This document shows positions 1 through 64,000 of a DNA stretch of 64,000 bases, piece after piece (the stretch's first letter is position 1; every line of letters starts with the position of its first letter). The translations under genes and the position numbers were made by a program. Source of the stretch: Thalassobium sp. R2A62 (GTDB lineage: Bacteria > Pseudomonadota > Alphaproteobacteria > Rhodobacterales > Rhodobacteraceae); the NCBI RefSeq assembly GCF_000161835.1, contig NZ_GG697169.2:2670575-2734574 (forward strand), given 5' to 3'. The notes under the pieces were generated by a model. The model had not been told where the DNA came from, searched no databases, and saw nothing but the letters and a program-made list of their open reading frames with translations.

Positions 1-1188
1 GACGCTCAGACAATGACCGAAGACAGCCGTATTCAGGTCGCAGCTCTTGATGAGAATGCCAAGGAATTTGGCCTGCACTACTATCCAGTGTCCGACGTCC
101 GTCAGGGCATCGTGCACATTGTCGGCCCCGAGCAAGGCTGGACCCTGCCGGGTATGACCGTTGTGTGCGGCGACAGCCACACAGCGACACACGGTGCATT
201 CGGCGCATTGGCCCACGGCATCGGTACATCCGAGGTCGAGCACGTGCTTGCCACTCAGACGCTGATCCAGAAGAAATCCAAAAACATGAAGGTCGAGATC
301 ACCGGCAAACTTGCCCCCGGTGTGACCGCCAAAGACATCACAATGGCCGTCATTGGCGCTACGGGCACAGCCGGCGGCACCGGCTACGTCATCGAGTATT
401 GCGGCGAAGCGATCCGCGACTTGTCGATGGAAGGCCGCATGACCGTCTGCAACATGGCGATCGAAGGCGGCGCACGCGCGGGCCTGATCGCACCGGACGA
501 GAAGACTTTTGAATACTGCAACGGTCGCCCGCACGCCCCCAAAGGCGCTGCTTGGGAGGCCGCCATTTCATGGTGGAAAACACTCTACTCTGACGACGAT
601 GCCGATTGGGATCTCGTTCTCACGCTCAAAGGCGAAGACATCGCACCGCTCGTCACATGGGGCACATCGCCCGAGGATGTACTGCCGATCACAGCCACAG
701 TGCCATCGCCTGACAGCTTTGAAGGCGGCAAGGTCGAGGCTGCTCAGCGCGCCATCGACTATATGGGCCTGACAGCTGGTCAAAAACTGACAGACATCGA
801 AATCGACACGGTGTTCATCGGTTCCTGCACAAACGGCCGCATCGAAGACCTGCGCGCCGCCGCTTCGATCCTCAAAGGCAAAAAGATCAAAGACGGTCTG
901 CGTGCCATGGTCGTGCCGGGTTCGGGTCTCGTCCGCGCCCAAGCCGAAGAAGAAGGCCTTGCCAATATCTTCAAAGAGGCAGGCTTTGAATGGCGCCTCG
1001 CAGGGTGTTCAATGTGCCTCGCGATGAACCCTGACCAGCTGGCGCCCGGCGAACGCTGTGCGGCCACATCGAACCGCAACTTTGAGGGTCGCCAAGGCTA
1101 CAAAGGTCGCACGCACCTCGTGTCACCTGGCATGGCCGCAGCGGCAGCCCTTACTGGTCACCTGACCGACGTTCGGGATGTGATGTAA
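1..1188 (+). CDS. leuC: 3-isopropylmalate dehydratase large subunit, 5'-truncated by the window edge
   Basis: Isomerises 2-isopropylmalate to 3-isopropylmalate in leucine biosynthesis, as a cytosolic heterodimer with LeuD. The reading frame is already open at base 1, so the start codon and roughly the first 75 residues of a normal protein of about 470 residues lie upstream; the ATG at 13 is internal. Visible aconitase-family blocks are VCGDSHT-TH near the start, GSCTNGR, and [12 protein letters not shown], which together hold the three cysteines that bind the 4Fe-4S cluster. The stop TAA shares its last base with the ATG of the next gene, so the two are translationally coupled. Confidence 0.97.
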
Positions 1189-1724
1189 TGCATCGCCGCG
1201 GGTTTCTGCAAATGCTCGGGCGCGCGCTCGCCGCACCTCTCTTGCCCAAAGTGTCCGTCGCAACCGCGTCGCGCGCTGCCTATCCGACAGGTGCAATGCG
1301 TATTGCGATGGCATCCGCCACGTCGCGGGTGAACTTTTTGGTCTTCTCGCTGGCGCAACAGCTTGGCCTCCAATTGGGTCAAGCCGAGCAGCTGATGCGC
1401 GATATGTCAGACAAGGGTATTCTCGGCCCACTTCAGGGCACGACCCAATCTGGCCGTTGGGCACGCAGCACAATCTGGAGCCGTGCTGAGGCTGACGCTT
1501 TGGCGGCTCGCAAGATTGCGCAGCAGAAAAAGACACAGAGCCAAACCAAATCCCGCACCAAAAAATCGGGTCCAAAAACGGACACATCCGATGCACCTGA
1601 TGCGATCGAAAACACGACAGCACCGTGGGCCGATCTACGCCCGATGCTCGCGCACCTCTATAATATGTGTCGCGCTCAGGGCATGACGCCCCACCCACGC
1701 TGCATCGCATTGGCCACCGGATGA
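1188..1724 (+). CDS. Hypothetical protein with Tat-like leader, between leuC and leuD
   Basis: A 178-residue protein of unrecognised function. Its ATG overlaps the leuC stop by one base. The N-terminus ([20 protein letters not shown]) has a twin arginine followed by a modest hydrophobic stretch, which resembles a Tat signal, though the hydrophobic core is short. A central part (about residues 35-100) is Ala/Gln-rich and soluble in character. Residues about 108-145 are a low-complexity, Lys/Thr/Ser/Gln-rich linker, and a short ordered tail ends in two Cys and a His. Nothing visible suggests a role in leucine synthesis. The frame looks genuinely coding, and the coupling to leuC supports expression. 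Confidence 0.7.
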   Translation: MHRRGFLQMLGRALAAPLLPKVSVATASRAAYPTGAMRIAMASATSRVNFLVFSLAQQLGLQLGQAEQLMRDMSDKGILGPLQGTTQSGRWARSTIWSRAEADALAARKIAQQKKTQSQTKSRTKKSGPKTDTSDAPDAIENTTAPWADLRPMLAHLYNMCRAQGMTPHPRCIALATG

Positions 1725-1782
1725 CTGTTTTCTTTTCAGAAAATGGACCTAACACCACCACGCAACGCGCGGTGCCTCTGAA

Positions 1783-1801
1783 ATTACGCAAGTTACGTAA
1801 T
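1783..1801. promoter_or_regulatory. Inverted repeat upstream of leuD
   Basis: The arms ATTACG and CGTAAT are perfect inverted repeats around a 7-base spacer, in an unusually AT-rich stretch of the gap before leuD. The flanks extend the symmetry further with one unpaired base. The site could bind a dimeric regulator controlling a leuD-proximal promoter; no factor is assigned. Confidence 0.35.
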
Positions 1802-1887
1802 TCAGAAGCAAAAAATCGCAAATTACACAAAATTTCGACCCACGGCGGCGCGGATCAAAATCCCGACGCTTCGAAAGGACACTAGAT

Positions 1888-2493
1888 ATGGAAAAGTTCA
1901 CCACACTCTCGGGGATCGCAGCACCAATGCCGCTTCTGAATATCGACACCGATATGATCATCCCCAAGCAGTTTTTGAAAACGATCAAACGGTCTGGCCT
2001 CGGTGCTAACCTGTTTGATGAAATGCGCTTTGATCGCGAAGGCAACGAGATCTCTGATTTTGTGCTCAACCAATCTGCTTACCGCTCGGCCGAGATCCTT
2101 GTCGCTGGCGACAACTTTGGCTGCGGTTCGTCACGCGAACACGCCCCTTGGGCACTGTTGGACTTTGGTGTGCGCTGCGTCGTCTCCACCAGCTTTGCAG
2201 ATATCTTTTACAATAACTGCTTTAAGAACGGCATCTTGCCGATCGTGCTGCCTGCTGAACAGGTCGCTGTCTTGATGAAGGACGCGGAAAAAGGTGCAAA
2301 CGCGCGCATCGCTGTGGATCTTGAGGCTCAGACAGTTTCGTCATCTGACGGCGAAGTGTTCTCGTTCGAGGTCGACAGCCACAAGAAGCATTGCTTGCTG
2401 AATGGTCTCGACGACATCGGCCAGACTTTGGAAAAGGTCACTGCGATCGACAGCTTTGAGGCAACTGCGTCCCAAGCCCGTCCTTGGGTCTAG
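1888..2493 (+). CDS. leuD: 3-isopropylmalate dehydratase small subunit
   Basis: Small (swivel-domain) subunit of isopropylmalate isomerase, 201 residues, the usual length. The N-terminal segment [17 protein letters not shown] and the later [17 protein letters not shown] are the substrate-contacting blocks of the aconitase swivel domain. An AAGGA ribosome site lies just before the ATG. Unlike many bacteria, where leuC and leuD abut, about 700 bases containing a hypothetical gene and an AT-rich gap separate them here, so leuD may have its own promoter. A strong hairpin terminator follows. Confidence 0.97.
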
Positions 2494-2982
2494 GCCTTCC
2501 GCACATAGGTGGGCTGCGGTCTTGAGCCGTGCGCCACCACCGTACTCTATGGGCCCGGCACATTTGTCGGGCCTTAATTTTGTGTAAGCGCAAAATCTTG
2601 CAAATTGGGCCCGTATTGGACTTGGTTGGTCTGTCCGAGCGTTGCGGATACCCGATCTCAACTTTTGCAAGCGTGCACAATAGTTAACACAATTGCCGGG
2701 CATTTCAGCGCTTGTTTAGTAGCCGCTGCCGCACACCCCACATCATTTAGTAGTCGCACGCGATACCGTCACACTGCCGCCTAGCAATGGTTGCATTCGC
2801 GCACCACCCCAGTCGCAAAACAGCCCCACTTTTTTCATTAATTTTAACAATAGCTTGTGGCGTTTAGTGAAAGTAGGCAAAATTTGGTCAAGATTGAGGC
2901 AACCCGTCATAAAGATGGGGATCAAGTTGGGACAAGGGCGCGGCATCGTATCGCATCCGTCCATTTTGAGGGTAAGAACGCA
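2494..2982. other. 489-base intergenic region after leuD
   Basis: The first part holds the leuD terminator. The rest is AT-richer than its surroundings and presumably carries the promoter for the membrane-protein gene that starts at 2983. No RNA gene, repeat or convincing small ORF was recognised. The reading frame of the downstream gene stays open back to about 2857, but that upstream part lacks a good ribosome site. Confidence 0.5.
2552..2584 (+). terminator. Rho-independent terminator after leuD
   Basis: A nine-base-pair GC-rich stem (GGCCCGGCA against TGTCGGGCC, one G-T type mismatch) with a four-base loop is followed by a T-rich tail. It ends the leuC-leuD transcription unit. Confidence 0.8.
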
Positions 2983-3825
2983 GTGTTTTCACGGCTCACA
3001 GGCGCCATCGTGCGCGCAATTCTTGTGGTTTTGCTTGTTGCAATGCCATCGCTCCTATTGCCATTCGCGTCGTCGGATACGACGCAAACGGTCACATTGG
3101 TTGCGATCTTTGCTGCGGCGTTCACTCTGTTTGAATACGGATCGACTTATCCCAGCCTTGTTGAATTCCGCGATGCGCCGCCCTTTAATCGCATCCGCTA
3201 CTTGGCCTTATTTACAACGGTTTTGCTGCTGACGCTTATTGCGCGTGGCGCAGTTGACCCAACCAAGATGACGATGCTGCTTAGCGCAATTGGCACATTG
3301 ATCGGCCAGTCCATCGACTTTCCCTACTCACCTGTACGTTTGGTTGTACTCATGATGCCATCCGATACGGACGCCGCGCTCGTGGGGCAGATCCGGACCG
3401 CTGCGGGTCTGAGCTATCTCATTTCGCTGATCTCGCTTGCGGTCTTCCTGATCTGCCTGCGCTTGGGCGGTTGGCCAAACCGTGGCAGCACATTTAACGT
3501 CTGGGTGAACCTACCCACCTTTGACCCAACAGCGGGTTCCGACGTTGTTGAGCGCCTCAACCGCGATGGCCGCGTTAACATTATCTTAGGATTTCTGCTG
3601 CCATTCATTATCCCGACGTTCATGAAACTCGCCGCCGACCTCTTCGATCCCATCACTTTGGGTAATTCGCAGACGATGATTTGGACGATGACAGCATGGG
3701 CGTTCTTACCGGCCAGTCTCTTCATGCGCGGTATTGCGATGGGGCGTGTGGCGCAAATGATCAGCGACAAGCGGCGCCAAACCTACGCCGCAGCAAAACG
3801 CGATGGTGCCTTGGTACCTGCGTAA
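2983..3825 (+). CDS. Conserved multi-pass membrane protein
   Basis: A 280-residue integral membrane protein of unknown function, of a type I associate with Rhodobacterales. I chose the GTG at 2983 (protein begins MFSRLTGAIVRA) because a GAGGG ribosome site lies about eight bases upstream; the frame stays open further upstream without one. Hydrophobic segments lie roughly at residues 8-25, 35-52, 75-90, 98-115, 145-165, 207-222 and 240-258, giving six or seven helices. The tail is basic (DKRRQTYAAAKRD) and probably cytoplasmic. No transporter or enzyme motif is evident. Confidence 0.75.
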   Translation: MFSRLTGAIVRAILVVLLVAMPSLLLPFASSDTTQTVTLVAIFAAAFTLFEYGSTYPSLVEFRDAPPFNRIRYLALFTTVLLLTLIARGAVDPTKMTMLLSAIGTLIGQSIDFPYSPVRLVVLMMPSDTDAALVGQIRTAAGLSYLISLISLAVFLICLRLGGWPNRGSTFNVWVNLPTFDPTAGSDVVERLNRDGRVNIILGFLLPFIIPTFMKLAADLFDPITLGNSQTMIWTMTAWAFLPASLFMRGIAMGRVAQMISDKRRQTYAAAKRDGALVPA

Positions 3826-5126
3826 TCCTAAGTCTTTTTCTAGCTTCAGGGCCGCGTGCAGACACTCTGCGTGTGGCCCTTTTCACATCTGACCTGTCAC
3901 GTGATGGTCCGGGGTTGCTGTTGCAGGATATTCGCAAAGTGGATGATCCTCAGATCACTGCAACGATTGATATTTTGGTTGAGGTTTCGCCTGACATCGT
4001 GGTTCTTGCGGGCTTTGACTATGACCATGGCGGCACTGCTCTTGGGGCGTTTTCTGACGCGCCGAACGATGCAGGGCTTGATCTGGGGCACCGGTATGCC
4101 GCGCATCCTAATTCTGGTTTAATGACCGATCTCGATTCGGACGGAAACGACCGCTTTGGAGAACCCCGTGATGCCCAAGGATACGGCACTTTCAGTGGGG
4201 ACAACGGCATGGCCATTCTGTCGCGATGGGCCGTAGTATCTGAGCAGGCCAAGGACTTTTCAGATCTGGTGTGGCGGGACATTCCCAACGCGAACCTGCC
4301 GATCGTTGATGGCGCCCTGTTCCCTAATTCCAAGGTCTATGAGGTGCAGAGGTTGTCGAGTACGGCCCATTGGGACGTGCCAGTAGCGTTGCCGAACGGG
4401 CAGGTGCTGCACTTGTTGACGCACTATGCGACGCCACCTGTTTTTGACGGACCCGAGGATCGAAACGGGCGACGTAATGCAGACGAGTTGGGCTTCTGGT
4501 CGCACTACCTAACAGGGGCAATGGGGCCTGCGCCAACGACACATTATGTCTTGCCGCCTATCATCGCTGCCATTCGTCTCGCCGAGCCCGGGATCGCCAT
4601 TGAACTGGTGCCCTCTGACGAGAGTGAAAACCTGCTGTTCCGAGAGGCAGACATTGCATTGCGAATGTACCGCCCGACCCAGCTTGATGTGGTGACGCAG
4701 CATATTGGCGACATGGCGTTGGGGTTGTTTGGCAGTCGCGACTATTTGGCGCGAACCACGAAACCAGAGAGCCTAGAAGACATGATGGCGCTCGATCTGG
4801 TTGGCCATGACCGCGAAGAGCGGTTGATCCATGGCCTTCGCGAACGTGGGTTTGATGCGACGCGCGATTGGTTCAAGACACGGGTCGATAATCCGGCAGT
4901 CTATTGGGAATTGGTTCGCGCGGGCTGCGGTGTGGGCTTTACCCTATCCAAGGTCGGACGCGCCGACCCTGATATGATCGAAATTCCAACTGGTATCGAG
5001 ATTGAACCGCTGCCTCTTTGGCTGACCAGTCACGAGGCGATGCGCCACACTCCACGGATTCGCAGGGTCTGGACGTTATTGGCTGAACAGCTCGTCCAAG
5101 TGATCCGCGACGACGCCAAAACTTGA
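3681..5126 (+). CDS. Chimeric ORF: secreted EEP-family fragment fused to a LysR effector-binding domain
   Basis: One uninterrupted frame holds parts of two unrelated families. Counting from the first in-frame ATG (3681), residues about 45-61 are a signal-peptide core ending SGPRA-D. Residues about 62-284 match exported endonuclease/exonuclease/phosphatase proteins (SRDGPGLLLQDI, FDYDHGG, DSDGNDRFGEPRDAQGYGTF, PPVFDGPEDRNGRRN). Residues about 286-481 are a LysR substrate-binding domain (HYVLPPIIAAIR, ENLLFREADIALRMYRPTQLD) without its helix-turn-helix. The EEP part lacks the C-terminal GD-N-type block of that fold. No good start lies near the signal peptide, since 3681 and 3696 overlap the upstream gene by more than 120 bases. 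It is probably a deletion product and non-functional. Confidence 0.8.
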   Translation: MDDDSMGVLTGQSLHARYCDGACGANDQRQAAPNLRRSKTRWCLGTCVILSLFLASGPRADTLRVALFTSDLSRDGPGLLLQDIRKVDDPQITATIDILVEVSPDIVVLAGFDYDHGGTALGAFSDAPNDAGLDLGHRYAAHPNSGLMTDLDSDGNDRFGEPRDAQGYGTFSGDNGMAILSRWAVVSEQAKDFSDLVWRDIPNANLPIVDGALFPNSKVYEVQRLSSTAHWDVPVALPNGQVLHLLTHYATPPVFDGPEDRNGRRNADELGFWSHYLTGAMGPAPTTHYVLPPIIAAIRLAEPGIAIELVPSDESENLLFREADIALRMYRPTQLDVVTQHIGDMALGLFGSRDYLARTTKPESLEDMMALDLVGHDREERLIHGLRERGFDATRDWFKTRVDNPAVYWELVRAGCGVGFTLSKVGRADPDMIEIPTGIEIEPLPLWLTSHEAMRHTPRIRRVWTLLAEQLVQVIRDDAKT

Positions 5127-5180
5127 CCCTGAGGCTGCGTCGGTTTACCCCGCGTGCAACACACATCAGGAGCGCAGATC

Positions 5181-6284
5181 ATGTCTAACCCATCCCTACT
5201 TATTCTCGCTGGCGACGGCATCGGCGCTGAGGTCATGACCGAAGTCCGCAAGGTTATCGATTGGGTCGGGACCAACAAGGGTCTGACTTTTGATGTCAGC
5301 GAAGATTTGGTCGGCGGCGCAGCTTATGACGCGCATGGAACACCACTGCATGACGACACGATGGCCAAGGCCCAAGAAGTCGACGCAGTCCTGCTTGGTG
5401 CCGTTGGTGGACCTGCCTACGATGATCTGGACTTTAGCGTTAAGCCCGAGCGTGGCCTCTTGCGGTTGCGCAAGGAAATGGACCTGTTCGCGAACCTGCG
5501 CCCAGCTCAATGTTTTGACGCGCTCGCTGATTTCTCGTCGCTCAAGCGTGACATCGTATCTGGTCTCGACATCATGATCGTGCGCGAACTGACCTCGGGC
5601 AGCTATTTTGGCGAACCGCGCGGCATCCACATCGAAGACAACCAGCGCGTAGGCATCAACACCCAGCGCTATACCGAAGCCGAAATCGACCGTGTTGCGC
5701 GGTCTGCATTCGAGCTGGCCCGCCGTCGCGGCAACAAGGTCTGTTCGATGGAAAAAGCCAACGTCATGGAGAGCGGTATCCTGTGGCGCGACGTCGTCAC
5801 CGAATTGCACGCTGCAGACTATGCTGACGTTGAACTGTCCCACATGTATGCCGACAACGGCGCGATGCAGCTGGTACGCGCACCCAAACAGTTTGATGTG
5901 ATCCTGACCGACAATCTCTTTGGTGACATCCTGTCGGATTGCGCCGCGATGTTGACTGGCTCGCTTGGCATGTTGCCATCTGCATCTTTGGGTGCTCCGA
6001 TGGCCAACGGCCGTCCCAAAGCGCTCTATGAACCCGTCCACGGTTCCGCCCCAGACATTGCAGGTCAGGGCAAAGCGAACCCATCCGCTTGTATTCTTAG
6101 CTTTGCAATGGCGCTGCGCTATTCGTTCGACCAGGGCGATCTGGCGACCCAACTCGAAGCCGCAGTGGAAAAGGTTCTGGCAGACGGCACCCGCACTGGT
6201 GACCTGATGCAGGCTAGCGACGGCACACCGGCAACCACGACTGAAATGGGCGATGCAGTCATCGCAGAATTGGCCGCATTCTAA
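5181..6284 (+). CDS. leuB: 3-isopropylmalate dehydrogenase
   Basis: NAD-dependent oxidative decarboxylation of 3-isopropylmalate to 2-oxoisocaproate, the step after LeuCD, in the cytosol. The protein has 367 residues, a normal length. The start at 5181 has an AGGAG site eight bases upstream; an ATG nine codons earlier lacks one. Family blocks are [11 protein letters not shown] at the N-terminus, [23 protein letters not shown] and the NAD-site block [28 protein letters not shown], with [12 protein letters not shown] further on. It lies about 2.7 kb downstream of leuD, behind the chimeric ORF. Confidence 0.97.
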
Positions 6285-6352
6285 TTCCGGATTTGACGGA
6301 AAATTAAGGTTCATCATCGAGACCGGTCATTAGATTGACGGGTCTAGGTGAA

Positions 6353-7015
6353 ATGAAAAGCGGCAACCGAAAAATACTACATGCTCTGTTGAAAGAGATG
6401 GAACCCGTGTCTGCAGTCCGCAGTCACGGACCGGAAATCGTGTTGCGGCTCATTGCCCCGACGATTGACGAGATGCAGCGCGTTCCGTTGTCAAAACGGT
6501 TAGACGACCTTCTTGTCGCGCGGCAAACACTGGTCGAAGGGATCGATGTCCACCTCGATCAGATTGGCCCCCTTGCGCAGGCCGAGGATTTTCGAAAAAC
6601 CGCGCGATTTGCCGGTCATGTGATCCTTGCGATGCATGGCCAGTTTGTTAACCTTTATGCGCAACGCGCACCGATCAGCGTGCCAGCGGCGGCAAAACTG
6701 TTGGCGCAGGTTACCGATGAAATGACCCCCTCGATCGTTGCAGTTATCGAATGCCTGCGCGATGTCTACGAGGCCGCGAACCGTCATACTAACCAAGAAG
6801 AAGCAAAGGCCCTGACGGCGGGCCTGCATAGTGTGTCGCGTGTCGGTCAAGAGATCCAAACCATTGCCATCAATGCCGCGATCGAAGATGCACGAGCTGG
6901 GCCAGCTGGGCGAGGCTTTGCCATCATTAGCCAAGAAACTCGCGGGTTGTCCAAAACGTCCGAGATCTCGCTTGAGGCATTAAATGCACTGTTGGGGCGT
7001 GACAGCGCCGCGTGA
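6353..7015 (+). CDS. Small soluble chemoreceptor-like (MCP signalling tip) protein
   Basis: About 220 residues with no membrane segment. Residues about 150-205 (IQTIAINAAIEDARAG, AGRGFAIISQETRGLSKTSE) match the descending arm and tip of the methyl-accepting chemotaxis signalling hairpin, where the canonical form is LLALNAAIEAARAGE-GRGFAVVA-EVR. The first two thirds are helical with no HAMP or sensory domain recognised. It could bind CheA/CheW-like partners or act as a cytosolic sensor helix bundle. A TTG at 6335 is an alternative start; the ATG at 6353 has AGGTG very close by. It is transcribed with leuB or from the short gap. Confidence 0.65.
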   Translation: MKSGNRKILHALLKEMEPVSAVRSHGPEIVLRLIAPTIDEMQRVPLSKRLDDLLVARQTLVEGIDVHLDQIGPLAQAEDFRKTARFAGHVILAMHGQFVNLYAQRAPISVPAAAKLLAQVTDEMTPSIVAVIECLRDVYEAANRHTNQEEAKALTAGLHSVSRVGQEIQTIAINAAIEDARAGPAGRGFAIISQETRGLSKTSEISLEALNALLGRDSAA

Positions 7016-7054
7016 GAGCAGTAACCGTTTCACCGTCTGCAAGAGGGTGACCCG

Positions 7055-8017
7055 ATGACAGCGAACGTACGCGGCGCGATTTTTGCGCTTTTGGCTTTTG
7101 GTGTTTTTTCGACACACGACGTGTTTGTCAAAATATTGGGCGGGATTTATTCTCCGATCCAGATCGTCTTCTTTTCGGTCCTGCTTAGCTTCCCTCTCGC
7201 AACAGTGATGATGATGCGCGACGCGACGCCCGGCACGCTTTTGCCGCGGCATCCTTGGTGGATGGCTGCCCGTACGGTGGCCGCAACGGCAACAGGTGTG
7301 ACCGCGTTCTACGCATTCTCGGTCCTGCCTTTGGCGCAAACCTATACGATCCTCTTTGCGATGCCGCTGTTGATCACGATCTTGTCGATCCCGGTCTTGG
7401 GCGAAACTGTGCGCTTGCGTCGTTGGATCGCGGTGCTCGTCGGTCTTGCTGGCGTCATCATCGTTCTACAGCCGGGATCGACGCCTTTGAGTCTTGGACA
7501 CGCAGCGGCCTTGGTGGCTGCGGTTGGTGGTTCGGTTGCTTCGATCGTAGTGCGCAAGATCGGCCAAGATGAACGCAAGGTTGTTCTGCTGATCTATCCG
7601 ATGTGTGCAAACTTTGCGGTGATGGGGTGTGCATTGCCGTTCGTGTACCGCGAAATGCCAATCGAACATTTTGGAATGCTGGCGGTGATTGCGCTCTTTG
7701 CGTGGATCGCGGGCCGTCTGATTGTCGAAGCGTACCAAGCTGGCGAAGCTGTCATCGTCGCCCCAATGCAGTATTCGCAAATTCTATGGGCCACGGGGTT
7801 TGGCATTCTGTTCTTTGGTGAAAGACCCAGCCTGAACACGATGATCGGTGCAGCCGTGATCATCGGTAGCGGTCTCTATATTGTCCTACGTGAGAGCAGT
7901 TCTGACGCCTCGGAAACAACGCCTGTGCTGCGCACGCGCAGTCGGGTCGAAACAGGCACGAGCCTGCGCATCGGTCCTGTCCTTCGGATGCGCGCTGGGC
8001 GCTCAAAACCCGACTAG
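7055..8017 (+). CDS. DMT-superfamily (EamA) transporter
   Basis: A 320-residue inner-membrane protein with two EamA repeats and about ten hydrophobic helices (first near residues 6-30, last near 270-285), typical of drug/metabolite exporters. Blocks such as FGVFSTHDVFVKILGG and the second-repeat QYSQILWATGFGILFFGERP fit the family. Substrate is not predictable. A GAGGGTG ribosome site precedes the ATG. The hydrophilic tail of about 35 residues is Arg/Ser-rich. Its 3' end overlaps the convergent sitD by four bases. Confidence 0.88.
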   Translation: MTANVRGAIFALLAFGVFSTHDVFVKILGGIYSPIQIVFFSVLLSFPLATVMMMRDATPGTLLPRHPWWMAARTVAATATGVTAFYAFSVLPLAQTYTILFAMPLLITILSIPVLGETVRLRRWIAVLVGLAGVIIVLQPGSTPLSLGHAAALVAAVGGSVASIVVRKIGQDERKVVLLIYPMCANFAVMGCALPFVYREMPIEHFGMLAVIALFAWIAGRLIVEAYQAGEAVIVAPMQYSQILWATGFGILFFGERPSLNTMIGAAVIIGSGLYIVLRESSSDASETTPVLRTRSRVETGTSLRIGPVLRMRAGRSKPD

Positions 8018-8847
8018 GCGATTGCGTTGGCCCGTTTGGTCCGGCGCACTGATGTCACAAAGGCCGCGATAAAAATGATGGTTAGGATCAGAATGATTGT
8101 TGGTGCAGGCGCGCTGTCGATCCAAAAGCTGAGATAAACCCCCAGCACACCAGCGATCAGCGTGACAATCGTTGCGGTCCACATCATTCGCTCAAAACTG
8201 CGGACTAAAAGAAACGCAATTGCCCCCGGTGCGATCAACAAACCGATGGTTAGGATGATCCCAACGGCGGCAAGGGTCGCCACAATCGTCAGGCTTAGCA
8301 TCGCGAGCAGGCCGTAATGCAGCCACGCAACAGGCAGGCCAACCGCACGTGCTTGGCCGGGATCAAAGGCATGCAACAACAGGTCCTTGCGCCGTGCAAT
8401 CAGCAGCCCGCCGACAATCACCGCAATGATACCAGCGGTCCATAGATCGTCAGCGCCAACGCCCAACATGTTTCCAAACAGAATGTGGTCCAGATGCACG
8501 TCCGAACTGATCTTGGTGTACATAACCAGCCCTAGACCGAACATGCCCGAGAACACGACGCCCATGACGGTATCCTGCTTCACACGGCTGTTGTCCGACA
8601 AATATCCCGTCGCAAGCGAACATATCATCCCTGCAACAAACGCCCCGACCAGCAACGGTATCCCCACGATATAGGCCAAAACGATCCCAGGCAGGACAGC
8701 GTGGCTGACAGCGTCGCCCATCAACGACCACCCCTTGAGAACCAAGATACACGATAACATCGCAGTTGGTGGCGAGATGATGATCGCGATCAGGAACGCA
8801 CGCTGCATGAACTCGAATTGAAAGGGCAACAACAATGTGTCGATCAT
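8014..8847 (-). CDS. sitD: Manganese/iron ABC transporter permease
   Basis: A 277-residue ABC-3 family integral membrane subunit with about eight or nine helices. With SitC it forms the membrane channel of a Mn2+/Fe2+ importer. The start overlaps the sitC stop as ATGA. The N-terminal LLPFQFEFMQRAFL and the internal LKGWSLMGDAVSHAVLPG are characteristic of this family and are shared with the paralogous SitC next door, so the pair arose by duplication. It is the last gene of a four-gene minus-strand operon. Confidence 0.93.
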   Translation of the reverse strand: MIDTLLLPFQFEFMQRAFLIAIIISPPTAMLSCILVLKGWSLMGDAVSHAVLPGIVLAYIVGIPLLVGAFVAGMICSLATGYLSDNSRVKQDTVMGVVFSGMFGLGLVMYTKISSDVHLDHILFGNMLGVGADDLWTAGIIAVIVGGLLIARRKDLLLHAFDPGQARAVGLPVAWLHYGLLAMLSLTIVATLAAVGIILTIGLLIAPGAIAFLLVRSFERMMWTATIVTLIAGVLGVYLSFWIDSAPAPTIILILTIIFIAAFVTSVRRTKRANAIA

Positions 8848-9704
8848 ACTGCGCCCTCGATCGCTGCACGGGCGCGGCGGCGTGCGGCCAGCATTCCGTG
8901 CTTGGGTGCTAGGAAAAACGCCGCCAGAAAAATTGCCGTCTGGAGGCAGACGATTACGCCGCCAGTGGCCCCATCGAGAAAGAAACTGATGTAGGCCCCG
9001 ACAAAGCTGGTGCCTGCGCCCAACGCAATCGACAGCATCAGCAAACGAGGAAACCGGTCAGTCAACAGATAGGCCGTGGCGCCGGGTGTGACGACCATCG
9101 CAATGACCAAGAACGCGCCCACCGTTTGCAGCGCGGCAACACATGACGCCGAGAGCAGAGTAAAAAAGAGAACCCGTAGTAGGTCCGGGCGCAGACCAAT
9201 AGAGCGCGCGTGGTTTTCATCAAAGAACGCAACCATGAGGTCGCGCCATTTCAGCGTCAGGATCGCGAGCGAGACACAGCCGATGATTGCCAATTGGATC
9301 GTGTCGTAGGGTGTGATCGACAGGATGTTGCCCAGTGTGATCGTTTGCACGTCGACCGCCGTTGGCGACACCGAAACCATGAACAGACCGAGCCCGAAAA
9401 ACGATGTGAAAATCAGACCGATGATGGCGTCTTCTTTGAGGCCTGTTCGTTGGTTGAGAAACAACATTGCGCCCGCGGCCAGTCCGCCCGCCGCAAAAGC
9501 ACCTAGCGCGAAAGGCAGGCCCAGCATGTACGCGCCCGCGACACCCGGTACGATCGAATGGCTCAGCGCGTCACCGATCAACGACCACCCTTTTAGCATC
9601 AGATAGGCGGACAGGAACGCGCAAACACCCCCGACCAAGGCCGAGACCCACATCGCATTCACCATATAGGAATAGCCGAACGGAAGCAGCAGGGTGTCAA
9701 TCAT
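8844..9704 (-). CDS. sitC: Manganese/iron ABC transporter permease
   Basis: A 286-residue ABC-3 family permease, paralogous to SitD ([21 protein letters not shown] is the matching block). The start at 9704 ([14 protein letters not shown]) was chosen over an upstream in-frame Met because it overlaps sitB by only eight bases, as expected in this tightly packed operon, and because SitD begins with the same MIDTLLLPF. It acts as half of the membrane domain of the importer. Its C-terminus is Arg-rich ([13 protein letters not shown]). Confidence 0.93.
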
Positions 9705-10539
9705 CGCGGCGCTGGTCCCCGTAGATGACAAACGGTTTCTCGTCATCTGTGATGACGCGGATCTGGCGACTGTCGTCATCGTCATGCAGGTCAGAACCAC
9801 CCAGAACAAAGTGCCTGAGCACGCCACCAAAGGCTGTCTCGAGGTTCTCTTGGGTAAACGTTGTTTCTGTAGGGCCCGAGGCGATCACCGTACCTTTGAC
9901 CAGAACTGTTCTGTCGCAAAACTCGGGCACAGATCCGAGGTTGTGGGTCGACACCAGCATCACGCGCCCTTCGGCCCGCAGACTGCGGAGTAGGTCAATA
10001 ATGGCGTCTTCGGTTTGAACGTCGACGCCTGTGAACGGTTCGTCCAGCAGAATGACTTTGCCGTCTTGGGCTAGTGCACGAGCGAGGAAAACACGTTTGC
10101 GTTGGCCGCCTGACAATTCGCCGATTTGCCGGTCGCGAAAGTCGGACATGCCGACGCGCGCCAATGCATCTGTCACTGCATCCTGATCGGCTTGTTTGGG
10201 GTGGCGCAGAAAATTCATATGGCCGTAGCGCCCCATCATCACGACATCTTCGACCAGTACGGGGAACGACCAATCGACTTCTTCGGCTTGCGGCACGTAG
10301 GCCACGAAATTCTTCTTTAGCGCGTCGCGCACCGGCATTCCGAGCACGCGAATGTCGCCTGCAGCAACTGGAACGAACCCCATAATCGCTTTGAACAGGG
10401 TCGATTTTCCCGCACCGTTTACACCGACGAGGGCTGTAATAGTGCCTGTCGGAATTTCGAAACTCGTCTCACGCAGAGCGGTATGACCATTGCGGTACGT
10501 AACCGCAACATCCCGTGCAGTGATCCCTGATCCCGGCAT
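9697..10539 (-). CDS. sitB: Manganese/iron ABC transporter ATP-binding protein
   Basis: A 280-residue ABC ATPase that powers Mn2+/Fe2+ import. Walker A is GVNGAGKST at residues 39-47, the signature LSGGQ is at 142-146, Walker B is VILLDEP, and the H-loop is in STHN. The start codon directly follows the sitA stop (TAG-ATG). The C-terminal 30 residues are acidic and unusual in composition ([18 protein letters not shown]) and extend past the usual ATPase end. Confidence 0.94.
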
Positions 10540-11427
10540 CTAGTTTTCCGTCAGGCCGGCGGCCACGGTCTGGGATGTGACACGCAAGAGATCGAGGTAG
10601 GTGGGAACGAGGCCGTCCGCTTTGGTCAGGCTGTCCACATACAAAATACCGCCGAACGCAGCACCTGTTTCACGAGCGACCTGCTCGGCGGGGCGCGATG
10701 AAACGGTGCTCTCGCAGAACACCACCGAAATGTCATTGTCGCGCACACCGTCGATGACTTTGCGGACCTGTTGGGGGGTGCCGGTTTGGTCAGCATTCAT
10801 CGGCCAGAGGTAGAGTTCTTTCATCCCGAAATCACGGATCAGATAGCTGAACGCACCTTCGCATGTGACCAGCCAACGGTTGTTCTCGGGGATGCTTTGT
10901 ACCGCAGCACGCAACGGTGCAATCGTCGCCGTCAGCTCGGCTTTGTAGGCGATTGCATTGTTCGCATAAGTCAATGCATTCACAGGGTCATTGGCGGCAA
11001 AGGCGATAGCGATGTTGTCGATGTAGACCAGCGCGTTGTCGAGGCTCATCCACGCATGCGGGTTGGGTTTGCCGTTGTATTCACCTTCGGAAATGCTGAT
11101 CGGGTCGATCCCGTCGGTCAGGGTCGCGCTCGGCACGTCATCAAGGTTTGATAGGAACTGTTCAAACCAAAGCTCTAGGTTCAGCCCGTTCCAAAGGATC
11201 AAGTCAGCGTCCTGCGCGCGCAAAATATCGCGCGGGGTCGGGTCATAGCCGTGGATCTCGGCGCCGGGGCGCGTGATCGACACGACATCGGCCGCGTCGC
11301 CAGCAACATTCGAGGCCATATCTGCGATAACAGTAAAGGTCGTGATGACCTTCATGCGGTCTTGGGCCGCAGCGGGCAGGGCACTAAGAGCTAGAATGAG
11401 GGCTGCAATGAAGCGGCTTAGGGACAT
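10540..11427 (-). CDS. sitA: Manganese/iron ABC transporter substrate-binding protein
   Basis: A periplasmic metal-binding protein of cluster A-1, 295 residues. A Sec signal peptide (residues 1 to about 21, ending PAAA-Q) precedes the mature chain. The four metal ligands of Mn/Fe-type members are visible in order: His59 (EIHGYDPTP), His124 (NPHAWMS), Glu190 (CEGAF) and Asp265 (YVDSLT). No His-rich zinc loop is present, which favours Mn/Fe over Zn. I chose the ATG at 11427 because GGAGA lies six bases upstream. It is first in sitABCD, with two candidate operators upstream. Confidence 0.93.
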   Translation of the reverse strand: MSLSRFIAALILALSALPAAAQDRMKVITTFTVIADMASNVAGDAADVVSITRPGAEIHGYDPTPRDILRAQDADLILWNGLNLELWFEQFLSNLDDVPSATLTDGIDPISISEGEYNGKPNPHAWMSLDNALVYIDNIAIAFAANDPVNALTYANNAIAYKAELTATIAPLRAAVQSIPENNRWLVTCEGAFSYLIRDFGMKELYLWPMNADQTGTPQQVRKVIDGVRDNDISVVFCESTVSSRPAEQVARETGAAFGGILYVDSLTKADGLVPTYLDLLRVTSQTVAAGLTEN

Positions 11428-11449
11428 GGGATCTCCAAATGAGTCTCTT

Positions 11450-11466
11450 TTGCGAAGTGTTCGCAA
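11450..11466. promoter_or_regulatory. Fur-family-like (Mur?) operator 1 upstream of sitA
   Basis: TTGCGAA-GTG-TTCGCAA is a perfect 7+3+7 palindrome 23 bases upstream of the sitA start. Its shape resembles the TGC-AA type palindromes reported for Mur/Fur control of sit genes in alphaproteobacteria. The assignment to Mur is inferred from position and form. Confidence 0.6.
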
Positions 11467-11482
11467 CTAACACTCATCATAA

Positions 11483-11499
11483 TTGCGAATGAGTTGCAA
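11483..11499. promoter_or_regulatory. Fur-family-like (Mur?) operator 2 upstream of sitA
   Basis: TTGCGAATGAGTTGCAA is an imperfect version of the 17-base palindrome at 11450, with its centre 33 bases (about three helical turns) further upstream. Two same-face copies suggest cooperative repressor binding at the sit promoter. Confidence 0.55.
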
Positions 11500-11660
11500 G
11501 TAGCGCGCATAGGAGTCGCGTCAATCAACACGTTTTGGCCCTTAGTCTTAGTGTGAGCTCCCGTATCTCTAAACGACATGTAACGCGTGACGCGCGGCCG
11601 CACAGTCACTTGCTTCCACGCGACGGGCATGCAACGTCGGTAGCAACAAAAGGAGACGCC

Positions 11661-12839
11661 ATGTCGCTCGGGATATTCATGCTCGTGCTCGCCTATGTAC
11701 TGAGCCAATTTTACCGCGCTTTTCTGGCGGTTCTGTCTCCTGTTCTGGGGGCCGAGCTTGGCGCTGGTCCCGAGGATCTGTCCTTTGCATCAGGCCTGTG
11801 GTTCCTCACATTTGCGATCATGCAGCTGCCGGTGGGCTGGGCGTTGGATACGATCGGGCCGCGCAAAACGGCGGCCACTCTCTTTGTATTTGGTGGTGCG
11901 GGTGGGGCGTTGGTTTTTGCCGTGGCGACCACACCAATGCACATCAACATCGCAATGGTTCTAATCGGTATCGGATGTTCGCCTGTTCTCATGGCGTCGT
12001 ATTTCATTTTTGCGCGGACCTATCCGGCAGCAGTTTTTGCCACGATGGCAGCGTTTGTGATTGGTGTGGGATCGTTGGGCAACATCGCTGGGTCCGCCCC
12101 GATGGCGTGGGCTGTCGAAGCATTCGGCTGGCGCGAAACGATGTTTGGGCTGGCATTGGTCTCCGCAGCGATTGCCGTGGCCGTTTGGTTTTCAGTGAAC
12201 GACCCCGAACGTGTCGAGACAGATGCCAAAGGCAGCGTTTTCGACCTGCTAAAAATTCCTGCGTTGTGGTTCATTTTCCCGATGATGTTTGTGAACTATG
12301 CGCCCGCGGCTGGTCTGCGCGGACTGTGGATCGGGCCCTATATGTCTGACATCTTTGGGGCTGATGCCGCGCGGATCGGCACCGCGACGCTGGTCATGGC
12401 GCTGGCGATGGTGGTCGGCAATTTTGTCTATGGCCCGTTGGACCGTATTTTCGGAACGCGCAAATGGGTCATCTTTGTCGGCAATGCGATTGGTGTTACT
12501 GCGTGTTTCGCGCTCTGGTCATTTGACAATTCCAGCATTTGGACCGCGACCTTTTGGTTTGCCGCTGTGGGGTTCTGTGGCGGATCATTCCCCGTCATGA
12601 TCGCCCACTCTAAAACATTCTTTCCCGCCCATCTGACGGGGCGGGGTGTCACGCTATTGAACCTCTTTGGTATTGGTGGCGCCGGGTTGATGCAGGTGAT
12701 TACAGGGCGAATTTACGCGGCCAAACTCTCTGAATCGGGCAGCCCTGCGGTGGCGTATGACACGCTGTTTTTGTTCTTTGGCTTGCTGGTTTGTGCCGGT
12801 CTGGCTATCTACGCCTTCTCTCAGGATCGAATGGACTAG
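11661..12839 (+). CDS. Major facilitator superfamily transporter
   Basis: A 392-residue membrane carrier with about twelve hydrophobic helices. The start at 11661 has AAGGAG seven bases upstream; the longer frame from 11535 has no ribosome site. The first helix (FMLVLAYVLSQFYRAFLAVL) and LGAGPEDLSFASGLWFLTFAIMQLP-type second-helix region fit anion or organic-acid type MFS carriers. The A-like motif DTIGPRKT lies in the loop after helix 2. Substrate is unknown. It is divergent from the sit operon and may share the control region. Confidence 0.85.
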   Translation: MSLGIFMLVLAYVLSQFYRAFLAVLSPVLGAELGAGPEDLSFASGLWFLTFAIMQLPVGWALDTIGPRKTAATLFVFGGAGGALVFAVATTPMHINIAMVLIGIGCSPVLMASYFIFARTYPAAVFATMAAFVIGVGSLGNIAGSAPMAWAVEAFGWRETMFGLALVSAAIAVAVWFSVNDPERVETDAKGSVFDLLKIPALWFIFPMMFVNYAPAAGLRGLWIGPYMSDIFGADAARIGTATLVMALAMVVGNFVYGPLDRIFGTRKWVIFVGNAIGVTACFALWSFDNSSIWTATFWFAAVGFCGGSFPVMIAHSKTFFPAHLTGRGVTLLNLFGIGGAGLMQVITGRIYAAKLSESGSPAVAYDTLFLFFGLLVCAGLAIYAFSQDRMD

Positions 12840-12910
12840 GGTTCGCTCTTTCAAATCGCGACCAATGGGGCTACATGCACGGTGTTCTTTAACCTTAGGA
12901 GACCCCCGAA

Positions 12911-13933
12911 ATGGGCTATAAAGTCGTCGTCGTAGGCGCCACAGGCAATGTGGGCCGCGAAATGCTGAATATTCTGGACGAGCGCCAGTTCCCGATCGAT
13001 GAGATTACCGTGCTTGCGAGCCGCAAATCTCTCGGCACCGAAGTCAGCTTTGGCGAGAAAACCCTCACGACGTTGGACCTTGATACGTTCGACTTCACGG
13101 GATGGGATATTGCTCTGTTCGCGGTTGGCTCTGACGCGACCAAGAAATACGCGCCTAAGGCTGCAGCGACCGGCTGTGTTGTCATCGATAACTCGTCGCT
13201 CTACCGCTATGATCCTGACGTGCCGCTGGTCGTCCCAGAGGTCAATCCAGAGGCTGTGCTGGGCTATTCCAAGAAAAACATCATCGCGAACCCGAACTGT
13301 TCGACTGCGCAGATGGTTGTCGCTCTCAAGCCGCTGCACGATCGTGCACGGATCAAACGGGTTGTTGTCAGCACTTACCAGTCGGTATCGGGCTCTGGCA
13401 AAGACGCGATTGACGAGCTATGGAACCAGACCAAAGGCGTCTATGTTCCTGGACAAGAAGTTGCGCCAAGCGTTTACCCAAAACAGATCGCATTCAACGT
13501 GATCCCGCACATCGACGTGTTCCTCGACAGTGGCGAGACCAAAGAAGAGTGGAAAATGGTCGCCGAGACGAAAAAGATCATCGACCCCTCGATCAAGGTC
13601 ACTGCAACCTGTGTGCGTGTTCCGGTCTTTGTCGGCCATTCGGAATCGATCAATATCGAATTTGAGGATTTCCTCGACGAAGAAGAAGCCCGTGAGATCC
13701 TGCGCGAAGCGCCGGGCATCATGGTGATCGATAAGCGCGAAGACGGTGGCTATGTCACGCCGGTTGAATGTGTGGGTGACTTTGCCACGTTCATCAGCCG
13801 CATCCGTCAGGACAGCACAATCGACAATGGCCTGAACCTGTGGTGCGTCTCTGACAACCTGCGCAAAGGTGCCGCATTGAACGCTGTACAGATCGCCGAA
13901 ACACTGGGCGCGCGGGTCCTCAAAAAGGGCTAA
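12911..13933 (+). CDS. asd: Aspartate-semialdehyde dehydrogenase
   Basis: Reduces aspartyl phosphate with NADPH to aspartate semialdehyde, the branch point to lysine/diaminopimelate, threonine and methionine. It has 340 residues. The N-terminal Rossmann motif is VVGATGNVGREML; the catalytic Cys130 sits in NPNCSTAQM, and the substrate block QSVSGSGKDAI follows. An AGGAGAC site precedes the ATG. A strong terminator follows immediately, so it is probably monocistronic. Confidence 0.97.
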   Translation: MGYKVVVVGATGNVGREMLNILDERQFPIDEITVLASRKSLGTEVSFGEKTLTTLDLDTFDFTGWDIALFAVGSDATKKYAPKAAATGCVVIDNSSLYRYDPDVPLVVPEVNPEAVLGYSKKNIIANPNCSTAQMVVALKPLHDRARIKRVVVSTYQSVSGSGKDAIDELWNQTKGVYVPGQEVAPSVYPKQIAFNVIPHIDVFLDSGETKEEWKMVAETKKIIDPSIKVTATCVRVPVFVGHSESINIEFEDFLDEEEAREILREAPGIMVIDKREDGGYVTPVECVGDFATFISRIRQDSTIDNGLNLWCVSDNLRKGAALNAVQIAETLGARVLKKG

Positions 13934-13953
13934 GCCCAGCGATCATGTGAATT

Positions 13954-13986
13954 AAAGGGGGGGGCGGCCAATAGGGCGCCCCTTTT
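13954..13986 (+). terminator. Rho-independent terminator after asd
   Basis: An A-rich lead and a run of eight G bases pair with a CGCCCC stretch followed by TTTT. It lies between asd and the convergent sbtB remnant. Confidence 0.75.
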
Positions 13987-13989
13987 GCG

Positions 13990-14301
13990 TTAGAACCGCT
14001 CGGCGCGCAGAACTTGGCAATCGGTGATCGTCACCACGCCAATATGCCGTTCGACCACGGCGAACGCCGCATCAAGCAATGCATCAAGACGGTCCTCGCG
14101 AATGATACAAACGAATTGAACCATGCCGCTGGCAGGCGACATTTGGCCAGAACGTGACCAATCACCTGAACGACCAGATCCCCCGAGGACGGGCAGGATC
14201 GTATAGCCCGTCATACCAGCATCCGTCAGGGCATCGCGCAGGCGGCGTTACATGATCGCTTCGATCGCGATCTCGACCAGTTTGGCGTCGTGGGTTTGCA
14301 T
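13990..14301 (-). pseudogene. sbtB: SbtB-like P-II signalling protein, interrupted by a nonsense codon
   Basis: Reading from the ATG at 14301, which lies three bases after the sbtA stop with a GGAAG site, the frame encodes a P-II-fold protein of about 103 residues. Codon 18 is TAA (14250-14248). The sequence resumes in the same frame as RRLRDALTDAGMTGYTILPVLGGSGRSG and continues to the end, so the stop interrupts an otherwise coherent gene; CAA to TAA would explain it. SbtB proteins bind adenine nucleotides and regulate SbtA. Restart at Met 14214 would lose the first strand and helix. It is probably inactive. Confidence 0.8.
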
Positions 14302-14304
14302 GGT

Positions 14305-15272
14305 TCAGCTTCCTGTCACAGCACTTGCCACCGCCACATAGAGCGGGATGCCAACCGTCAGGTTGAATGGAAATGTCACCCCTAGAGATAAGGTCAGATA
14401 AATGGATGGGTTTGCTTCGGGGAGGGCCACGCGCATCGTAGCAGGCACAGCGATATAGGACGCTGATGCCGACAGCACCATGAACAGCGCCCCCCCCGTG
14501 ATAAGCCCCAAGAGCAAACCTGCACCAAGTCCTAAGGTGCTGCCAATCAGCGGCATCAGGACACCAAAGGCGAGGATGCCAGGGCGCAAAATCCCGTTTC
14601 TTCCGCGAAGACCACGACCAGCCACTAGCCCCATGTCCAAGAGGAACAGGCACAGCACGCCCTTGAACGGCGATACGATGAATGGTGCTATTTCTTTGAG
14701 CCCCTCGTCGCCCGTAGCCCAGCCGATAAAGAACGCCCCAACAAGCAGGACAATTGAACCGTTGAGCAAAATCTCACGCCACAACCCTGCGTCCATCCGT
14801 GCATCTGTACTGCCGCGCGAGATCAACCAGAGTGTGGATAGGATCGCAGGGGCTTCCATCGCGACAGCGACCATATAGCCTTCGGACGCGATGCCCGAAC
14901 TCTCAAGTGCTGAAGTCGCAGCAACAAAGGTCACAATGGAAATTGATCCATAGTGGGCTGCGACAGCTGCCACATCCAATCGACTAAGGGATGTGAGAAC
15001 GTTGAGCAACACATAGGCGATCAGCGGCAGCACTGCTGACAGAAGGATGCCCGCTAACAAAGACAACCCTAGCGTTGCATCAATCCCATGATCGGCAACA
15101 CTTACGCCGCCTTTAAATCCAATTGCGAACAACAAATAGATTGAGATCGCCTTGGCCGCAGCCTCGGGCACAGCGAGATCCGAGCGTGCGAGAGAGGCCG
15201 CAACACCCAACGCAAACGAAAAATGATCGGAGACAATAGATTGCTAGCAACAAGCGAAAGTATCTGATCCAT
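14305..15272 (-). pseudogene. sbtA: SbtA-family sodium-dependent bicarbonate transporter, frameshifted near its N-terminus
   Basis: The gene starts at ATG 15272 (MDQILSLVASNLLSPIIF) behind an AGGACA site. It then breaks frame at a run of five T bases (15223-15219 on the minus strand). One added T would join it to FALGVAASLARSDLAVPEAA and give 322 residues, the expected length. The long 3' frame (from 15210) has the SbtA hallmarks: LLFAIGFKGGVS, AAHYGSISIVTFVAA and the C-terminal ANPSIYLTLSLGVTFPFNL, with about ten helices. Only a TTG without a ribosome site could start that frame. It sits between carbonic anhydrase and sbtB. Confidence 0.82.
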
Positions 15273-15293
15273 ATATTGTCCTACTAAAGAAAA

Positions 15294-15944
15294 TTAGACC
15301 GGCAGGAACGCATCCGTATCAGCGTTGTAGAATTCCAGACCACCCTGACCGATGTCTGTCCACAACCCATGTAGAGTGAGGCGTCCATCGGTCACGGCAT
15401 CTTTTACGAACGGAAAGGTCATCAGGTTTTCAAGCGAAGTAAGAACCGCCTCTTTTTCCAACGCGCGGATGCGTGCGGCCTTGTCTTCGATGTCTGACGT
15501 ACGGTCAAAGCCGGGACGCAGAATATCCATCCAACGCCCAATAAAGCTTGTCTTTTCTTCCAGTTCGGGCGCATGGCCGGAACACATGTCATAGCATCCC
15601 TGAACACCGCCACAGCTGGAATGTCCCAGCACGATGATATGCGCAACTTTGAGGCCGGTGACCGCATATTCGACAGCAGCTGATGTGCCATGATTGGCCC
15701 CGTCCGGCAGATACGGTGGCACCAGATTTGCGATGTTTCGGTGAATGAAGAATTCGCCCTGTTCCGCGCCAAAGATCGACGTCACATGCACGCGGCTGTC
15801 GCAGCACGAAATGACCATGGCACGTGGATGCTGACCGTTCTCGGCCAAATTTCGATACCAAACGGCGTTGTCTTGATAGGTCGTCGCTTTCCAACCGTGG
15901 TAGCGTTGAGCCAAATACGACGGAAGGGGTTTGCTATTATTCAT
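15294..15944 (-). CDS. Beta-class carbonic anhydrase
   Basis: Interconverts CO2 and bicarbonate in the cytosol. It has 216 residues from the ATG at 15944; an ATG at 15959 is an alternative. The zinc and active-site residues are visible: Cys48-Asp49-Ser-Arg51 in SCCDSR, and His108-x-x-Cys111 in GHSSCGG. It is the first gene of a three-gene unit with sbtA (about 21 bases downstream) and sbtB, a layout that points to inorganic carbon acquisition. Of the three, this is the only intact frame. Confidence 0.93.
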   Translation of the reverse strand: MNNSKPLPSYLAQRYHGWKATTYQDNAVWYRNLAENGQHPRAMVISCCDSRVHVTSIFGAEQGEFFIHRNIANLVPPYLPDGANHGTSAAVEYAVTGLKVAHIIVLGHSSCGGVQGCYDMCSGHAPELEEKTSFIGRWMDILRPGFDRTSDIEDKAARIRALEKEAVLTSLENLMTFPFVKDAVTDGRLTLHGLWTDIGQGGLEFYNADTDAFLPV

Positions 15945-16087
15945 TGCGGAGGTCCTCATAGTATCGCCGTCGACATAGAGCGTTTTTTAGGGAATTTCGA
16001 GCGATTTCTTGGAAGGGTTGGAAAGGAATTGGGAACCATCACTGGCTAGATTTGTTGTGGGGTAAGTGAAGTGGAAGGAGACAGGTC

Positions 16088-16468
16088 GTGGGAACTGTCA
16101 CGCAACTCAAACCGTCAGAAGACATAAACATCGATCTTGATCGGTTGGTCGAGGTTTACGAAAAAATGGGGGCGACAGGTAACTCTGACGCCGTGGTCCG
16201 TGCCGTTGAACATATCGAGGATCAATTGGTCTCGATCAGCAGGCTCTATCACGCAGGTCGTTTTCGCGAAGCAGGCGTTCACGCAGACAATTTGTCTTGC
16301 ATCGCCGCGCAGATCGGAATGGACAGCCTCGTTTCGGTGGCGACGGATGTAACCGTCTGCGCCGAGGCTTCTGATACCGCAGGACTAGGCGCCACCGTTG
16401 CCCGTTTGACGCGGATCGGGACACAATCGCTTGATGCAATAACCGATCCACCTATGTCCGCAGGCTAG
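16088..16468 (+). CDS. Degenerate Hpt-domain-like protein
   Basis: A 126-residue, mostly helical protein from a GTG start with a strong AAGGAG site. It resembles a histidine phosphotransfer domain: a helix with VHADNLSCIAAQIGMDSL stands where Hpt proteins have H-x-L-K-G-S/A-A-x-x-IGA-x-x-L. Aligned on the IG motif, the phospho-His position is an Asp, and a His lies two residues earlier. It may be a non-phosphorylated dimerisation or docking module, or a divergent phosphotransferase. No signal peptide or membrane segment is present. It sits 64 bases before the aminopeptidase gene. Confidence 0.6.
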   Translation: MGTVTQLKPSEDINIDLDRLVEVYEKMGATGNSDAVVRAVEHIEDQLVSISRLYHAGRFREAGVHADNLSCIAAQIGMDSLVSVATDVTVCAEASDTAGLGATVARLTRIGTQSLDAITDPPMSAG

Positions 16469-16532
16469 GATGCTTGCGGTCGACGACAAAGGGTCTAGGC
16501 TAGCCGAAAACTGACTTCAGGAGCGTCGTGCC

Positions 16533-17918
16533 ATGTCCCCTTCTTTTGCTGCTAGCGATACAGACACCATCCCACTGTTCGCGGTTCCGTCAGAGGCGTT
16601 TGATCTGTCCGCATTGGGCCTGGCGCCTGCGCAAAAGGCATGGGTTACGGCACAGGGGTTTACGGGTGCCTTGGGCTCGGTTGCGACCGTGCCAGACGCA
16701 GATGGCAACATCGCCTTGGCGCTTGCAGGAATGGGAACAGCATCGGCTCGGCGTCGCGGTCGATTCCACCTCGCAACGGCGGCTGCCAAATTGCCCCAAG
16801 GGACCTATCATATCGCCGGAGGCATTGCGCCCGAAGATTTAGAAGAAGCGACGCTTGGTTGGCTGCTGAGTCAGTACCGTTTTGACCGCTACCGTGCTCA
16901 ACCTGCCGCTCGCGCAGCGCTTCAGACACCGGCGACGGTGGACGCGGCCAAAGTCATCGCAATGGCCGAGGGCGAGTTTTTGACCCGCGATTTGATCAAC
17001 ACGCCTGCATCAGACATGGGCCCACCCGACGTCGAAGCTGCGGCGCGTGAACTGGCCCAACAACATGACGCAACAATCAGCGTGACCGAGGGCGATGACC
17101 TGTTGGCTGGCAACTTCCCTATGATCCACACGGTGGGCCGCGCCGCCGATCGCGCCCCGCGTTTGATTGATATGACATGGGGCACCTCTGGCCCCAAGCT
17201 TACTCTCGTGGGCAAAGGTGTGTGCTTTGACACTGGCGGTTTGAACATCAAACCGGGTGGATCAATGGGCCTGATGAAAAAGGACATGGGCGGCTCGGCT
17301 GCGGTTCTGGGTCTTGCGCATATGATCATGGGGACGGGGCTGGAATTGCGACTGCGTGTTTTGATCCCAGCCGTGGAAAACAGCATCAGCGACAATGCCT
17401 TCCGCCCCCAAGATATCCTGACCTCCCGTAAGGGGCTGACAGTTGAAATCAACAACACAGATGCCGAGGGCCGGCTTGTTCTTGCAGATGCGCTCGCGCT
17501 CGCGGACGAAGAGCCGACCGATTGTATCATCTCTATGGCGACCCTCACCGGGGCTGCACGGGTGGCCGTTGGGCCAGATCTTGCCCCCTATTTCACCGAC
17601 GATGCAGCGACCGCGACCGCGATCGAATCCTCGGCTGCGGCCAATGCTGATCCGGTGTGGCGATTGCCGTTTCATGATCCCTATGAATCGATGATCGAAC
17701 CGGGAATCGCTGATTTAGACAACGCGCCAAAAGGTGGGTTCGCGGGGACGATCACTGCGGCCTTGTTCCTGCGTAGGTTTGTCGAAAACAGCCCGCGCTA
17801 TGTGCATTTTGATATCTACGGGTGGCAACCCAGCGCTGCGCCTGCGCGCCCCAAGGGTGGGGTCGGCCAAGGCACCCGCGCGATCCTGAACGCTCTGCCA
17901 GAAATCTTGGGGCTGTAA
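16533..17918 (+). CDS. M17 leucyl aminopeptidase family protein
   Basis: A cytosolic metallo-aminopeptidase that removes N-terminal residues from peptides. It has 461 residues. The family signature NTDAEGRL lies at about residues 308-315; the metal site also uses VGKGVCFDTGGLNIKP and the KKDMGGSAAV block. The N-terminal 120 residues are the poorly conserved regulatory domain. It may be a PepA or PepB relative; the length is on the short side, as in many alphaproteobacteria. Its TAA abuts the ATG of the NlpC/P60 gene, indicating an operon. Confidence 0.92.
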   Translation: MSPSFAASDTDTIPLFAVPSEAFDLSALGLAPAQKAWVTAQGFTGALGSVATVPDADGNIALALAGMGTASARRRGRFHLATAAAKLPQGTYHIAGGIAPEDLEEATLGWLLSQYRFDRYRAQPAARAALQTPATVDAAKVIAMAEGEFLTRDLINTPASDMGPPDVEAAARELAQQHDATISVTEGDDLLAGNFPMIHTVGRAADRAPRLIDMTWGTSGPKLTLVGKGVCFDTGGLNIKPGGSMGLMKKDMGGSAAVLGLAHMIMGTGLELRLRVLIPAVENSISDNAFRPQDILTSRKGLTVEINNTDAEGRLVLADALALADEEPTDCIISMATLTGAARVAVGPDLAPYFTDDAATATAIESSAAANADPVWRLPFHDPYESMIEPGIADLDNAPKGGFAGTITAALFLRRFVENSPRYVHFDIYGWQPSAAPARPKGGVGQGTRAILNALPEILGL

Positions 17919-18740
17919 ATGGACCGTCGCACAACCTTTGCCAATGATCGGGTCGCCCACATGTCGCTGGCCGGTGTCGCCGATGCGCCGCGCTATGACA
18001 TCGGGATACAGATGTACGTGGCCGATACCGTTGCTGACCTCCTTGCCCGCCCGAACGGAAAACGCGATCGGCAGGTCTTGCTCGGTGCCCAGTTGGACGT
18101 TCTTGAGACACATGAAGGGCACAGCTTTGTCAGGTCGGTGCGCGATGGCTATGTTGGCTATATCGCCGAGGATGCGCTGGCCCAAACCGCGGCACCCACC
18201 CATTTGGTCAGCACACCTGCAACGCATATCTACGCCGCCGAAAGCTTTAAGTCCGTTGATCTGCAGCGCGTGGTGTTCGGCGCGCGCGTCACGGTGATAG
18301 ATGAACGCCCCAAGATGTTCGAAACGACGCTTGGGTTTGTTCCGAAAAAGCATTTGCGCCCAATCGATCATCCGATGGCGGATTTTGTGACGGCGGCCCA
18401 GCTGCATTTTGGCGTGCCCTATCTCTGGGGTGGCAACAGCACCAGCGGCATCGACTGCTCGGGTCTGATCCAAGCGGCGTGCCATGCCTGCGATATCGAC
18501 TGTGCTGGCGACAGCGACATGCAAGAGGCAACGCTAGGCCAAGAGATCGCGCTGGACGCCGACCGCCAACGCGGGGATCTCTATTTTTGGAAGGGTCACG
18601 TCGGAGTCTTGGTCGATGCCGACACGCTCTTGCACGCCAACGCGCATCATATGGCAACGGTTTATGAGCCGATTGAATCCGCCAAAATCAGAATTGAGGC
18701 TCAGGGCGACGGCCCTGTCACCAAACGCCGCAGGCTCTAG
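17919..18740 (+). CDS. NlpC/P60-family cysteine peptidase with SH3-like domains
   Basis: A 273-residue putative peptidoglycan endopeptidase. Residues about 30-150 form one or two bacterial SH3-like cell-wall binding domains. The C-terminal NlpC/P60 domain has Cys180 in SGIDCSGLIQ, His227 in GHVGVLVD and a third polar position in HANAHH. No signal peptide is seen, which is common for this Rhodobacterales form placed after the M17 aminopeptidase; together they could recycle muropeptides. Its 3' end overlaps the convergent DUF2794 gene by four bases. Confidence 0.9.
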   Translation: MDRRTTFANDRVAHMSLAGVADAPRYDIGIQMYVADTVADLLARPNGKRDRQVLLGAQLDVLETHEGHSFVRSVRDGYVGYIAEDALAQTAAPTHLVSTPATHIYAAESFKSVDLQRVVFGARVTVIDERPKMFETTLGFVPKKHLRPIDHPMADFVTAAQLHFGVPYLWGGNSTSGIDCSGLIQAACHACDIDCAGDSDMQEATLGQEIALDADRQRGDLYFWKGHVGVLVDADTLLHANAHHMATVYEPIESAKIRIEAQGDGPVTKRRRL

Positions 18741-19078
18741 TCAACGGCGCGGATCAGCTTGCGTTCAAGCACGCGCAGAACCGTTTTCAGATCGTTTCCG
18801 CGTTTCAAGATTTGTCCATCCAAACCGATCACAGAATACTGCCCCTGCTTGAGCCGTAGCTTGGGGCGCTTTTCTATGCGGTACAGTGGATGTTCCGCCG
18901 TTCGACGAAAAACTGAAAACACAGCAACATCGCGAAGATGGGAAATTCCGTAGTCACGCCATTCCCCAGCGGCCACCATCCGACCATAGAGCGATAGGAT
19001 CACACCCAGCTCGGTCCGGTGGAAAGCAATCTGTTCAGGGGCACGTCCGGGAAACGGAGAGGGGGGCTGCGCGTTCAT
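18737..19078 (-). CDS. DUF2794 family protein
   Basis: A 113-residue small soluble protein widespread in alphaproteobacteria and of unknown function. Recognised by HRTELGVILSLYGRMVAAGEWRDYGI and the later YRIEKRPKLRLKQGQYSVIG. Basic overall. Convergent with the NlpC/P60 gene, so it belongs to a separate unit. Confidence 0.85.
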   Translation of the reverse strand: MNAQPPSPFPGRAPEQIAFHRTELGVILSLYGRMVAAGEWRDYGISHLRDVAVFSVFRRTAEHPLYRIEKRPKLRLKQGQYSVIGLDGQILKRGNDLKTVLRVLERKLIRAVD

Positions 19079-19312
19079 ATGAACAGAGTTGCGTCATTCG
19101 GCTCGCAAATCAAGCCATGCCTTTGTTTGGCCGCGAATAGACCACCAAAAAACCCTTCACGAACCCCAAAGCGGCCTAGATCACCTGCCAAACTTGTCTC
19201 AAGCGAAACGCACCCTTGGGCATGGCGGTATTCTAGCCCCCACCCAGTTCGTCAGGTTCAGGGTGTTTCGCGAACAGATGGGCTCAGCCGCGAGGCAGGG
19301 CCTTTTCTGCAT

Positions 19313-19618
19313 TTAGCCACAGGTGATTTGATAAATCGTGTTGTTGCCGTCGACCATAAAGTTGATCCGCTTGGTCAGCAGGTCTTGGGTGACAAGCGAG
19401 CCGGGGTAGATCACCCGTACAGGCGCAAGGATCAGTTCGGTTTCCAAGGTTGTAGCATCTTGGCCGATGAATTGCTTGTATTCAGAGGCTTTGCAGCTGT
19501 CGTATACGCCCGTTGGAAAGGCTGGCCCGTTCAGTTCGGGTGCCGGTGTTTCAGTGTCTGCCGGTGTGCACGCTGAGACAAGCAATGCCAGCGCCGTGGC
19601 TGTGATCCCAATTCTCAT
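19313..19618 (-). CDS. I78-family peptidase inhibitor lipoprotein
   Basis: A 101-residue lipoprotein. The leader MRIGITATALALLVSAC ends in a lipobox with the lipidated Cys17. The mature part resembles I78 serine-protease inhibitors: a Cys near the start (CKASEYKQFIGQDATTLE), the central PVRVIYPGSLVTQDLLTKRINFMVD and a terminal Cys (ITCG) that could form a disulfide. The start at 19618 was preferred to 19648 because the leader then has a normal short basic n-region. It probably protects the periplasm or surface from proteases. Confidence 0.75.
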   Translation of the reverse strand: MRIGITATALALLVSACTPADTETPAPELNGPAFPTGVYDSCKASEYKQFIGQDATTLETELILAPVRVIYPGSLVTQDLLTKRINFMVDGNNTIYQITCG

Positions 19619-19733
19619 TTTATTCCGCTCCACTCGGTCTTGTTTCATGCTTCATAGCACACAGAATTGAGCGCTTGAATTGAATTGCACTTTATTAGAC
19701 TTTTAAGACGAAGAATGAGGGAGGGAGACCCAA

Positions 19734-20846
19734 ATGAGAACCCAAGCTGCAGTTGCATTACAAGCTGGTAAGCCGCTCGAAGTGATGGACGTAAATCTTG
19801 ATGGCCCCCGCGCTGGAGAGGTGCTGGTCGAAATCAAAGCCACTGGCATTTGCCACACAGATGAATTTACCCTCTCTGGCGCTGATCCCGAAGGGCTGTT
19901 CCCTGCGATCCTAGGGCACGAGGGCGCGGGCGTTGTGGTCGAGGTTGGCCCGGGTGTGACGTCACTCGAGGTCGGCGATCACGTGATTCCGCTTTATACG
20001 CCGGAATGCCGGACCTGTGATTATTGTCTGAACCCTAAAACGAACCTGTGCCAGTCGATCCGTTCGACCCAAGGGCAGGGACTTATGCCTGACGGTACCA
20101 GCCGTTTTTCCATGCTCGATGGCACGCCGATCCTGCACTACATGGGGTGTTCGACGTTTGCGAACCACACGGTTCTGCCGGAAATCGCACTGGCCAAAGT
20201 ACGCAAAGACGCGCCTTTTGACAAAATTTGCTACATTGGATGTGGTGTGACCACCGGTATCGGCGCGGTCATTAATACAGCCAAGGTCGAAATCGGCTCG
20301 ACTGGGATTGTCTTTGGTCTGGGCGGTATTGGCCTCAACGTGATCCAAGGTTTGCGCCTCGCGGGTGCGGACCAAATCGTCGGTGTCGATCTGAACAACG
20401 ACAAAAAAGCAATGGCCGAGCGTTTCGGCATGACTGATTTCGTGAACCCTAACGACGTTGACGGCGACATGGTTGGCCATCTGGTCGAACTAACGGGCGG
20501 CGGTGGCGACTATACCTTTGATGCGACAGGCAATGTGAACGTGATGCGCACCGCGCTGGAATCTGCACACAAAGGCTGGGGCGAAAGCATCATCATTGGT
20601 GTGGCTCCTGCTGGCGCCGAAATCTCGACCCGTCCATTCCAGCTTGTCACAGGACGCAGCTGGCGCGGTACGGCCTTTGGCGGTGCACGCGGTCGGACGG
20701 ATGTGCCAAAGATTGTCGATTGGTACATGGACGGCAAGATCGAGATCGATCCGATGATCACCCACACAATGGGCCTGAATGACATCAACAAAGGATTCGA
20801 TCTGATGCACGCTGGCGAAAGCATTCGCTCGGTCGTGGTCTACTGA
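19734..20846 (+). CDS. frmA: S-(hydroxymethyl)glutathione dehydrogenase (class III alcohol dehydrogenase)
   Basis: Oxidises the spontaneous formaldehyde-glutathione adduct to S-formylglutathione with NAD. It has 370 residues. Catalytic zinc ligands include Cys40 (GICHTDE), His62-Glu63 (GHEG) and the Cys in YIGCGV; structural zinc uses Cys92, 95, 98 and 106. The NAD Rossmann block is GLGGIGLNVIQG. Class III features such as the THTMGLNDINKGF tail support the call. It is known as adhI in some Rhodobacterales. The next pathway gene, fghA, lies 3 kb downstream on the same strand. A terminator follows. Confidence 0.95.
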   Translation: MRTQAAVALQAGKPLEVMDVNLDGPRAGEVLVEIKATGICHTDEFTLSGADPEGLFPAILGHEGAGVVVEVGPGVTSLEVGDHVIPLYTPECRTCDYCLNPKTNLCQSIRSTQGQGLMPDGTSRFSMLDGTPILHYMGCSTFANHTVLPEIALAKVRKDAPFDKICYIGCGVTTGIGAVINTAKVEIGSTGIVFGLGGIGLNVIQGLRLAGADQIVGVDLNNDKKAMAERFGMTDFVNPNDVDGDMVGHLVELTGGGGDYTFDATGNVNVMRTALESAHKGWGESIIIGVAPAGAEISTRPFQLVTGRSWRGTAFGGARGRTDVPKIVDWYMDGKIEIDPMITHTMGLNDINKGFDLMHAGESIRSVVVY

Positions 20847-20864
20847 TCTATTCTGGAAATCGTC

Positions 20865-20894
20865 AAAGCGCCCGGACGTGTTCCGGGCGTTTTG
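20865..20894. terminator. Terminator after frmA, shared with tetR
   Basis: An eight-base-pair stem (CGCCCGGA against TCCGGGCG) with a five-base loop is followed by TTTT on the plus strand. Symmetry and position between convergent genes suggest bidirectional use. Confidence 0.8.
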
Positions 20895-20897
20895 CGT

Positions 20898-21521
20898 TTA
20901 TGCGGTCGCCTTGTAGCGGCACATGAACATATCAACAGCACCGTGGACCACGCGATTGATCTCGGTCTCGTTAAATTCCGTATCAATCCCAAACACTAGA
21001 CGCGGGAACATGTCCGCTTTGCACAGTTCGGCAAATTGATCAGCGGCCAAATGGCAATCGTCGATCTGTAGCTCTCCGCGTGCGATCGCCTTTTGCAGGA
21101 ATTCGACCATCAGCTTGTGCATCTGCTCGGGGCCTGTCTCGTAAAACTCGCGGCCCAATTCAGGAAAACGGTCGGCCTCGGCGACGCAAATGCGAAACAC
21201 CCGTTGTCCCAGATCGGAAAACAGGAACGACGTGAACCGCTGCGCGATGATGGTCAGCACCTCGTCAGCAGGCAGGCTCATATCAATTTCATCAAGCGCC
21301 ATCTCTGTTTGGCGGCGGCATTCGTTTTTGGCGACCTCCATAAACAGCAAGCGTTTGTCGGGGAAATAGCTATAGAGCGTCGCCTTGGACACGCCAGCGT
21401 TGCGCGCAATGTCGTCCACGCTCGCCCCTTCGAAGCCATCGGCCATAAAGACGTCACGAGCGCCTTCTAGCACTTGGTCGAATTTGCGTCCTTTGCGGAC
21501 GGTGGGGCGCATTGCGGTCAT
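20898..21521 (-). CDS. TetR-family transcriptional regulator
   Basis: A 207-residue repressor-type protein. Residues about 14-60 hold the TetR helix-turn-helix (ASVDDIARNAGVSKATLYSYFPDKRLLF). The C-terminal ligand-binding region (QRVFRICVAEADRFPELGREFYETGP) is of the type seen in AefR-like regulators. A palindrome with TAAAC-N6-GTTCA lies 28 bases upstream of the start, and three similar sites lie in the neighbouring control region, so it probably represses itself, the small exported protein gene and mbfA. The ligand is unknown. Confidence 0.9.
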   Translation of the reverse strand: MTAMRPTVRKGRKFDQVLEGARDVFMADGFEGASVDDIARNAGVSKATLYSYFPDKRLLFMEVAKNECRRQTEMALDEIDMSLPADEVLTIIAQRFTSFLFSDLGQRVFRICVAEADRFPELGREFYETGPEQMHKLMVEFLQKAIARGELQIDDCHLAADQFAELCKADMFPRLVFGIDTEFNETEINRVVHGAVDMFMCRYKATA

Positions 21522-21548
21522 AAAGGCTCCTGTGTGGAAATCTAACTA

Positions 21549-21564
21549 TAAACTGTTTGGTTCA
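21549..21564. promoter_or_regulatory. Putative TetR operator 1 (autoregulatory)
   Basis: TAAACTGTTTGGTTCA, of the form TRAAC-N6-GTTCA, directly upstream of the TetR gene. It differs by one base from the copy at 21836. Confidence 0.6.
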
Positions 21565-21580
21565 GCTCGAACAAGACAAC

Positions 21581-21606
21581 AAAAAAGGCGGGCCCGAAGA
21601 CCCGCC
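21581..21606 (-). terminator. Rho-independent terminator of the 62-residue protein gene
   Basis: On the minus strand a GGCGGG/CCCGCC stem with an eight-base loop is followed by six T bases. It separates the small gene from tetR, which therefore needs its own promoter. Confidence 0.8.
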
Positions 21607-21630
21607 AAATGTGCTGATAGAGGGCAGGGA

Positions 21631-21819
21631 TTATTCAGTGGCTGCGCAACCCAACTGGGTCAGGGTCGCGGGATTAACGCAGCCTTGGCCAACATCAGGG
21701 GTGGAGGGTGTCTCGGGGAATGACAGGTTCGGCAACGTCACAGCCAGTCCGTAAGCCGAGGCCGGTGCGGCGAGTGTCAGTGTGAGTGCGGCGGTCAGGG
21801 CAATCAGGGTCGGTTTCAT
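21631..21819 (-). CDS. Small exported protein of 62 residues
   Basis: Unrecognised. The first 22 residues are a clear Sec signal peptide (MKPTLIALTAALTLTLAAPASA, cleavage after ASA). The mature part is about 40 residues, Pro/Thr-rich in the middle, with two Cys near the end (GCV and GCA) that could form a disulfide. It has its own terminator, and a TetR-type operator lies 17 bases upstream of the start. The conserved operator arrangement and the good signal peptide argue that it is real. Function unknown; it may be an envelope stress or metal-related peptide. Confidence 0.65.
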   Translation of the reverse strand: MKPTLIALTAALTLTLAAPASAYGLAVTLPNLSFPETPSTPDVGQGCVNPATLTQLGCAATE

Positions 21820-21835
21820 CTGGGGTCTCCATAAC

Positions 21836-21851
21836 TAAACTGGTTGGTTCA
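21836..21851. promoter_or_regulatory. Putative TetR operator 2
   Basis: TAAACTGGTTGGTTCA, same TRAAC-N6-GTTCA form, 17 bases upstream of the small exported protein start codon, where a bound repressor would block it. Confidence 0.6.
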
Positions 21852-21861
21852 GTTTCCTATC

Positions 21862-21877
21862 TATACCGATCAGTTCA
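21862..21877. promoter_or_regulatory. Putative TetR operator 3 (weaker match)
   Basis: TATACCGATCAGTTCA matches the operator form with one mismatch in the left arm, and its start lies 26 bases from that of operator 2. Confidence 0.4.
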
Positions 21878-21893
21878 CTTTGCAAGATGTAAA

Positions 21894-21909
21894 TGAACTA
21901 AACGGTTCA
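21894..21909. promoter_or_regulatory. Putative TetR operator 4 upstream of mbfA
   Basis: TGAACTAAACGGTTCA has perfect TGAAC/GTTCA arms. It lies 35 bases before the Irr box of mbfA, so it could affect the mbfA promoter. Confidence 0.55.
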
Positions 21910-21944
21910 CTTTTCTGACTTGCTAAATTTCCCATCGTCACTAC

Positions 21945-21961
21945 TTTAGAAACATTCTAAA
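21945..21961. promoter_or_regulatory. Irr box / iron control element upstream of mbfA
   Basis: TTTAGAA-ACA-TTCTAAA is an exact match to the alphaproteobacterial ICE consensus TTTAGAA-N3-TTCTAAA. It ends 15 bases before the mbfA start, a repressing position. Irr control of mbfA is established in Bradyrhizobium and Agrobacterium. Confidence 0.85.
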
Positions 21962-21976
21962 CTAATAGGCCCCGTC

Positions 21977-22954
21977 ATGATCCTCGGATTTGAACACCGA
22001 CGTCGTTTCCGCGACCTGTCAGAGCAAGAGGTTCTGGCCCTCGCCATCTCATCCGAAGAGGACGACGCACGTATCTACCGCAGCTATGCGGAACATCTGC
22101 GCGCTGACTTTCCCTCATCGGCGGCGGTCTTTGACGGGATGGCGTTAGAAGAGGACGGTCACCGCCGCGCTTTGATCGACCTGCACACCGCACGCTTTGG
22201 CGATGTGATCCCATTGATCCGACGTGAACATGTCTCGGGCTTCTATGCACGCCGCCCTGTCTGGCTGATCGAAAACCTGTCGCTGGACCGTATCCGCGAC
22301 GAGGCCAAACAGATGGAACGGGACGCCGCACGGTTCTACACCTCGGCTGCTGCAGCCACGACAGATGCCGCTACGCGCAAACTGCTCGGTGATCTCGCCG
22401 CTGCTGAGGCCGGTCATTCCGAACGCGCCCAAGAGTTGACAGATGAACATTTAACCGAGGATGACCGCTATACCGAAGCGTCCGCCGCCCACCAACAATT
22501 TGTGCTGACATGGGTGCAACCGGGCTTAGCGGGTTTGATGGACGGTTCCGTATCGACCCTTGCGCCGATCTTTGCGGTGGCCTTTGCGACTCAAGACACG
22601 TGGACCACATTCCTTGTGGGTCTCGCCGCATCTGTTGGCGCCGGTATCTCGATGGGCTTTACCGAAGCTGCGTCAGACGATGGTGAGATTTCGGGTCGCG
22701 GCTCGCCCATCAAACGCGGTGTGGCCTCTGGTGTCATGACCACGCTGGGCGGCTTGGGTCACGCGCTGCCCTATCTGATCCCCGATTTCTGGACGGCGAC
22801 CACGGTTGCGATCTTTGTTGTGATTGTCGAGCTTTGGGCGATCGCGTGGATCCAGAACAAATACATGAACACGCCGTTCTTTCGTGCGGCGTTTCAGGTT
22901 GTTCTCGGCGGTGCATTGGTCTTTGCCGCGGGTGTCTTGATCGGCTCGGGCTAG
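21977..22954 (+). CDS. mbfA: MbfA-like membrane-bound ferritin / iron exporter
   Basis: A 325-residue fusion of an N-terminal erythrin/ferritin-like four-helix domain (about residues 1-165) and a C-terminal VIT1/CCC1-type membrane domain (about 175-325, five helices). Candidate di-iron ligands are in SSEEDDARIY, LEEDGHRRAL, EAKQMERDAARFY and AEAGHSERA. MbfA proteins export iron when it is in excess and protect against peroxide. A perfect Irr box and a TetR-type palindrome lie upstream. The gene precedes an AEC transporter by 33 bases. Confidence 0.92.
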   Translation: MILGFEHRRRFRDLSEQEVLALAISSEEDDARIYRSYAEHLRADFPSSAAVFDGMALEEDGHRRALIDLHTARFGDVIPLIRREHVSGFYARRPVWLIENLSLDRIRDEAKQMERDAARFYTSAAAATTDAATRKLLGDLAAAEAGHSERAQELTDEHLTEDDRYTEASAAHQQFVLTWVQPGLAGLMDGSVSTLAPIFAVAFATQDTWTTFLVGLAASVGAGISMGFTEAASDDGEISGRGSPIKRGVASGVMTTLGGLGHALPYLIPDFWTATTVAIFVVIVELWAIAWIQNKYMNTPFFRAAFQVVLGGALVFAAGVLIGSG

Positions 22955-22987
22955 CGCGCGCAGGCCAAGATATGCTAGGTCTCGGGC

Positions 22988-23914
22988 GTGATTGAGATAT
23001 TCCTGAAAACACTGCCCTTCTTTGCGCTCATCGGTCTAGGCTATGGGGCAGGACGCACGCGGTTTTTTACACCCGAAGCAACCGCTTACCTGACCAAGTT
23101 TGTCTTCTACTTTGCCCTATCGGCAATGCTGTTCCGGTTTTCGGCAAATCTATCGTTGGCCGAGATCATGAACTGGCCGCTTGTCGTTGCCTACCTCTGG
23201 GGCTCGTTTGTTGTTTACTTGCTTGCCACGCTTGTCGCCTTATTGCGCAAGCGCGGGATCGAAGAGGCCGCCGTCGAAGCCCAATGCGCAGTGGTCGGCA
23301 ACGTCGGATTTCTAGGTATCCCCATGCTAGTCTTGCTGTTGGGCGAGGCCGCAATCGGGCCAGTGATGCTGGTCCTTGCGGTTGATCTGATGGTGTTTGG
23401 CAGCCTCATCGTAATCTTGATCACAGGCTCGCGCGACGGTCGAATGTCTTTGGGTATGTTGCGCACCGTGGGCTTGGGTCTTGTCTCCAATCCAATGATT
23501 GTCTCAATCACGTTGGGCCTCATCTGGTCCACCCTGCGGATACCGATCCCTGCGCCCATGAACGAATTTTTGGCTCTGCTCGGTGCGGCAGCCACCCCTG
23601 GTGCATTGTTTGCGATTGGGGCCTCTCTTGCCAGCAAATCTGCCGAACGGGTTAGCGTTGCGGGTTGGCTCAGCCTTTGCAAATTGGTGCTACACCCGGC
23701 CGCTGTGGCCGTCGCAGGCCTACTGGTGTTCTCAGTTGATCCCTATGCCGCTGGCGTCATGATCGCCGCCGCCGCCTTACCTGTTGCGGGCAACGTCTAC
23801 ATCCTCGCACAGCACTACGGCGTCGCCCCTCAACGGGTGTCAGCATCGATCCTGATCTCGACCGCGATCAGTGTTCTGACGGTGTCATTTGTGATTGCAT
23901 GGGTGACAATTTAG
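22988..23914 (+). CDS. AEC-family (auxin efflux carrier type) permease
   Basis: A 308-residue membrane protein with about ten helices in two halves, from a GTG start 33 bases after mbfA. The helix-4/5 block QCAVVGNVGFLGIPMLVLLLGE and the second-half LPVAGNVYILAQHYG are the duplicated unwound-helix motifs of the AEC family. Substrates in bacteria include organic acids and malonate, but none can be assigned here. The short gap suggests cotranscription with mbfA. Confidence 0.88.
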   Translation: MIEIFLKTLPFFALIGLGYGAGRTRFFTPEATAYLTKFVFYFALSAMLFRFSANLSLAEIMNWPLVVAYLWGSFVVYLLATLVALLRKRGIEEAAVEAQCAVVGNVGFLGIPMLVLLLGEAAIGPVMLVLAVDLMVFGSLIVILITGSRDGRMSLGMLRTVGLGLVSNPMIVSITLGLIWSTLRIPIPAPMNEFLALLGAAATPGALFAIGASLASKSAERVSVAGWLSLCKLVLHPAAVAVAGLLVFSVDPYAAGVMIAAAALPVAGNVYILAQHYGVAPQRVSASILISTAISVLTVSFVIAWVTI

Positions 23915-23963
23915 GGCGTCTAAGTTAGCCCTAGTTCAACACGCATGAATAAAGGGGCTCGTC

Positions 23964-24791
23964 ATGGAAACGATTTCAGAAAACATCTGTTTTGGTGGAA
24001 CGCAGGGCGTCTATAAACACGCATCGACCGCCACCAACTGTGACATGACCTTTGCCGTGTTCTTGCCTACTGAGGCACGCGATGGACCCGTCCCCGTTTT
24101 GTGGTTCTTGTCCGGTCTAACCTGCACCCACGAAAACGCCATGACCAAGGCAGGCGCACAGGCATGGGCGGCCGAACAGGGCATTGCCCTTGTCTTCCCT
24201 GACACATCTCCGCGCGGCGACGGTGTCCCCAACGACGATGCCTATGATCTGGGCCAAGGCGCAGGGTTCTATATCGACGCAACCGAGGCGCCATGGTCCG
24301 AACACTTCAAGATGTGGTCCTACATCGCGACAGAGCTTCCCGCGCTCTTGGGCGAGAACTTTCCATTGGATATGGACCGTCAATCGATCACGGGCCATTC
24401 GATGGGCGGCCATGGTGCGTTGACCTTGGCCATGTCATTGCCGGGGCGGTTCCGTTCCGTGTCGGCATTTGCGCCGATCTGCAACCCAACGGCCAGCGAT
24501 TGGGGCCGCAAACAATTCGCGGCCTATTGGGGTGACGAAGCAAACTGGGGCCCTCACGACGCAACCCTTTTGATGCAGGACGGCGGGTTTGACGGTCCAA
24601 TGCTGATCGATACCGGAACCGATGACCAATTCTGGGATTTGCTTGGAACCACGGCGCTCGCGGCAGCGATGACAGATGCACGTCAAAACGGCCTGTTGCG
24701 GCTGCAAAAGGGCTACGACCACAGCTATTTCTTTATCTCAACCTTTATGGAGGACCACGTGAGCTTCCACGCCGAGGCGCTCTGGGCATGA
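23964..24791 (+). CDS. fghA: S-formylglutathione hydrolase
   Basis: Hydrolyses S-formylglutathione to formate and glutathione, the step after the class III dehydrogenase at 19734. It has 275 residues with an alpha/beta hydrolase fold. The nucleophile is Ser146 in GHSMGGHGA; the oxyanion block is [11 protein letters not shown]; the acid and His are in [10 protein letters not shown] and GYDHSYFF. The start overlaps nothing upstream, while the stop overlaps the DUF188 start as ATGA. It begins a chain of four-base overlaps running to 27.7 kb. Confidence 0.96.
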
Positions 24792-25240
24792 TTTACGTCG
24801 ACGCCGATGCGTGCCCGGTAAAGTCCGAGGTCGAAAAGGTTGGCTCGCGACATCAAACCCGCATGTTCATCGTTTCAAACGGCGGCTTGCGCCCTTCGCA
24901 AAATCCATTGGTCGAAACCGTGATCGTCCCAGACGGTCCCGACATTGCAGACATGTGGATCGCTGACCGCGCCACCGTGGGCGATGTGGTGATTACGGGT
25001 GACATCCCACTGGCCGCCAAATGCGTTGAGGCTGGAGCACGGGTTCTCAAACACAACGGCGAGGCACTGACACAGGCCAACATCGGCAATGTGCTGGCAA
25101 CCCGCGATTTGATGGCCGACATGCGCGCGGCCGATCCGTTTCGCCAAGGGGGTGGCAAACCGTTTTCCAAAACTGACCGCTCGCGTTTTCTTGACGCGTT
25201 AGAGCGTGAACTGCGCGCTGCCGCACGAGAGACACCATGA
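24788..25240 (+). CDS. YaiI/YqxD family (DUF188, UPF0178) protein
   Basis: A 150-residue cytosolic protein of unknown function with a PIN-like fold. Recognised by [12 protein letters not shown] at the N-terminus, [28 protein letters not shown] in the middle and a basic tail ([18 protein letters not shown]). The Asp residues DADA and TGDIPLA are the conserved acidic positions of the family. It overlaps both neighbours by four bases. Confidence 0.92.
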
Positions 25241-25857
25241 CAATCAAGGCTGTGATCTTTGACATCGGAAATGTGCTGATCGAATGGCAACCTGAACGGT
25301 TCTTTGACAGGGTTGTGGGCGAGGACCGCCGCCGCGCCATGTTTGCAGCGGTTGATTTGCACGGAATGAACGACCGCGTGGATCGGGGCGAGACGTTTCG
25401 CGATGTAATCTACGACACCGCAACAGCCTATCCCGAGTTTGAGGCCGAAATCCGTATTTGGCACGACCGTTGGATCGAAATGGCCGCACCGGCGATCCCC
25501 CATTCTGTCCGTTTGCTGCGCGCTCTGCGAACAGCGGGTGTTCCGGTTTATGCTCTGACGAACTTTGGCATTCAGACGTTTGATGTGGCCGAACCCGTCT
25601 ATCCGTTTCTGGGTGAATTCGAACGGCGCTATATCTCGGGGCATATGGGCGTGATCAAACCCGATGCAGACATCTACGCACAGCTCGAAGCGGACGTGCC
25701 AGAACAACCCGACACGTTGCTCTTTGCAGATGACCGCCAAGAGAACTTGGATGCCGCCGCTGCACGTGGCTGGCACACCCATCTGTTTGACCATCCCGCA
25801 GGATGGGCGGACCGTTTGGTCGCCGAAGGATTGTTAACGCAGGAGCAAGCTCAATGA
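25237..25857 (+). CDS. HAD-superfamily hydrolase (YihX-like)
   Basis: A 206-residue cytosolic phosphatase-type protein. HAD motif I is [10 protein letters not shown], in which the first Asp is the nucleophile; motif II is ALTNFG; motif III is the Lys in [10 protein letters not shown]; motif IV is FADDRQEN. The sequence resembles small-substrate sugar-phosphate phosphatases such as YihX. The substrate is not known. It is translationally coupled at both ends. Confidence 0.88.
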
Positions 25858-26771
25858 CGTTTCACAACATTCCCTTTGCCGAAGGCGAAGCACATCTCGA
25901 TTGGATGGAACTGACCCGCGCCATTGCCAAGGGTCACAATCGCCCCAAGGCACAAGTTGAGGACACGTTCATCTACCGCGGCACAGACACGCTGTTGTCT
26001 CGCGCAGCATGGATCGACGGGATGGGGTTGGCCGTGAAATCCGCGACTGTGTTCCCCGGAAACCGCGACCACGGCAAACCGATGATCGGGGGCGCGGTCA
26101 GCTTGTTCTCGGACACGGATGGCTCTCTAGAAGCCGTCATCGACTTTCACCTGATCACCAAATGGAAGACGGCGGGTGACAGTTTGCTCGCCGCGACACG
26201 GCTGGCGCGCCCCGACAGCGAAACCATTCTAATCGTCGGTGCGGGTACCGTGGGCCATTCGTTGAAACAGGCGTATTCGGCGGCGTTTCCTGAGGCGCGT
26301 TTTGTTGTTTGGAACAGAACGCCCGCAGGCGCTGACACCTTTGCCGCGCAATACAGCAACGTCGACGTGGCGACTGATCTGGAAACGGCAGTCATGTCTG
26401 CCGACATCATTACTTGTGCGACCATGTCGACCGCGCCCCTGATCCAAGGTGATTGGCTGCAACCCGGTCAACATCTCGATCTCATTGGAGCCTACCGCCC
26501 TGATATGCGCGAGGCTGATGATGTCGCGTTGCTGAGGTCTCGGGTATTTGTTGACAGTTATGACACAACCCTGGGTCATATTGGCGAAATTAAAATACCA
26601 CTTGAAAGTGGCGTGATCGATCGTGATCGTATCGTGGCTGACTACTATGATCTGGACCAATTCCAGCGCCAAACACCACAGGACATTACGATGTTCAAAA
26701 ATGGCGGCGGGGCGCATATGGACCTGATGGTCAGCAAATATGTTTTGGACCAATGGGTGGCAGCTACGTGA
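25854..26771 (+). CDS. Ornithine cyclodeaminase / mu-crystallin family protein
   Basis: A 305-residue NAD(P)-dependent protein. The start at 25854 ([12 protein letters not shown]) overlaps the HAD stop by four bases and was preferred to 25803. The Rossmann block is ILIVGAGTVGHSLKQAYSAAFPEA; the substrate region FHLITKWKTAGDSLLAATRLA matches the family's W-K-T-A-A block with Lys-Thr retained. Members include ornithine cyclodeaminase, alanine dehydrogenase and ketimine reductase, so the exact reaction is open. Confidence 0.88.
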   Translation: MTFHNIPFAEGEAHLDWMELTRAIAKGHNRPKAQVEDTFIYRGTDTLLSRAAWIDGMGLAVKSATVFPGNRDHGKPMIGGAVSLFSDTDGSLEAVIDFHLITKWKTAGDSLLAATRLARPDSETILIVGAGTVGHSLKQAYSAAFPEARFVVWNRTPAGADTFAAQYSNVDVATDLETAVMSADIITCATMSTAPLIQGDWLQPGQHLDLIGAYRPDMREADDVALLRSRVFVDSYDTTLGHIGEIKIPLESGVIDRDRIVADYYDLDQFQRQTPQDITMFKNGGGAHMDLMVSKYVLDQWVAAT

Positions 26772-27682
26772 TTTGGGGTCTCATCGGACTTGGTGTTTTG
26801 GCGGTTCTCCCGTTCGTGCTTGAGGCACGTCGCGAGGTGCCAGACACTGCCTTTGCTCCCGGATCTATGGCTGACCTGTCCCAAGGCCGCACGCATTTTC
26901 GTTGGATCGGGCCATCCCACGGACCGATCATTGTTGCGGTCCACGGGCTCACCACGCCGTCGCCCGTTTGGGAAAAGATCGCGGATGGTTTGGCCAAACT
27001 TGGCTACCGCACATTGGTGTATGATCTGTACGGGCGTGGGTTTTCAGACGCACCCAAAGGGGACCACGATCGCGCGTTTTACCTGCAGCAGCTGGATGAT
27101 CTTCTCGAACATCAAGGGATCACGGGTCAGTTCGTCTTGATGGGCTATTCGATGGGGGGATCAATCGCGACCACCTATGCCGCCCGATCTCCCAGCCGCC
27201 TGACACGCCTCTTCTTGGTGGCGACTGCGGGGCTCGAGACAAATGATAGCGCCTTTTCCAAGCTCTGCGTCAAAACGCCGTTTCTGGGTGATTGGCTGCA
27301 TGCTTTGGTGCGCCCGATGCGCAGCCGGTGGGCGTTGTTTCGGTCGCGCAAGGTCGCGTCCGAAGTGGGCGGAATTAACGAACTGCAGCGCGCCGAAACC
27401 TATCGCCGTGGGTTTGCCCCCGCCGTGTTATCCAGCCGCCGCCACATGTTGGCTGAGTTTATGATCGACGATCACCGCAGCATCGCACGGTCAGCCATTC
27501 CTGTGATCGCCATTTGGGGCGAAGAAGACCGCGTCATCCCGATCCGTGCCTTGGGCACATTGGCACAACTGAACCGTGAAACGCGCCAAGACGTTGTGCA
27601 GTACGCGGATCACGGCCTGCCGTTTACACACGGATCCAAGGTCGTTGAAAGCATCCAACAGGCTATGGCCGGCGGACATTAG
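26768..27682 (+). CDS. Membrane-anchored alpha/beta hydrolase
   Basis: About 304 residues. The GTG at 26768 overlaps the preceding stop as GTGA, matching the rest of the operon; an ATG at 26753 is the alternative. An N-terminal hydrophobic helix (IWGLIGLGVLAVLPFVLEARR) acts as anchor or signal. The nucleophile is Ser in GYSMGGSIA, the acid Asp in WGEEDRVIP, and the His in DHGLPF. Sequence around VHGLTTPSPVW and DLYGRGFSDAP fits esterase or haloperoxidase-like hydrolases. Substrate unknown. Confidence 0.85.
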   Translation: MIWGLIGLGVLAVLPFVLEARREVPDTAFAPGSMADLSQGRTHFRWIGPSHGPIIVAVHGLTTPSPVWEKIADGLAKLGYRTLVYDLYGRGFSDAPKGDHDRAFYLQQLDDLLEHQGITGQFVLMGYSMGGSIATTYAARSPSRLTRLFLVATAGLETNDSAFSKLCVKTPFLGDWLHALVRPMRSRWALFRSRKVASEVGGINELQRAETYRRGFAPAVLSSRRHMLAEFMIDDHRSIARSAIPVIAIWGEEDRVIPIRALGTLAQLNRETRQDVVQYADHGLPFTHGSKVVESIQQAMAGGH

Positions 27683-28917
27683 GCCGCCGCTGCGGGCAAC
27701 GGGCGTTCCTTGATCGGCAAGTGAACGATCGCCGAAAACGCGCCGACACCGACACCTACCCACCAGACTGCGTTGTAGTTGCCATAGATATCGTACAACG
27801 CCCCACCCAGCCAGACACCCAAGAAGCTGCCCAACTGGTGGCTAAAGAACACGATCCCATAGAGCGTGCCCATATACCGAAGCCCGTAAATATGCGCGAC
27901 AAGACCGCTGGTCAGCGGCACCGTTGCCAGCCACAGCGATCCCATCGTGATCGAAAAGACAATCACTGTCATAGGCGTGATCGGCGTGAGAATGAAAATG
28001 GCCGCGATCACGGTGCGTCCTGTATAAATGCCCGCCAGCAGATATTTCTTGGAATACCGTTTGCCCAACCAACCAGCAAGAAGCGTGCCGCCGATATTGG
28101 CTAAACCGATCAGCGAGATTGCGACCGCGCCTAGCGCCGAGGTGGTGGTGATACCTGCGCTATGAAGCACACCACCCACGGCAATCGGTCCGCACATTTC
28201 GGTGACAAACGCAGGGAAGTGCGCGATGATAAAGGCCAGCTGGTAGCCGCAAGAAAAGAATCCCAAAAAGATCAACGTATAGGACGGATCGCGAAACGCT
28301 TTCTTGAGGATCGCGCCCATCGATTCTTCTAGCTCGGCTTTGGTCGCCACTGTGGGCGATCGCATAAAGGGCAATGTCATCAGCGTCGCAAGGATCAAAC
28401 CCGCAAAGACAAGGAACGTCGTCTGCCACGTGAGGAATGTCAGCAAGTATTTTGCAAGCGGCGCACCAAAGACTTGGCCTGCCGAACCTGCCGCCGTTGC
28501 AATCGCCAGTGACATGGACCGGTTTTCATCTGATGACGCTCGTCCCACAACCGCGAGGATCACACCAAAGCCTGTGCCCGCAATGCCAAAGCCGACGAAT
28601 ACTTCGTACATTTGATGCGCGATCGGTGTTGTCGCACCCGAGCTTAGGATCAAACCGGCCGCATATGTAACAGCGCCTAGAATGATGGCCTTTCGGTCTC
28701 CAACCTTTTCTGCAATCGCACCAAAGATGGGCTGACCTATTCCCCACGCAAGGTTCTGGATCGCGATCGCCAACGAAAATTCAGACCGCAGCCAACCGAA
28801 CTCTTCAGCGATCGGGATTTGAAACACCCCAAATGACGCCCGGATCGCAAAGCCGGTCATGATAATAATGCAGCCCGCAACTAGGACAGGTGTGATCAAA
28901 GAGGTCCGTTGTTCCAT
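27679..28917 (-). CDS. MFS transporter, monocarboxylate/oxalate-formate antiporter type
   Basis: A 412-residue carrier with twelve predicted helices. The ATG at 28917 (MEQRTSLITPVLVAG) was chosen because the preceding 38 in-frame residues are not membrane-like and have no ribosome site. Diagnostic stretches are FGVFQIPIAEEFGWLRSEFSLAIAIQNLAWGIGQPIFG and EKVGDRKAI, as in OFA/MCT-type carriers. It likely moves a monocarboxylate. It converges with the hydrolase gene with a four-base overlap. Confidence 0.86.
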   Translation of the reverse strand: MEQRTSLITPVLVAGCIIIMTGFAIRASFGVFQIPIAEEFGWLRSEFSLAIAIQNLAWGIGQPIFGAIAEKVGDRKAIILGAVTYAAGLILSSGATTPIAHQMYEVFVGFGIAGTGFGVILAVVGRASSDENRSMSLAIATAAGSAGQVFGAPLAKYLLTFLTWQTTFLVFAGLILATLMTLPFMRSPTVATKAELEESMGAILKKAFRDPSYTLIFLGFFSCGYQLAFIIAHFPAFVTEMCGPIAVGGVLHSAGITTTSALGAVAISLIGLANIGGTLLAGWLGKRYSKKYLLAGIYTGRTVIAAIFILTPITPMTVIVFSITMGSLWLATVPLTSGLVAHIYGLRYMGTLYGIVFFSHQLGSFLGVWLGGALYDIYGNYNAVWWVGVGVGAFSAIVHLPIKERPLPAAAA

Positions 28918-29077
28918 GGCCGCGACGTTGGGGGAATTTGCACAGAGGGTCAATTCATCAGTTGTGATCTGCACCCCACGAATTGCGATATGCCGATTGG
29001 CCCTGTCCCCACCAGTTTTGACACGAACCAAGACATAGTGACTTTTCTGCGGACCGTTGCACGCGTATGTCAGGGGT

Positions 29078-30130
29078 ATGACGATGTTGCAGACCTATCA
29101 GGCCCGCGTGGCGGCAGGAACGCTGACCACTGATCCCGCACAGGAATTGGTGATGGCGCAGTTTGATCGAATTGCCGAAGGGCTGACCGAGGCAAAGCCA
29201 ACAGGGTGGTTCCGCAAAGCGCGGCCAGCTCCCAAAGGGCTGTATCTGTGGGGCGGTGTCGGTCGTGGTAAATCAATGTTGATGGACCTGTTTGTGTATG
29301 GATTAGATGTACCCGTGCGCCGCGTCCATTTTCACGCCTTTATGCAAGAGATTCACGCGGCCATGCACGAGGCCCGCAAAGACGGCGTCGAAGATGCCAT
29401 CGCACCTGTCGCGGCCGAGGTGGTTCGCACGGTGCGTTGTTTGGCGTTCGACGAGATGCAGATCACGGACATCACGGATGCGATGATCGTCGGGCGCCTG
29501 TTCGAGGCGCTGTTCGCGGCTGGCGTGGTCGTTGTGACAACGTCCAACCGCATCCCTGATGATCTCTACAAGGACGGGCTAAACCGCCAACTGTTTCTGC
29601 CGTTTATCGAACTGCTCAAGGACCAGATGGTCGTGCATGAATTGGCGTCCCCCACGGATTATCGGCAGGATCGGCTTGCCGGATCACCGGTTTATTTCAC
29701 CCCAGCTGACGGTGCGGCGCGTACGGCCATTGATGCAATCTGGGATGGGCTGACAGGCGGGCGGGGCGCGCCACTGACGTTGCGGGTCAAGGGGCGTGAT
29801 GTCGTGATCCCGATGTTTCACAATGGTGTCGCGCGTGCGCGGTTTCATGATCTGTGTGGCCAGCCGTTGGGGGCTGCCGACTATCTCGCGCTTGCTGAAA
29901 CTGCGCGGCTGCTGATCCTCGAGGCAATCCCGTGTTTGGGCCGCGACAATTTCAACGAGGCGAAACGCTTTGTGACCTTGATCGACGCGCTCTACGAGGC
30001 GCAGGTCAAACTGATCGCCAGCGCTGATGCGACGCCCGAGATGCTCTATCTCGAAGGTGAGGGAACATTTGAATTCGAGAGAACGGCCAGCCGTCTGCGC
30101 GAGATGCAAAGCCATGGGTGGGGCGGCTGA
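29078..30130 (+). CDS. zapE: AFG1/ZapE-family ATPase
   Basis: A roughly 350-residue P-loop ATPase. In bacteria ZapE interacts with the divisome and destabilises FtsZ; mitochondrial AFG1 handles membrane proteins. Walker A is GGVGRGKSML, Walker B is LAFDEMQITD, and the sensor region TTSNRIPDDLYKDGLNR and FLPFIELLK are family blocks. Starts at 29078 or 29084 are both possible; AGGGG at 29072 favours the second by spacing. It converges with the LysM gene. Confidence 0.92.
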   Translation: MTMLQTYQARVAAGTLTTDPAQELVMAQFDRIAEGLTEAKPTGWFRKARPAPKGLYLWGGVGRGKSMLMDLFVYGLDVPVRRVHFHAFMQEIHAAMHEARKDGVEDAIAPVAAEVVRTVRCLAFDEMQITDITDAMIVGRLFEALFAAGVVVVTTSNRIPDDLYKDGLNRQLFLPFIELLKDQMVVHELASPTDYRQDRLAGSPVYFTPADGAARTAIDAIWDGLTGGRGAPLTLRVKGRDVVIPMFHNGVARARFHDLCGQPLGAADYLALAETARLLILEAIPCLGRDNFNEAKRFVTLIDALYEAQVKLIASADATPEMLYLEGEGTFEFERTASRLREMQSHGWGG

Positions 30131-30163
30131 CTTCTCTGGTCAACCTGCCCCGTCAGTGTGTTC

Positions 30164-30931
30164 TTAGATGGCAGGGATCAGCAAGCGCTGACCAATGCGA
30201 CTCCGATCTGGGCTAGCCAGAATGCCGCGATTTGCGTTGAAGATCGCGTTATAGCTCGATGTGTTTCCGTAGTAGAGCAGCGAGATCGCAGCGAGACTAT
30301 CGCCAGATACCACTGTGTAGAACTGAGGCTCGCCATTCGTAGATGGACGGGCCGCAGGTGCCGTTGGGTTGAATGCTGCGTTGCTGACCGCCGCGTTGCC
30401 ACAGTTGGATGTGAGGCCGTCACATACGTCGACGGCTTGCTCGACGAGGCTCAGCAACAATGAACGTGTGTCGACCGAACCACGGCTGTCTACCAGACCA
30501 TCAGGAACTTGGATCAGACCGTTGTTTGCCGCATTGCGCAGCAGTTCTTCGACTTCGACAGTGTCACGACCGCGGTTCACTTCAGAGACCGCACCGTTGG
30601 TGATCGCTTGTTGCAGTGTCGCTGCGCCACCGACGCTGCTGATCCGTGCCGCTGCTTTGCGCATCAGGGCGACTTGGGCGTCGCGTGCAGTGTCGGTTGT
30701 GTTCGGCTCGGCTGTTGTGACGTTGCCTGTTTCAACCTGTGGGGCTGCAGGTGCTGTCAAAACGTTGGATGCCTCGAGGCGTGTCACGATGTTCTCGACT
30801 GATGGTGTGTCTGCTTCGACAGGCACTTCGACGATCTGAACAGTGGGCTGCAACGTGGCGCGTGCGATTTGGTAGGTCACGAGGCTGCCGACGACAAAGG
30901 CGAAAACGCCGATCGCTGCAAAGGCATACAT
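30164..30931 (-). CDS. LysM-domain envelope protein, probably 5'-frameshifted
   Basis: The intact frame gives 255 residues: a membrane helix at residues 2-25, a long low-complexity periplasmic region, and a C-terminal LysM peptidoglycan-binding domain (about 205-254, FYTVVSGDSLAAISLLYYG). The start at 30931 has no ribosome site. A better start is ATG 31062, which has AGGA seven bases upstream and lies 12 bases after the rhodanese-like gene. Its frame reads MSPKLTTNLPHPENASAAV and would join the LysM frame if the five-C run at 30988-30984 had one more base, giving 299 residues. The gene is therefore probably frameshifted. Confidence 0.75.
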   Translation of the reverse strand: MYAFAAIGVFAFVVGSLVTYQIARATLQPTVQIVEVPVEADTPSVENIVTRLEASNVLTAPAAPQVETGNVTTAEPNTTDTARDAQVALMRKAAARISSVGGAATLQQAITNGAVSEVNRGRDTVEVEELLRNAANNGLIQVPDGLVDSRGSVDTRSLLLSLVEQAVDVCDGLTSNCGNAAVSNAAFNPTAPAARPSTNGEPQFYTVVSGDSLAAISLLYYGNTSSYNAIFNANRGILASPDRSRIGQRLLIPAI

Positions 30932-31073
30932 GCGCGAACGATCCGATTTTATGCAACGATGGGTGCCGCTGACGCCGCCTCTTGGGGGCGTTGCAAGAAG
31001 CTAGGAACCGCAGCCGAAGCGTTTTCGGGGTGAGGCAAATTTGTTGTGAGTTTTGGCGACATTGGATCCTGGC

Positions 31074-31682
31074 TCATGATTGTGGTTCAACGAATGACAG
31101 TCCGAGCCCAGCGCAAACCTGCATTCCGCCTCTGTAATATGCGAGCTTTTCCGTTGGGAAATTCGCGTCGATTAATAACGCAACCAATTGCTGCGCCTGC
31201 TCTGAACCCGGGCCCGAATCGTAAATCATCAGGTCATAGGCGTTACTAAAATCGTATCCGTTGCCTTGGGGTACGCCGCCCAGTGCCGCGAGGATCTGCG
31301 CGCTAAAGGGGTTAGTTGGCGCGACCGTTTGGGTTGGAACATTGACCGAGCTTACGATGAAGCCGACCTGACGCTCGCGCGGGATGCGTGCGTCGGTCAA
31401 CAGGCCCGATCCGTCTTCGACTTGGCACGTCAGAAATTTGATCAGTTCAATTTCGCCGACCTTTGCGACCCGTCTGTCCACTTGCAGCGCATTTTCACAT
31501 AGACCTGTGCAATTCTCACTGCTTTCAGCAAAGGCGGCGAGTGCGGCGGTGTTAATTTGTGGCGACTGTGTGATGACCATACGTTGGCCGTTGAAGACAA
31601 AAGATGTGCCTTCACTTTGGGCCTGCGCGGTGGTGCTCAACATTATCGCGAACGCAAAGCTCGCCCTTAAAATCTTTTTCAT
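31074..31682 (-). CDS. Exported rhodanese-like protein lacking the catalytic cysteine
   Basis: 202 residues from the ATG at 31682, with a Sec leader ending TAQA. The mature part from about residue 70 follows the rhodanese pattern: LLTDARIPRERQVGFIVSSVNVP near the start and YYRGGMQVCAGLGLSFVEP at the end. Where active rhodaneses have C-x5-R, this protein has YDSGPGSEQAQQ, so sulfur transfer is unlikely. A CTGLCENAL pair of cysteines precedes the domain. It is upstream of the LysM gene, with which it probably forms an envelope operon. Confidence 0.7.
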   Translation of the reverse strand: MKKILRASFAFAIMLSTTAQAQSEGTSFVFNGQRMVITQSPQINTAALAAFAESSENCTGLCENALQVDRRVAKVGEIELIKFLTCQVEDGSGLLTDARIPRERQVGFIVSSVNVPTQTVAPTNPFSAQILAALGGVPQGNGYDFSNAYDLMIYDSGPGSEQAQQLVALLIDANFPTEKLAYYRGGMQVCAGLGLSFVEPQS

Positions 31683-31851
31683 CCTAATGCCCCCCCAGAG
31701 GTCCAAAGCACTTTATCTGGAAATAATGGCTGGCAGGCCCAGTGCTTTTTGGTTGTGACACAACATATCGGGGCAAGGTGATTCGCTCGTCAAAGCAAAA
31801 ACGAATCGCTAATTCGCTTTTTTTGAGGGTGAGTCGCAACTGTGACGGGTG

Positions 31852-33123
31852 TCAGCCGTGGGTTTTTAGGATGTCGCCCGCCAAATAAAGTGACCCACAG
31901 ATCAAAATGCGGGCATGTGGCGCGTCTTGGACGATCTGCGCGACGGCGGCTTCGACTGATGGCATAGGTGTCGCAGACAACCCCGCCCCGATAGCTGCAT
32001 CTGCGGTCTCTTGGGCGCTCAACGTCGCGGCCTCGTTTTCGATCGATACCGCATAGACATGCCGCGCAAAGCTGGCGAGCGGTTTGAAATATCCGCTCAC
32101 GTCCTTGGTCTTGAGCATGCCGGTGATCAGATAGGTCTCGCGATCAGGATGTTCAGCCAAGGTTTCGGCAATCGCAATCGCCGCTGCAGGATTGTGCCCA
32201 CCATCCAACCAGAGATCGGCGCCCTTTGCAGCATCGACCAGTGGCCCCGTCGCCAACCGCTGCATCCGCGCAGGCCAAGTTGCGTTGCGCAGAGCGGCCT
32301 CGCAAACCTCGGGCCTCAATCCCAAATGACGCAGAGCGGCAATCACCATCCCCGCATTCTGAATTTGATGCGGACCCGGCAGGGCGGGGCGCGGCAAATC
32401 CAGCAATCCAGTATCATCTTGGAACACGACGCCATCGCGCTCGGCTTCGATATGCCAATGCTGCCCTTGGGCAATGATCGGCACACCCAGCGCGGCCGCA
32501 CGATGTTCGATCACGGCCATGACTTCTTCGTGTTGGCGTCCAATGACGCAAGGGACACCCTGTTTGATGATCCCAGCCTTTTCGCCCGCGATTTCGGGCA
32601 GTGTGTTGCCCAGAAATTGTTGGTGATCGATATCGATAGGCGTGATGACTGACAGTGCTGGTTGTTCCACAACATTGGTTGCGTCCAAGCGCCCGCCCAA
32701 GCCAACCTCGAGCAGGACGTAATCCGCAGGTACCCGAGAAAAAGCTAGGATCGCTGCGACTGTCGTAATTTCGAAATAGGTAATGCTCTCGCCGCCATTG
32801 GCTGCGTAACATTCGTCCAGAATATCTGTCAGCAACTCTTCGGAAATCAGCGCGCCTGCCAAACGGATACGTTCATGAAACCGTGCCAGATGCGGCGATG
32901 TATAGGCATGTACCCGCAGACCCGCGGCCTCGAGACCCGCGCGGATCATAGCCTGCGTCGACCCTTTGCCGTTGGTGCCAGCGATATGAATGACGGGCGG
33001 CAGTTTGTTCTGCGGGTTGTCCAGCGCCTCTAGCAACCGCCAAACACGATCCAGCGTTAGATCAATGATCTTGGGGTGAAGCGCCATCATGCGCTCGAGA
33101 ATGACATCCGATCCTTGCGTCAT
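31852..33123 (-). CDS. folC: Bifunctional dihydrofolate synthase / folylpolyglutamate synthase
   Basis: Adds glutamate to dihydropteroate and to reduced folates, with ATP, in the cytosol. It has 423 residues. The ATP-binding P-loop is HIAGTNGKGSTQAMI, followed by the omega loop YTSPHLARFHERIRLAG; EVGLGGRLDATNV and TPIDIDHQQFLG are further family blocks. It overlaps the small membrane gene by four bases and is in an accD-folC cluster, a common arrangement in proteobacteria. Confidence 0.96.
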   Translation of the reverse strand: MTQGSDVILERMMALHPKIIDLTLDRVWRLLEALDNPQNKLPPVIHIAGTNGKGSTQAMIRAGLEAAGLRVHAYTSPHLARFHERIRLAGALISEELLTDILDECYAANGGESITYFEITTVAAILAFSRVPADYVLLEVGLGGRLDATNVVEQPALSVITPIDIDHQQFLGNTLPEIAGEKAGIIKQGVPCVIGRQHEEVMAVIEHRAAALGVPIIAQGQHWHIEAERDGVVFQDDTGLLDLPRPALPGPHQIQNAGMVIAALRHLGLRPEVCEAALRNATWPARMQRLATGPLVDAAKGADLWLDGGHNPAAAIAIAETLAEHPDRETYLITGMLKTKDVSGYFKPLASFARHVYAVSIENEAATLSAQETADAAIGAGLSATPMPSVEAAVAQIVQDAPHARILICGSLYLAGDILKTHG

Positions 33124-33518
33124 AAGAGACCCTTCTCTTTGCGGTGGATCAGCAAAAGCCCGCCACCCGCGACAACATCAAATCCGGCACAGAACATAGG
33201 CCACCATTCAGGGGCAGGGTGATGTGTCGCGTGGAACACTGCGTCCATGAAACCATGTGCGATCAGCCCAGCCGCAATGACTGGCACACCGATCCGAAAC
33301 CCAAATACCGCCCAAATAATAAACACACAGAAAATACCGATATGTAGGACTTGATCCCAAATCGTTCCGGCGTCAAACGCAAAAACAGGAAAGAACAAAG
33401 CGACTGCAATCAGCATTACTGCTGCCGCTGCGCGCTCTGCGATCATGCCCGTTCGGGCCATGCCCACAATTGTCAAAAGACCTAAACCACCGCCTATCAA
33501 AAGCGGCCCGATCATCAC
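33120..33518 (-). CDS. Small integral membrane protein
   Basis: 132 residues with four hydrophobic helices (about 3-22, 30-50, 55-90 as one or two, and 105-122) and conserved-looking HGFMDAVFHATHHP in a loop. The multiple His residues resemble small four-helix families such as DUF6010, but I am not certain. It lies between accD and folC with four-base overlaps on both sides, so it is expressed with them; its role is unknown. Confidence 0.75.
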   Translation of the reverse strand: MMIGPLLIGGGLGLLTIVGMARTGMIAERAAAAVMLIAVALFFPVFAFDAGTIWDQVLHIGIFCVFIIWAVFGFRIGVPVIAAGLIAHGFMDAVFHATHHPAPEWWPMFCAGFDVVAGGGLLLIHRKEKGLL

Positions 33519-34441
33519 TCGCTAGGCTCGGCTGCCTCGGCATTGTCCGTCTCGTTGGCTGACGGTGGGGGTAGATCACCTTTGATCGCCGGCGGCATAT
33601 CCATCAGTATCCGAACAATCGTCACCAGCTCGTCGCGCAACTCAGTGCGCGAGGTCACGCGGTCCAGCATTCCGTGATCCAGCAAATATTCCGCCCGTTG
33701 GAACCCCTCGGGCAGCTTTTCACGGATTGTCTGTTCGATCACGCGTGCGCCAGCAAAACAGATCATCGCGTTTGGCTCGGCAATCTGTACATCACCCAGC
33801 ATCGCATAGGACGCGGTGACGCCGCCTGTCGTTGGATGGGTCAACACAACGATATAGGGCAGGCCTGCTTCCTTGAGCATCTCAATCGCAATTGTCGTGC
33901 GGGGCATTTGCATCAGGCCCATAATGCCTTCTTGCATCCGCGCACCACCGGCTGCGGAAAACAGCACCAATGGCCGCCCCATTTCAACAGCACGTTCAGC
34001 GGCCGCAACAATCGCGTTGCCGACGTACATGCTCATCGAGCCGCCCATGAATGAAAAGTCCTGCGCACAGGCAACGATAGGCGTGCGCCCAATCTCACCC
34101 TCGGCAACCAGCATAGCGTCTTGCTCGCCCGTATTCTTTTGCGCCGCTTTCAAACGATCAGGGTATTTCTTTTGATCTTTAAAGTGCAGGGGATCAGCCA
34201 AAGGCGCAGGCACGTCAATCTCGACAAAGATCCCATTGTCAAACAGGCCGTGGAACCGGTCACGCGGAGCGATCCGCATATGGTGTCCGCAATGGGTACA
34301 GACGTTTAGATTGTCTGACAGTTCGCGGTGGAACAGCATGGTTCCGCACTCATCGCACTTGGTCCACAGGTTTTCTGGCACGTCACGGCGCGAGAAAATT
34401 GAATTGATCCGAGGACGGACGTAGTTGGTGATCCAGTTCAT
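33515..34441 (-). CDS. accD: Acetyl-CoA carboxylase carboxyltransferase subunit beta
   Basis: With AccA it transfers carboxyl from biotin to acetyl-CoA, the first committed step of fatty acid synthesis. It has 308 residues from ATG 34441 (MNWITNYVRPRI). The N-terminal zinc ribbon C-x2-C-x15-C-x2-C (CDECG and CTHCG) is intact. Crotonase-fold blocks include FSAAGGARMQEGIMGLMQM and THPTTGGVTASYAMLGD. The C-terminus is acidic. First gene of accD - membrane protein - folC. Confidence 0.97.
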   Translation of the reverse strand: MNWITNYVRPRINSIFSRRDVPENLWTKCDECGTMLFHRELSDNLNVCTHCGHHMRIAPRDRFHGLFDNGIFVEIDVPAPLADPLHFKDQKKYPDRLKAAQKNTGEQDAMLVAEGEIGRTPIVACAQDFSFMGGSMSMYVGNAIVAAAERAVEMGRPLVLFSAAGGARMQEGIMGLMQMPRTTIAIEMLKEAGLPYIVVLTHPTTGGVTASYAMLGDVQIAEPNAMICFAGARVIEQTIREKLPEGFQRAEYLLDHGMLDRVTSRTELRDELVTIVRILMDMPPAIKGDLPPPSANETDNAEAAEPSE

Positions 34442-34584
34442 GGGCCAGCTTTCTGTATATTCTGTTGGTTTCAGATAGCCATGCCTGCGCCGAATTGCAA
34501 ACAATGTGGATGTGCTGGGGTCTTGTTCACCGCGTCCAGACCCCTTAGACCGTTTCGGACAATTTTACGCGAGGGAGACGCGCC

Positions 34585-36348
34585 ATGCTCAAGGGCAAAT
34601 TCGACAAATCAAACCTTCCCAGCCGCCACGTGTCCGTTGGACCCTCGCGTGCGCCGCACCGGTCGTATTATTATGCGATGGGCATGACCGAAGAAGAGAT
34701 TGCACAGCCGTTGATCGGCGTCGCAACCTGCTGGAACGAAGCCGCCCCATGTAACATTGCGCTGAACCGTCAGGCTCAATCGGTGAAACTTGGCGTTAAA
34801 GCGGCCCATGGCTCGCCTCGTGAATTCACAACCATCACTGTCACCGACGGCATCGCGATGGGCCACGAAGGCATGCGGTCATCCTTGGCCAGCCGCGAGG
34901 CAATTGCTGACACGGTCGAGCTGACAATGCGCGGCCACTCGTATGACGCGCTGGTTGGTCTGGCCGGTTGTGACAAATCCCTGCCCGGTATGATGATGGC
35001 AATGGTCCGTCTCAACACGCCGTCCGTGTTCATCTATGGCGGATCGATCCTTCCGGGTCGCGCACCAGAAGGTGCCGATGTCCCTGCAGAATACGCTGAC
35101 CGTGATCTGACCGTTCAGGACATGTTTGAGGCTGTTGGCCGTCACCAAGCGGGCGGTCTCTCTGACACGGCTCTCGAAATACTCGAGCGTGTGGCTTGCC
35201 CATCTGCCGGCGCCTGTGGTGGCCAGTTTACCGCCAACACCATGGCTTGTGTGTCCGAGGCGATCGGCCTTGCGTTGCCACAGTCGTCGGGTGCCCCCGC
35301 GCCATACGAATCCCGTGACCAGTATTCGATCGCGTCTGGCGAAGCAGTGATGAACCTGCTCGAGAAAAACATTCGGGCCCGAGACGTCGTCACACTCGAG
35401 TCGCTGCAAAACGCGGCGCGCATCGTGGCCTGTACAGGTGGGTCGACCAATGCTGGTCTTCACTTACCAGCGATTGCCCACGAAGCTGGCATCAAATTCA
35501 CGCTCGAAGACGTCTGCGAAATTTTCCGTGACACGCCATACTTTGTTGATCTCAAGCCGGGTGGCCAATTCGTCGCCAAAGACCTCTACGAGGCAGGTGG
35601 CGTCATGGTTGTGATGAAAGAGCTGAACAAAGCAGGTCTTATCCATCGTGACTGCATGACCGCGACTGGCTATTCCATCGGCGAAGAGATCGAACGCATC
35701 GAGATCGAAGCAGACGGCACTGTTATTCACCCGATCGCCACTCCGCTGACCAAAACGGGCGGTGTTGTCGGCCTAAAGGGCAACCTTGCACCCGATGGGG
35801 CGATTGTTAAGGTCGCTGGCATGGACGAAGAGCAACAAGTCTTTTCCGGCCCTGCACGCGTTTTCGAATGCGAAGAAGACGCCTTTGCCGCCGTACAAGA
35901 GCGCGAATACAAAGAAGGCGAAGTCCTCGTCATCCGCAACGAAGGTGCTGCAGGCGGCCCTGGTATGCGCGAGATGTTGGCAACGACTGCCGCCCTGTCC
36001 GGTCAGGGCATGGGCAAAAAGGTAGCGCTTATCACTGATGGTCGCTTCTCTGGCGCGACACGCGGTTTCTGTGTTGGTCACGTTGGCCCAGAATCTGCGC
36101 ATGGCGGCCCGATTGCTCTGCTCGAAAATGGTGACTTGATCACCATCGACGCGCTGAAAGGCGAGATTTCGGTCGACCTGACGGATGAGGAACTGGCGGC
36201 ACGTCACGCAGCTTGGGCGGGCCCACGCGAAACGATGTATGCTTCGGGTGCGCTGTGGAAATACGCCCAGCTTGTTGGTCCGGCGCGGACCGGTGCAACC
36301 ACGCACCCCGGCGCCGAAGAAGAGCGTCACATCTATATGGACATCTAA
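34585..36348 (+). CDS. ilvD: Dihydroxy-acid dehydratase
   Basis: Dehydrates 2,3-dihydroxy-isovalerate and -methylvalerate to 2-oxo acids in valine and isoleucine synthesis. The iron-sulfur ligands are visible as [21 protein letters not shown] and [17 protein letters not shown]. It has 587 residues. A GAGGGAG ribosome site precedes the ATG. It is followed five bases later by a lipoprotein gene, so the two are probably cotranscribed. The C-terminal domain holds the conserved [14 protein letters not shown]. Confidence 0.97.
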
Positions 36349-36353
36349 CCATA

Positions 36354-37025
36354 ATGTTTCGTGTATTTGGTCGCCCCGCAGTTCTGGGGCTAGCAATCTT
36401 GGCTCTGACAGGGTGTGAAACCTTGTCAGAGATCCCAATCTTAGAAGCCGTGACTGCCCGCGTGTCTGGTTCCGTCGTGGGTGAACTTCCGGCCGACGGC
36501 ATCCGCCAGTTTTCTGTGCGCCGTGATGCGATCAATTTGGTTGGCCCGTCGGGCTACTGTATCGACACACCGTCCAGCAACGCACGTGGCGGGTTCGCAA
36601 TCTTTGCCAGCTGCGCCGTCGTGTCTCAGGCATCAGACCTCCCCAAAGTTGCGGGTGTTCTGACGGCTCAGGTCGGTGACGCAGACAGCGCCTTTGTCAC
36701 CGGTGCCGAAGCCGAGCTTGCCGATCTGATATCTTCGCCTGAAGGCGCGCAGACCCTGTCATCTGCCAACGACAACCGTGTCAAAGTCGGTGCGACCGAA
36801 GCAGGCGCAGGTGTGTTTTTTGTACAGATCACCGAAGAGGGCGGCAATATGCTCGACGGTGTGCAATCCACCAGTTGGCGTGCGTTTCTTGATCTCAAGG
36901 GGCGTGCGGTGACGCTGTCGGCACTCAGCCTGACGGATAATCCAATGACCGAAGAACAGGGTCTGGCTCTGCTCAAAGAGATGGTGACCTGCCTGCGCGC
37001 TGCGAATGTGACATCCGAAACCTGA
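36354..37025 (+). CDS. Lipoprotein downstream of ilvD
   Basis: 223 residues. The leader MFRVFGRPAVLGLAILALTGC ends in a lipobox, giving a lipidated Cys21. The mature part has no recognised enzyme motif; a Cys pair (GYCIDTPSS and ASCAVVSQ) may be disulfide-bonded. The C-terminal segment SLTDNPMTEEQGLALLKEMV resembles the ends of small periplasmic lipoproteins seen next to ilvD in Rhodobacterales. The start at 36354 is set by the leader; the longer frame reaches into ilvD. Confidence 0.72.
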   Translation: MFRVFGRPAVLGLAILALTGCETLSEIPILEAVTARVSGSVVGELPADGIRQFSVRRDAINLVGPSGYCIDTPSSNARGGFAIFASCAVVSQASDLPKVAGVLTAQVGDADSAFVTGAEAELADLISSPEGAQTLSSANDNRVKVGATEAGAGVFFVQITEEGGNMLDGVQSTSWRAFLDLKGRAVTLSALSLTDNPMTEEQGLALLKEMVTCLRAANVTSET

Positions 37026-37116
37026 CTGTTGTTTCTTTTTTGGAAACAGTTTCCCATCATTGTTCAATGGGCTAAACCTGTCTGAGTCGTTACTGTGCCC
37101 AAGGAACTGCCTTTTT

Positions 37117-37890
37117 ATGCGAGCCCCAAGTTCGAGATTGCTGGATAAACTCCTGCACCGACGGTTTTTGTCGCGTTGGGCGCGCGCGGCTCGGCGCGCC
37201 GACACGGCCGAGCTCAGCAAACTCCGCGTCCAGCGTCAGCGCGCGGGGCAGCTACGCCATCACCTTGATGAATTGATGTATGTCGCAGACAGCCGGCTCG
37301 CCTTGCCACGGATTGGCTTGAACGCATTTCAAAAACCTGGTGGCACCGATTGGTCATGGCGACCCGAGCTTTGGCGCGGCCCGCTTGTCCGCAAGGGTAT
37401 GTCGAGCGTTAAGAGCAAGCAAAAGATCGGCGGCGAAGTCAGCATCTTTCACGATTGCAAAATCTCTGAACTGACCCTGCGCCAGCTGCGCAACACCCGT
37501 GAAGAGGACCTCGCCCCCTTTGGTCTTCGCATGGACGTGTTTCGGTTTGATGGCTCGTTTCTCAGTCTTGTGCTCGACTTGCCCGAATCTGCAACTGTTG
37601 GCCTGCGCAAACGGCACCTCGTTCGGATGGACATGAAGATCGAGGTAGAAAAGCCGCTCGAAGTCTTTGTGCGCCTCAACATCAAACACGGCCCCAACAC
37701 CGAACAGGTCGTACGCGAAATCCCTCTGAACCAAGAAGAAGCGATGGTCGAATTTGACCTGGCGTATACCAAGCTGAACGAAAAGCGCGTCGATGCGATT
37801 TGGATCGATTTGATTTTTGAAGGCCCCGAAATGAATCAGGTCACGCTGCGCGACCTTACCTTTAGCCGCTATCCTCGCGCCGAGATTTAA
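37117..37890 (+). CDS. DUF6478 family protein
   Basis: 257 residues from the ATG at 37117 with AAGGA upstream. Strongly basic N-terminus (LLHRRFLSRWARAARRAD), then a beta-rich domain with WRPELWRGPLVRKGMSSV and DGSFLSLVLDLPESATVGLRKRHLVR. The pattern recalls DUF6478, which I associate with Rhodobacterales; the function is unknown. The next gene starts ten bases downstream, so the two probably function together. Confidence 0.72.
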   Translation: MRAPSSRLLDKLLHRRFLSRWARAARRADTAELSKLRVQRQRAGQLRHHLDELMYVADSRLALPRIGLNAFQKPGGTDWSWRPELWRGPLVRKGMSSVKSKQKIGGEVSIFHDCKISELTLRQLRNTREEDLAPFGLRMDVFRFDGSFLSLVLDLPESATVGLRKRHLVRMDMKIEVEKPLEVFVRLNIKHGPNTEQVVREIPLNQEEAMVEFDLAYTKLNEKRVDAIWIDLIFEGPEMNQVTLRDLTFSRYPRAEI

Positions 37891-37900
37891 GGACACTGTC

Positions 37901-38281
37901 ATGAACGATATCAGATTGACCGAGACCCGTCTCGCCTCTGGCATTTGGGAAGGTGTGATTTCCTATTCGGGCGAAGGCAATTTCCAACCCAGCGTAACGG
38001 TCACTCATCTAGAAACTCCCATCGACGGTGTTTCGGTCACCGAGGATCGCGACGCAGGTCATTGGTTGGTCCGTATCGAAATTCCGGTGGATACGATCAG
38101 CGATGGCGTCCAGACGTTTCTCATTCTTGATGATCGCGACGCGTCTATTCTGGGATCTTTTGCTCTGCTCGCGGGTGACGGCATGGCCGGAGATCTCCGT
38201 TCGGAAATGGATCTGCTGCGCGCTGAACTCGACATGCTGAAAAAGGCATTCCGCCGCCATTGCGTTGAAACCCTCGGCTAG
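37901..38281 (+). CDS. Hypothetical protein linked to DUF6478
   Basis: 126 residues. The first 95 are beta-strand rich (TRLASGIWEGVISYSGEGNFQP, HWLVRIEIPVDTISDGVQTFLI), and the last 30 form an amphipathic helix (RSEMDLLRAELDMLKKAFRRHCVETLG) that could be a short coiled coil. No family recognised. A ribosome site (AAGGACACTGTC then ATG) follows the DUF6478 stop closely. Confidence 0.68.
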   Translation: MNDIRLTETRLASGIWEGVISYSGEGNFQPSVTVTHLETPIDGVSVTEDRDAGHWLVRIEIPVDTISDGVQTFLILDDRDASILGSFALLAGDGMAGDLRSEMDLLRAELDMLKKAFRRHCVETLG

Positions 38282-38293
38282 ACCTCTGGGTGA

Positions 38294-41007
<2,714 letters not shown>

Positions 41008-41177
41008 GCGCTGATCCTAACCCGACCACTCAAAAACACCAAGAAACGGCTGTTTCACTGTTTCCGTGCCATAAACAATCCGCACAGAAACCGCCTTATC
41101 GTCTCAGAACCATCTCATTCCTGCCTGATTTGCCCCAGATACCCAACACTCAGAAAAGAGCAGTCAGAGGAGCGGCT

Positions 41178-42083
41178 ATGGATCGCCTCACGGAAATGGA
41201 AGCCTTCGCCACAGTTGTGGATCAAGGTGGATTTACAGACGCAGCGAAAAAGATGGGGATTTCGAAATCCGCCGTCTCCAAGCACGTCTCATCACTAGAA
41301 GCGCGTCTTGGTGCGCGCCTCTTGAACCGAACAACACGGCGCGTCAGCCCGACCGAAATCGGTTTGGCATACTACGACCGCGCCCGCCGCGTTTTGAATG
41401 ACGCTGGCGAGGCCGACAGTCTTGTCACCTCGATGCAATCGGCCCCATCCGGTCTGTTGCGCATCAGCGTGGCAACCGACTTTGGCGTCAATCACCTCAG
41501 CCCGACTTTGGGCGAGTTCTTGAATGAATTTCAGGATATCACCGTCAACATGGTGTTGAACAACCGCTATGTTGAACTGATCTCCGAAGGCTTTGACATG
41601 GCCATCCGCATCGGTGAACTCGAAGACAGCACATTGCGCGCTCGCAAGCTGACCGAGACGACCCGCCGCATGGTTGCAAGCCCAGAGTACTTTGAACAAT
41701 ACGGTCGTCCCGAGAAAATCGACGACCTGAACGAACACAAGCTTCTGCACTATTCGAACCAATCGAATGGCGCGGTATGGAAGCTGACAGCCCCCTCAGG
41801 TGAAAAACGCCAAGTGCGCACCGCAGGGTGGCTCACCGTTAACGACGGCCAGTCGCTGCTCAACGCGGCAACCAGCGGTCTAGGCATCGCCTACCTTCCG
41901 TCCTTCCTCTATGCTGACGCGCTCGAGCAGGGTCTGGTCGAAGAAGCGATCCCTGATCTGCCCGTCGAAACCCAAGGCATCTACGCGGTCTACCCCCCGG
42001 GTCGGTTTACCCAGCCCAAGGTCCGCGCCTTTATCGACTTCCTCGTCAACGCATTCGCGGAAAAGGGTCCCGACGTTTGGTGA
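41178..42083 (+). CDS. LysR-family transcriptional regulator
   Basis: 301 residues from the ATG at 41178, which has AGAGGAG close upstream; the longer frame from 40908 runs back into the divergent gene and is not used. Residues 1-60 are the LysR winged helix-turn-helix (MEAFATVVDQGGFTDAAKKMGISKSAVSKHVSSLE), and 90-300 the effector domain. The sequence is of the CrgA/PecT-like group. The target is unknown but may be the adjacent methyltransferase. Confidence 0.93.
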   Translation: MDRLTEMEAFATVVDQGGFTDAAKKMGISKSAVSKHVSSLEARLGARLLNRTTRRVSPTEIGLAYYDRARRVLNDAGEADSLVTSMQSAPSGLLRISVATDFGVNHLSPTLGEFLNEFQDITVNMVLNNRYVELISEGFDMAIRIGELEDSTLRARKLTETTRRMVASPEYFEQYGRPEKIDDLNEHKLLHYSNQSNGAVWKLTAPSGEKRQVRTAGWLTVNDGQSLLNAATSGLGIAYLPSFLYADALEQGLVEEAIPDLPVETQGIYAVYPPGRFTQPKVRAFIDFLVNAFAEKGPDVW

Positions 42084-42123
42084 CCCCCTGACGACCTCTT
42101 TTCGAAGATACTGCAAGCCCAAC

Positions 42124-42158
42124 TGGCGTGGACCCATACCGGTTCACGCCATTTTCTT
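42124..42158 (+). terminator. Rho-independent terminator after the LysR gene
   Basis: Stem TGGCGTG against CACGCCA, with an inner ACC/GGT extension across a small bulge, followed by a T-rich tail. Confidence 0.75.
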
Positions 42159-42169
42159 GTGCGCGCATG

Positions 42170-43096
42170 CTATTCGGTTGATGTGACAATCACTTCGACC
42201 CGCCGGTTCAGATCTCGGCCCTCTTGGGTCAGGTTCGTGGACAGTGGCGACAAATACCCCATGCCCTCGGCCTCCATCTGGCGACGAGGAATGCCATAGT
42301 CGCGGGTCAACCGATCCAGAACCGATGACGCACGCCGTTTGGACAACGCGATGTTGCCGTTCAATGGCCCCGAGCTGTCCGTGTGTCCGACCAGCGCGAT
42401 GGTCTTGTTCGGATTTGCGCTCAGGTATTCGGCCAACAGATCAAGCGATGCGAACGCGGCATCCCCCAAATTTGACGACCCGACCTGAAACGCCAGATCG
42501 CTGAGAACCACACGCCCATCCGTTTCCAATGCGGCGCCGAAATCATCTGGCACGGCCGCCGCATCTGTTCGGGCGACGGTTGCGCGGACAGCCGGTGCGC
42601 TGCTTTGTGCGACGGCGCTGCCTGACGGCCCAACACGGGTGACATCAACAAACCCACGGGTGCTGGTGCGGCTCACCATCAGGCTGACGACTTCGTCCCC
42701 CTTGCTGGTCGAAACATAGCGGAAATCGCCCAAATCCACGATCATTGCAGGGGCTGGCGACACATCGATCGCAAAGCGGAAATCAAACCCGCCACAGCCA
42801 TCCGTTTCGCATTCAAAGACAACATTGAACCCATCAGCCACCAGCTGTTCGCGCAGCGGTCCAATGATTTGTGCGGTCGTGATGCCAGGGGCGTCGATCA
42901 TCCATGCCTGACGGGTGACCTCGCCTGTGACCTCTCGCATCGGCACGGTGCTTTCGCCATAGGCGCCAATTGCAACGGAATGGCTGTCAGGGCTGCGCAC
43001 ATCGTTCAATGCGCGTGTGGCATTTGACGGGAACTCTAACGTCGCGGCCTGTGCCGCACCGCCCAAAATGCATGCTATGACAGCTGTGCGGATCAT
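42170..43096 (-). CDS. OmpA-family peptidoglycan-associated outer-membrane protein
   Basis: 308 residues with a Sec leader (MIRTAVIACILGGAAQA). The C-terminal OmpA-like domain (about 195-305) binds peptidoglycan: DLLAEYLSANPNKTIALVGHTDSSGPLNGNIALSKRRA holds the conserved Asp and the Arg that contact diaminopimelate. The N-terminal 180 residues have an ETDGCGGFDF disulfide candidate. The stop overlaps nothing, and the start overlaps the AhpD-like gene stop by four bases. Confidence 0.9.
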   Translation of the reverse strand: MIRTAVIACILGGAAQAATLEFPSNATRALNDVRSPDSHSVAIGAYGESTVPMREVTGEVTRQAWMIDAPGITTAQIIGPLREQLVADGFNVVFECETDGCGGFDFRFAIDVSPAPAMIVDLGDFRYVSTSKGDEVVSLMVSRTSTRGFVDVTRVGPSGSAVAQSSAPAVRATVARTDAAAVPDDFGAALETDGRVVLSDLAFQVGSSNLGDAAFASLDLLAEYLSANPNKTIALVGHTDSSGPLNGNIALSKRRASSVLDRLTRDYGIPRRQMEAEGMGYLSPLSTNLTQEGRDLNRRVEVIVTSTE

Positions 43097-43671
43097 GCTT
43101 TGAGCGTACGCGCCTGTGCGTGGTATTCGTCGTTGGGTCGCATGTCGATCGCACTGGCCACACGGTTGGTCATATTGAAAAAGCCAGCCACGCCCGCAAT
43201 GTCAAAAATGTCTCGGTCCGAAAAGCCGACCTGGCGCAGCGCTGCTCGGTCTGCCTCGTCAATCTCGGCGCTCGACGTTGTCATCTTGGCCGCGAAATCC
43301 AGCATCGCCCGCTGCCGCGCATCCAGATCGGCGACACGGTAATTCATCACCAACTGCTCGCCCAGTATTGGATCGCCCGACATCGCCCGCACGGCAGCAC
43401 CATGGGCCGTCAGGCAATAGAAACACTTGTTGATTGACGACACGACCACCGCGATCATCTCGCGCTCTAGCTTGGTGATGCCGCTGTCTGCCAGCATCAG
43501 ATCGTTATACATCCCCGTAAAGGCGTTCAGCTTGTCGATGTCAAAGGCATAGGATTTCAGAACATTTGGCACCATCCCCAGCTTGTCCTGACACACATCA
43601 AAGTATTTTTGCGTCGCCTCAGGCAGCGGGTCTACCATCGGTAAATCTAATGCGGTTGGTTGGTCGGTCAT
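43093..43671 (-). CDS. AhpD-like peroxidase-related protein (carboxymuconolactone decarboxylase family)
   Basis: 192 residues from ATG 43671. The helix with CFYCLTAHG contains the C-x2-C-x3-H redox motif of alkylhydroperoxidase AhpD-type proteins. It resembles the uncharacterised peroxidase-related enzyme group. It could reduce a peroxide using a thiol donor. Part of a tight minus-strand cluster with GNAT and CinA-like genes upstream and OmpA downstream. Confidence 0.88.
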   Translation of the reverse strand: MTDQPTALDLPMVDPLPEATQKYFDVCQDKLGMVPNVLKSYAFDIDKLNAFTGMYNDLMLADSGITKLEREMIAVVVSSINKCFYCLTAHGAAVRAMSGDPILGEQLVMNYRVADLDARQRAMLDFAAKMTTSSAEIDEADRAALRQVGFSDRDIFDIAGVAGFFNMTNRVASAIDMRPNDEYHAQARTLKA

Positions 43672-43675
43672 AGGT

Positions 43676-44413
43676 TCAGCCCTCAGGATGGAAACGGTAA
43701 TGATAGTGTCCCACAACCTGCATCCCGAGGGAAGCATAGAGCGCATTTGCACCGTCATTCTCGCGGGTGGTCACCAACGTGAACCACGCGGCCCCGTTCG
43801 CCTGTGCCCAACGTGCCGCTGCGCGCATCAGATGCCGCGCCAACCCCTTGCGCCGATGTGCGGGTGCAATCTCGACACAGTGGATCATCGCCGCATCCCC
43901 ATCGATACCGATATAGGCGGCACCCGCGGGTGCATCATTGGTGCGGCCCAATAACGTGACTTTGCGGCAGGTAGCCCGTTCCATGATGGCCACGCGGCCT
44001 GACCCGATGCCGCCCTCTGCCCAGACCTGACGCGATGCGGCGAGCGGTGGCCAAACCTCGAAACTTGTGACAGGCGGTACGTCGCCCAACAGCGCCTCAA
44101 CCGGTGCTGCATATAGGTTGACCGGATCTTTGATCAGGTAGCCGCGTGTGGCCAACCAACCGTCCAATGCGTCTTCGCCAGCGCGGATCATGAACAGCGG
44201 GGGTTGGTTCAATGCACGACACTTGGCTTCGGCCAAATCAATGTCTGTCTCGCGCGCTCCGCCATCATCAGTGGCCGCAGTCACACGGCTGCTTGGGCGA
44301 CCTTGGCCACCACCGCCGTCACGGATGGTCCAAGGTCCGGCCATCGCCGTCGCCGCAGGGGGCCATGTCGTCTCGATGATCTGATAGAGCCTTGTTTCGT
44401 CAGGCAGGGTCAT
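43676..44413 (-). CDS. GNAT-family N-acetyltransferase
   Basis: 245 residues. The acetyl-CoA-binding block is IAPAHRRKGLARHLMRAAARWAQANGA with the R/Q-x2-G-x-G/A pattern, and FTLVTTRENDGANALYASLGM completes motif B. The first 120 residues are an unrelated-looking N-terminal half, probably a second degenerate GNAT fold. The substrate is unknown. It overlaps the CinA-like gene stop by four bases. Confidence 0.85.
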   Translation of the reverse strand: MTLPDETRLYQIIETTWPPAATAMAGPWTIRDGGGGQGRPSSRVTAATDDGGARETDIDLAEAKCRALNQPPLFMIRAGEDALDGWLATRGYLIKDPVNLYAAPVEALLGDVPPVTSFEVWPPLAASRQVWAEGGIGSGRVAIMERATCRKVTLLGRTNDAPAGAAYIGIDGDAAMIHCVEIAPAHRRKGLARHLMRAAARWAQANGAAWFTLVTTRENDGANALYASLGMQVVGHYHYRFHPEG

Positions 44414-45132
44414 TCGGGGAATGCCGCTGCCAAATCCGTCATTGCGGCTGCGACCTGTGCGGCGTCTTGCCCCCGGATCACGATGTTTGAGCCAAACTTG
44501 CCGTCTTTTTGAAAGGGATAAGACCCGATCGACAGATCCGAATAGCGTTCGGCCAATTGACCCAACGGTCCCGCAATATCGCCCTCGCCCCTATTGATAC
44601 GCAAGGTGTCGCTGATCAACGGTGCACCGCCCGTCCAAAGGGGCAAAACAGTCTCTACCATGGCCTGAAATACCTTAGGCACACCGGCCATCACGTTCAC
44701 ATTTCCCAACGTAAAACCTGGTGCGATAGACACAGGGTTGTCGATCAGAACTGCGCCATCGGGAATACGCGCCATCCGTTGGCGCGCCTCATTGAACTCT
44801 TGGCCCTGCCGTTCGTAATGCGCACCCAACAATGCGGCTGCATCACCGCGCACACAGATGTTGGCGCCGAACGCCTCGGCAATACAATCGGCGGTGATAT
44901 CATCGTGGGTCGGGCCAATGCCGCCACTGCTGACCACATGATCGTAGGCCGCACTCAGCGCGCGCACCGCAGCCACGATCGCGGGCGCGTCATCAGACAC
45001 CACGCGGACCTCTTTTAGATCGATCCCCTTGGCCGTCAGTTCGTTTGCCAGATGATGCATGTTCGCATCGCGCGTCCGGCCTGACAAAATCTCGTCACCG
45101 ATTACCAACATCGCTGCTGTGGGGTTCGCCAT
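44410..45132 (-). CDS. CinA N-terminal-like / molybdopterin-binding domain protein
   Basis: 240 residues from ATG 45132. The MoCF-biosynthesis-type fold is marked by MLVIGDEILSGRTRDANMHHLA and VVSSGGIGPTHDDITADCIAEAFG. It has only the N-terminal COG1058 domain of CinA; the C-terminal nicotinamide-nucleotide amidase domain is absent, as is usual for stand-alone alphaproteobacterial members. It may hydrolyse ADP-ribose-type nucleotides. It is divergent from sfsA. Confidence 0.88.
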   Translation of the reverse strand: MANPTAAMLVIGDEILSGRTRDANMHHLANELTAKGIDLKEVRVVSDDAPAIVAAVRALSAAYDHVVSSGGIGPTHDDITADCIAEAFGANICVRGDAAALLGAHYERQGQEFNEARQRMARIPDGAVLIDNPVSIAPGFTLGNVNVMAGVPKVFQAMVETVLPLWTGGAPLISDTLRINRGEGDIAGPLGQLAERYSDLSIGSYPFQKDGKFGSNIVIRGQDAAQVAAAMTDLAAAFPE

Positions 45133-45174
45133 CACTCTTCTCCTTTGATCTCTCCTTGGGTATAGGTCCCGCCC

Positions 45175-45879
45175 ATGCGCTTTCAAACCCCTCTTGTGCC
45201 GGCGACGCTGATCCAGCGGTATAAACGGTTTCTAGCCGACATCCGTTTGGACGACGGGCACGAGGTCACAGCCCATTGTCCGAACCCCGGCTCGATGCTG
45301 GGCCTTCGCGACGCGGGCGCGCGCATTTGGGTAGAACCCAACGATGATCCCAAGAAAAAGCTGAAATTCGGCTGGCGTCTGTCCGAAACCGAACAGGGTC
45401 TGGTGGCCGTCGACACTGGCCTTGCCAATCGCATCGTCGCCGAGGCGTTGGCAGAGGGCTTTATTCCAGAGCTTGCCGCCTACACAAACGTTCGGCCCGA
45501 GGTGAGGTATTCTGGCAACTCGCGCATTGATTTTCTGCTGACAGGCGACGGTCTGCCCGATTGCTATGTCGAAGTGAAATCAGTCACGTTGCACCGCGCA
45601 GGCACGCTCGCTGAATTTCCTGACAGCAAAACCGCCCGCGGGGCCAAACACCTTGGTGATCTCTCGGCCATGGTTGATCAAGGTCACCGCGCGGTCATGC
45701 TCTATCTGGTGCAAAATATGGCCTGCGATCACATGACCCTTGCCGTAGATATCGACCCTGCCTATGCGGCCGCATATACCGCCGCCCGTGCGTCTGGCGT
45801 CGAGACGCTGTGTTATGACACGACCATCAGCACGGACGCCACGGCGCTGGGAAAACCGCTTGGCTTTACGGCCCCCTAG
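45175..45879 (+). CDS. sfsA: SfsA sugar fermentation stimulation protein
   Basis: 234 residues, normal length. The PD-(D/E)-x-K-like nuclease core is visible as SRIDFLLTGDGLPDCYVEVKSVTL, and the N-terminal OB-like part includes AHCPNPGSMLGL. SfsA has been described as a DNA-binding regulator of maltose genes, while its fold suggests a nuclease. It is 50 bases upstream of map on the same strand. Confidence 0.94.
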   Translation: MRFQTPLVPATLIQRYKRFLADIRLDDGHEVTAHCPNPGSMLGLRDAGARIWVEPNDDPKKKLKFGWRLSETEQGLVAVDTGLANRIVAEALAEGFIPELAAYTNVRPEVRYSGNSRIDFLLTGDGLPDCYVEVKSVTLHRAGTLAEFPDSKTARGAKHLGDLSAMVDQGHRAVMLYLVQNMACDHMTLAVDIDPAYAAAYTAARASGVETLCYDTTISTDATALGKPLGFTAP

Positions 45880-45930
45880 AACTCGTCTCAGTTCTGTCCT
45901 ATTTGTCTGGAAACCGCAGGAGTTCTACCC

Positions 45931-46737
45931 GTGACCGATCACAAAGGCCGCCTCACCAAAGACGGCATCCGCATCCACGATCCATCTGATTTCGCAGGTA
46001 TGCATGCCGCAGGTAAACTGGCGGCTGAAATCCTAGATGCGATGTTCCAACACGTGTTTCCGGGCCAATCCACCGCCGAGATCGACCGCGTTATTACGCA
46101 AATGGTCGACGACGCTGGCGCGAAATCTGCGACCATCGGATACAAAGGCTACAAGCACGCAAGCTGCATCAGCGTGAACCACGTGGTCTGTCACGGCATC
46201 CCTGGTGACAAGACGCTAAAAGATGGTGACATCCTGAACATCGACGTCACGGTTATCGTCGATGGCTGGTTTGGTGACACATCTCGTATGTATGTCGCGG
46301 GTAAACTGTCGCGGAAATCCGAACGCCTGATCCAGATTACTCACGACGCTTTGATGTTGGGGATCGAGGCCGCGCGCCCGGGCAATACCTTTGGCGATAT
46401 CGGTCACGCCATCCAAACCTATGCCGAGGCACAACGCACCTCTGTTGTCCGTGACTTTTGTGGCCACGGCTTGGGCCGCGTGTTCCATGCTCCGCCCAAC
46501 GTGCTGCACTATGGTCGCGCAGGGTCTGGGCCCGTTCTCGAAGAGGGCATGTTCTTTACAATCGAGCCTATGGTGAACCTTGGTCGCCCCGAGACGAAAA
46601 TTCTCGCGGATGACTGGACCGCTGTGACCCGTGACAAATCACTTTCGGCCCAATTCGAACACTCGATTGGCATCACCGCCGATGGGCCTGAGATTTTCAC
46701 GCTCTCGCCGAACGGTACTTTTCACCCGACGTACTAG
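45931..46737 (+). CDS. map: Methionine aminopeptidase, type I
   Basis: Removes the initiator methionine from new proteins. It has 268 residues, from a GTG start with CAGGAG upstream. Metal ligands Asp (NIDVTVIVDGWFGDTS), His (CGHGLGRVFH) and two Glu (FTIEPMVN and SAQFEHSIGIT) are in place. The substrate His lies in SVNHVVCHGIPG. It converges with the UdgX gene with a four-base overlap. Confidence 0.96.
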   Translation: MTDHKGRLTKDGIRIHDPSDFAGMHAAGKLAAEILDAMFQHVFPGQSTAEIDRVITQMVDDAGAKSATIGYKGYKHASCISVNHVVCHGIPGDKTLKDGDILNIDVTVIVDGWFGDTSRMYVAGKLSRKSERLIQITHDALMLGIEAARPGNTFGDIGHAIQTYAEAQRTSVVRDFCGHGLGRVFHAPPNVLHYGRAGSGPVLEEGMFFTIEPMVNLGRPETKILADDWTAVTRDKSLSAQFEHSIGITADGPEIFTLSPNGTFHPTY

Positions 46738-48185
46738 GCTGACGCCAGCTTGCGTGGTGCTGCGACCAAATCGACTGCGCGACGCAAATCGACGCGCAGC
46801 TGTTCAGCGGCTTGCAAACGCGTATCAATGTCACGTGCCCGCAGAATGTAAGATGGGTGCAGCGTGATCAAAACGGGCGGATGTCCGTCGGCAATCTGAA
46901 CTGTCCCGCGCCGTTTCAAAATCGCGTCGCCATTACCTGTCAGGGCCTCAGCGGCCGTAGCACCCATCGCAACGATCAGTCGTGGCGCGACCCGACGCAC
47001 TTCTGCATCCAACCACCAACGACATTGGTCAATCTCGGACCTATTTGGCCGCTGGTGAATACGCCTGCGTCCCTGTGCTTTGAACTTGAAATGTTTAACG
47101 GCGTTGGTGACGTAGGCTTGGCTGCGGTCCAGCCCGACCTCTTCTGCGATTTCGTCAAACAACTGTCCCGCTGGACCCACAAATGGCCGCCCCTGCAGGT
47201 CCTCTTTGTCCCCCGGTTGCTCGCCAACAATCATCAAGGGCGCAGTCTTGGGCCCTTCGCCCAGAACGGCCTGTGTCGCATGACAGGCCAGTTCACAGCG
47301 CGCGCAATTACGGATCGCTGCTGGCAGGCCTGCTGCGGGTCCGTCCCACGCAGATTGATGCGCTTGCGCTTGGGCCAGCACACGGTCCACGCGGATATGG
47401 GGCAACGTTGGCGCGGCCTCGGCCATGGCGCGTGCACGGGCCGGCGCATCCGCAATCATCTGCGGGATTGATGCCGCCTCGGGCATGTTTTTCCAGTATT
47501 TCTTTGGCATCTCTGATGTCATCGCCTGCACCTTGAGCCGCGCAGGGTTAAAGATGTTCTGGAAATATGTCACCCACAATTCCTCGCCCCCATCGTGGGG
47601 CAAATCCGGCTTGTCGCAACCTGCCTCTAGCCGCAACTTGCCGTCCTCGAACACCGCAGAAACCGACGGTGTATAGATCCGCCAATCCATGTCTGCAAAC
47701 CGCCGGACAAAAAAATCGGCAGTCGGCTCGACTGTGAAATGCGTAGGCTCGAACCACGCGGCAAACGACCGCCTGTTGGCCTCAGCCTCGCCAATCTCTC
47801 GAAACCGGACAAAGGCTTTCATCTTGTGCTGGCACCGCCGGACATTTTTCTCCATCGCGCGCAATGTGGCCAAATCTGCGTCGCCGCGGTCCGTTATCAA
47901 ATGCGGTGCATCCCGTAGCCGCCACACAAATCCATAGAGCCGCGCAAACCGGCTGGGGTCTGAATGCCAGACGACCCGGTTGGCCAACGCGATAAAACTG
48001 CGTGGCACCGTCACAGCCTCAGCACGGCCGCGCGCGACCTCAAATGTGTCGAACAAATCCTCTGGCGCATCCGCATCGCCCCACATGATTTGATCGGGCG
48101 AAATGCCGTCTTGCAACGCGCCGCGTGCGGCTTTGCGCCATGCCTCTGCCGCGCCAATCATGGGTATCGTGATCCGCCGTGTCAT
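46734..48185 (-). CDS. DUF4130 domain fused to UdgX-type uracil-DNA glycosylase
   Basis: 483 residues. The N-terminal 260 or so are the DUF4130 (TIGR03915) domain. The C-terminal part, from about residue 285, is a family-4-like uracil-DNA glycosylase with 4Fe-4S cysteines (NCARCELACHATQ), the water-activating block GEQPGD, and the HPS motif near residue 443. The insertion GRRRIHQRPN, with His at about 377, matches the UdgX R-loop whose His crosslinks covalently to the abasic sugar after uracil removal. Seven bases upstream ends the radical-SAM partner, with which it forms an SOS-type repair pair. Confidence 0.9.
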   Translation of the reverse strand: MTRRITIPMIGAAEAWRKAARGALQDGISPDQIMWGDADAPEDLFDTFEVARGRAEAVTVPRSFIALANRVVWHSDPSRFARLYGFVWRLRDAPHLITDRGDADLATLRAMEKNVRRCQHKMKAFVRFREIGEAEANRRSFAAWFEPTHFTVEPTADFFVRRFADMDWRIYTPSVSAVFEDGKLRLEAGCDKPDLPHDGGEELWVTYFQNIFNPARLKVQAMTSEMPKKYWKNMPEAASIPQMIADAPARARAMAEAAPTLPHIRVDRVLAQAQAHQSAWDGPAAGLPAAIRNCARCELACHATQAVLGEGPKTAPLMIVGEQPGDKEDLQGRPFVGPAGQLFDEIAEEVGLDRSQAYVTNAVKHFKFKAQGRRRIHQRPNRSEIDQCRWWLDAEVRRVAPRLIVAMGATAAEALTGNGDAILKRRGTVQIADGHPPVLITLHPSYILRARDIDTRLQAAEQLRVDLRRAVDLVAAPRKLASA

Positions 48186-48192
48186 GGTCGTG

Positions 48193-49428
48193 TCACAACA
48201 GGTTTAGTTGCTCTGGCGGCGGCGCAAACCGCGCACGCAAATCTGCACTGTCCGTCAGGTTGCGCGGCGTCCACCCCACAGCTGTGATAAACGCCCGCGC
48301 CTTTTTCAGCGACGCACCCATCCGTTGTAGATCTTCGTATCGCAGCGCACGGTGGCGTCGTGTTCCCAAAATTCGCTGGACCGTCTTCACACCAAACCCC
48401 GGCACCCGCAGCAACATCTCGCGGCTCGCACGGTTCACATCCATCGGGAACAACCCGCGATGCTGCAACGCCCACGCAAGCTTGGGATCAATTCCTAAAT
48501 CGAGGTTCCCATCCGGCGTCACCCCCGTGATTTCATCCAGATCAAACCCATAAAACCGCAGCAACCAGTCCGCTTGATACAGCCGATGTTCGCGCTGCAA
48601 TGGGGGCGACACCAGCGGCAATTTGGACGACGCATCTGGGATCGGGGAGAATGCGGAATAATACACCCGCTTGAGTTTGTAGCTGGAATAGAGCCGAGTT
48701 GATTGGCCCAGCACCGCCGCATCATTGGATCCGTCTGCGCCTACGATCATCTGTGTGGATTGTCCCGCAGGCGCAAACTTGGGCGCCCTGCGTCCCGTAT
48801 GTGTCCGGTCGCGGGCAACCTCTTTGCGCAACCGAACATCGGCCATCGCGGCCCGGATTTGCTCGGGCTTTTTCTCGGGTGCATAGCTTTTGACGGCGGC
48901 ATCTGTCGGCAACTCGACATTGATCGACAATCGGTCGGCGAGCAGCCCCGCCTCTTCGATCAACTCGGGTGCTGCATCTGGGATTGTCTTTAGATGGATA
49001 TACCCGCGAAAATGCTCTTCGTGCCGTAGCTTGCGCGCAATGCAGACCATATCCTCCATCGTGGCATCGGGCGATCGGATGATCCCCGAGGATAGGAACA
49101 ACCCTTCGATATAATTCCGCCGGTAGAAATCAATCGTCAGCTTGACCACTTCATCCACGGAAAACCGCGCACGTGTCACATTCGACGATACACGGTTCAT
49201 ACAATAGGCACAGTCATAGATGCAAAAATTCGTCATCAGTATTTTGAGCAAACTGATACAGCGCCCATCCGGCGCATAGGCATGGCAAATGCCGGACCCC
49301 TCGTTAGAACCTAGACCTTTGCCATCGCGCGAATCCCGTTTTGTCGACCCCGACGACGCACAAGACGCATCATACTTGGCCGCATCACTAAGGATGGCGA
49401 GCTTTTCCTGAACAGAACGTTGAACCAT
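48193..49428 (-). CDS. Radical-SAM DNA modification/repair protein partnered with UdgX
   Basis: 411 residues. The radical-SAM cluster motif is CIYDCAYC (Cys69, 73, 76). A C-terminal helix-hairpin-helix, REMLLRVPGFGVKTVQRIL, should bind DNA. This is the TIGR03916 type that occurs almost only next to the DUF4130-UDG protein. The reaction is unknown. The start codon lies two bases from a LexA box, and a sigma-70-like promoter with 17-base spacing overlaps that box, so the message is probably SOS-induced and nearly leaderless. It is the first gene of the pair. Confidence 0.9.
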   Translation of the reverse strand: MVQRSVQEKLAILSDAAKYDASCASSGSTKRDSRDGKGLGSNEGSGICHAYAPDGRCISLLKILMTNFCIYDCAYCMNRVSSNVTRARFSVDEVVKLTIDFYRRNYIEGLFLSSGIIRSPDATMEDMVCIARKLRHEEHFRGYIHLKTIPDAAPELIEEAGLLADRLSINVELPTDAAVKSYAPEKKPEQIRAAMADVRLRKEVARDRTHTGRRAPKFAPAGQSTQMIVGADGSNDAAVLGQSTRLYSSYKLKRVYYSAFSPIPDASSKLPLVSPPLQREHRLYQADWLLRFYGFDLDEITGVTPDGNLDLGIDPKLAWALQHRGLFPMDVNRASREMLLRVPGFGVKTVQRILGTRRHRALRYEDLQRMGASLKKARAFITAVGWTPRNLTDSADLRARFAPPPEQLNLL

Positions 49429-49430
49429 TT

Positions 49431-49445
49431 GTTCACTTTATGTTC
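49431..49445. promoter_or_regulatory. LexA box upstream of the radical-SAM/UdgX pair
   Basis: GTTC-ACTTTAT-GTTC, an exact GTTC-N7-GTTC, is the direct-repeat LexA site known for Rhodobacter and other alphaproteobacteria. Confidence 0.82.
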
Positions 49446-49463
49446 CGATTGTGGATATGGCAA
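49435..49463 (-). promoter_or_regulatory. Predicted promoter of the radical-SAM/UdgX pair
   Basis: On the minus strand, TTGCCA (49463-49458) and TAAAGT (49440-49435) are spaced by exactly 17 bases. The -10 lies inside the LexA box. The start site would fall at or within a base or two of the ATG at 49428, giving a leaderless message. Confidence 0.5.
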
Positions 49464-49496
49464 TCTGCAACCGTACCGCAGACACATTTTGTCGCA

Positions 49497-50051
49497 TCAG
49501 CGGTTCGAGTTTTCCAAGAACGTCAGCGTGCTATTGCCGTAGGTGCGGTGGTCCAACAGATCAAACCCATGGGGTGGCTCTTGGGCACATTCGTCTTCCC
49601 ATGCGATAATTGCGCCCTCGGCGATCCATCCGTTTTCACGTGCACGGGTCAGCGCTGGCGCGCCCAGATTTTTACCATAGGGTGGGTCCAACAGGATCAG
49701 ATCACAGGCCGCGCCTTTGTTGACCGGCAAAGAGGCTGCATCGATCGCGATCACGACCGCATCGCCTTCTCGGCGCAACAGCCCGATATTGTGTTTCAGC
49801 AGATCAAGCGCCCGCCGACCGTTGTCTACAAATACGGCACTCTCAGCCCCGCGCGACAGCGCCTCAATTCCCAGACCGCCGGTTCCTGCGAACAGATCCA
49901 GCACACGCCCCTTGGGCTGTCCATATTTCACAAGGATATTGAACAGGTTCTCGCGCACGCGGTCCGTCGTTGGACGCAGATGCGCCGCCTGATCGCCCTT
50001 GCCGACGGACGCAAGTGTCAGTCCACGATGCCGCCCCGCAATCACTCTCAT
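49497..50051 (-). CDS. rsmD: 16S rRNA (guanine(966)-N(2))-methyltransferase
   Basis: 184 residues. SAM motif I is VLDLFAGTGGLGIEALSRGA, and the catalytic motif IV is DPPYGK (LILLDPPYGKN). The N-terminal MRVIAGRHRGLTL is characteristic. It methylates G966 of 16S rRNA during small-subunit assembly. Its start overlaps the upstream flavoprotein stop as ATGA. Confidence 0.94.
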   Translation of the reverse strand: MRVIAGRHRGLTLASVGKGDQAAHLRPTTDRVRENLFNILVKYGQPKGRVLDLFAGTGGLGIEALSRGAESAVFVDNGRRALDLLKHNIGLLRREGDAVVIAIDAASLPVNKGAACDLILLDPPYGKNLGAPALTRARENGWIAEGAIIAWEDECAQEPPHGFDLLDHRTYGNSTLTFLENSNR

Positions 50052-51265
50052 GCGCTGAGCAGACCTTTCATATCGGTCTCTGGGTCCGCGATTGCCGCCG
50101 CTGCGGGCGACTTGCCTGCCTCGATCAACCGCTTGCCGATCATGTAATTGCGCGGATCATTCATGGCATCCACCGCCAGCAATACATCTCCACGGAAATA
50201 CCAGTGCGACACCGATCCGTCTTTGTCGCCAGCCCGCACGACGATGTTGTCATATCCAATGTTCAAACCGGCAATCTGCAGCTTTACGTCATATTGATCC
50301 GACCAGAACCATGGCTTGGCCCTATATTCGGTTTCAGCGCCTAGCATGTTGCGCGCGACGGCCTCTGCCTGATCAATCGCGTTCTGCACACTCTCGAGCC
50401 GCAGCTGCGTTCCACGATAGGGCAGGGACGCGCAATCACCCGCGGCCCAAATCGACGGATCGTTTGTGCGCCCGAACGCATCGGTTCCAATGCCACCAGC
50501 GGCCATTTCGATCCCGCTTGCCTCGGCCAAAACAGAGGCGGGCTTGATGCCGACACCAACGATCACAAAGTCCACGTCCAATGTGGTGCCATCGGTGAAC
50601 TCGGCCCCAGTGACCGCACCGTCACCAATTAGCCGCGCCAACCCCGTGCTTTCGCGAATGTCGACGCCGTGGTCGCTGTGCAAGGCGCGGAAATAGTCAG
50701 AGGTTTGCGCACAGGCGACCCGTTGCAAAATCCGCTCGCCCATCTCAACCAGTGTCACCGCGACACCTTTTTTCGCAGCGACCGCCGCCGCCTCTAACCC
50801 GATGTAGCCACCACCCAAAATCAAGGCGCGCTTGCCCGCTTGGAAATGGGGGGCCATCGCATCGGCATCCTGTAAATCCCGCACGGTATAGACTTTGTCC
50901 AACGTCCCTCCAATCGCCGCGGGCAACGTGTTGGGATGCGATCCCGTTGTGAATGCCAATTGGTCGTACGCGATCTCTTCGGACCCTTCGAGCGTGACAA
51001 TCTTGGCCACTGGATCAATCCCAGTCACCCGAACACTTGTGCGCAACGTGATGTTTTGATCCGCGTAGAATTCCGCAGGCCGCAAATACAGACGCTCTTT
51101 GGTCATGTCGCCCAGCAGGTAGGCCTTGCTCAGAGGTGGGCGCTGATAGGGTGGCACAGGCTCTACCCCGATCAATGTGACCTCTCCGTCAAACCCTTCG
51201 GCGCGCAACTTGGCGACCAAGGACGATCCGGCCTGTCCGGCTCCTACAACAACGATATGTGACAT
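50048..51265 (-). CDS. FAD-dependent ferredoxin reductase-like oxidoreductase
   Basis: 405 residues from ATG 51265. FAD site GAGQAGSSLVAKLRAEGF, NAD site LGGGYIGLEAAAVAAKKG, and the second FAD block WAAGDCASLPY. The C-terminal domain (YRAKPWFWSDQYDVKLQIAG) is the reductase C-terminal domain found in putidaredoxin- and rhodocoxin-type reductases. It probably passes electrons from NADH to a ferredoxin or monooxygenase; no such partner is adjacent. Confidence 0.92.
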   Translation of the reverse strand: MSHIVVVGAGQAGSSLVAKLRAEGFDGEVTLIGVEPVPPYQRPPLSKAYLLGDMTKERLYLRPAEFYADQNITLRTSVRVTGIDPVAKIVTLEGSEEIAYDQLAFTTGSHPNTLPAAIGGTLDKVYTVRDLQDADAMAPHFQAGKRALILGGGYIGLEAAAVAAKKGVAVTLVEMGERILQRVACAQTSDYFRALHSDHGVDIRESTGLARLIGDGAVTGAEFTDGTTLDVDFVIVGVGIKPASVLAEASGIEMAAGGIGTDAFGRTNDPSIWAAGDCASLPYRGTQLRLESVQNAIDQAEAVARNMLGAETEYRAKPWFWSDQYDVKLQIAGLNIGYDNIVVRAGDKDGSVSHWYFRGDVLLAVDAMNDPRNYMIGKRLIEAGKSPAAAAIADPETDMKGLLSA

Positions 51266-51350
51266 GAATGCGCCCTTTGGCTGGTCCAACGCTTTGCCGC
51301 AGCCTATATCCCTCTTATCAACCGACGCAATCACAGATCAGAGGTGCATT

Positions 51351-51839
51351 ATGACAATTTCCAGCGGCGATACGTTGCCAGCCGCTACTTTCGTACACAT
51401 GGGTTCGGACGGCCCAGCAGAGGCGAGCGGTGGCGACATCATCGGCAACGGTCGCGTCGTAGTGTTTGGCCTGCCGGGTGCCTATACTGGCGTCTGCTCG
51501 ACCGCGCATGTGCCCAGCTTTGTGCGCACCGCTGACACCTTTCGTGCCAAAGGCGTCGACCGTATCGTATGCGTCACCGTCAACGACCCCTTTGTCCTTG
51601 ATGCTTGGTCCAAGGACACCGGCGCAGGCGAAGCAGGTATTACCATGCTTGGCGATCCTGACGCGACTTTTACCAAAGCGATCGGCATGGATTTCACAGC
51701 GCCCCCTGTTGGCCTGATCAACCGTTCCAAGCGGTACTCGATGTTGGTCGAAGACGGCGTCGTGAAAATCCTAAACCTCGAAGGCTCGCTCGGCGAATGC
51801 GAAATCTCTGCTGGCGAGACATTGCTCGACGCGATGTAA
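51351..51839 (+). CDS. Peroxiredoxin, Prx5 type
   Basis: 162 residues from ATG 51351 with AGAGGTG upstream. The peroxidatic Cys is in PGAYTGVCSTAHVPSF, the Prx5 pattern; no C-terminal glutaredoxin domain is present. It reduces hydrogen and alkyl peroxides using a thiol donor. It is divergent from the flavoprotein gene and followed by a strong terminator. Confidence 0.94.
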   Translation: MTISSGDTLPAATFVHMGSDGPAEASGGDIIGNGRVVVFGLPGAYTGVCSTAHVPSFVRTADTFRAKGVDRIVCVTVNDPFVLDAWSKDTGAGEAGITMLGDPDATFTKAIGMDFTAPPVGLINRSKRYSMLVEDGVVKILNLEGSLGECEISAGETLLDAM

Positions 51840-51863
51840 CTGCAGACAAAATATTCAACCAAC

Positions 51864-51891
51864 AGGGCGCTCCTTGGGAGCGCCCTTTTTT
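51864..51891 (+). terminator. Rho-independent terminator after the peroxiredoxin gene
   Basis: A nine-base-pair stem (GGGCGCTCC against GGAGCGCCC), three-base loop, then six T bases. Confidence 0.9.
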
Positions 51892-52150
51892 GTGCTTTCC
51901 ATCAATGGATGCTCATAGTTTCGGCGCACAAACAGTTGGCCGAAACCCAAACCGCCATGTGCCGCGGGTTTGTTGAACATCTTTACTCCATTGCAATTTC
52001 TCGCGTATCTCGCTGAAAAAAAGGTCATTGGGTTAATACAGGCACTTCTTATGCATAGAAACCTTTTACAAATGCCCCAGATGGAAGTTTGGTGGTGGTA
52101 TTATCGTCTGAAGCGAGGGTGGCCTTTGTAGCTTTGTGAGGAAGACGAAT
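51892..52150. other. AT-rich gap upstream of the porin-like gene
   Basis: With the terminator before it, this makes about 310 bases without a gene. It is AT-richer than its surroundings. TATTAT at 52099-52104 is a possible -10 element for the porin-like gene, without a convincing -35. No RNA gene or small ORF was recognised. A GAGGAAG ribosome site sits just before 52151. Confidence 0.45.
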
Positions 52151-52999
52151 ATGAAGACATTTATGTTAGCAGGATTGCTTTCGGCGGCAGCAGCATTGCC
52201 AGCCGTGGCCCAAGAGCCATCGTACCAGTTTACAGGGTTGATCGGACTTTGGGGAAATCAGGACGGCGGCTCGAACTTCGAATCCAACGATGGACTCGAT
52301 GGGTAGGACAGACGTGTTCAGGGCGATTTTTCTTTCGGATACGCTCGCGAATTTGGTGACATCACGGGCGTTGCAACCTTGCACTACGGCAGAATTTCTG
52401 AGACCGACGACGACCTTGGTGACGACGACGCAACAAGTACCCTGTTTGACCTCACGTTGCGCGGTCTCAAGTCGGACGGTGATATGTCGTATGGTGTGTT
52501 TATCGGTGCAGGTGTGCAGGATGACTATGGCGACGCAGACGAGCGTATGACCTATCGCTATCTTGGCGTCGAATTCGCGCATGACCAGAGCTGGGGCGAT
52601 TACTATGCCCAATTCGGCTTTGTTGATGGTGATGACGAATATAACGAATCGACCAGCAATGCACCGTTCCTGAATGTCGGGGGCCGCTATAACCTCGAAA
52701 ACGGGTACGCATTGACAGGCGCACTGGCGATTGCCGGTGGGGTTAAGTATGACGACGAATACTCTAACCGAATTTTGGATCTGTCAGTCGGTGCTGAACG
52801 TGATTTCGGAAACTATGTCGGCTTTGTAAAAATGCAGCATATGCAGATTTTCTATGACGATGATGGCTTCTGCTATGGCGATAGTTTCAACACCCTGAGC
52901 GTTGGCATCACTATGAATTTTGGTGGTTCCTCCAAACATGGTTCCACGTTGCCTGAACTGGGCCGTTGGGTCGCGTATAACGCAAACGAAGTCGAATAA
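52151..52999 (+). pseudogene. Porin-like outer-membrane beta-barrel gene with in-frame TAG
   Basis: From ATG 52151 (ribosome site GAGGAAG) a Sec leader MKTFMLAGLLSAAAALPAVA leads into EPSYQFTGLIGLWGNQDGG. Codon 52 is TAG (52304). The same frame then continues without break for about 230 codons as a barrel protein (DFSFGYAREFGDITGVATLHYGRI, YRYLGVEFAHDQSWGDYYAQFGF), ending SVGITMNFGG plus a short tail. CAG or TGG to TAG would explain the lesion. Many Asp-rich turns fit an outer-membrane porin or surface protein. The remaining coherence implies a recent mutation or natural readthrough. Confidence 0.8.
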
Positions 53000-53015
53000 A
53001 TTCGTTCCTAGATCG

Positions 53016-53050
53016 GGCCGCCCTGACACAGTGGCGGCTCGTTTTCTTTT
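53016..53050 (+). terminator. Terminator after the porin-like gene
   Basis: GCCGCC (53017-53022) pairs with GGCGGC (53033-53038), followed by a T-rich run. It lies between convergent genes. Confidence 0.65.
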
Positions 53051-53347
53051 CTATCCTGCCAGTTGATCCATCTTGTGGGCCAGCTTGGCATCCAGCGCGC
53101 TGAGCCCATCACAGTCATGGGTGGTCAAAACCACATCGACAGTTTTGTACACGTTTGACCATTCCGGATGATGGTTCCACTTCTCCGCCCAGATCGCGGT
53201 CCGTGTCATAAAACCGAACGCGTCGATGAAGTTCCAAAAAACAAACGTCTTGTGGATCGCATCGCGTCCTTCGACCATTGACCAACCGTTGGCCAATAGG
53301 GGTACGATTTCGGCGTCACGGTCTGCCGGGGTCATTAAAACGCTCAT
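53051..53347 (-). CDS. phhB: Pterin-4-alpha-carbinolamine dehydratase
   Basis: 98 residues. The active-site block EKWNHHPEWSNVYKTVDVVLTTHD contains the conserved His-His-Pro and is diagnostic. It regenerates the tetrahydropterin cofactor of aromatic amino acid hydroxylases and may also act in transcription in some organisms. The start overlaps the acyltransferase stop by four bases. No phenylalanine hydroxylase gene is nearby. Confidence 0.93.
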   Translation of the reverse strand: MSVLMTPADRDAEIVPLLANGWSMVEGRDAIHKTFVFWNFIDAFGFMTRTAIWAEKWNHHPEWSNVYKTVDVVLTTHDCDGLSALDAKLAHKMDQLAG

Positions 53348-54528
53348 TCTTGTTCCTCTACATGTACCTTCTTGAACGGCCCATAGCTGGTCAAGATTTC
53401 GATCTCTTCGTCAATCGCTGCTCGTTCAGCCTCTAGATAACGGCCAATCGCCTCGGCTAAACCAGCGTCACCAATCCAATGCAACGAATGGGTGGTGACT
53501 GGCAAATAGCCACGCGCCAATTTGTGGGACCCTTGTGCACCCGCCTCGACCCGCGACAGCCCATTGGCAATCGCATAGTCGATTGCCTGATAGTAACACA
53601 TCTCGAAATGCAGACAGGAGATGTCTTCGCGCGCGCCCCAATAGCGACCATAGAGAACATCGCGCCCGATGAAATTCAGCGCCCCCGCGAGGTAGCGACC
53701 ATTCTCGTGGGCGAGCACCAGCAACATGTCGTCGCGCAGCATCTCGTGGGCGAGGTCAAAAAACGCACGGGTCAAATAGGGCGTGCCCCATTTCCGCGCA
53801 CCCGTGTCCTGATAGAAATACCAAAACGCATCCCAATGCTCTGGCTTGATCTGGTCCCCCGTCAACGTCAGGATCTGCCCGCCAAACCCTTGCGCTGTCG
53901 ACCGCTCTTTGCGGATGTTCTTGCGCTTGCGCGAGGTCAGTGACGCGAGGAAGGCGTCGAAATCCGAATAGCCATCATTGAACCAGTGAAACTGCTGTGA
54001 CGCTCGCGCCATCAATCCCATCTGCTCGCCCGCGGCGACCTCGTCCTCGGTGCAAAACGTCACATGCAACGACGACAGTTCGTTCTCGGCAGCCAATTGA
54101 ACGGCACCTTGGGTCAGGGCCGCGATACCGGTTTCCTCGAACCCTGCGCACGTTAGAAACCGTCGGCCCGTCGCGGGCGTAAACGGCACCGCCATCTGTA
54201 GCTTGGGGTAATAATTGCCACCCGCATTTTCATAAGCATGGGCCCAGTTGTGGTCGAAAATATACTCGCCCTGCGAATGCGATTTTACATAGAGCGGCGC
54301 ACAGGCAATCACCTGACCGTCAATCACCGCAGTTAGATATCGCGGCGTCCATCCCGTGCCTTGACCAACCGAGCCGCTGTTCTCTAGCGCACTTAGAAAC
54401 CGGTGGGTTGTGAAGGGATCGTTGGGTCGCCCAATGGCGGCCTCTGGACAGGCACAGGCATCCCAATCAGTAGCCTCAATCTGGCTCAGGCTGCTCAGGA
54501 CGTTAATCTCGATTGGTGTCTCTGTCAT
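53344..54528 (-). CDS. COG3146 (DUF482) peptidogalycan / GNAT-type acyltransferase
   Basis: 394 residues. The family is related to FemAB-like N-acyltransferases. Conserved blocks are YIFDHNWAHAYENAGGNYYPKLQMAVPFTPATGRR and the C-terminal YYQAIDYAIANGLSRVEAGAQGSHKLARGY. It is cytosolic. The substrate is not known. It forms an operon with the pterin dehydratase gene. Confidence 0.9.
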   Translation of the reverse strand: MTETPIEINVLSSLSQIEATDWDACACPEAAIGRPNDPFTTHRFLSALENSGSVGQGTGWTPRYLTAVIDGQVIACAPLYVKSHSQGEYIFDHNWAHAYENAGGNYYPKLQMAVPFTPATGRRFLTCAGFEETGIAALTQGAVQLAAENELSSLHVTFCTEDEVAAGEQMGLMARASQQFHWFNDGYSDFDAFLASLTSRKRKNIRKERSTAQGFGGQILTLTGDQIKPEHWDAFWYFYQDTGARKWGTPYLTRAFFDLAHEMLRDDMLLVLAHENGRYLAGALNFIGRDVLYGRYWGAREDISCLHFEMCYYQAIDYAIANGLSRVEAGAQGSHKLARGYLPVTTHSLHWIGDAGLAEAIGRYLEAERAAIDEEIEILTSYGPFKKVHVEEQE

Positions 54529-54559
54529 AGGTCAGCATTTGGGGTCAGGGCCGCGTGGG

Positions 54560-55315
54560 TCAAGCCAGATACTGCTCGAACGTCACATTATCTACGATCT
54601 TGCGGGCTTCTGCCTCTTGGGCAGGCGACCGGATGGTCCATGTAAAGACTGGATAACCGGCGGCTTTGATCCGCGCCACGGCCGCACTGTTTAGGTCGTT
54701 GCGGTCATGGCTGATGAAACAGGCCTCGACAGCCTCGAAATCAGGAATGTCAGCGAGCCGCTCGCGAACGTCCGCCTTGACCACAGGCCAGTCGTCCACG
54801 TTGTAGTCACAGGTCACCAATCCACGGGGCACATCAGGCAGGACATCGCGCATCGCCACCACCGCATGAGGGTTGAACGACATCACAGCGATGTCGCCGT
54901 CGTAGTCTTTGATCAATTCGGCAGTCGCGGTCTCTAGCGTTCCCACGTCAGGTCCCAACCCGCCGTCTTGATCCTTGATCTCGACCAGCAGCGGCACGCG
55001 TCCCGCGACTAGGTCCAACACCTCGGCAAAGCTGGGTATGCCCTCGGTGCCACCCCTTAACGGGATCGCCGCGAGGTCTGATGCGGATTGCAATTGGATC
55101 GGGCCGGTGGCCTCGGCCAAGCGCGCCAGATCATAGTCGTGAAACACCATCGGCACATGATCTGCCGACAGCTGTAAATCAATCTCGATACCGTATCCCG
55201 CCTCGACCGCTGCGATGATCGCCGCACGGCTGTTCTCTGGGCGACCGTCCGTCACGTCATGCAAGGCACGATGCGCAATCGGTCGCCCGAAGAAAGAGGC
55301 AGGTAGCTGCATCAT
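54560..55315 (-). CDS. Glycerophosphodiester phosphodiesterase
   Basis: 251 residues, without a signal peptide, so probably cytosolic. The GDPD metal and catalytic residues are in HRALHDVTDGRPENS (His, Glu) and GIEIDLQLSADHVPMVFHDYDLAR (Glu, Asp, His). It hydrolyses glycerophosphodiesters to glycerol 3-phosphate and an alcohol. Overlaps the RidA gene stop by four bases. Confidence 0.93.
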   Translation of the reverse strand: MMQLPASFFGRPIAHRALHDVTDGRPENSRAAIIAAVEAGYGIEIDLQLSADHVPMVFHDYDLARLAEATGPIQLQSASDLAAIPLRGGTEGIPSFAEVLDLVAGRVPLLVEIKDQDGGLGPDVGTLETATAELIKDYDGDIAVMSFNPHAVVAMRDVLPDVPRGLVTCDYNVDDWPVVKADVRERLADIPDFEAVEACFISHDRNDLNSAAVARIKAAGYPVFTWTIRSPAQEAEARKIVDNVTFEQYLA

Positions 55316-55773
55316 TTGATCTGAAAGATGCCTTCGATTTCGACAGCCACACCAAACGGAAGGCTGGCCGCTGAAACGGCGGAACGCGCATGTGGCCCCA
55401 TGTCGTCACCCAGCGCCGCGACTAGAAAGTCAGAGCAACCGTTCACGACTTTTGGCTGGTCGCCGAACTCTTGGGTCGAATTGACAAACGCCGTCAATTT
55501 CACAACGCGGACCAATCGGTCGATATCGCCCCAGCACGCGGCTTTGACTTGCGACAACAGGCTAATGGCACAGGTCTTGGCTGCAGCTTGGCCCGCCTCG
55601 ACATCCATCGTGTCGCCTAGTTTGCCGATGATGAACCCGTTTTCGTCCTGCGAGATTTGGCCAGACACATAGACCATATCGCCGACAACGACATAGGGCA
55701 CATAGTTGGCAGCGGGTGCTGCGGCATCCGGTAGGGTGACGCCCAAATCGGCGAGGGTGGCTTCGATGCTCAT
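55312..55773 (-). CDS. RidA-family (YjgF/YER057c/UK114) protein
   Basis: 153 residues. Members deaminate reactive enamine/imine intermediates from pyridoxal-phosphate enzymes. The blocks YVVVGDMVYVSGQISQDENGFI and HARSAVSAASLPFGVAVEIEG match; the Arg of the active site is present as HARS. The length with its N-terminal extension fits the longer atypical RidA groups, so deaminase activity is likely but not certain. Confidence 0.92.
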   Translation of the reverse strand: MSIEATLADLGVTLPDAAAPAANYVPYVVVGDMVYVSGQISQDENGFIIGKLGDTMDVEAGQAAAKTCAISLLSQVKAACWGDIDRLVRVVKLTAFVNSTQEFGDQPKVVNGCSDFLVAALGDDMGPHARSAVSAASLPFGVAVEIEGIFQIK

Positions 55774-55849
55774 AGGGGGGTCCTTTTCGACACAAATATT
55801 GCGCTCAAGCTATCCCCTATTGTCGGTGCCCGCAACGCCCCGCGCGTGA

Positions 55850-57145
55850 TCACGATTCGCGGAACGCCTTGGCAAAATAGTCCGCCAGCGGTTTGATCAG
55901 ATAATCCAGTGGGGTGCGATCATCCGTGCGCAGGAAACTCTCTGCGGGCATCCCCGGAATGAGCGTAAGATCATCGGGCAGCTTTTCGATCTCGCCATCC
56001 ACGAGAATAATCTCGGCACGGTAAAAACTAGCACCGCGCCGTTCGTCCTCGAACGCGTCTGCGGACACTTGGGTCACCCGACCGATCAGCTCGGGCGTGC
56101 GTCTTTGGTCAAATGCGGAAAAGCGCACGTTGACCTCTTGGCCAACGAAAACCTGATCGATGTGGATGGTTTCAACCTCGGCTGCGATCACCAGCGGACG
56201 ATCCTGCGGCACCAGATACATCAGCGGATCAGCAGGCCGCACAACAGAACGCGGTGCAAAAATTGTCAGGTCATAGACGATGCCAGAGACGGGCGCGCGA
56301 ATGTCCAGACGGTCCAATTCCACCAGCAACGCGGCCCGACGTTCGCTCAGTTCCAATTCGTTGAACTGCAGATCGCGCAGACGGGTAATCGCGTCTTCGC
56401 GCCTTTCGTTGTCCAGCGTGATGATCTGAATATCGGTTTCGGTGATCCGCCCCTCGGCCTGTGCGATCTGTGCTGTGAAATCACCCTGACTTCCCAACAG
56501 GCTCGCCTTTTCTCGCCGTAGCGCCAGAACCCGCGCTGCCTGTGCCAATCCGCGGTCCAGCAATGCCTGCTGGCTGACCAGTTCTTCTTCGATCAACGCC
56601 AGTTGTTCGGTCAAGGCAGCCTGCTGTGCAACGATGCCTTCGATCTGATTGCGAATTTGACCCGCGCGTTTCGTCAGCTGGTCAATCTGGTTATCTTCAG
56701 ATGCACGCCGCGCCACAAAGAGACGCAACTGCCCCGCCTTCAGGCTTTCACCCTGCGCGCCAGCCTCATCCAGCAGCATGTCAAAGACGATTTCTTTCAT
56801 CCCGTCACGTTCCGCCTCGAGTCGCCCGCGACGCGCAATCAATTCGAACAACTGCCCTTCGATAATAGCTAGCTCTGACCGATAGGCGTTGTCGTCGAGC
56901 CGCATCAGGATCTCTTCGGCCTCGACAGGCTCACCCTCACGGACAAGAATTTCGGCCACGATGCCGCCCGTTGGGTGTTGAATGATCTGGCGGTTCTGAT
57001 CGACCTCGATCCTACCGCTCGCAATAATGGCGCCCGTGATTTGAGTCCGCACAGCCCAAGTGCCAAAACCACCGACCAGAACGATCAGCGCCAGAAATCC
57101 GATAATCAGAGGCTTGCGCGCGCTCCATGTCTGAGAGGTGCTCAT
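55850..57145 (-). CDS. Type I secretion membrane-fusion protein (HlyD family)
   Basis: 431 residues with a single N-terminal membrane helix (about residues 12-32) and a long periplasmic part. It has a lipoyl-like hairpin with [28 protein letters not shown], then roughly 150 residues of alpha-helical coiled coil, and a beta-barrel end with [27 protein letters not shown]. This is the PrtE/AprE type. It bridges the ABC exporter to an outer-membrane TolC-like channel, which is not in this window. Start overlaps the ABC stop by four bases. Confidence 0.92.
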
Positions 57146-58869
57146 GTCACACCGCCTTTGCTCTTTTGCGCCAGCGCCTTGGCGTTCGCCACGACCTTGC
57201 CCAACACTTCATCCTTAGGGCCGAACGCCTTTTTCAGACCGCCCTCGATCATAAGAACGGTATCGCATTCTTGGATCGCAGCAGGCCGGTGCGCCATGAC
57301 CAACACGGCGCGTCCCTCGGCCTTGAGCGTTTTGATCGCTGCGTTTAGCGCCATCGACCCTTCGTTGTCTAGGTTCGAATTTGGCTCGTCCAAGATCACA
57401 ACAACGGGGTCTCCGAACAATGCGCGTGCCAGTCCAATGCGTTGAATTTGCCCGCCGGATAATCGCCCGCCACCTGCCGTGACAATCGTGTCATAGCCAT
57501 CAGGCAGACCCACAATCATTTCATGCGCGGCTGCTGATTTAGCTGCGGCAACAACTTGGGCATCATCGGCATTCATCATCATCCGCGCGATGTTGTCTTT
57601 GATCGTGCCATCAAACAGCTGCACCCGCTGCGGCAAATATCCAACGTGCTGGCCCAGAACTTCGGGCTCGTATTGATCTAGCGCAGCACCACCCAAACGG
57701 ATCTTGCCACCTGCTGGCGGCCACACGCCCGTCAACGCACGCGCCAGCGTGGTCTTGCCCGCACCAGATGGGCCGATCACACCAACCGCCTGACCAGGTT
57801 TGACGGTAAAGCTTATCATCCGCAGCGCGGCGGCCTTTTGTCCCGGTGGAATGATCGTTGCTTCTTGGACGTCCAGCACCGCGTCAGGGCGGGGCAGCGC
57901 CGTGCGCGGTTGTGCTACGGGCACAACTGTCAGCAACTCAGCCAAGCTGGCCCAACCTTGTTGCCCGCGTTGCACCATGGCCCATTGTCCAATCGCCTGT
58001 TCAACGGGTGCCAGTGCGCGCCCCAACAGGATCGATCCCGCGATCATCGCGCCAGCTGTTAGTTCGTTTTGCAGTACCAGATACGCGCCCAATCCCAACA
58101 TGGCCGATTGCAAAAACAACCGAAGCGATTTGGTCATCGCGGTAAATGTACCTGTCAGATCAGACGAAGAAATCGTGGCGCTCAGCGCCTCTTGCCGTGC
58201 GCCCATCCAGCGGGTGTAGGCGGCTTTGGTCATGCCCATGGCCTGAACCATCTCGGCATCATCGCTCAGCTGTCTGGCGATGTGCGTGGCACGCGCGCTC
58301 TTGCTGTTGCTTTCTGTAACGGGGCGGCGCGTGGTCCATTGGTTGATCAGAGTCACGAGGATCAACAACACCCCTCCGCCCAAGGCGAGCATCCCCAGCC
58401 ATGGGTGGAAAATGAAAATGCCGGCCAAGAATAGCGGCGTCCAAGGCATATCAAACAACGCCATCAGAACGGGCGATGTCATCACACGCTGCACAGCCTC
58501 TAGATTATTCAATCCAGTGTTGCGGGCCGGTGCGGCCCCGCGGCTGGCCATCTGCATGACCGCATCAAAAACACGTTTGTCCAACCGTGATTGAAACCGT
58601 GCGCCAGCCCGTCCCATGACGCGACCCCGCACATAATCCATCAAACCCATCATGCCATAGAGGAACGCAACAATCGCAGAAAGCGCGATCAACGTTTCAA
58701 TCGACCGCGACCCGAGCACGCGATCATACACGTTCAACATGTAGATCGGCCCAGTGAGCATCAGCAGATTGGCAAAGAAACTGAACACTCCGACGGCCCA
58801 ATACAGCTTGCGGCTCTCGCTGCGTGCAGCACGTAGCTCTGCTAATCCAGCGGCGTGTTGATGTGCCAT
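57142..58869 (-). CDS. Type I secretion ABC transporter, permease/ATPase (PrtD type)
   Basis: 575 residues. About six membrane helices in the first 300 residues are followed by an ATPase domain. Walker A is GPSGAGKTT, signature LSGGQ, Walker [13 protein letters not shown]. No N-terminal C39 peptidase domain is present. The PrtD family exports RTX-type or protease substrates with C-terminal signals. No such substrate gene is adjacent on either side; the nearest gene is a small exported protein on the opposite strand. It forms an operon with the fusion protein. Confidence 0.93.
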
Positions 58870-59063
58870 GTTCCTGCATCCTATTCGGCGTGCGGTCTTT
58901 ATACCGCAGCTATTCGACCTGAATATGACGGAATAAACTTAAGATGTCCTTTGTATTTTTCCGCCATTCCGTTTCTGATGCGTCAGCGTCCCTTGCGGGC
59001 ACAGTGCGGTGCAAAAGTCACGCCAACGTTGAAACGTTGCTCAATTGGTATATGTCCTGTCCC

Positions 59064-59456
59064 ATGATGAAATCCATTTTGACCCCCCCCGCCGCCCTTT
59101 TGATCATGGCCTCTGTCGCCAGTGCCACCAGCTTTGACGGGACCTACCGTTTGACCTCGGACGCTGATTGCACGGCCGTTGGTATGGATGGAGGCGCCTT
59201 GCGGATCGAGGACGGAATTTTCTATGGGGTCGAAAGCCAGTGCCGCATGACCAATCCCGTCAATGTCGTCGATATGGATGCCAAGCTCTATACGATGCAG
59301 TGCTCGGGCGAGGGCGAAACATGGACCGAACGTGCGATGTTGATGCGCTCGGCCTCAGGTGGGATCATCATAGCGTGGAACGGATACGCCTTTGCCTACG
59401 AAACCTGTGATGCCGCAGACATCGCACTGGACTCATTGCGCACCGACGGTGAATAG
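59064..59456 (+). CDS. Small secreted or periplasmic protein with several cysteines
   Basis: 130 residues from ATG 59064. A Sec leader (MMKSILTPPAALLIMASVASA) precedes a mature domain with cysteines in DADCTAVG, SQCRMTN, MQCSGEG and YETCDAA, so two disulfides are plausible. The sequence pattern GTYRLTSDADCTAVGMDGGALRIEDGIFYG recalls beta-rich lipocalin-like or avidin-like small folds but is not assignable. The adjacent type I exporter is unlikely to carry it, because it has an ordinary N-terminal leader. Confidence 0.65.
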   Translation: MMKSILTPPAALLIMASVASATSFDGTYRLTSDADCTAVGMDGGALRIEDGIFYGVESQCRMTNPVNVVDMDAKLYTMQCSGEGETWTERAMLMRSASGGIIIAWNGYAFAYETCDAADIALDSLRTDGE

Positions 59457-59495
59457 CCGACGGCGGCATCGCGCAGTGTCCGCACGGACCTGTGC

Positions 59496-61688
59496 CTAGT
59501 TCCCACCACCAAACAGATCATTGAGAATCCCGTTGATCGCGTCGCCTAACGGATCGTTGCCGCGCTGTTGTTGCTGTGGCGCTGTTGCTGGTGCTGGCGC
59601 GGGTTGCGCCACCTGCGGTGCGACAGGCACGGTCATGGGCAACGGCACAATTGTTTGGCCCACAGTGACACGTGACATTGTCTCGCGCCAGATGTCGGCA
59701 GGCAGGCCTGAACCCGTCACGCCCGTCAACGGGCTGTTGTCATCATACCCCATCCAGACGCCGGCAACATAATCGCCGGTAAAGCCTACAAACCACGCAT
59801 CGCGCGCGGCCTGTGTTGTGCCGGTCTTGCCAGCAACTTCGATACCTTCCAATTGGGCGCGCTTGCCGGTGCCTTGCTCGACAACTTGGTTCATCATCCA
59901 GACCAGCTGGCGTGCGGCGTCTTCGCGTATCACCCGCTCGCCGATGCCTGACTGTGTCTCCATCAATGGCGCATCGTCCCCAATGAACCGTAGATCAACC
60001 AATCCGTATGGCGTCACGGACGATCCACCGTTGAGGATGCCAGCATAGGCACCTGTGATTTCCAGCAATGTGGTTTCCGACGACCCCAGCGCCAATGCAG
60101 GGCCCAGCGCCAGATCGCTCTGAATGCCGAACTGAGTGGCGACCGTACGCACATTGTCGCCGCCGACCTGTTCAAACAATCGCACAGCAGGTGTGTTCAG
60201 CGATTCCACCAACGCTTGGGTCAGCGTCACGGGCCCCTCGTATTCCTTGGTGTAGTTTTGCGGACACCATTCCCCCGAACCAGGGATGTTCAAACACAGT
60301 GGCGCGTCGTTGATCATGTCAAAGGGCGTTGCACCCAATTCAAGCGCGGTCGCATAGACAAACGGCTTGAACGCCGAGCCGGGCTGGCGTCGCGCCTGAA
60401 TGGCACGGTTGAACGCACCGGACACGCGCGTCTCGCGACCGCCGACCATAGCGCGCACAGCGCCACCCGCATCCATCACTACAATTGCGGCCTGCGCCTT
60501 TGACCCTGCACGGACCTTGGTGTCGAAAACGAATTGCATCGCGTCTTCGGCAGCGGTCTGGATGCGCTGATCCAGTGTCGTCTTGATGATCACATCTTCG
60601 GTGGTGTTGCGGGTAAAGAACTCTGGTCCCGCCTTCATAACCCAGTCGGCAAAGTATCCGCCCGCACGGCGCTGGGCCGCGGGTGACAATGTCGCTGGGT
60701 TGTCCCATGCCTGCTGCTGCGCACTCTCGCTTAGATACCCCTGTTCGTGCATCAGCTTGATCACGGTCGCTGCGCGGTCTTGCGCGCGTTGCAGATTGTT
60801 CGCAGGGTTATAGACAGACGGCGCCTTGAGCGATCCCGCCAACATCGCGGCTTCTGCCGGTGTGACGGCCTCGGCCCCATGCCCGAAATACTGGTTTGCC
60901 GCGGCTTCGAACCCGCGTGATCCACTGCCCAGATAGGCGCGGTTCAGATAGATCGTGAGAACGTCATCCTTGGTGTATTTGACCTCTAGCGCCATGGCAT
61001 AGGTCGCCTCTTTGACCTTGCGCCAAATGGTGGTGCGGCGACAGTCAGCCTCATAGGCCGCCTCGCTGTCCCAATCGCTAGGAACATAGGGTTGCCCCAA
61101 ACATAGCAGCTTGGCCACCTGTTGGGTGATCGTCGATCCACCGTTGCCCGACAATGGCCCACGTCCTGCGCGCAGGTTGATACGGACCGCACTGGCGATG
61201 CCGCGCGGGCTCACGCCCATATGACCGTAAAACCGCTTGTCCTCGGTTGCGACGACCGCGTTGCGCAAATGTGGGCTGACCCCGTTTGCGGTGATCATTC
61301 CGCCGAACTGTTCCCCACGCCATGCAAAGGTGCGCCCACCCTGATCCTGTAGCGTGACAGATCCGCGTGCGCGACCGTCAACCAGCTCAGAAATCGGCGG
61401 CAATGTCGCGGCATAGTAAAAGACACCCAGTCCGATCAGAACGGTGACCGCAACAGCGCCGCGCCAAAAGAACCCAAAGAAGAATCGGAAAATACGCCAG
61501 ATCAAACTGGCCAGAAACCCAAACAGGCGACCGATAGGCCCCCGCTTGCGCGCAGGTGCGGTACGTTTACGCGCAGCCGGTTTGCGCCGCGCAGGCGCTG
61601 CCTTGGGTTTTGCTTTTGGCTTGGGCTTTGCCGCCCCATAGCGTTTGTCAGCGACCAAAGGCGGCCGTTTTTTACCTGTTCCGCTCAT
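59496..61688 (-). CDS. Penicillin-binding protein 1A, bifunctional transglycosylase/transpeptidase
   Basis: About 730 residues from ATG 61688. The cytoplasmic start is very basic (Lys/Pro/Ala repeats), followed by one membrane helix around residues 75-97. The GT51 transglycosylase domain has its catalytic Glu in ATEDKRFYGHMG and QQVAK; the transpeptidase domain has the SxxK Ser in GSAFKPF, SLN and KTGTTQAA. The C-terminus is Gln/Pro-rich and ends in a short amphipathic tail (LGDAINGILNDLFGGGN). It builds peptidoglycan in the periplasm. Confidence 0.93.
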   Translation of the reverse strand: MSGTGKKRPPLVADKRYGAAKPKPKAKPKAAPARRKPAARKRTAPARKRGPIGRLFGFLASLIWRIFRFFFGFFWRGAVAVTVLIGLGVFYYAATLPPISELVDGRARGSVTLQDQGGRTFAWRGEQFGGMITANGVSPHLRNAVVATEDKRFYGHMGVSPRGIASAVRINLRAGRGPLSGNGGSTITQQVAKLLCLGQPYVPSDWDSEAAYEADCRRTTIWRKVKEATYAMALEVKYTKDDVLTIYLNRAYLGSGSRGFEAAANQYFGHGAEAVTPAEAAMLAGSLKAPSVYNPANNLQRAQDRAATVIKLMHEQGYLSESAQQQAWDNPATLSPAAQRRAGGYFADWVMKAGPEFFTRNTTEDVIIKTTLDQRIQTAAEDAMQFVFDTKVRAGSKAQAAIVVMDAGGAVRAMVGGRETRVSGAFNRAIQARRQPGSAFKPFVYATALELGATPFDMINDAPLCLNIPGSGEWCPQNYTKEYEGPVTLTQALVESLNTPAVRLFEQVGGDNVRTVATQFGIQSDLALGPALALGSSETTLLEITGAYAGILNGGSSVTPYGLVDLRFIGDDAPLMETQSGIGERVIREDAARQLVWMMNQVVEQGTGKRAQLEGIEVAGKTGTTQAARDAWFVGFTGDYVAGVWMGYDDNSPLTGVTGSGLPADIWRETMSRVTVGQTIVPLPMTVPVAPQVAQPAPAPATAPQQQQRGNDPLGDAINGILNDLFGGGN

Positions 61689-61821
61689 ACTACTGCCCAC
61701 CATTTAATTCGGCGTGTGTTCTTTGTTTTGCTCAAACTACCGCGTCCCTGCCCAAAAGTAACCGCCGTTTTCAGCTCGGTTTCGACTCTGGTGTGCTTAA
61801 AAATTAATCGCGCAACACAAT

Positions 61822-61840
61822 TTGTGCAAAAATTGTGCAA
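61822..61840 (+). promoter_or_regulatory. Direct repeat upstream of glnK-amtB
   Basis: Two TTGTGCAA copies lie 11 bases apart (start to start), on one face of the helix, in an AT-rich region. A CACAATTTGTG palindrome overlaps the first. An NtrC-type or other nitrogen regulator could bind here; a sigma-54 promoter was not found. Confidence 0.4.
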
Positions 61841-61969
61841 TGTGGTCGGATTCATGAATGTTTCTGTGCGCCATTTCTTGCTCATGCCCTTCACACACCT
61901 CTTTCTAGCCGCAACGGGCATCAACCGCCCGCGTCCATTTGAATCGCAGTCAACCAAAAGGGGACAGAC

Positions 61970-62308
61970 GTGAAACTCATCATCGCAACGATCAAACCGT
62001 TCAAGCTCGAGGAGGTGCGCGAAGCGCTCACCACCATCGGCGTGAAAGGCATGATGGTCACAGAAATCAAAGGCTTTGGCGCACAGTCAGGCCACACCGA
62101 GATCTATCGCGGCGCAGAATACGCAGTGAACTTTGTCCCCAAAGTGAAACTCGAAATCGTCGTGGTCGACAGCATGGCTGACCAAGTCGTGTCGACTATC
62201 GCAACAACAGCCAAGACCGACAAAATCGGCGACGGCAAAATCTTTACGCTTGATGTCCAAGGCGCAATGCGCGTCCGCACAGGCGAAACTGGCGACGACG
62301 CCGTCTAA
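61970..62308 (+). CDS. glnK: Nitrogen regulatory P-II protein GlnK
   Basis: 112 residues from a GTG start with AAAGGGGA upstream. The T-loop GHTEIYRGAEYAVNFVPK retains the uridylylated Tyr51, and the ATP/2-oxoglutarate block is GDGKIFTLDVQGAMRVRTGE. Under nitrogen sufficiency GlnK binds AmtB and shuts the channel. It is paired with amtB 22 bases downstream, the almost universal order. Confidence 0.97.
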   Translation: MKLIIATIKPFKLEEVREALTTIGVKGMMVTEIKGFGAQSGHTEIYRGAEYAVNFVPKVKLEIVVVDSMADQVVSTIATTAKTDKIGDGKIFTLDVQGAMRVRTGETGDDAV

Positions 62309-62330
62309 GCGCAGATCAGAGGAAACGAAT

Positions 62331-63674
62331 ATGAAACTGACAAAACTTCTTTTGACAACAGCGGCCCTGGGCACTGCCCCCGCTGCTGTTATGGCGCAAG
62401 AGGCAGGCGTTAACGCCTCGACCGACAGCGTCTTTATTTTCAACTCGCTCTTGTTCCTGATGGGCGGTTTCTTGGTGTTCTGGATGGCCGCTGGCTTTAC
62501 CATGCTCGAGGCTGGCCTCGTACGCAGCAAGAACGTGACCATGCAGCTGACCAAAAACATGGGTCTCTTTTCGCTCGCAGCGATTGCCTACTATTTGATC
62601 GGCTATAACCTGATGTACCCACTGGGTAGCTGGTCGATCGGTACAGACGAGACAGGCGGATACCTCGGTATTCTCTTTGCTCCTGCTGTTCTCGAGGCGG
62701 TTGGCATCGGTGCTGCAGAAGCAGACGACTATAGCTATGCAGCCACCGGTTCGGACTTCTTCTTTCAGTTGATGTTCTGTGCGGCGACAGCCTCCATCGT
62801 GTCCGGCTGCTTGGCCGAGCGCGTCAAACTGTGGCCCTTCCTGATCTTTGTCGCGATCCTGACAGGCATCATCTACCCAATCCAAGCATCTTGGAAATGG
62901 GGCGGCGGCTTCCTCGACAGCCAATACGGCTTCCTCGACTTTGCTGGCTCGACAGTCGTGCACTCGGTCGGTGGTTGGGCGGCTCTTGCTGGTGCTCTGA
63001 TCCTCGGTCCACGTATCGGCAAATACAAAGACGGCCGCACGATCCCAATGATGGGTTCCAACCTGCCGCTTGCCACACTGGGTACATTCATCCTGTGGAT
63101 GGGCTGGTTTGGCTTTAACGGTGGCTCGCAGCTCGCAATGGGCACAGTGGGTGATGTTGCTGACATCTCGCGGATCTTCTCGAACACAAACGCCGCAGCA
63201 TGCGGTGGCGCGTTCACAGCACTGATCCTGACACAGCTTCTCTACAAAAAGCCTGACCTCACCATGATCCTCAACGGCGCACTTGCTGGTCTGGTTGCCA
63301 TCACAGCCGAGCCGCTGACACCATCCTTGGGTGCAGCAACTCTGATCGGTGCCGTCGGTGGTTTGATCGTGGTCTTCACAGTTCCAATGCTCGACAAGCT
63401 GAAAATCGACGACGTTGTTGGCGCGATCCCGGTACACCTCTTTGCAGGTATCTGGGGCACACTCGCAGTCTTGCTGACAAACGGCGACGCAACCCTGATG
63501 GGTCAGCTGATGCCAATCATCATCGTCGGTGTCTTCACCTTCGTGGTCAGCGGTATCGTCTGGTATGTGCTCAAAGCAGTAACAGGCATCCGCGTCTCCG
63601 AAGAGGCAGAAATCGAAGGTCTCGATACTGCCGAACTGGGAATGGAAGCCTACCCCGAGTTTACACGCGGCTAA
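62331..63674 (+). CDS. amtB: Ammonium transporter AmtB
   Basis: 447 residues from ATG 62331, behind GAGGAAACGAAT. A Sec leader ending VMA-QEAG is cleaved. Eleven membrane helices follow. The Phe gate and the pore are marked by FMAAGFTMLEAGLVRSKN-type segment, DFAGSTVVHSVGGWAALAGALILGPRIGKY, the MGWFGFNGGSQLA block with its pore residues, and the twin-His channel position in VHLFAGIWGTLA. It imports ammonium under nitrogen limitation. Confidence 0.97.
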   Translation: MKLTKLLLTTAALGTAPAAVMAQEAGVNASTDSVFIFNSLLFLMGGFLVFWMAAGFTMLEAGLVRSKNVTMQLTKNMGLFSLAAIAYYLIGYNLMYPLGSWSIGTDETGGYLGILFAPAVLEAVGIGAAEADDYSYAATGSDFFFQLMFCAATASIVSGCLAERVKLWPFLIFVAILTGIIYPIQASWKWGGGFLDSQYGFLDFAGSTVVHSVGGWAALAGALILGPRIGKYKDGRTIPMMGSNLPLATLGTFILWMGWFGFNGGSQLAMGTVGDVADISRIFSNTNAAACGGAFTALILTQLLYKKPDLTMILNGALAGLVAITAEPLTPSLGAATLIGAVGGLIVVFTVPMLDKLKIDDVVGAIPVHLFAGIWGTLAVLLTNGDATLMGQLMPIIIVGVFTFVVSGIVWYVLKAVTGIRVSEEAEIEGLDTAELGMEAYPEFTRG

Positions 63675-63701
63675 CGTCTTCCAGAGCTGCAACAAAAGAA
63701 G

Positions 63702-63729
63702 GCCCGATGTTTGCATCGGGCCTTTTTTA
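63702..63729 (+). terminator. Terminator after amtB
   Basis: A GGCCCGATG arm, a short loop and the matching CATCGG arm are followed by a run of T bases. Confidence 0.75.
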
Positions 63730-63754
63730 TGTCTGTCGACGTGTGGGTCTCACA

Positions 63755-63793
63755 AAAGAAAAGAGCGCCCAACCCAACGGTCGGACGCTCTTT
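63755..63793 (-). terminator. Terminator of the aminotransferase gene
   Basis: On the minus strand AAAGAGCG pairs with CGCTCTTT, with partial pairing inside, followed by a T-rich TTCTTTT tail. It protects the convergent glnK-amtB unit. Confidence 0.6.
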
Positions 63794-63815
63794 GTTCAGC
63801 TCATAGGTCTTAATC

Positions 63816-64000
63816 TTAGATCTTTGCACCTGCTATCGCGGCCGCCAGAACGGGCACAGTTTGCGCGTTTAGACCTGCAATGTTGATGCGGCTGTCGCCC
63901 ACCATATAGACCGCGTGATCGTCGCGCAGTTGCTCGACAATCTCGGGGCTCAGACCCAGACGCGAGAACATCCCGCGGTGCACAGCAAGGAAATCAAACC
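63816..64000 (-). CDS. Class I aromatic/aspartate aminotransferase, 3' end only
   Basis: The last 61 codons of a minus-strand gene whose start lies beyond the right edge. The reading FLAVHRGMFSRLGLSPEIV, followed by AVYMVGDSRINIAGLN, matches the C-terminal domain of aspartate and aromatic aminotransferases (the TyrB/AspC group), including the Arg-containing stretch SRINIAGL that binds the substrate carboxylate. The pyridoxal-phosphate Lys is not in this window. Which amino acid it prefers cannot be told. Confidence 0.8.
   Translation of the reverse strand, partial: FDFLAVHRGMFSRLGLSPEIVEQLRDDHAVYMVGDSRINIAGLNAQTVPVLAAAIAGAKI

Follow-up and report, generated by a model that had tools for sequence, protein, structure and literature searches.

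Does the gene cluster for bicarbonate uptake in Thalassobium sp. R2A62 still encode a working SbtA transporter, or has the transporter been lost? We addressed this question in a 64,000-nt stretch of DNA (the window, meaning the whole stretch analyzed), where the genes lie on the minus strand in the order beta-carbonic anhydrase, sbtA, and sbtB. The features on which the answer depends are as follows:

15294–15959, minus strand: beta-carbonic anhydrase gene, intact and first in the cluster (PF00484, E = 3.9e-45)
15279–15282, minus strand: AGGA, a possible ribosome site for ATG 15272, from the sequence
15102–15272, minus strand: short frame of 56 codons from the likely true sbtA start, leaving the SbtA frame after ~17 codons
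15219–15223, minus strand: run of five T, the point at which the frame is lost; all 105 distinct relatives have a leucine codon here
14305–15243, minus strand: main SbtA frame, which stays open from 15243 until its stop at 14305, with similarity to SbtA from ~15219
13990–14301, minus strand: sbtB (PII-like), interrupted by a stop that was in place when read, otherwise of full length and with a normal end
14248–14250, minus strand: in-frame TAA at sbtB codon 18, from the sequence; 99 of 104 relatives have Glu or Gln there

The main frame belongs to the SbtA family by its sequence over the whole Pfam profile (PF05982, E = 1.2e-103, profile positions 8 to 307 of 308), is 83–84% identical to the loci L083, L084, and L006, and has sodium-dependent bicarbonate uptake as its predicted function. 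Compared with the frame of ATG 15272, it is shifted by one base near 15219–15223. Residues 1–17 read from this ATG, MDQILSLVASNLLSPII, match the N-terminus of relatives (e.g., MDQILSLAATNLLSPII), and the N-terminal part that the main frame lacks was recovered in the other frame directly upstream with a score of 61; since 100 shuffles gave at most 33, the join is not due to chance. The N-terminus was read in 109 other loci, namely 80 from named genomes (the best 80 of 313 confirmed places) and 29 from family genomes, two sets that overlap; the nearest loci are from Tateyamaria, Roseobacter, Sulfitobacter, and the like. Together with two copies of the window's own locus, these 111 loci collapsed to 106 distinct sequences, one of which is the window's, and this step removes the overlap only where sequences are identical. 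All 109 other loci carry a continuous frame from the start through the N-terminal helix (TM1) into the main SbtA frame, a continuity that the window lacks. The comparison with related sbtA genes proposed in the initial annotation therefore bears out its reading of a single gene divided by a one-base shift between the ATG 15272 frame and the SbtA frame, and the five-T run lies where it had been placed.

The first start codon in the SbtA frame is TTG 15210; there is no ATG among the start codons listed for this frame down to 14934, and inspection of the sequence revealed no purine-rich ribosome site before the TTG, just as the initial annotation had described. An open and conserved frame beyond the break would suit a shorter working SbtA starting at TTG 15210 or further downstream, but we regard such a product as very improbable: besides its start lacking a ribosome site, it would lose ~21 residues, including most of the first part of TM1, whereas the N-terminal part is present in 109 of 109 other loci, and sbtB is broken as well. 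In cyanobacterial SbtA, TM1 lies in the gate domain that stabilizes the trimer, with its second part at the trimer interface (PMC8352866). Because TM1 belongs to this trimer-stabilizing domain, a product that lacks the bulk of this helix's first part would, by analogy, be unlikely to represent a working form.

The neighboring sbtB had also been described as broken, which the relatives substantiate. Of the 106 distinct loci, the window's included, 105 carry the gene (the single miss has 49 bases after sbtA), and in the 104 relatives it encodes 102–103 residues and is free of stops in every case. In the window, PII-fold sequence is found downstream of sbtA, with a 74-residue remnant matching PF00543 (E = 3.5e-07) and 77% identity to the SbtB of L083 over 103 columns, including one stop; it is the TAA at codon 18 that interrupts what would be the 102–103-residue frame. 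Of the 104 relatives, 66 have Glu at column 18, 33 have Gln, and 5 have other residues, and in 60 of the 104 the codon is GAA or CAA, i.e., one substitution from TAA. Past the stop, codon 30 is an ATG (14214) at a position that encodes valine in 98 of 104 relatives; a restart there was judged weak because the first 29 SbtB residues would be lost. The cluster contains two types of lesion, a one-base shift and a substitution, in adjacent co-oriented genes, and these disabling lesions have no counterpart in the relatives, as expected of pseudogenes.

Identifying the mutation that hit sbtA bears on whether the break could be a run-length artifact. The missing base had initially been taken to be a T, which is doubtful: a sixth T at the break would encode phenylalanine, whereas the codon at this position specifies leucine in all 105 distinct relatives (CTG, 56; CTC, 20; TTG, 19; CTT, 5; CTA, 4; TTA, 1) and phenylalanine in none (0/105). 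Judging by these codons, the better fit is probably a leucine codon that lost a base other than T. If so, the T run would itself be a product of the deletion, making a run-length artifact less likely. Only 25 of the 105 relatives (those with TTG, CTT, or TTA) have a leucine codon in which the removal of one base would leave the observed letters, whereas the codons of the other 80 need a further change; the leucine evidence would lower, not exclude, the chance of a run-length sequencing error.

A broader form of this concern is that sbtA and sbtB are intact in the strain and that both lesions are false, having arisen through assembly or consensus errors. Such errors would be in keeping with a break that falls at a T run and with a comparison set that contains no close strain or other genome of the genus. 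We nevertheless consider this explanation unlikely, given that a shortened T run is at odds with the universal leucine, that the sbtB lesion is a substitution, which is another type of error, in the very next gene, that the genome (one contig of 3.49 Mb) is 99.99% complete, and that a scan of the window showed no other clear frame break. The codon scan covered 68 coding segments and is blind to shifts in the first tens of codons; one adjacent same-strand pair was checked by the ORF list and some others through Pfam only, with Pfam checks extending to 8 proteins and 20 segments (9 of the 20 segments had no family match). Within the reach of the scan and these partial Pfam checks, no clear case of a gene split in two was found elsewhere in the window. 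A suspected second frameshift at 24.8–25.8 kb turned out to be two overlapping normal genes.

The search for further breaks was extended by comparing the window with mechanical ORFs from 400 kb of the genome G140. At an identity of at least 60%, 35 places were found, 31 of them in one frame and 4 flagged, the latter resembling ORFs that were called on the wrong strand or run too far upstream; this criterion is insensitive, because it missed sbtA itself. At an identity of at least 50%, there were 47 places, of which 11, sbtA included, were open only at reference residue 6 or later. The N-terminal part scored above all 100 shuffles for sbtA and for 5 of the 10 other late-opening places, and did not for the remaining 5. 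Of the five others that did, L214_+_12300, L214_-_1609, L227_+_6694, and L233_-_6402 look like wrong-strand frames, wholly or partly, and L233_-_7245 looks like a frame with its start placed too far upstream. Most of the late openings probably stem from errors in the mechanical ORFs, and the comparison established no further break for certain.

Two further observations concern other parts of the window. On the plus strand, a 481-codon frame (3681–5126) combines an endonuclease/exonuclease/phosphatase-family N-terminal part with a LysR substrate domain, and the stretch searched gave no match to a helix-turn-helix. In several relatives (e.g., G003, G005, G007, G013, and G018), its two parts match separate same-strand genes, the matches beginning ~2–3 kb apart, and from this it looks like an in-frame deletion fusion. 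At 61943–63671 on the plus strand, a PII gene (PF00543) adjoins an ammonium transporter gene (PF00909), and both are apparently intact.

Ribosomal frameshifting at the T run, whether programmed or incidental, could in principle join the two sbtA frames, since a tRNA on the TTT codon at the break could pair again if it slipped back by one base, and the RNA downstream folds slightly better than its shuffles (z = −1.42). The fold is nonetheless unremarkable, with 17 of 200 shuffles as good; the zero-frame codons ATC ATT TTT CGT do not fit the X XXY YYZ heptamer; all 109 other loci read through without a shift; and the break in sbtB would be left unexplained. We therefore view frameshifting as extremely improbable, and we rejected sbtA as a programmed −1 frameshift gene, for which the heptamer and conservation in relatives are lacking and the fold is ordinary.

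How long ago the lesions arose can be judged from the selection on the remaining sequence. In a codon model of 12 sequences, with long branches and a weakly supported tree, omega on the window's sbtA branch was 0.034 versus 0.058 for the background (likelihood ratio, 2.94), and on the carbonic anhydrase branch 0.137 versus 0.084 (likelihood ratio, 2.47), neither clearly different; the branch test for sbtB was saturated. The log likelihood for sbtA fell from −7688.55 with no neutral tip to −7689.68, −7691.47, and −7694.70 with tips of 0.02, 0.05, and 0.1 neutral substitutions per codon, respectively, while that for carbonic anhydrase was nearly flat up to 0.2. By a two-unit rule on the log likelihood, a neutral period of sbtA longer than ~0.03–0.04 neutral substitutions per codon is disfavored. 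Since omega was not raised and a neutral tip lowered the likelihood, the sbtA frame was under selection until very recently; the double lesion would be fresh, and any neutral period very short. Relaxed selection, as a pseudogene would show, was absent from the window's sbtA in the codon model, and an assembly error, or a frame that is still in use, would give this result as well.

Counts of unusual residues point weakly the other way. Private residues, absent from every other copy, placed the window's sbtA second of 106 (8 residues, one an effect of the lesion), its sbtB 10th of 105 (3 residues), and its carbonic anhydrase 35th of 66 (3 residues); the high rank of sbtA is a weak hint of recent relaxation. 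Departures at 95%-conserved columns ranked sbtA sixth of 106 (4 departures, one an effect of the lesion), sbtB 19th of 105 (1 departure), and carbonic anhydrase 27th of 66 (0 departures), which is at most suggestive. Advanced decay, as the initial annotation's reference to decay might imply, is not supported: omega for sbtA is not raised, and a neutral tip lowers its likelihood. The cluster's carbonic anhydrase is intact.

Next to this locus we can set the state of sbtA across the family. An SbtA match was found in 123 of 394 family genomes, distant homologues included, and 100 loci were inspected (that of the window, the best 29 besides it, 12 chosen because they looked broken or partial, and 58 more); 17 matches at 57–62% identity and the majority of the more distant matches lie outside this set. 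In 93 loci sbtA passed as unbroken, among them L121 and L122, which run off the ends of their contigs, and L113 (38% identity) and L183 (29% identity), which are more distant types. The other seven were the window and L112, L114, L115, L116, L117, and L123, a number that is not a rate because broken loci were chosen on purpose. In these six, sbtA is broken or a remnant, each in a way unlike the window's lesion, and some are fragmented drafts of varying quality. sbtB adjoins sbtA in 90 of the 100 loci, four of these at only 34–41% identity, and only the window's carries a stop; it is stop-free in L115, L117, and L123, the three other loci with a broken sbtA in which it was found. Among the literature matches listed, we found no report of sbtA loss in Rhodobacteraceae. 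As a tentative suggestion that we hold to be possible but somewhat doubtful, SbtA may have been lost repeatedly and independently in Rhodobacteraceae, sometimes leaving sbtB or carbonic anhydrase behind, with the present genome at the first step. If true, bicarbonate import would be dispensable or even costly in some niches of the family. Together with the six broken family loci, the present locus provides a natural series on when such bacteria need to import bicarbonate.

On balance, the initial reading of a real loss of sbtA and sbtB stands, in the form of a recent one: the cluster has probably lost its sbtAB transporter pair recently while keeping its carbonic anhydrase. One base would have been deleted in the leucine codon of the first sbtA transmembrane helix, so that ribosomes starting at ATG 15272 would read only ~17 codons of SbtA before continuing out of frame to terminate at 15102, and a separate substitution would have turned sbtB codon 18 into TAA. 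Neither the sodium-dependent bicarbonate importer nor its PII-like partner would then be made, with carbonic anhydrase retained. We infer that the lesions are present in the living strain, that working SbtA is not made, and that the supply of bicarbonate now depends on carbonic anhydrase alone. Carbonic anhydrase is the sole match in the genome to Pro_CA, the only carbonic anhydrase family searched, and it lies upstream of sbtA at >50% identity in 65 of 105 relatives (flank lengths varied). DabA had no match in the genome, which encodes one SulP-family protein. As such, the locus would be a case of ordinary gene loss, fresh and well documented against a good comparative background.

The cluster resembles the cyanobacterial SbtA-SbtB system, homologues of which occur in Rhodobacteraceae, in that a PF05982 transporter gene is followed by a PF00543 PII-like gene in the same order and on the same strand; it differs in the interruption of both genes and in having a beta-carbonic anhydrase gene in front. 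Similarity to the solved SbtA of Synechocystis is low (E = 3.3e-15). A sodium-dependent bicarbonate permease is on record in some SAR11 genomes (PMC10030771). In laboratory-evolved Acaryochloris marina, IS insertions in or near sbtAB are reported (PMC8763236), and the repeated mutation of this region offers a likeness to the present locus. The common sbtAB alleles described there, however, are intergenic IS insertions that arose under laboratory selection, whereas those of the window are intragenic point lesions in a natural genome.
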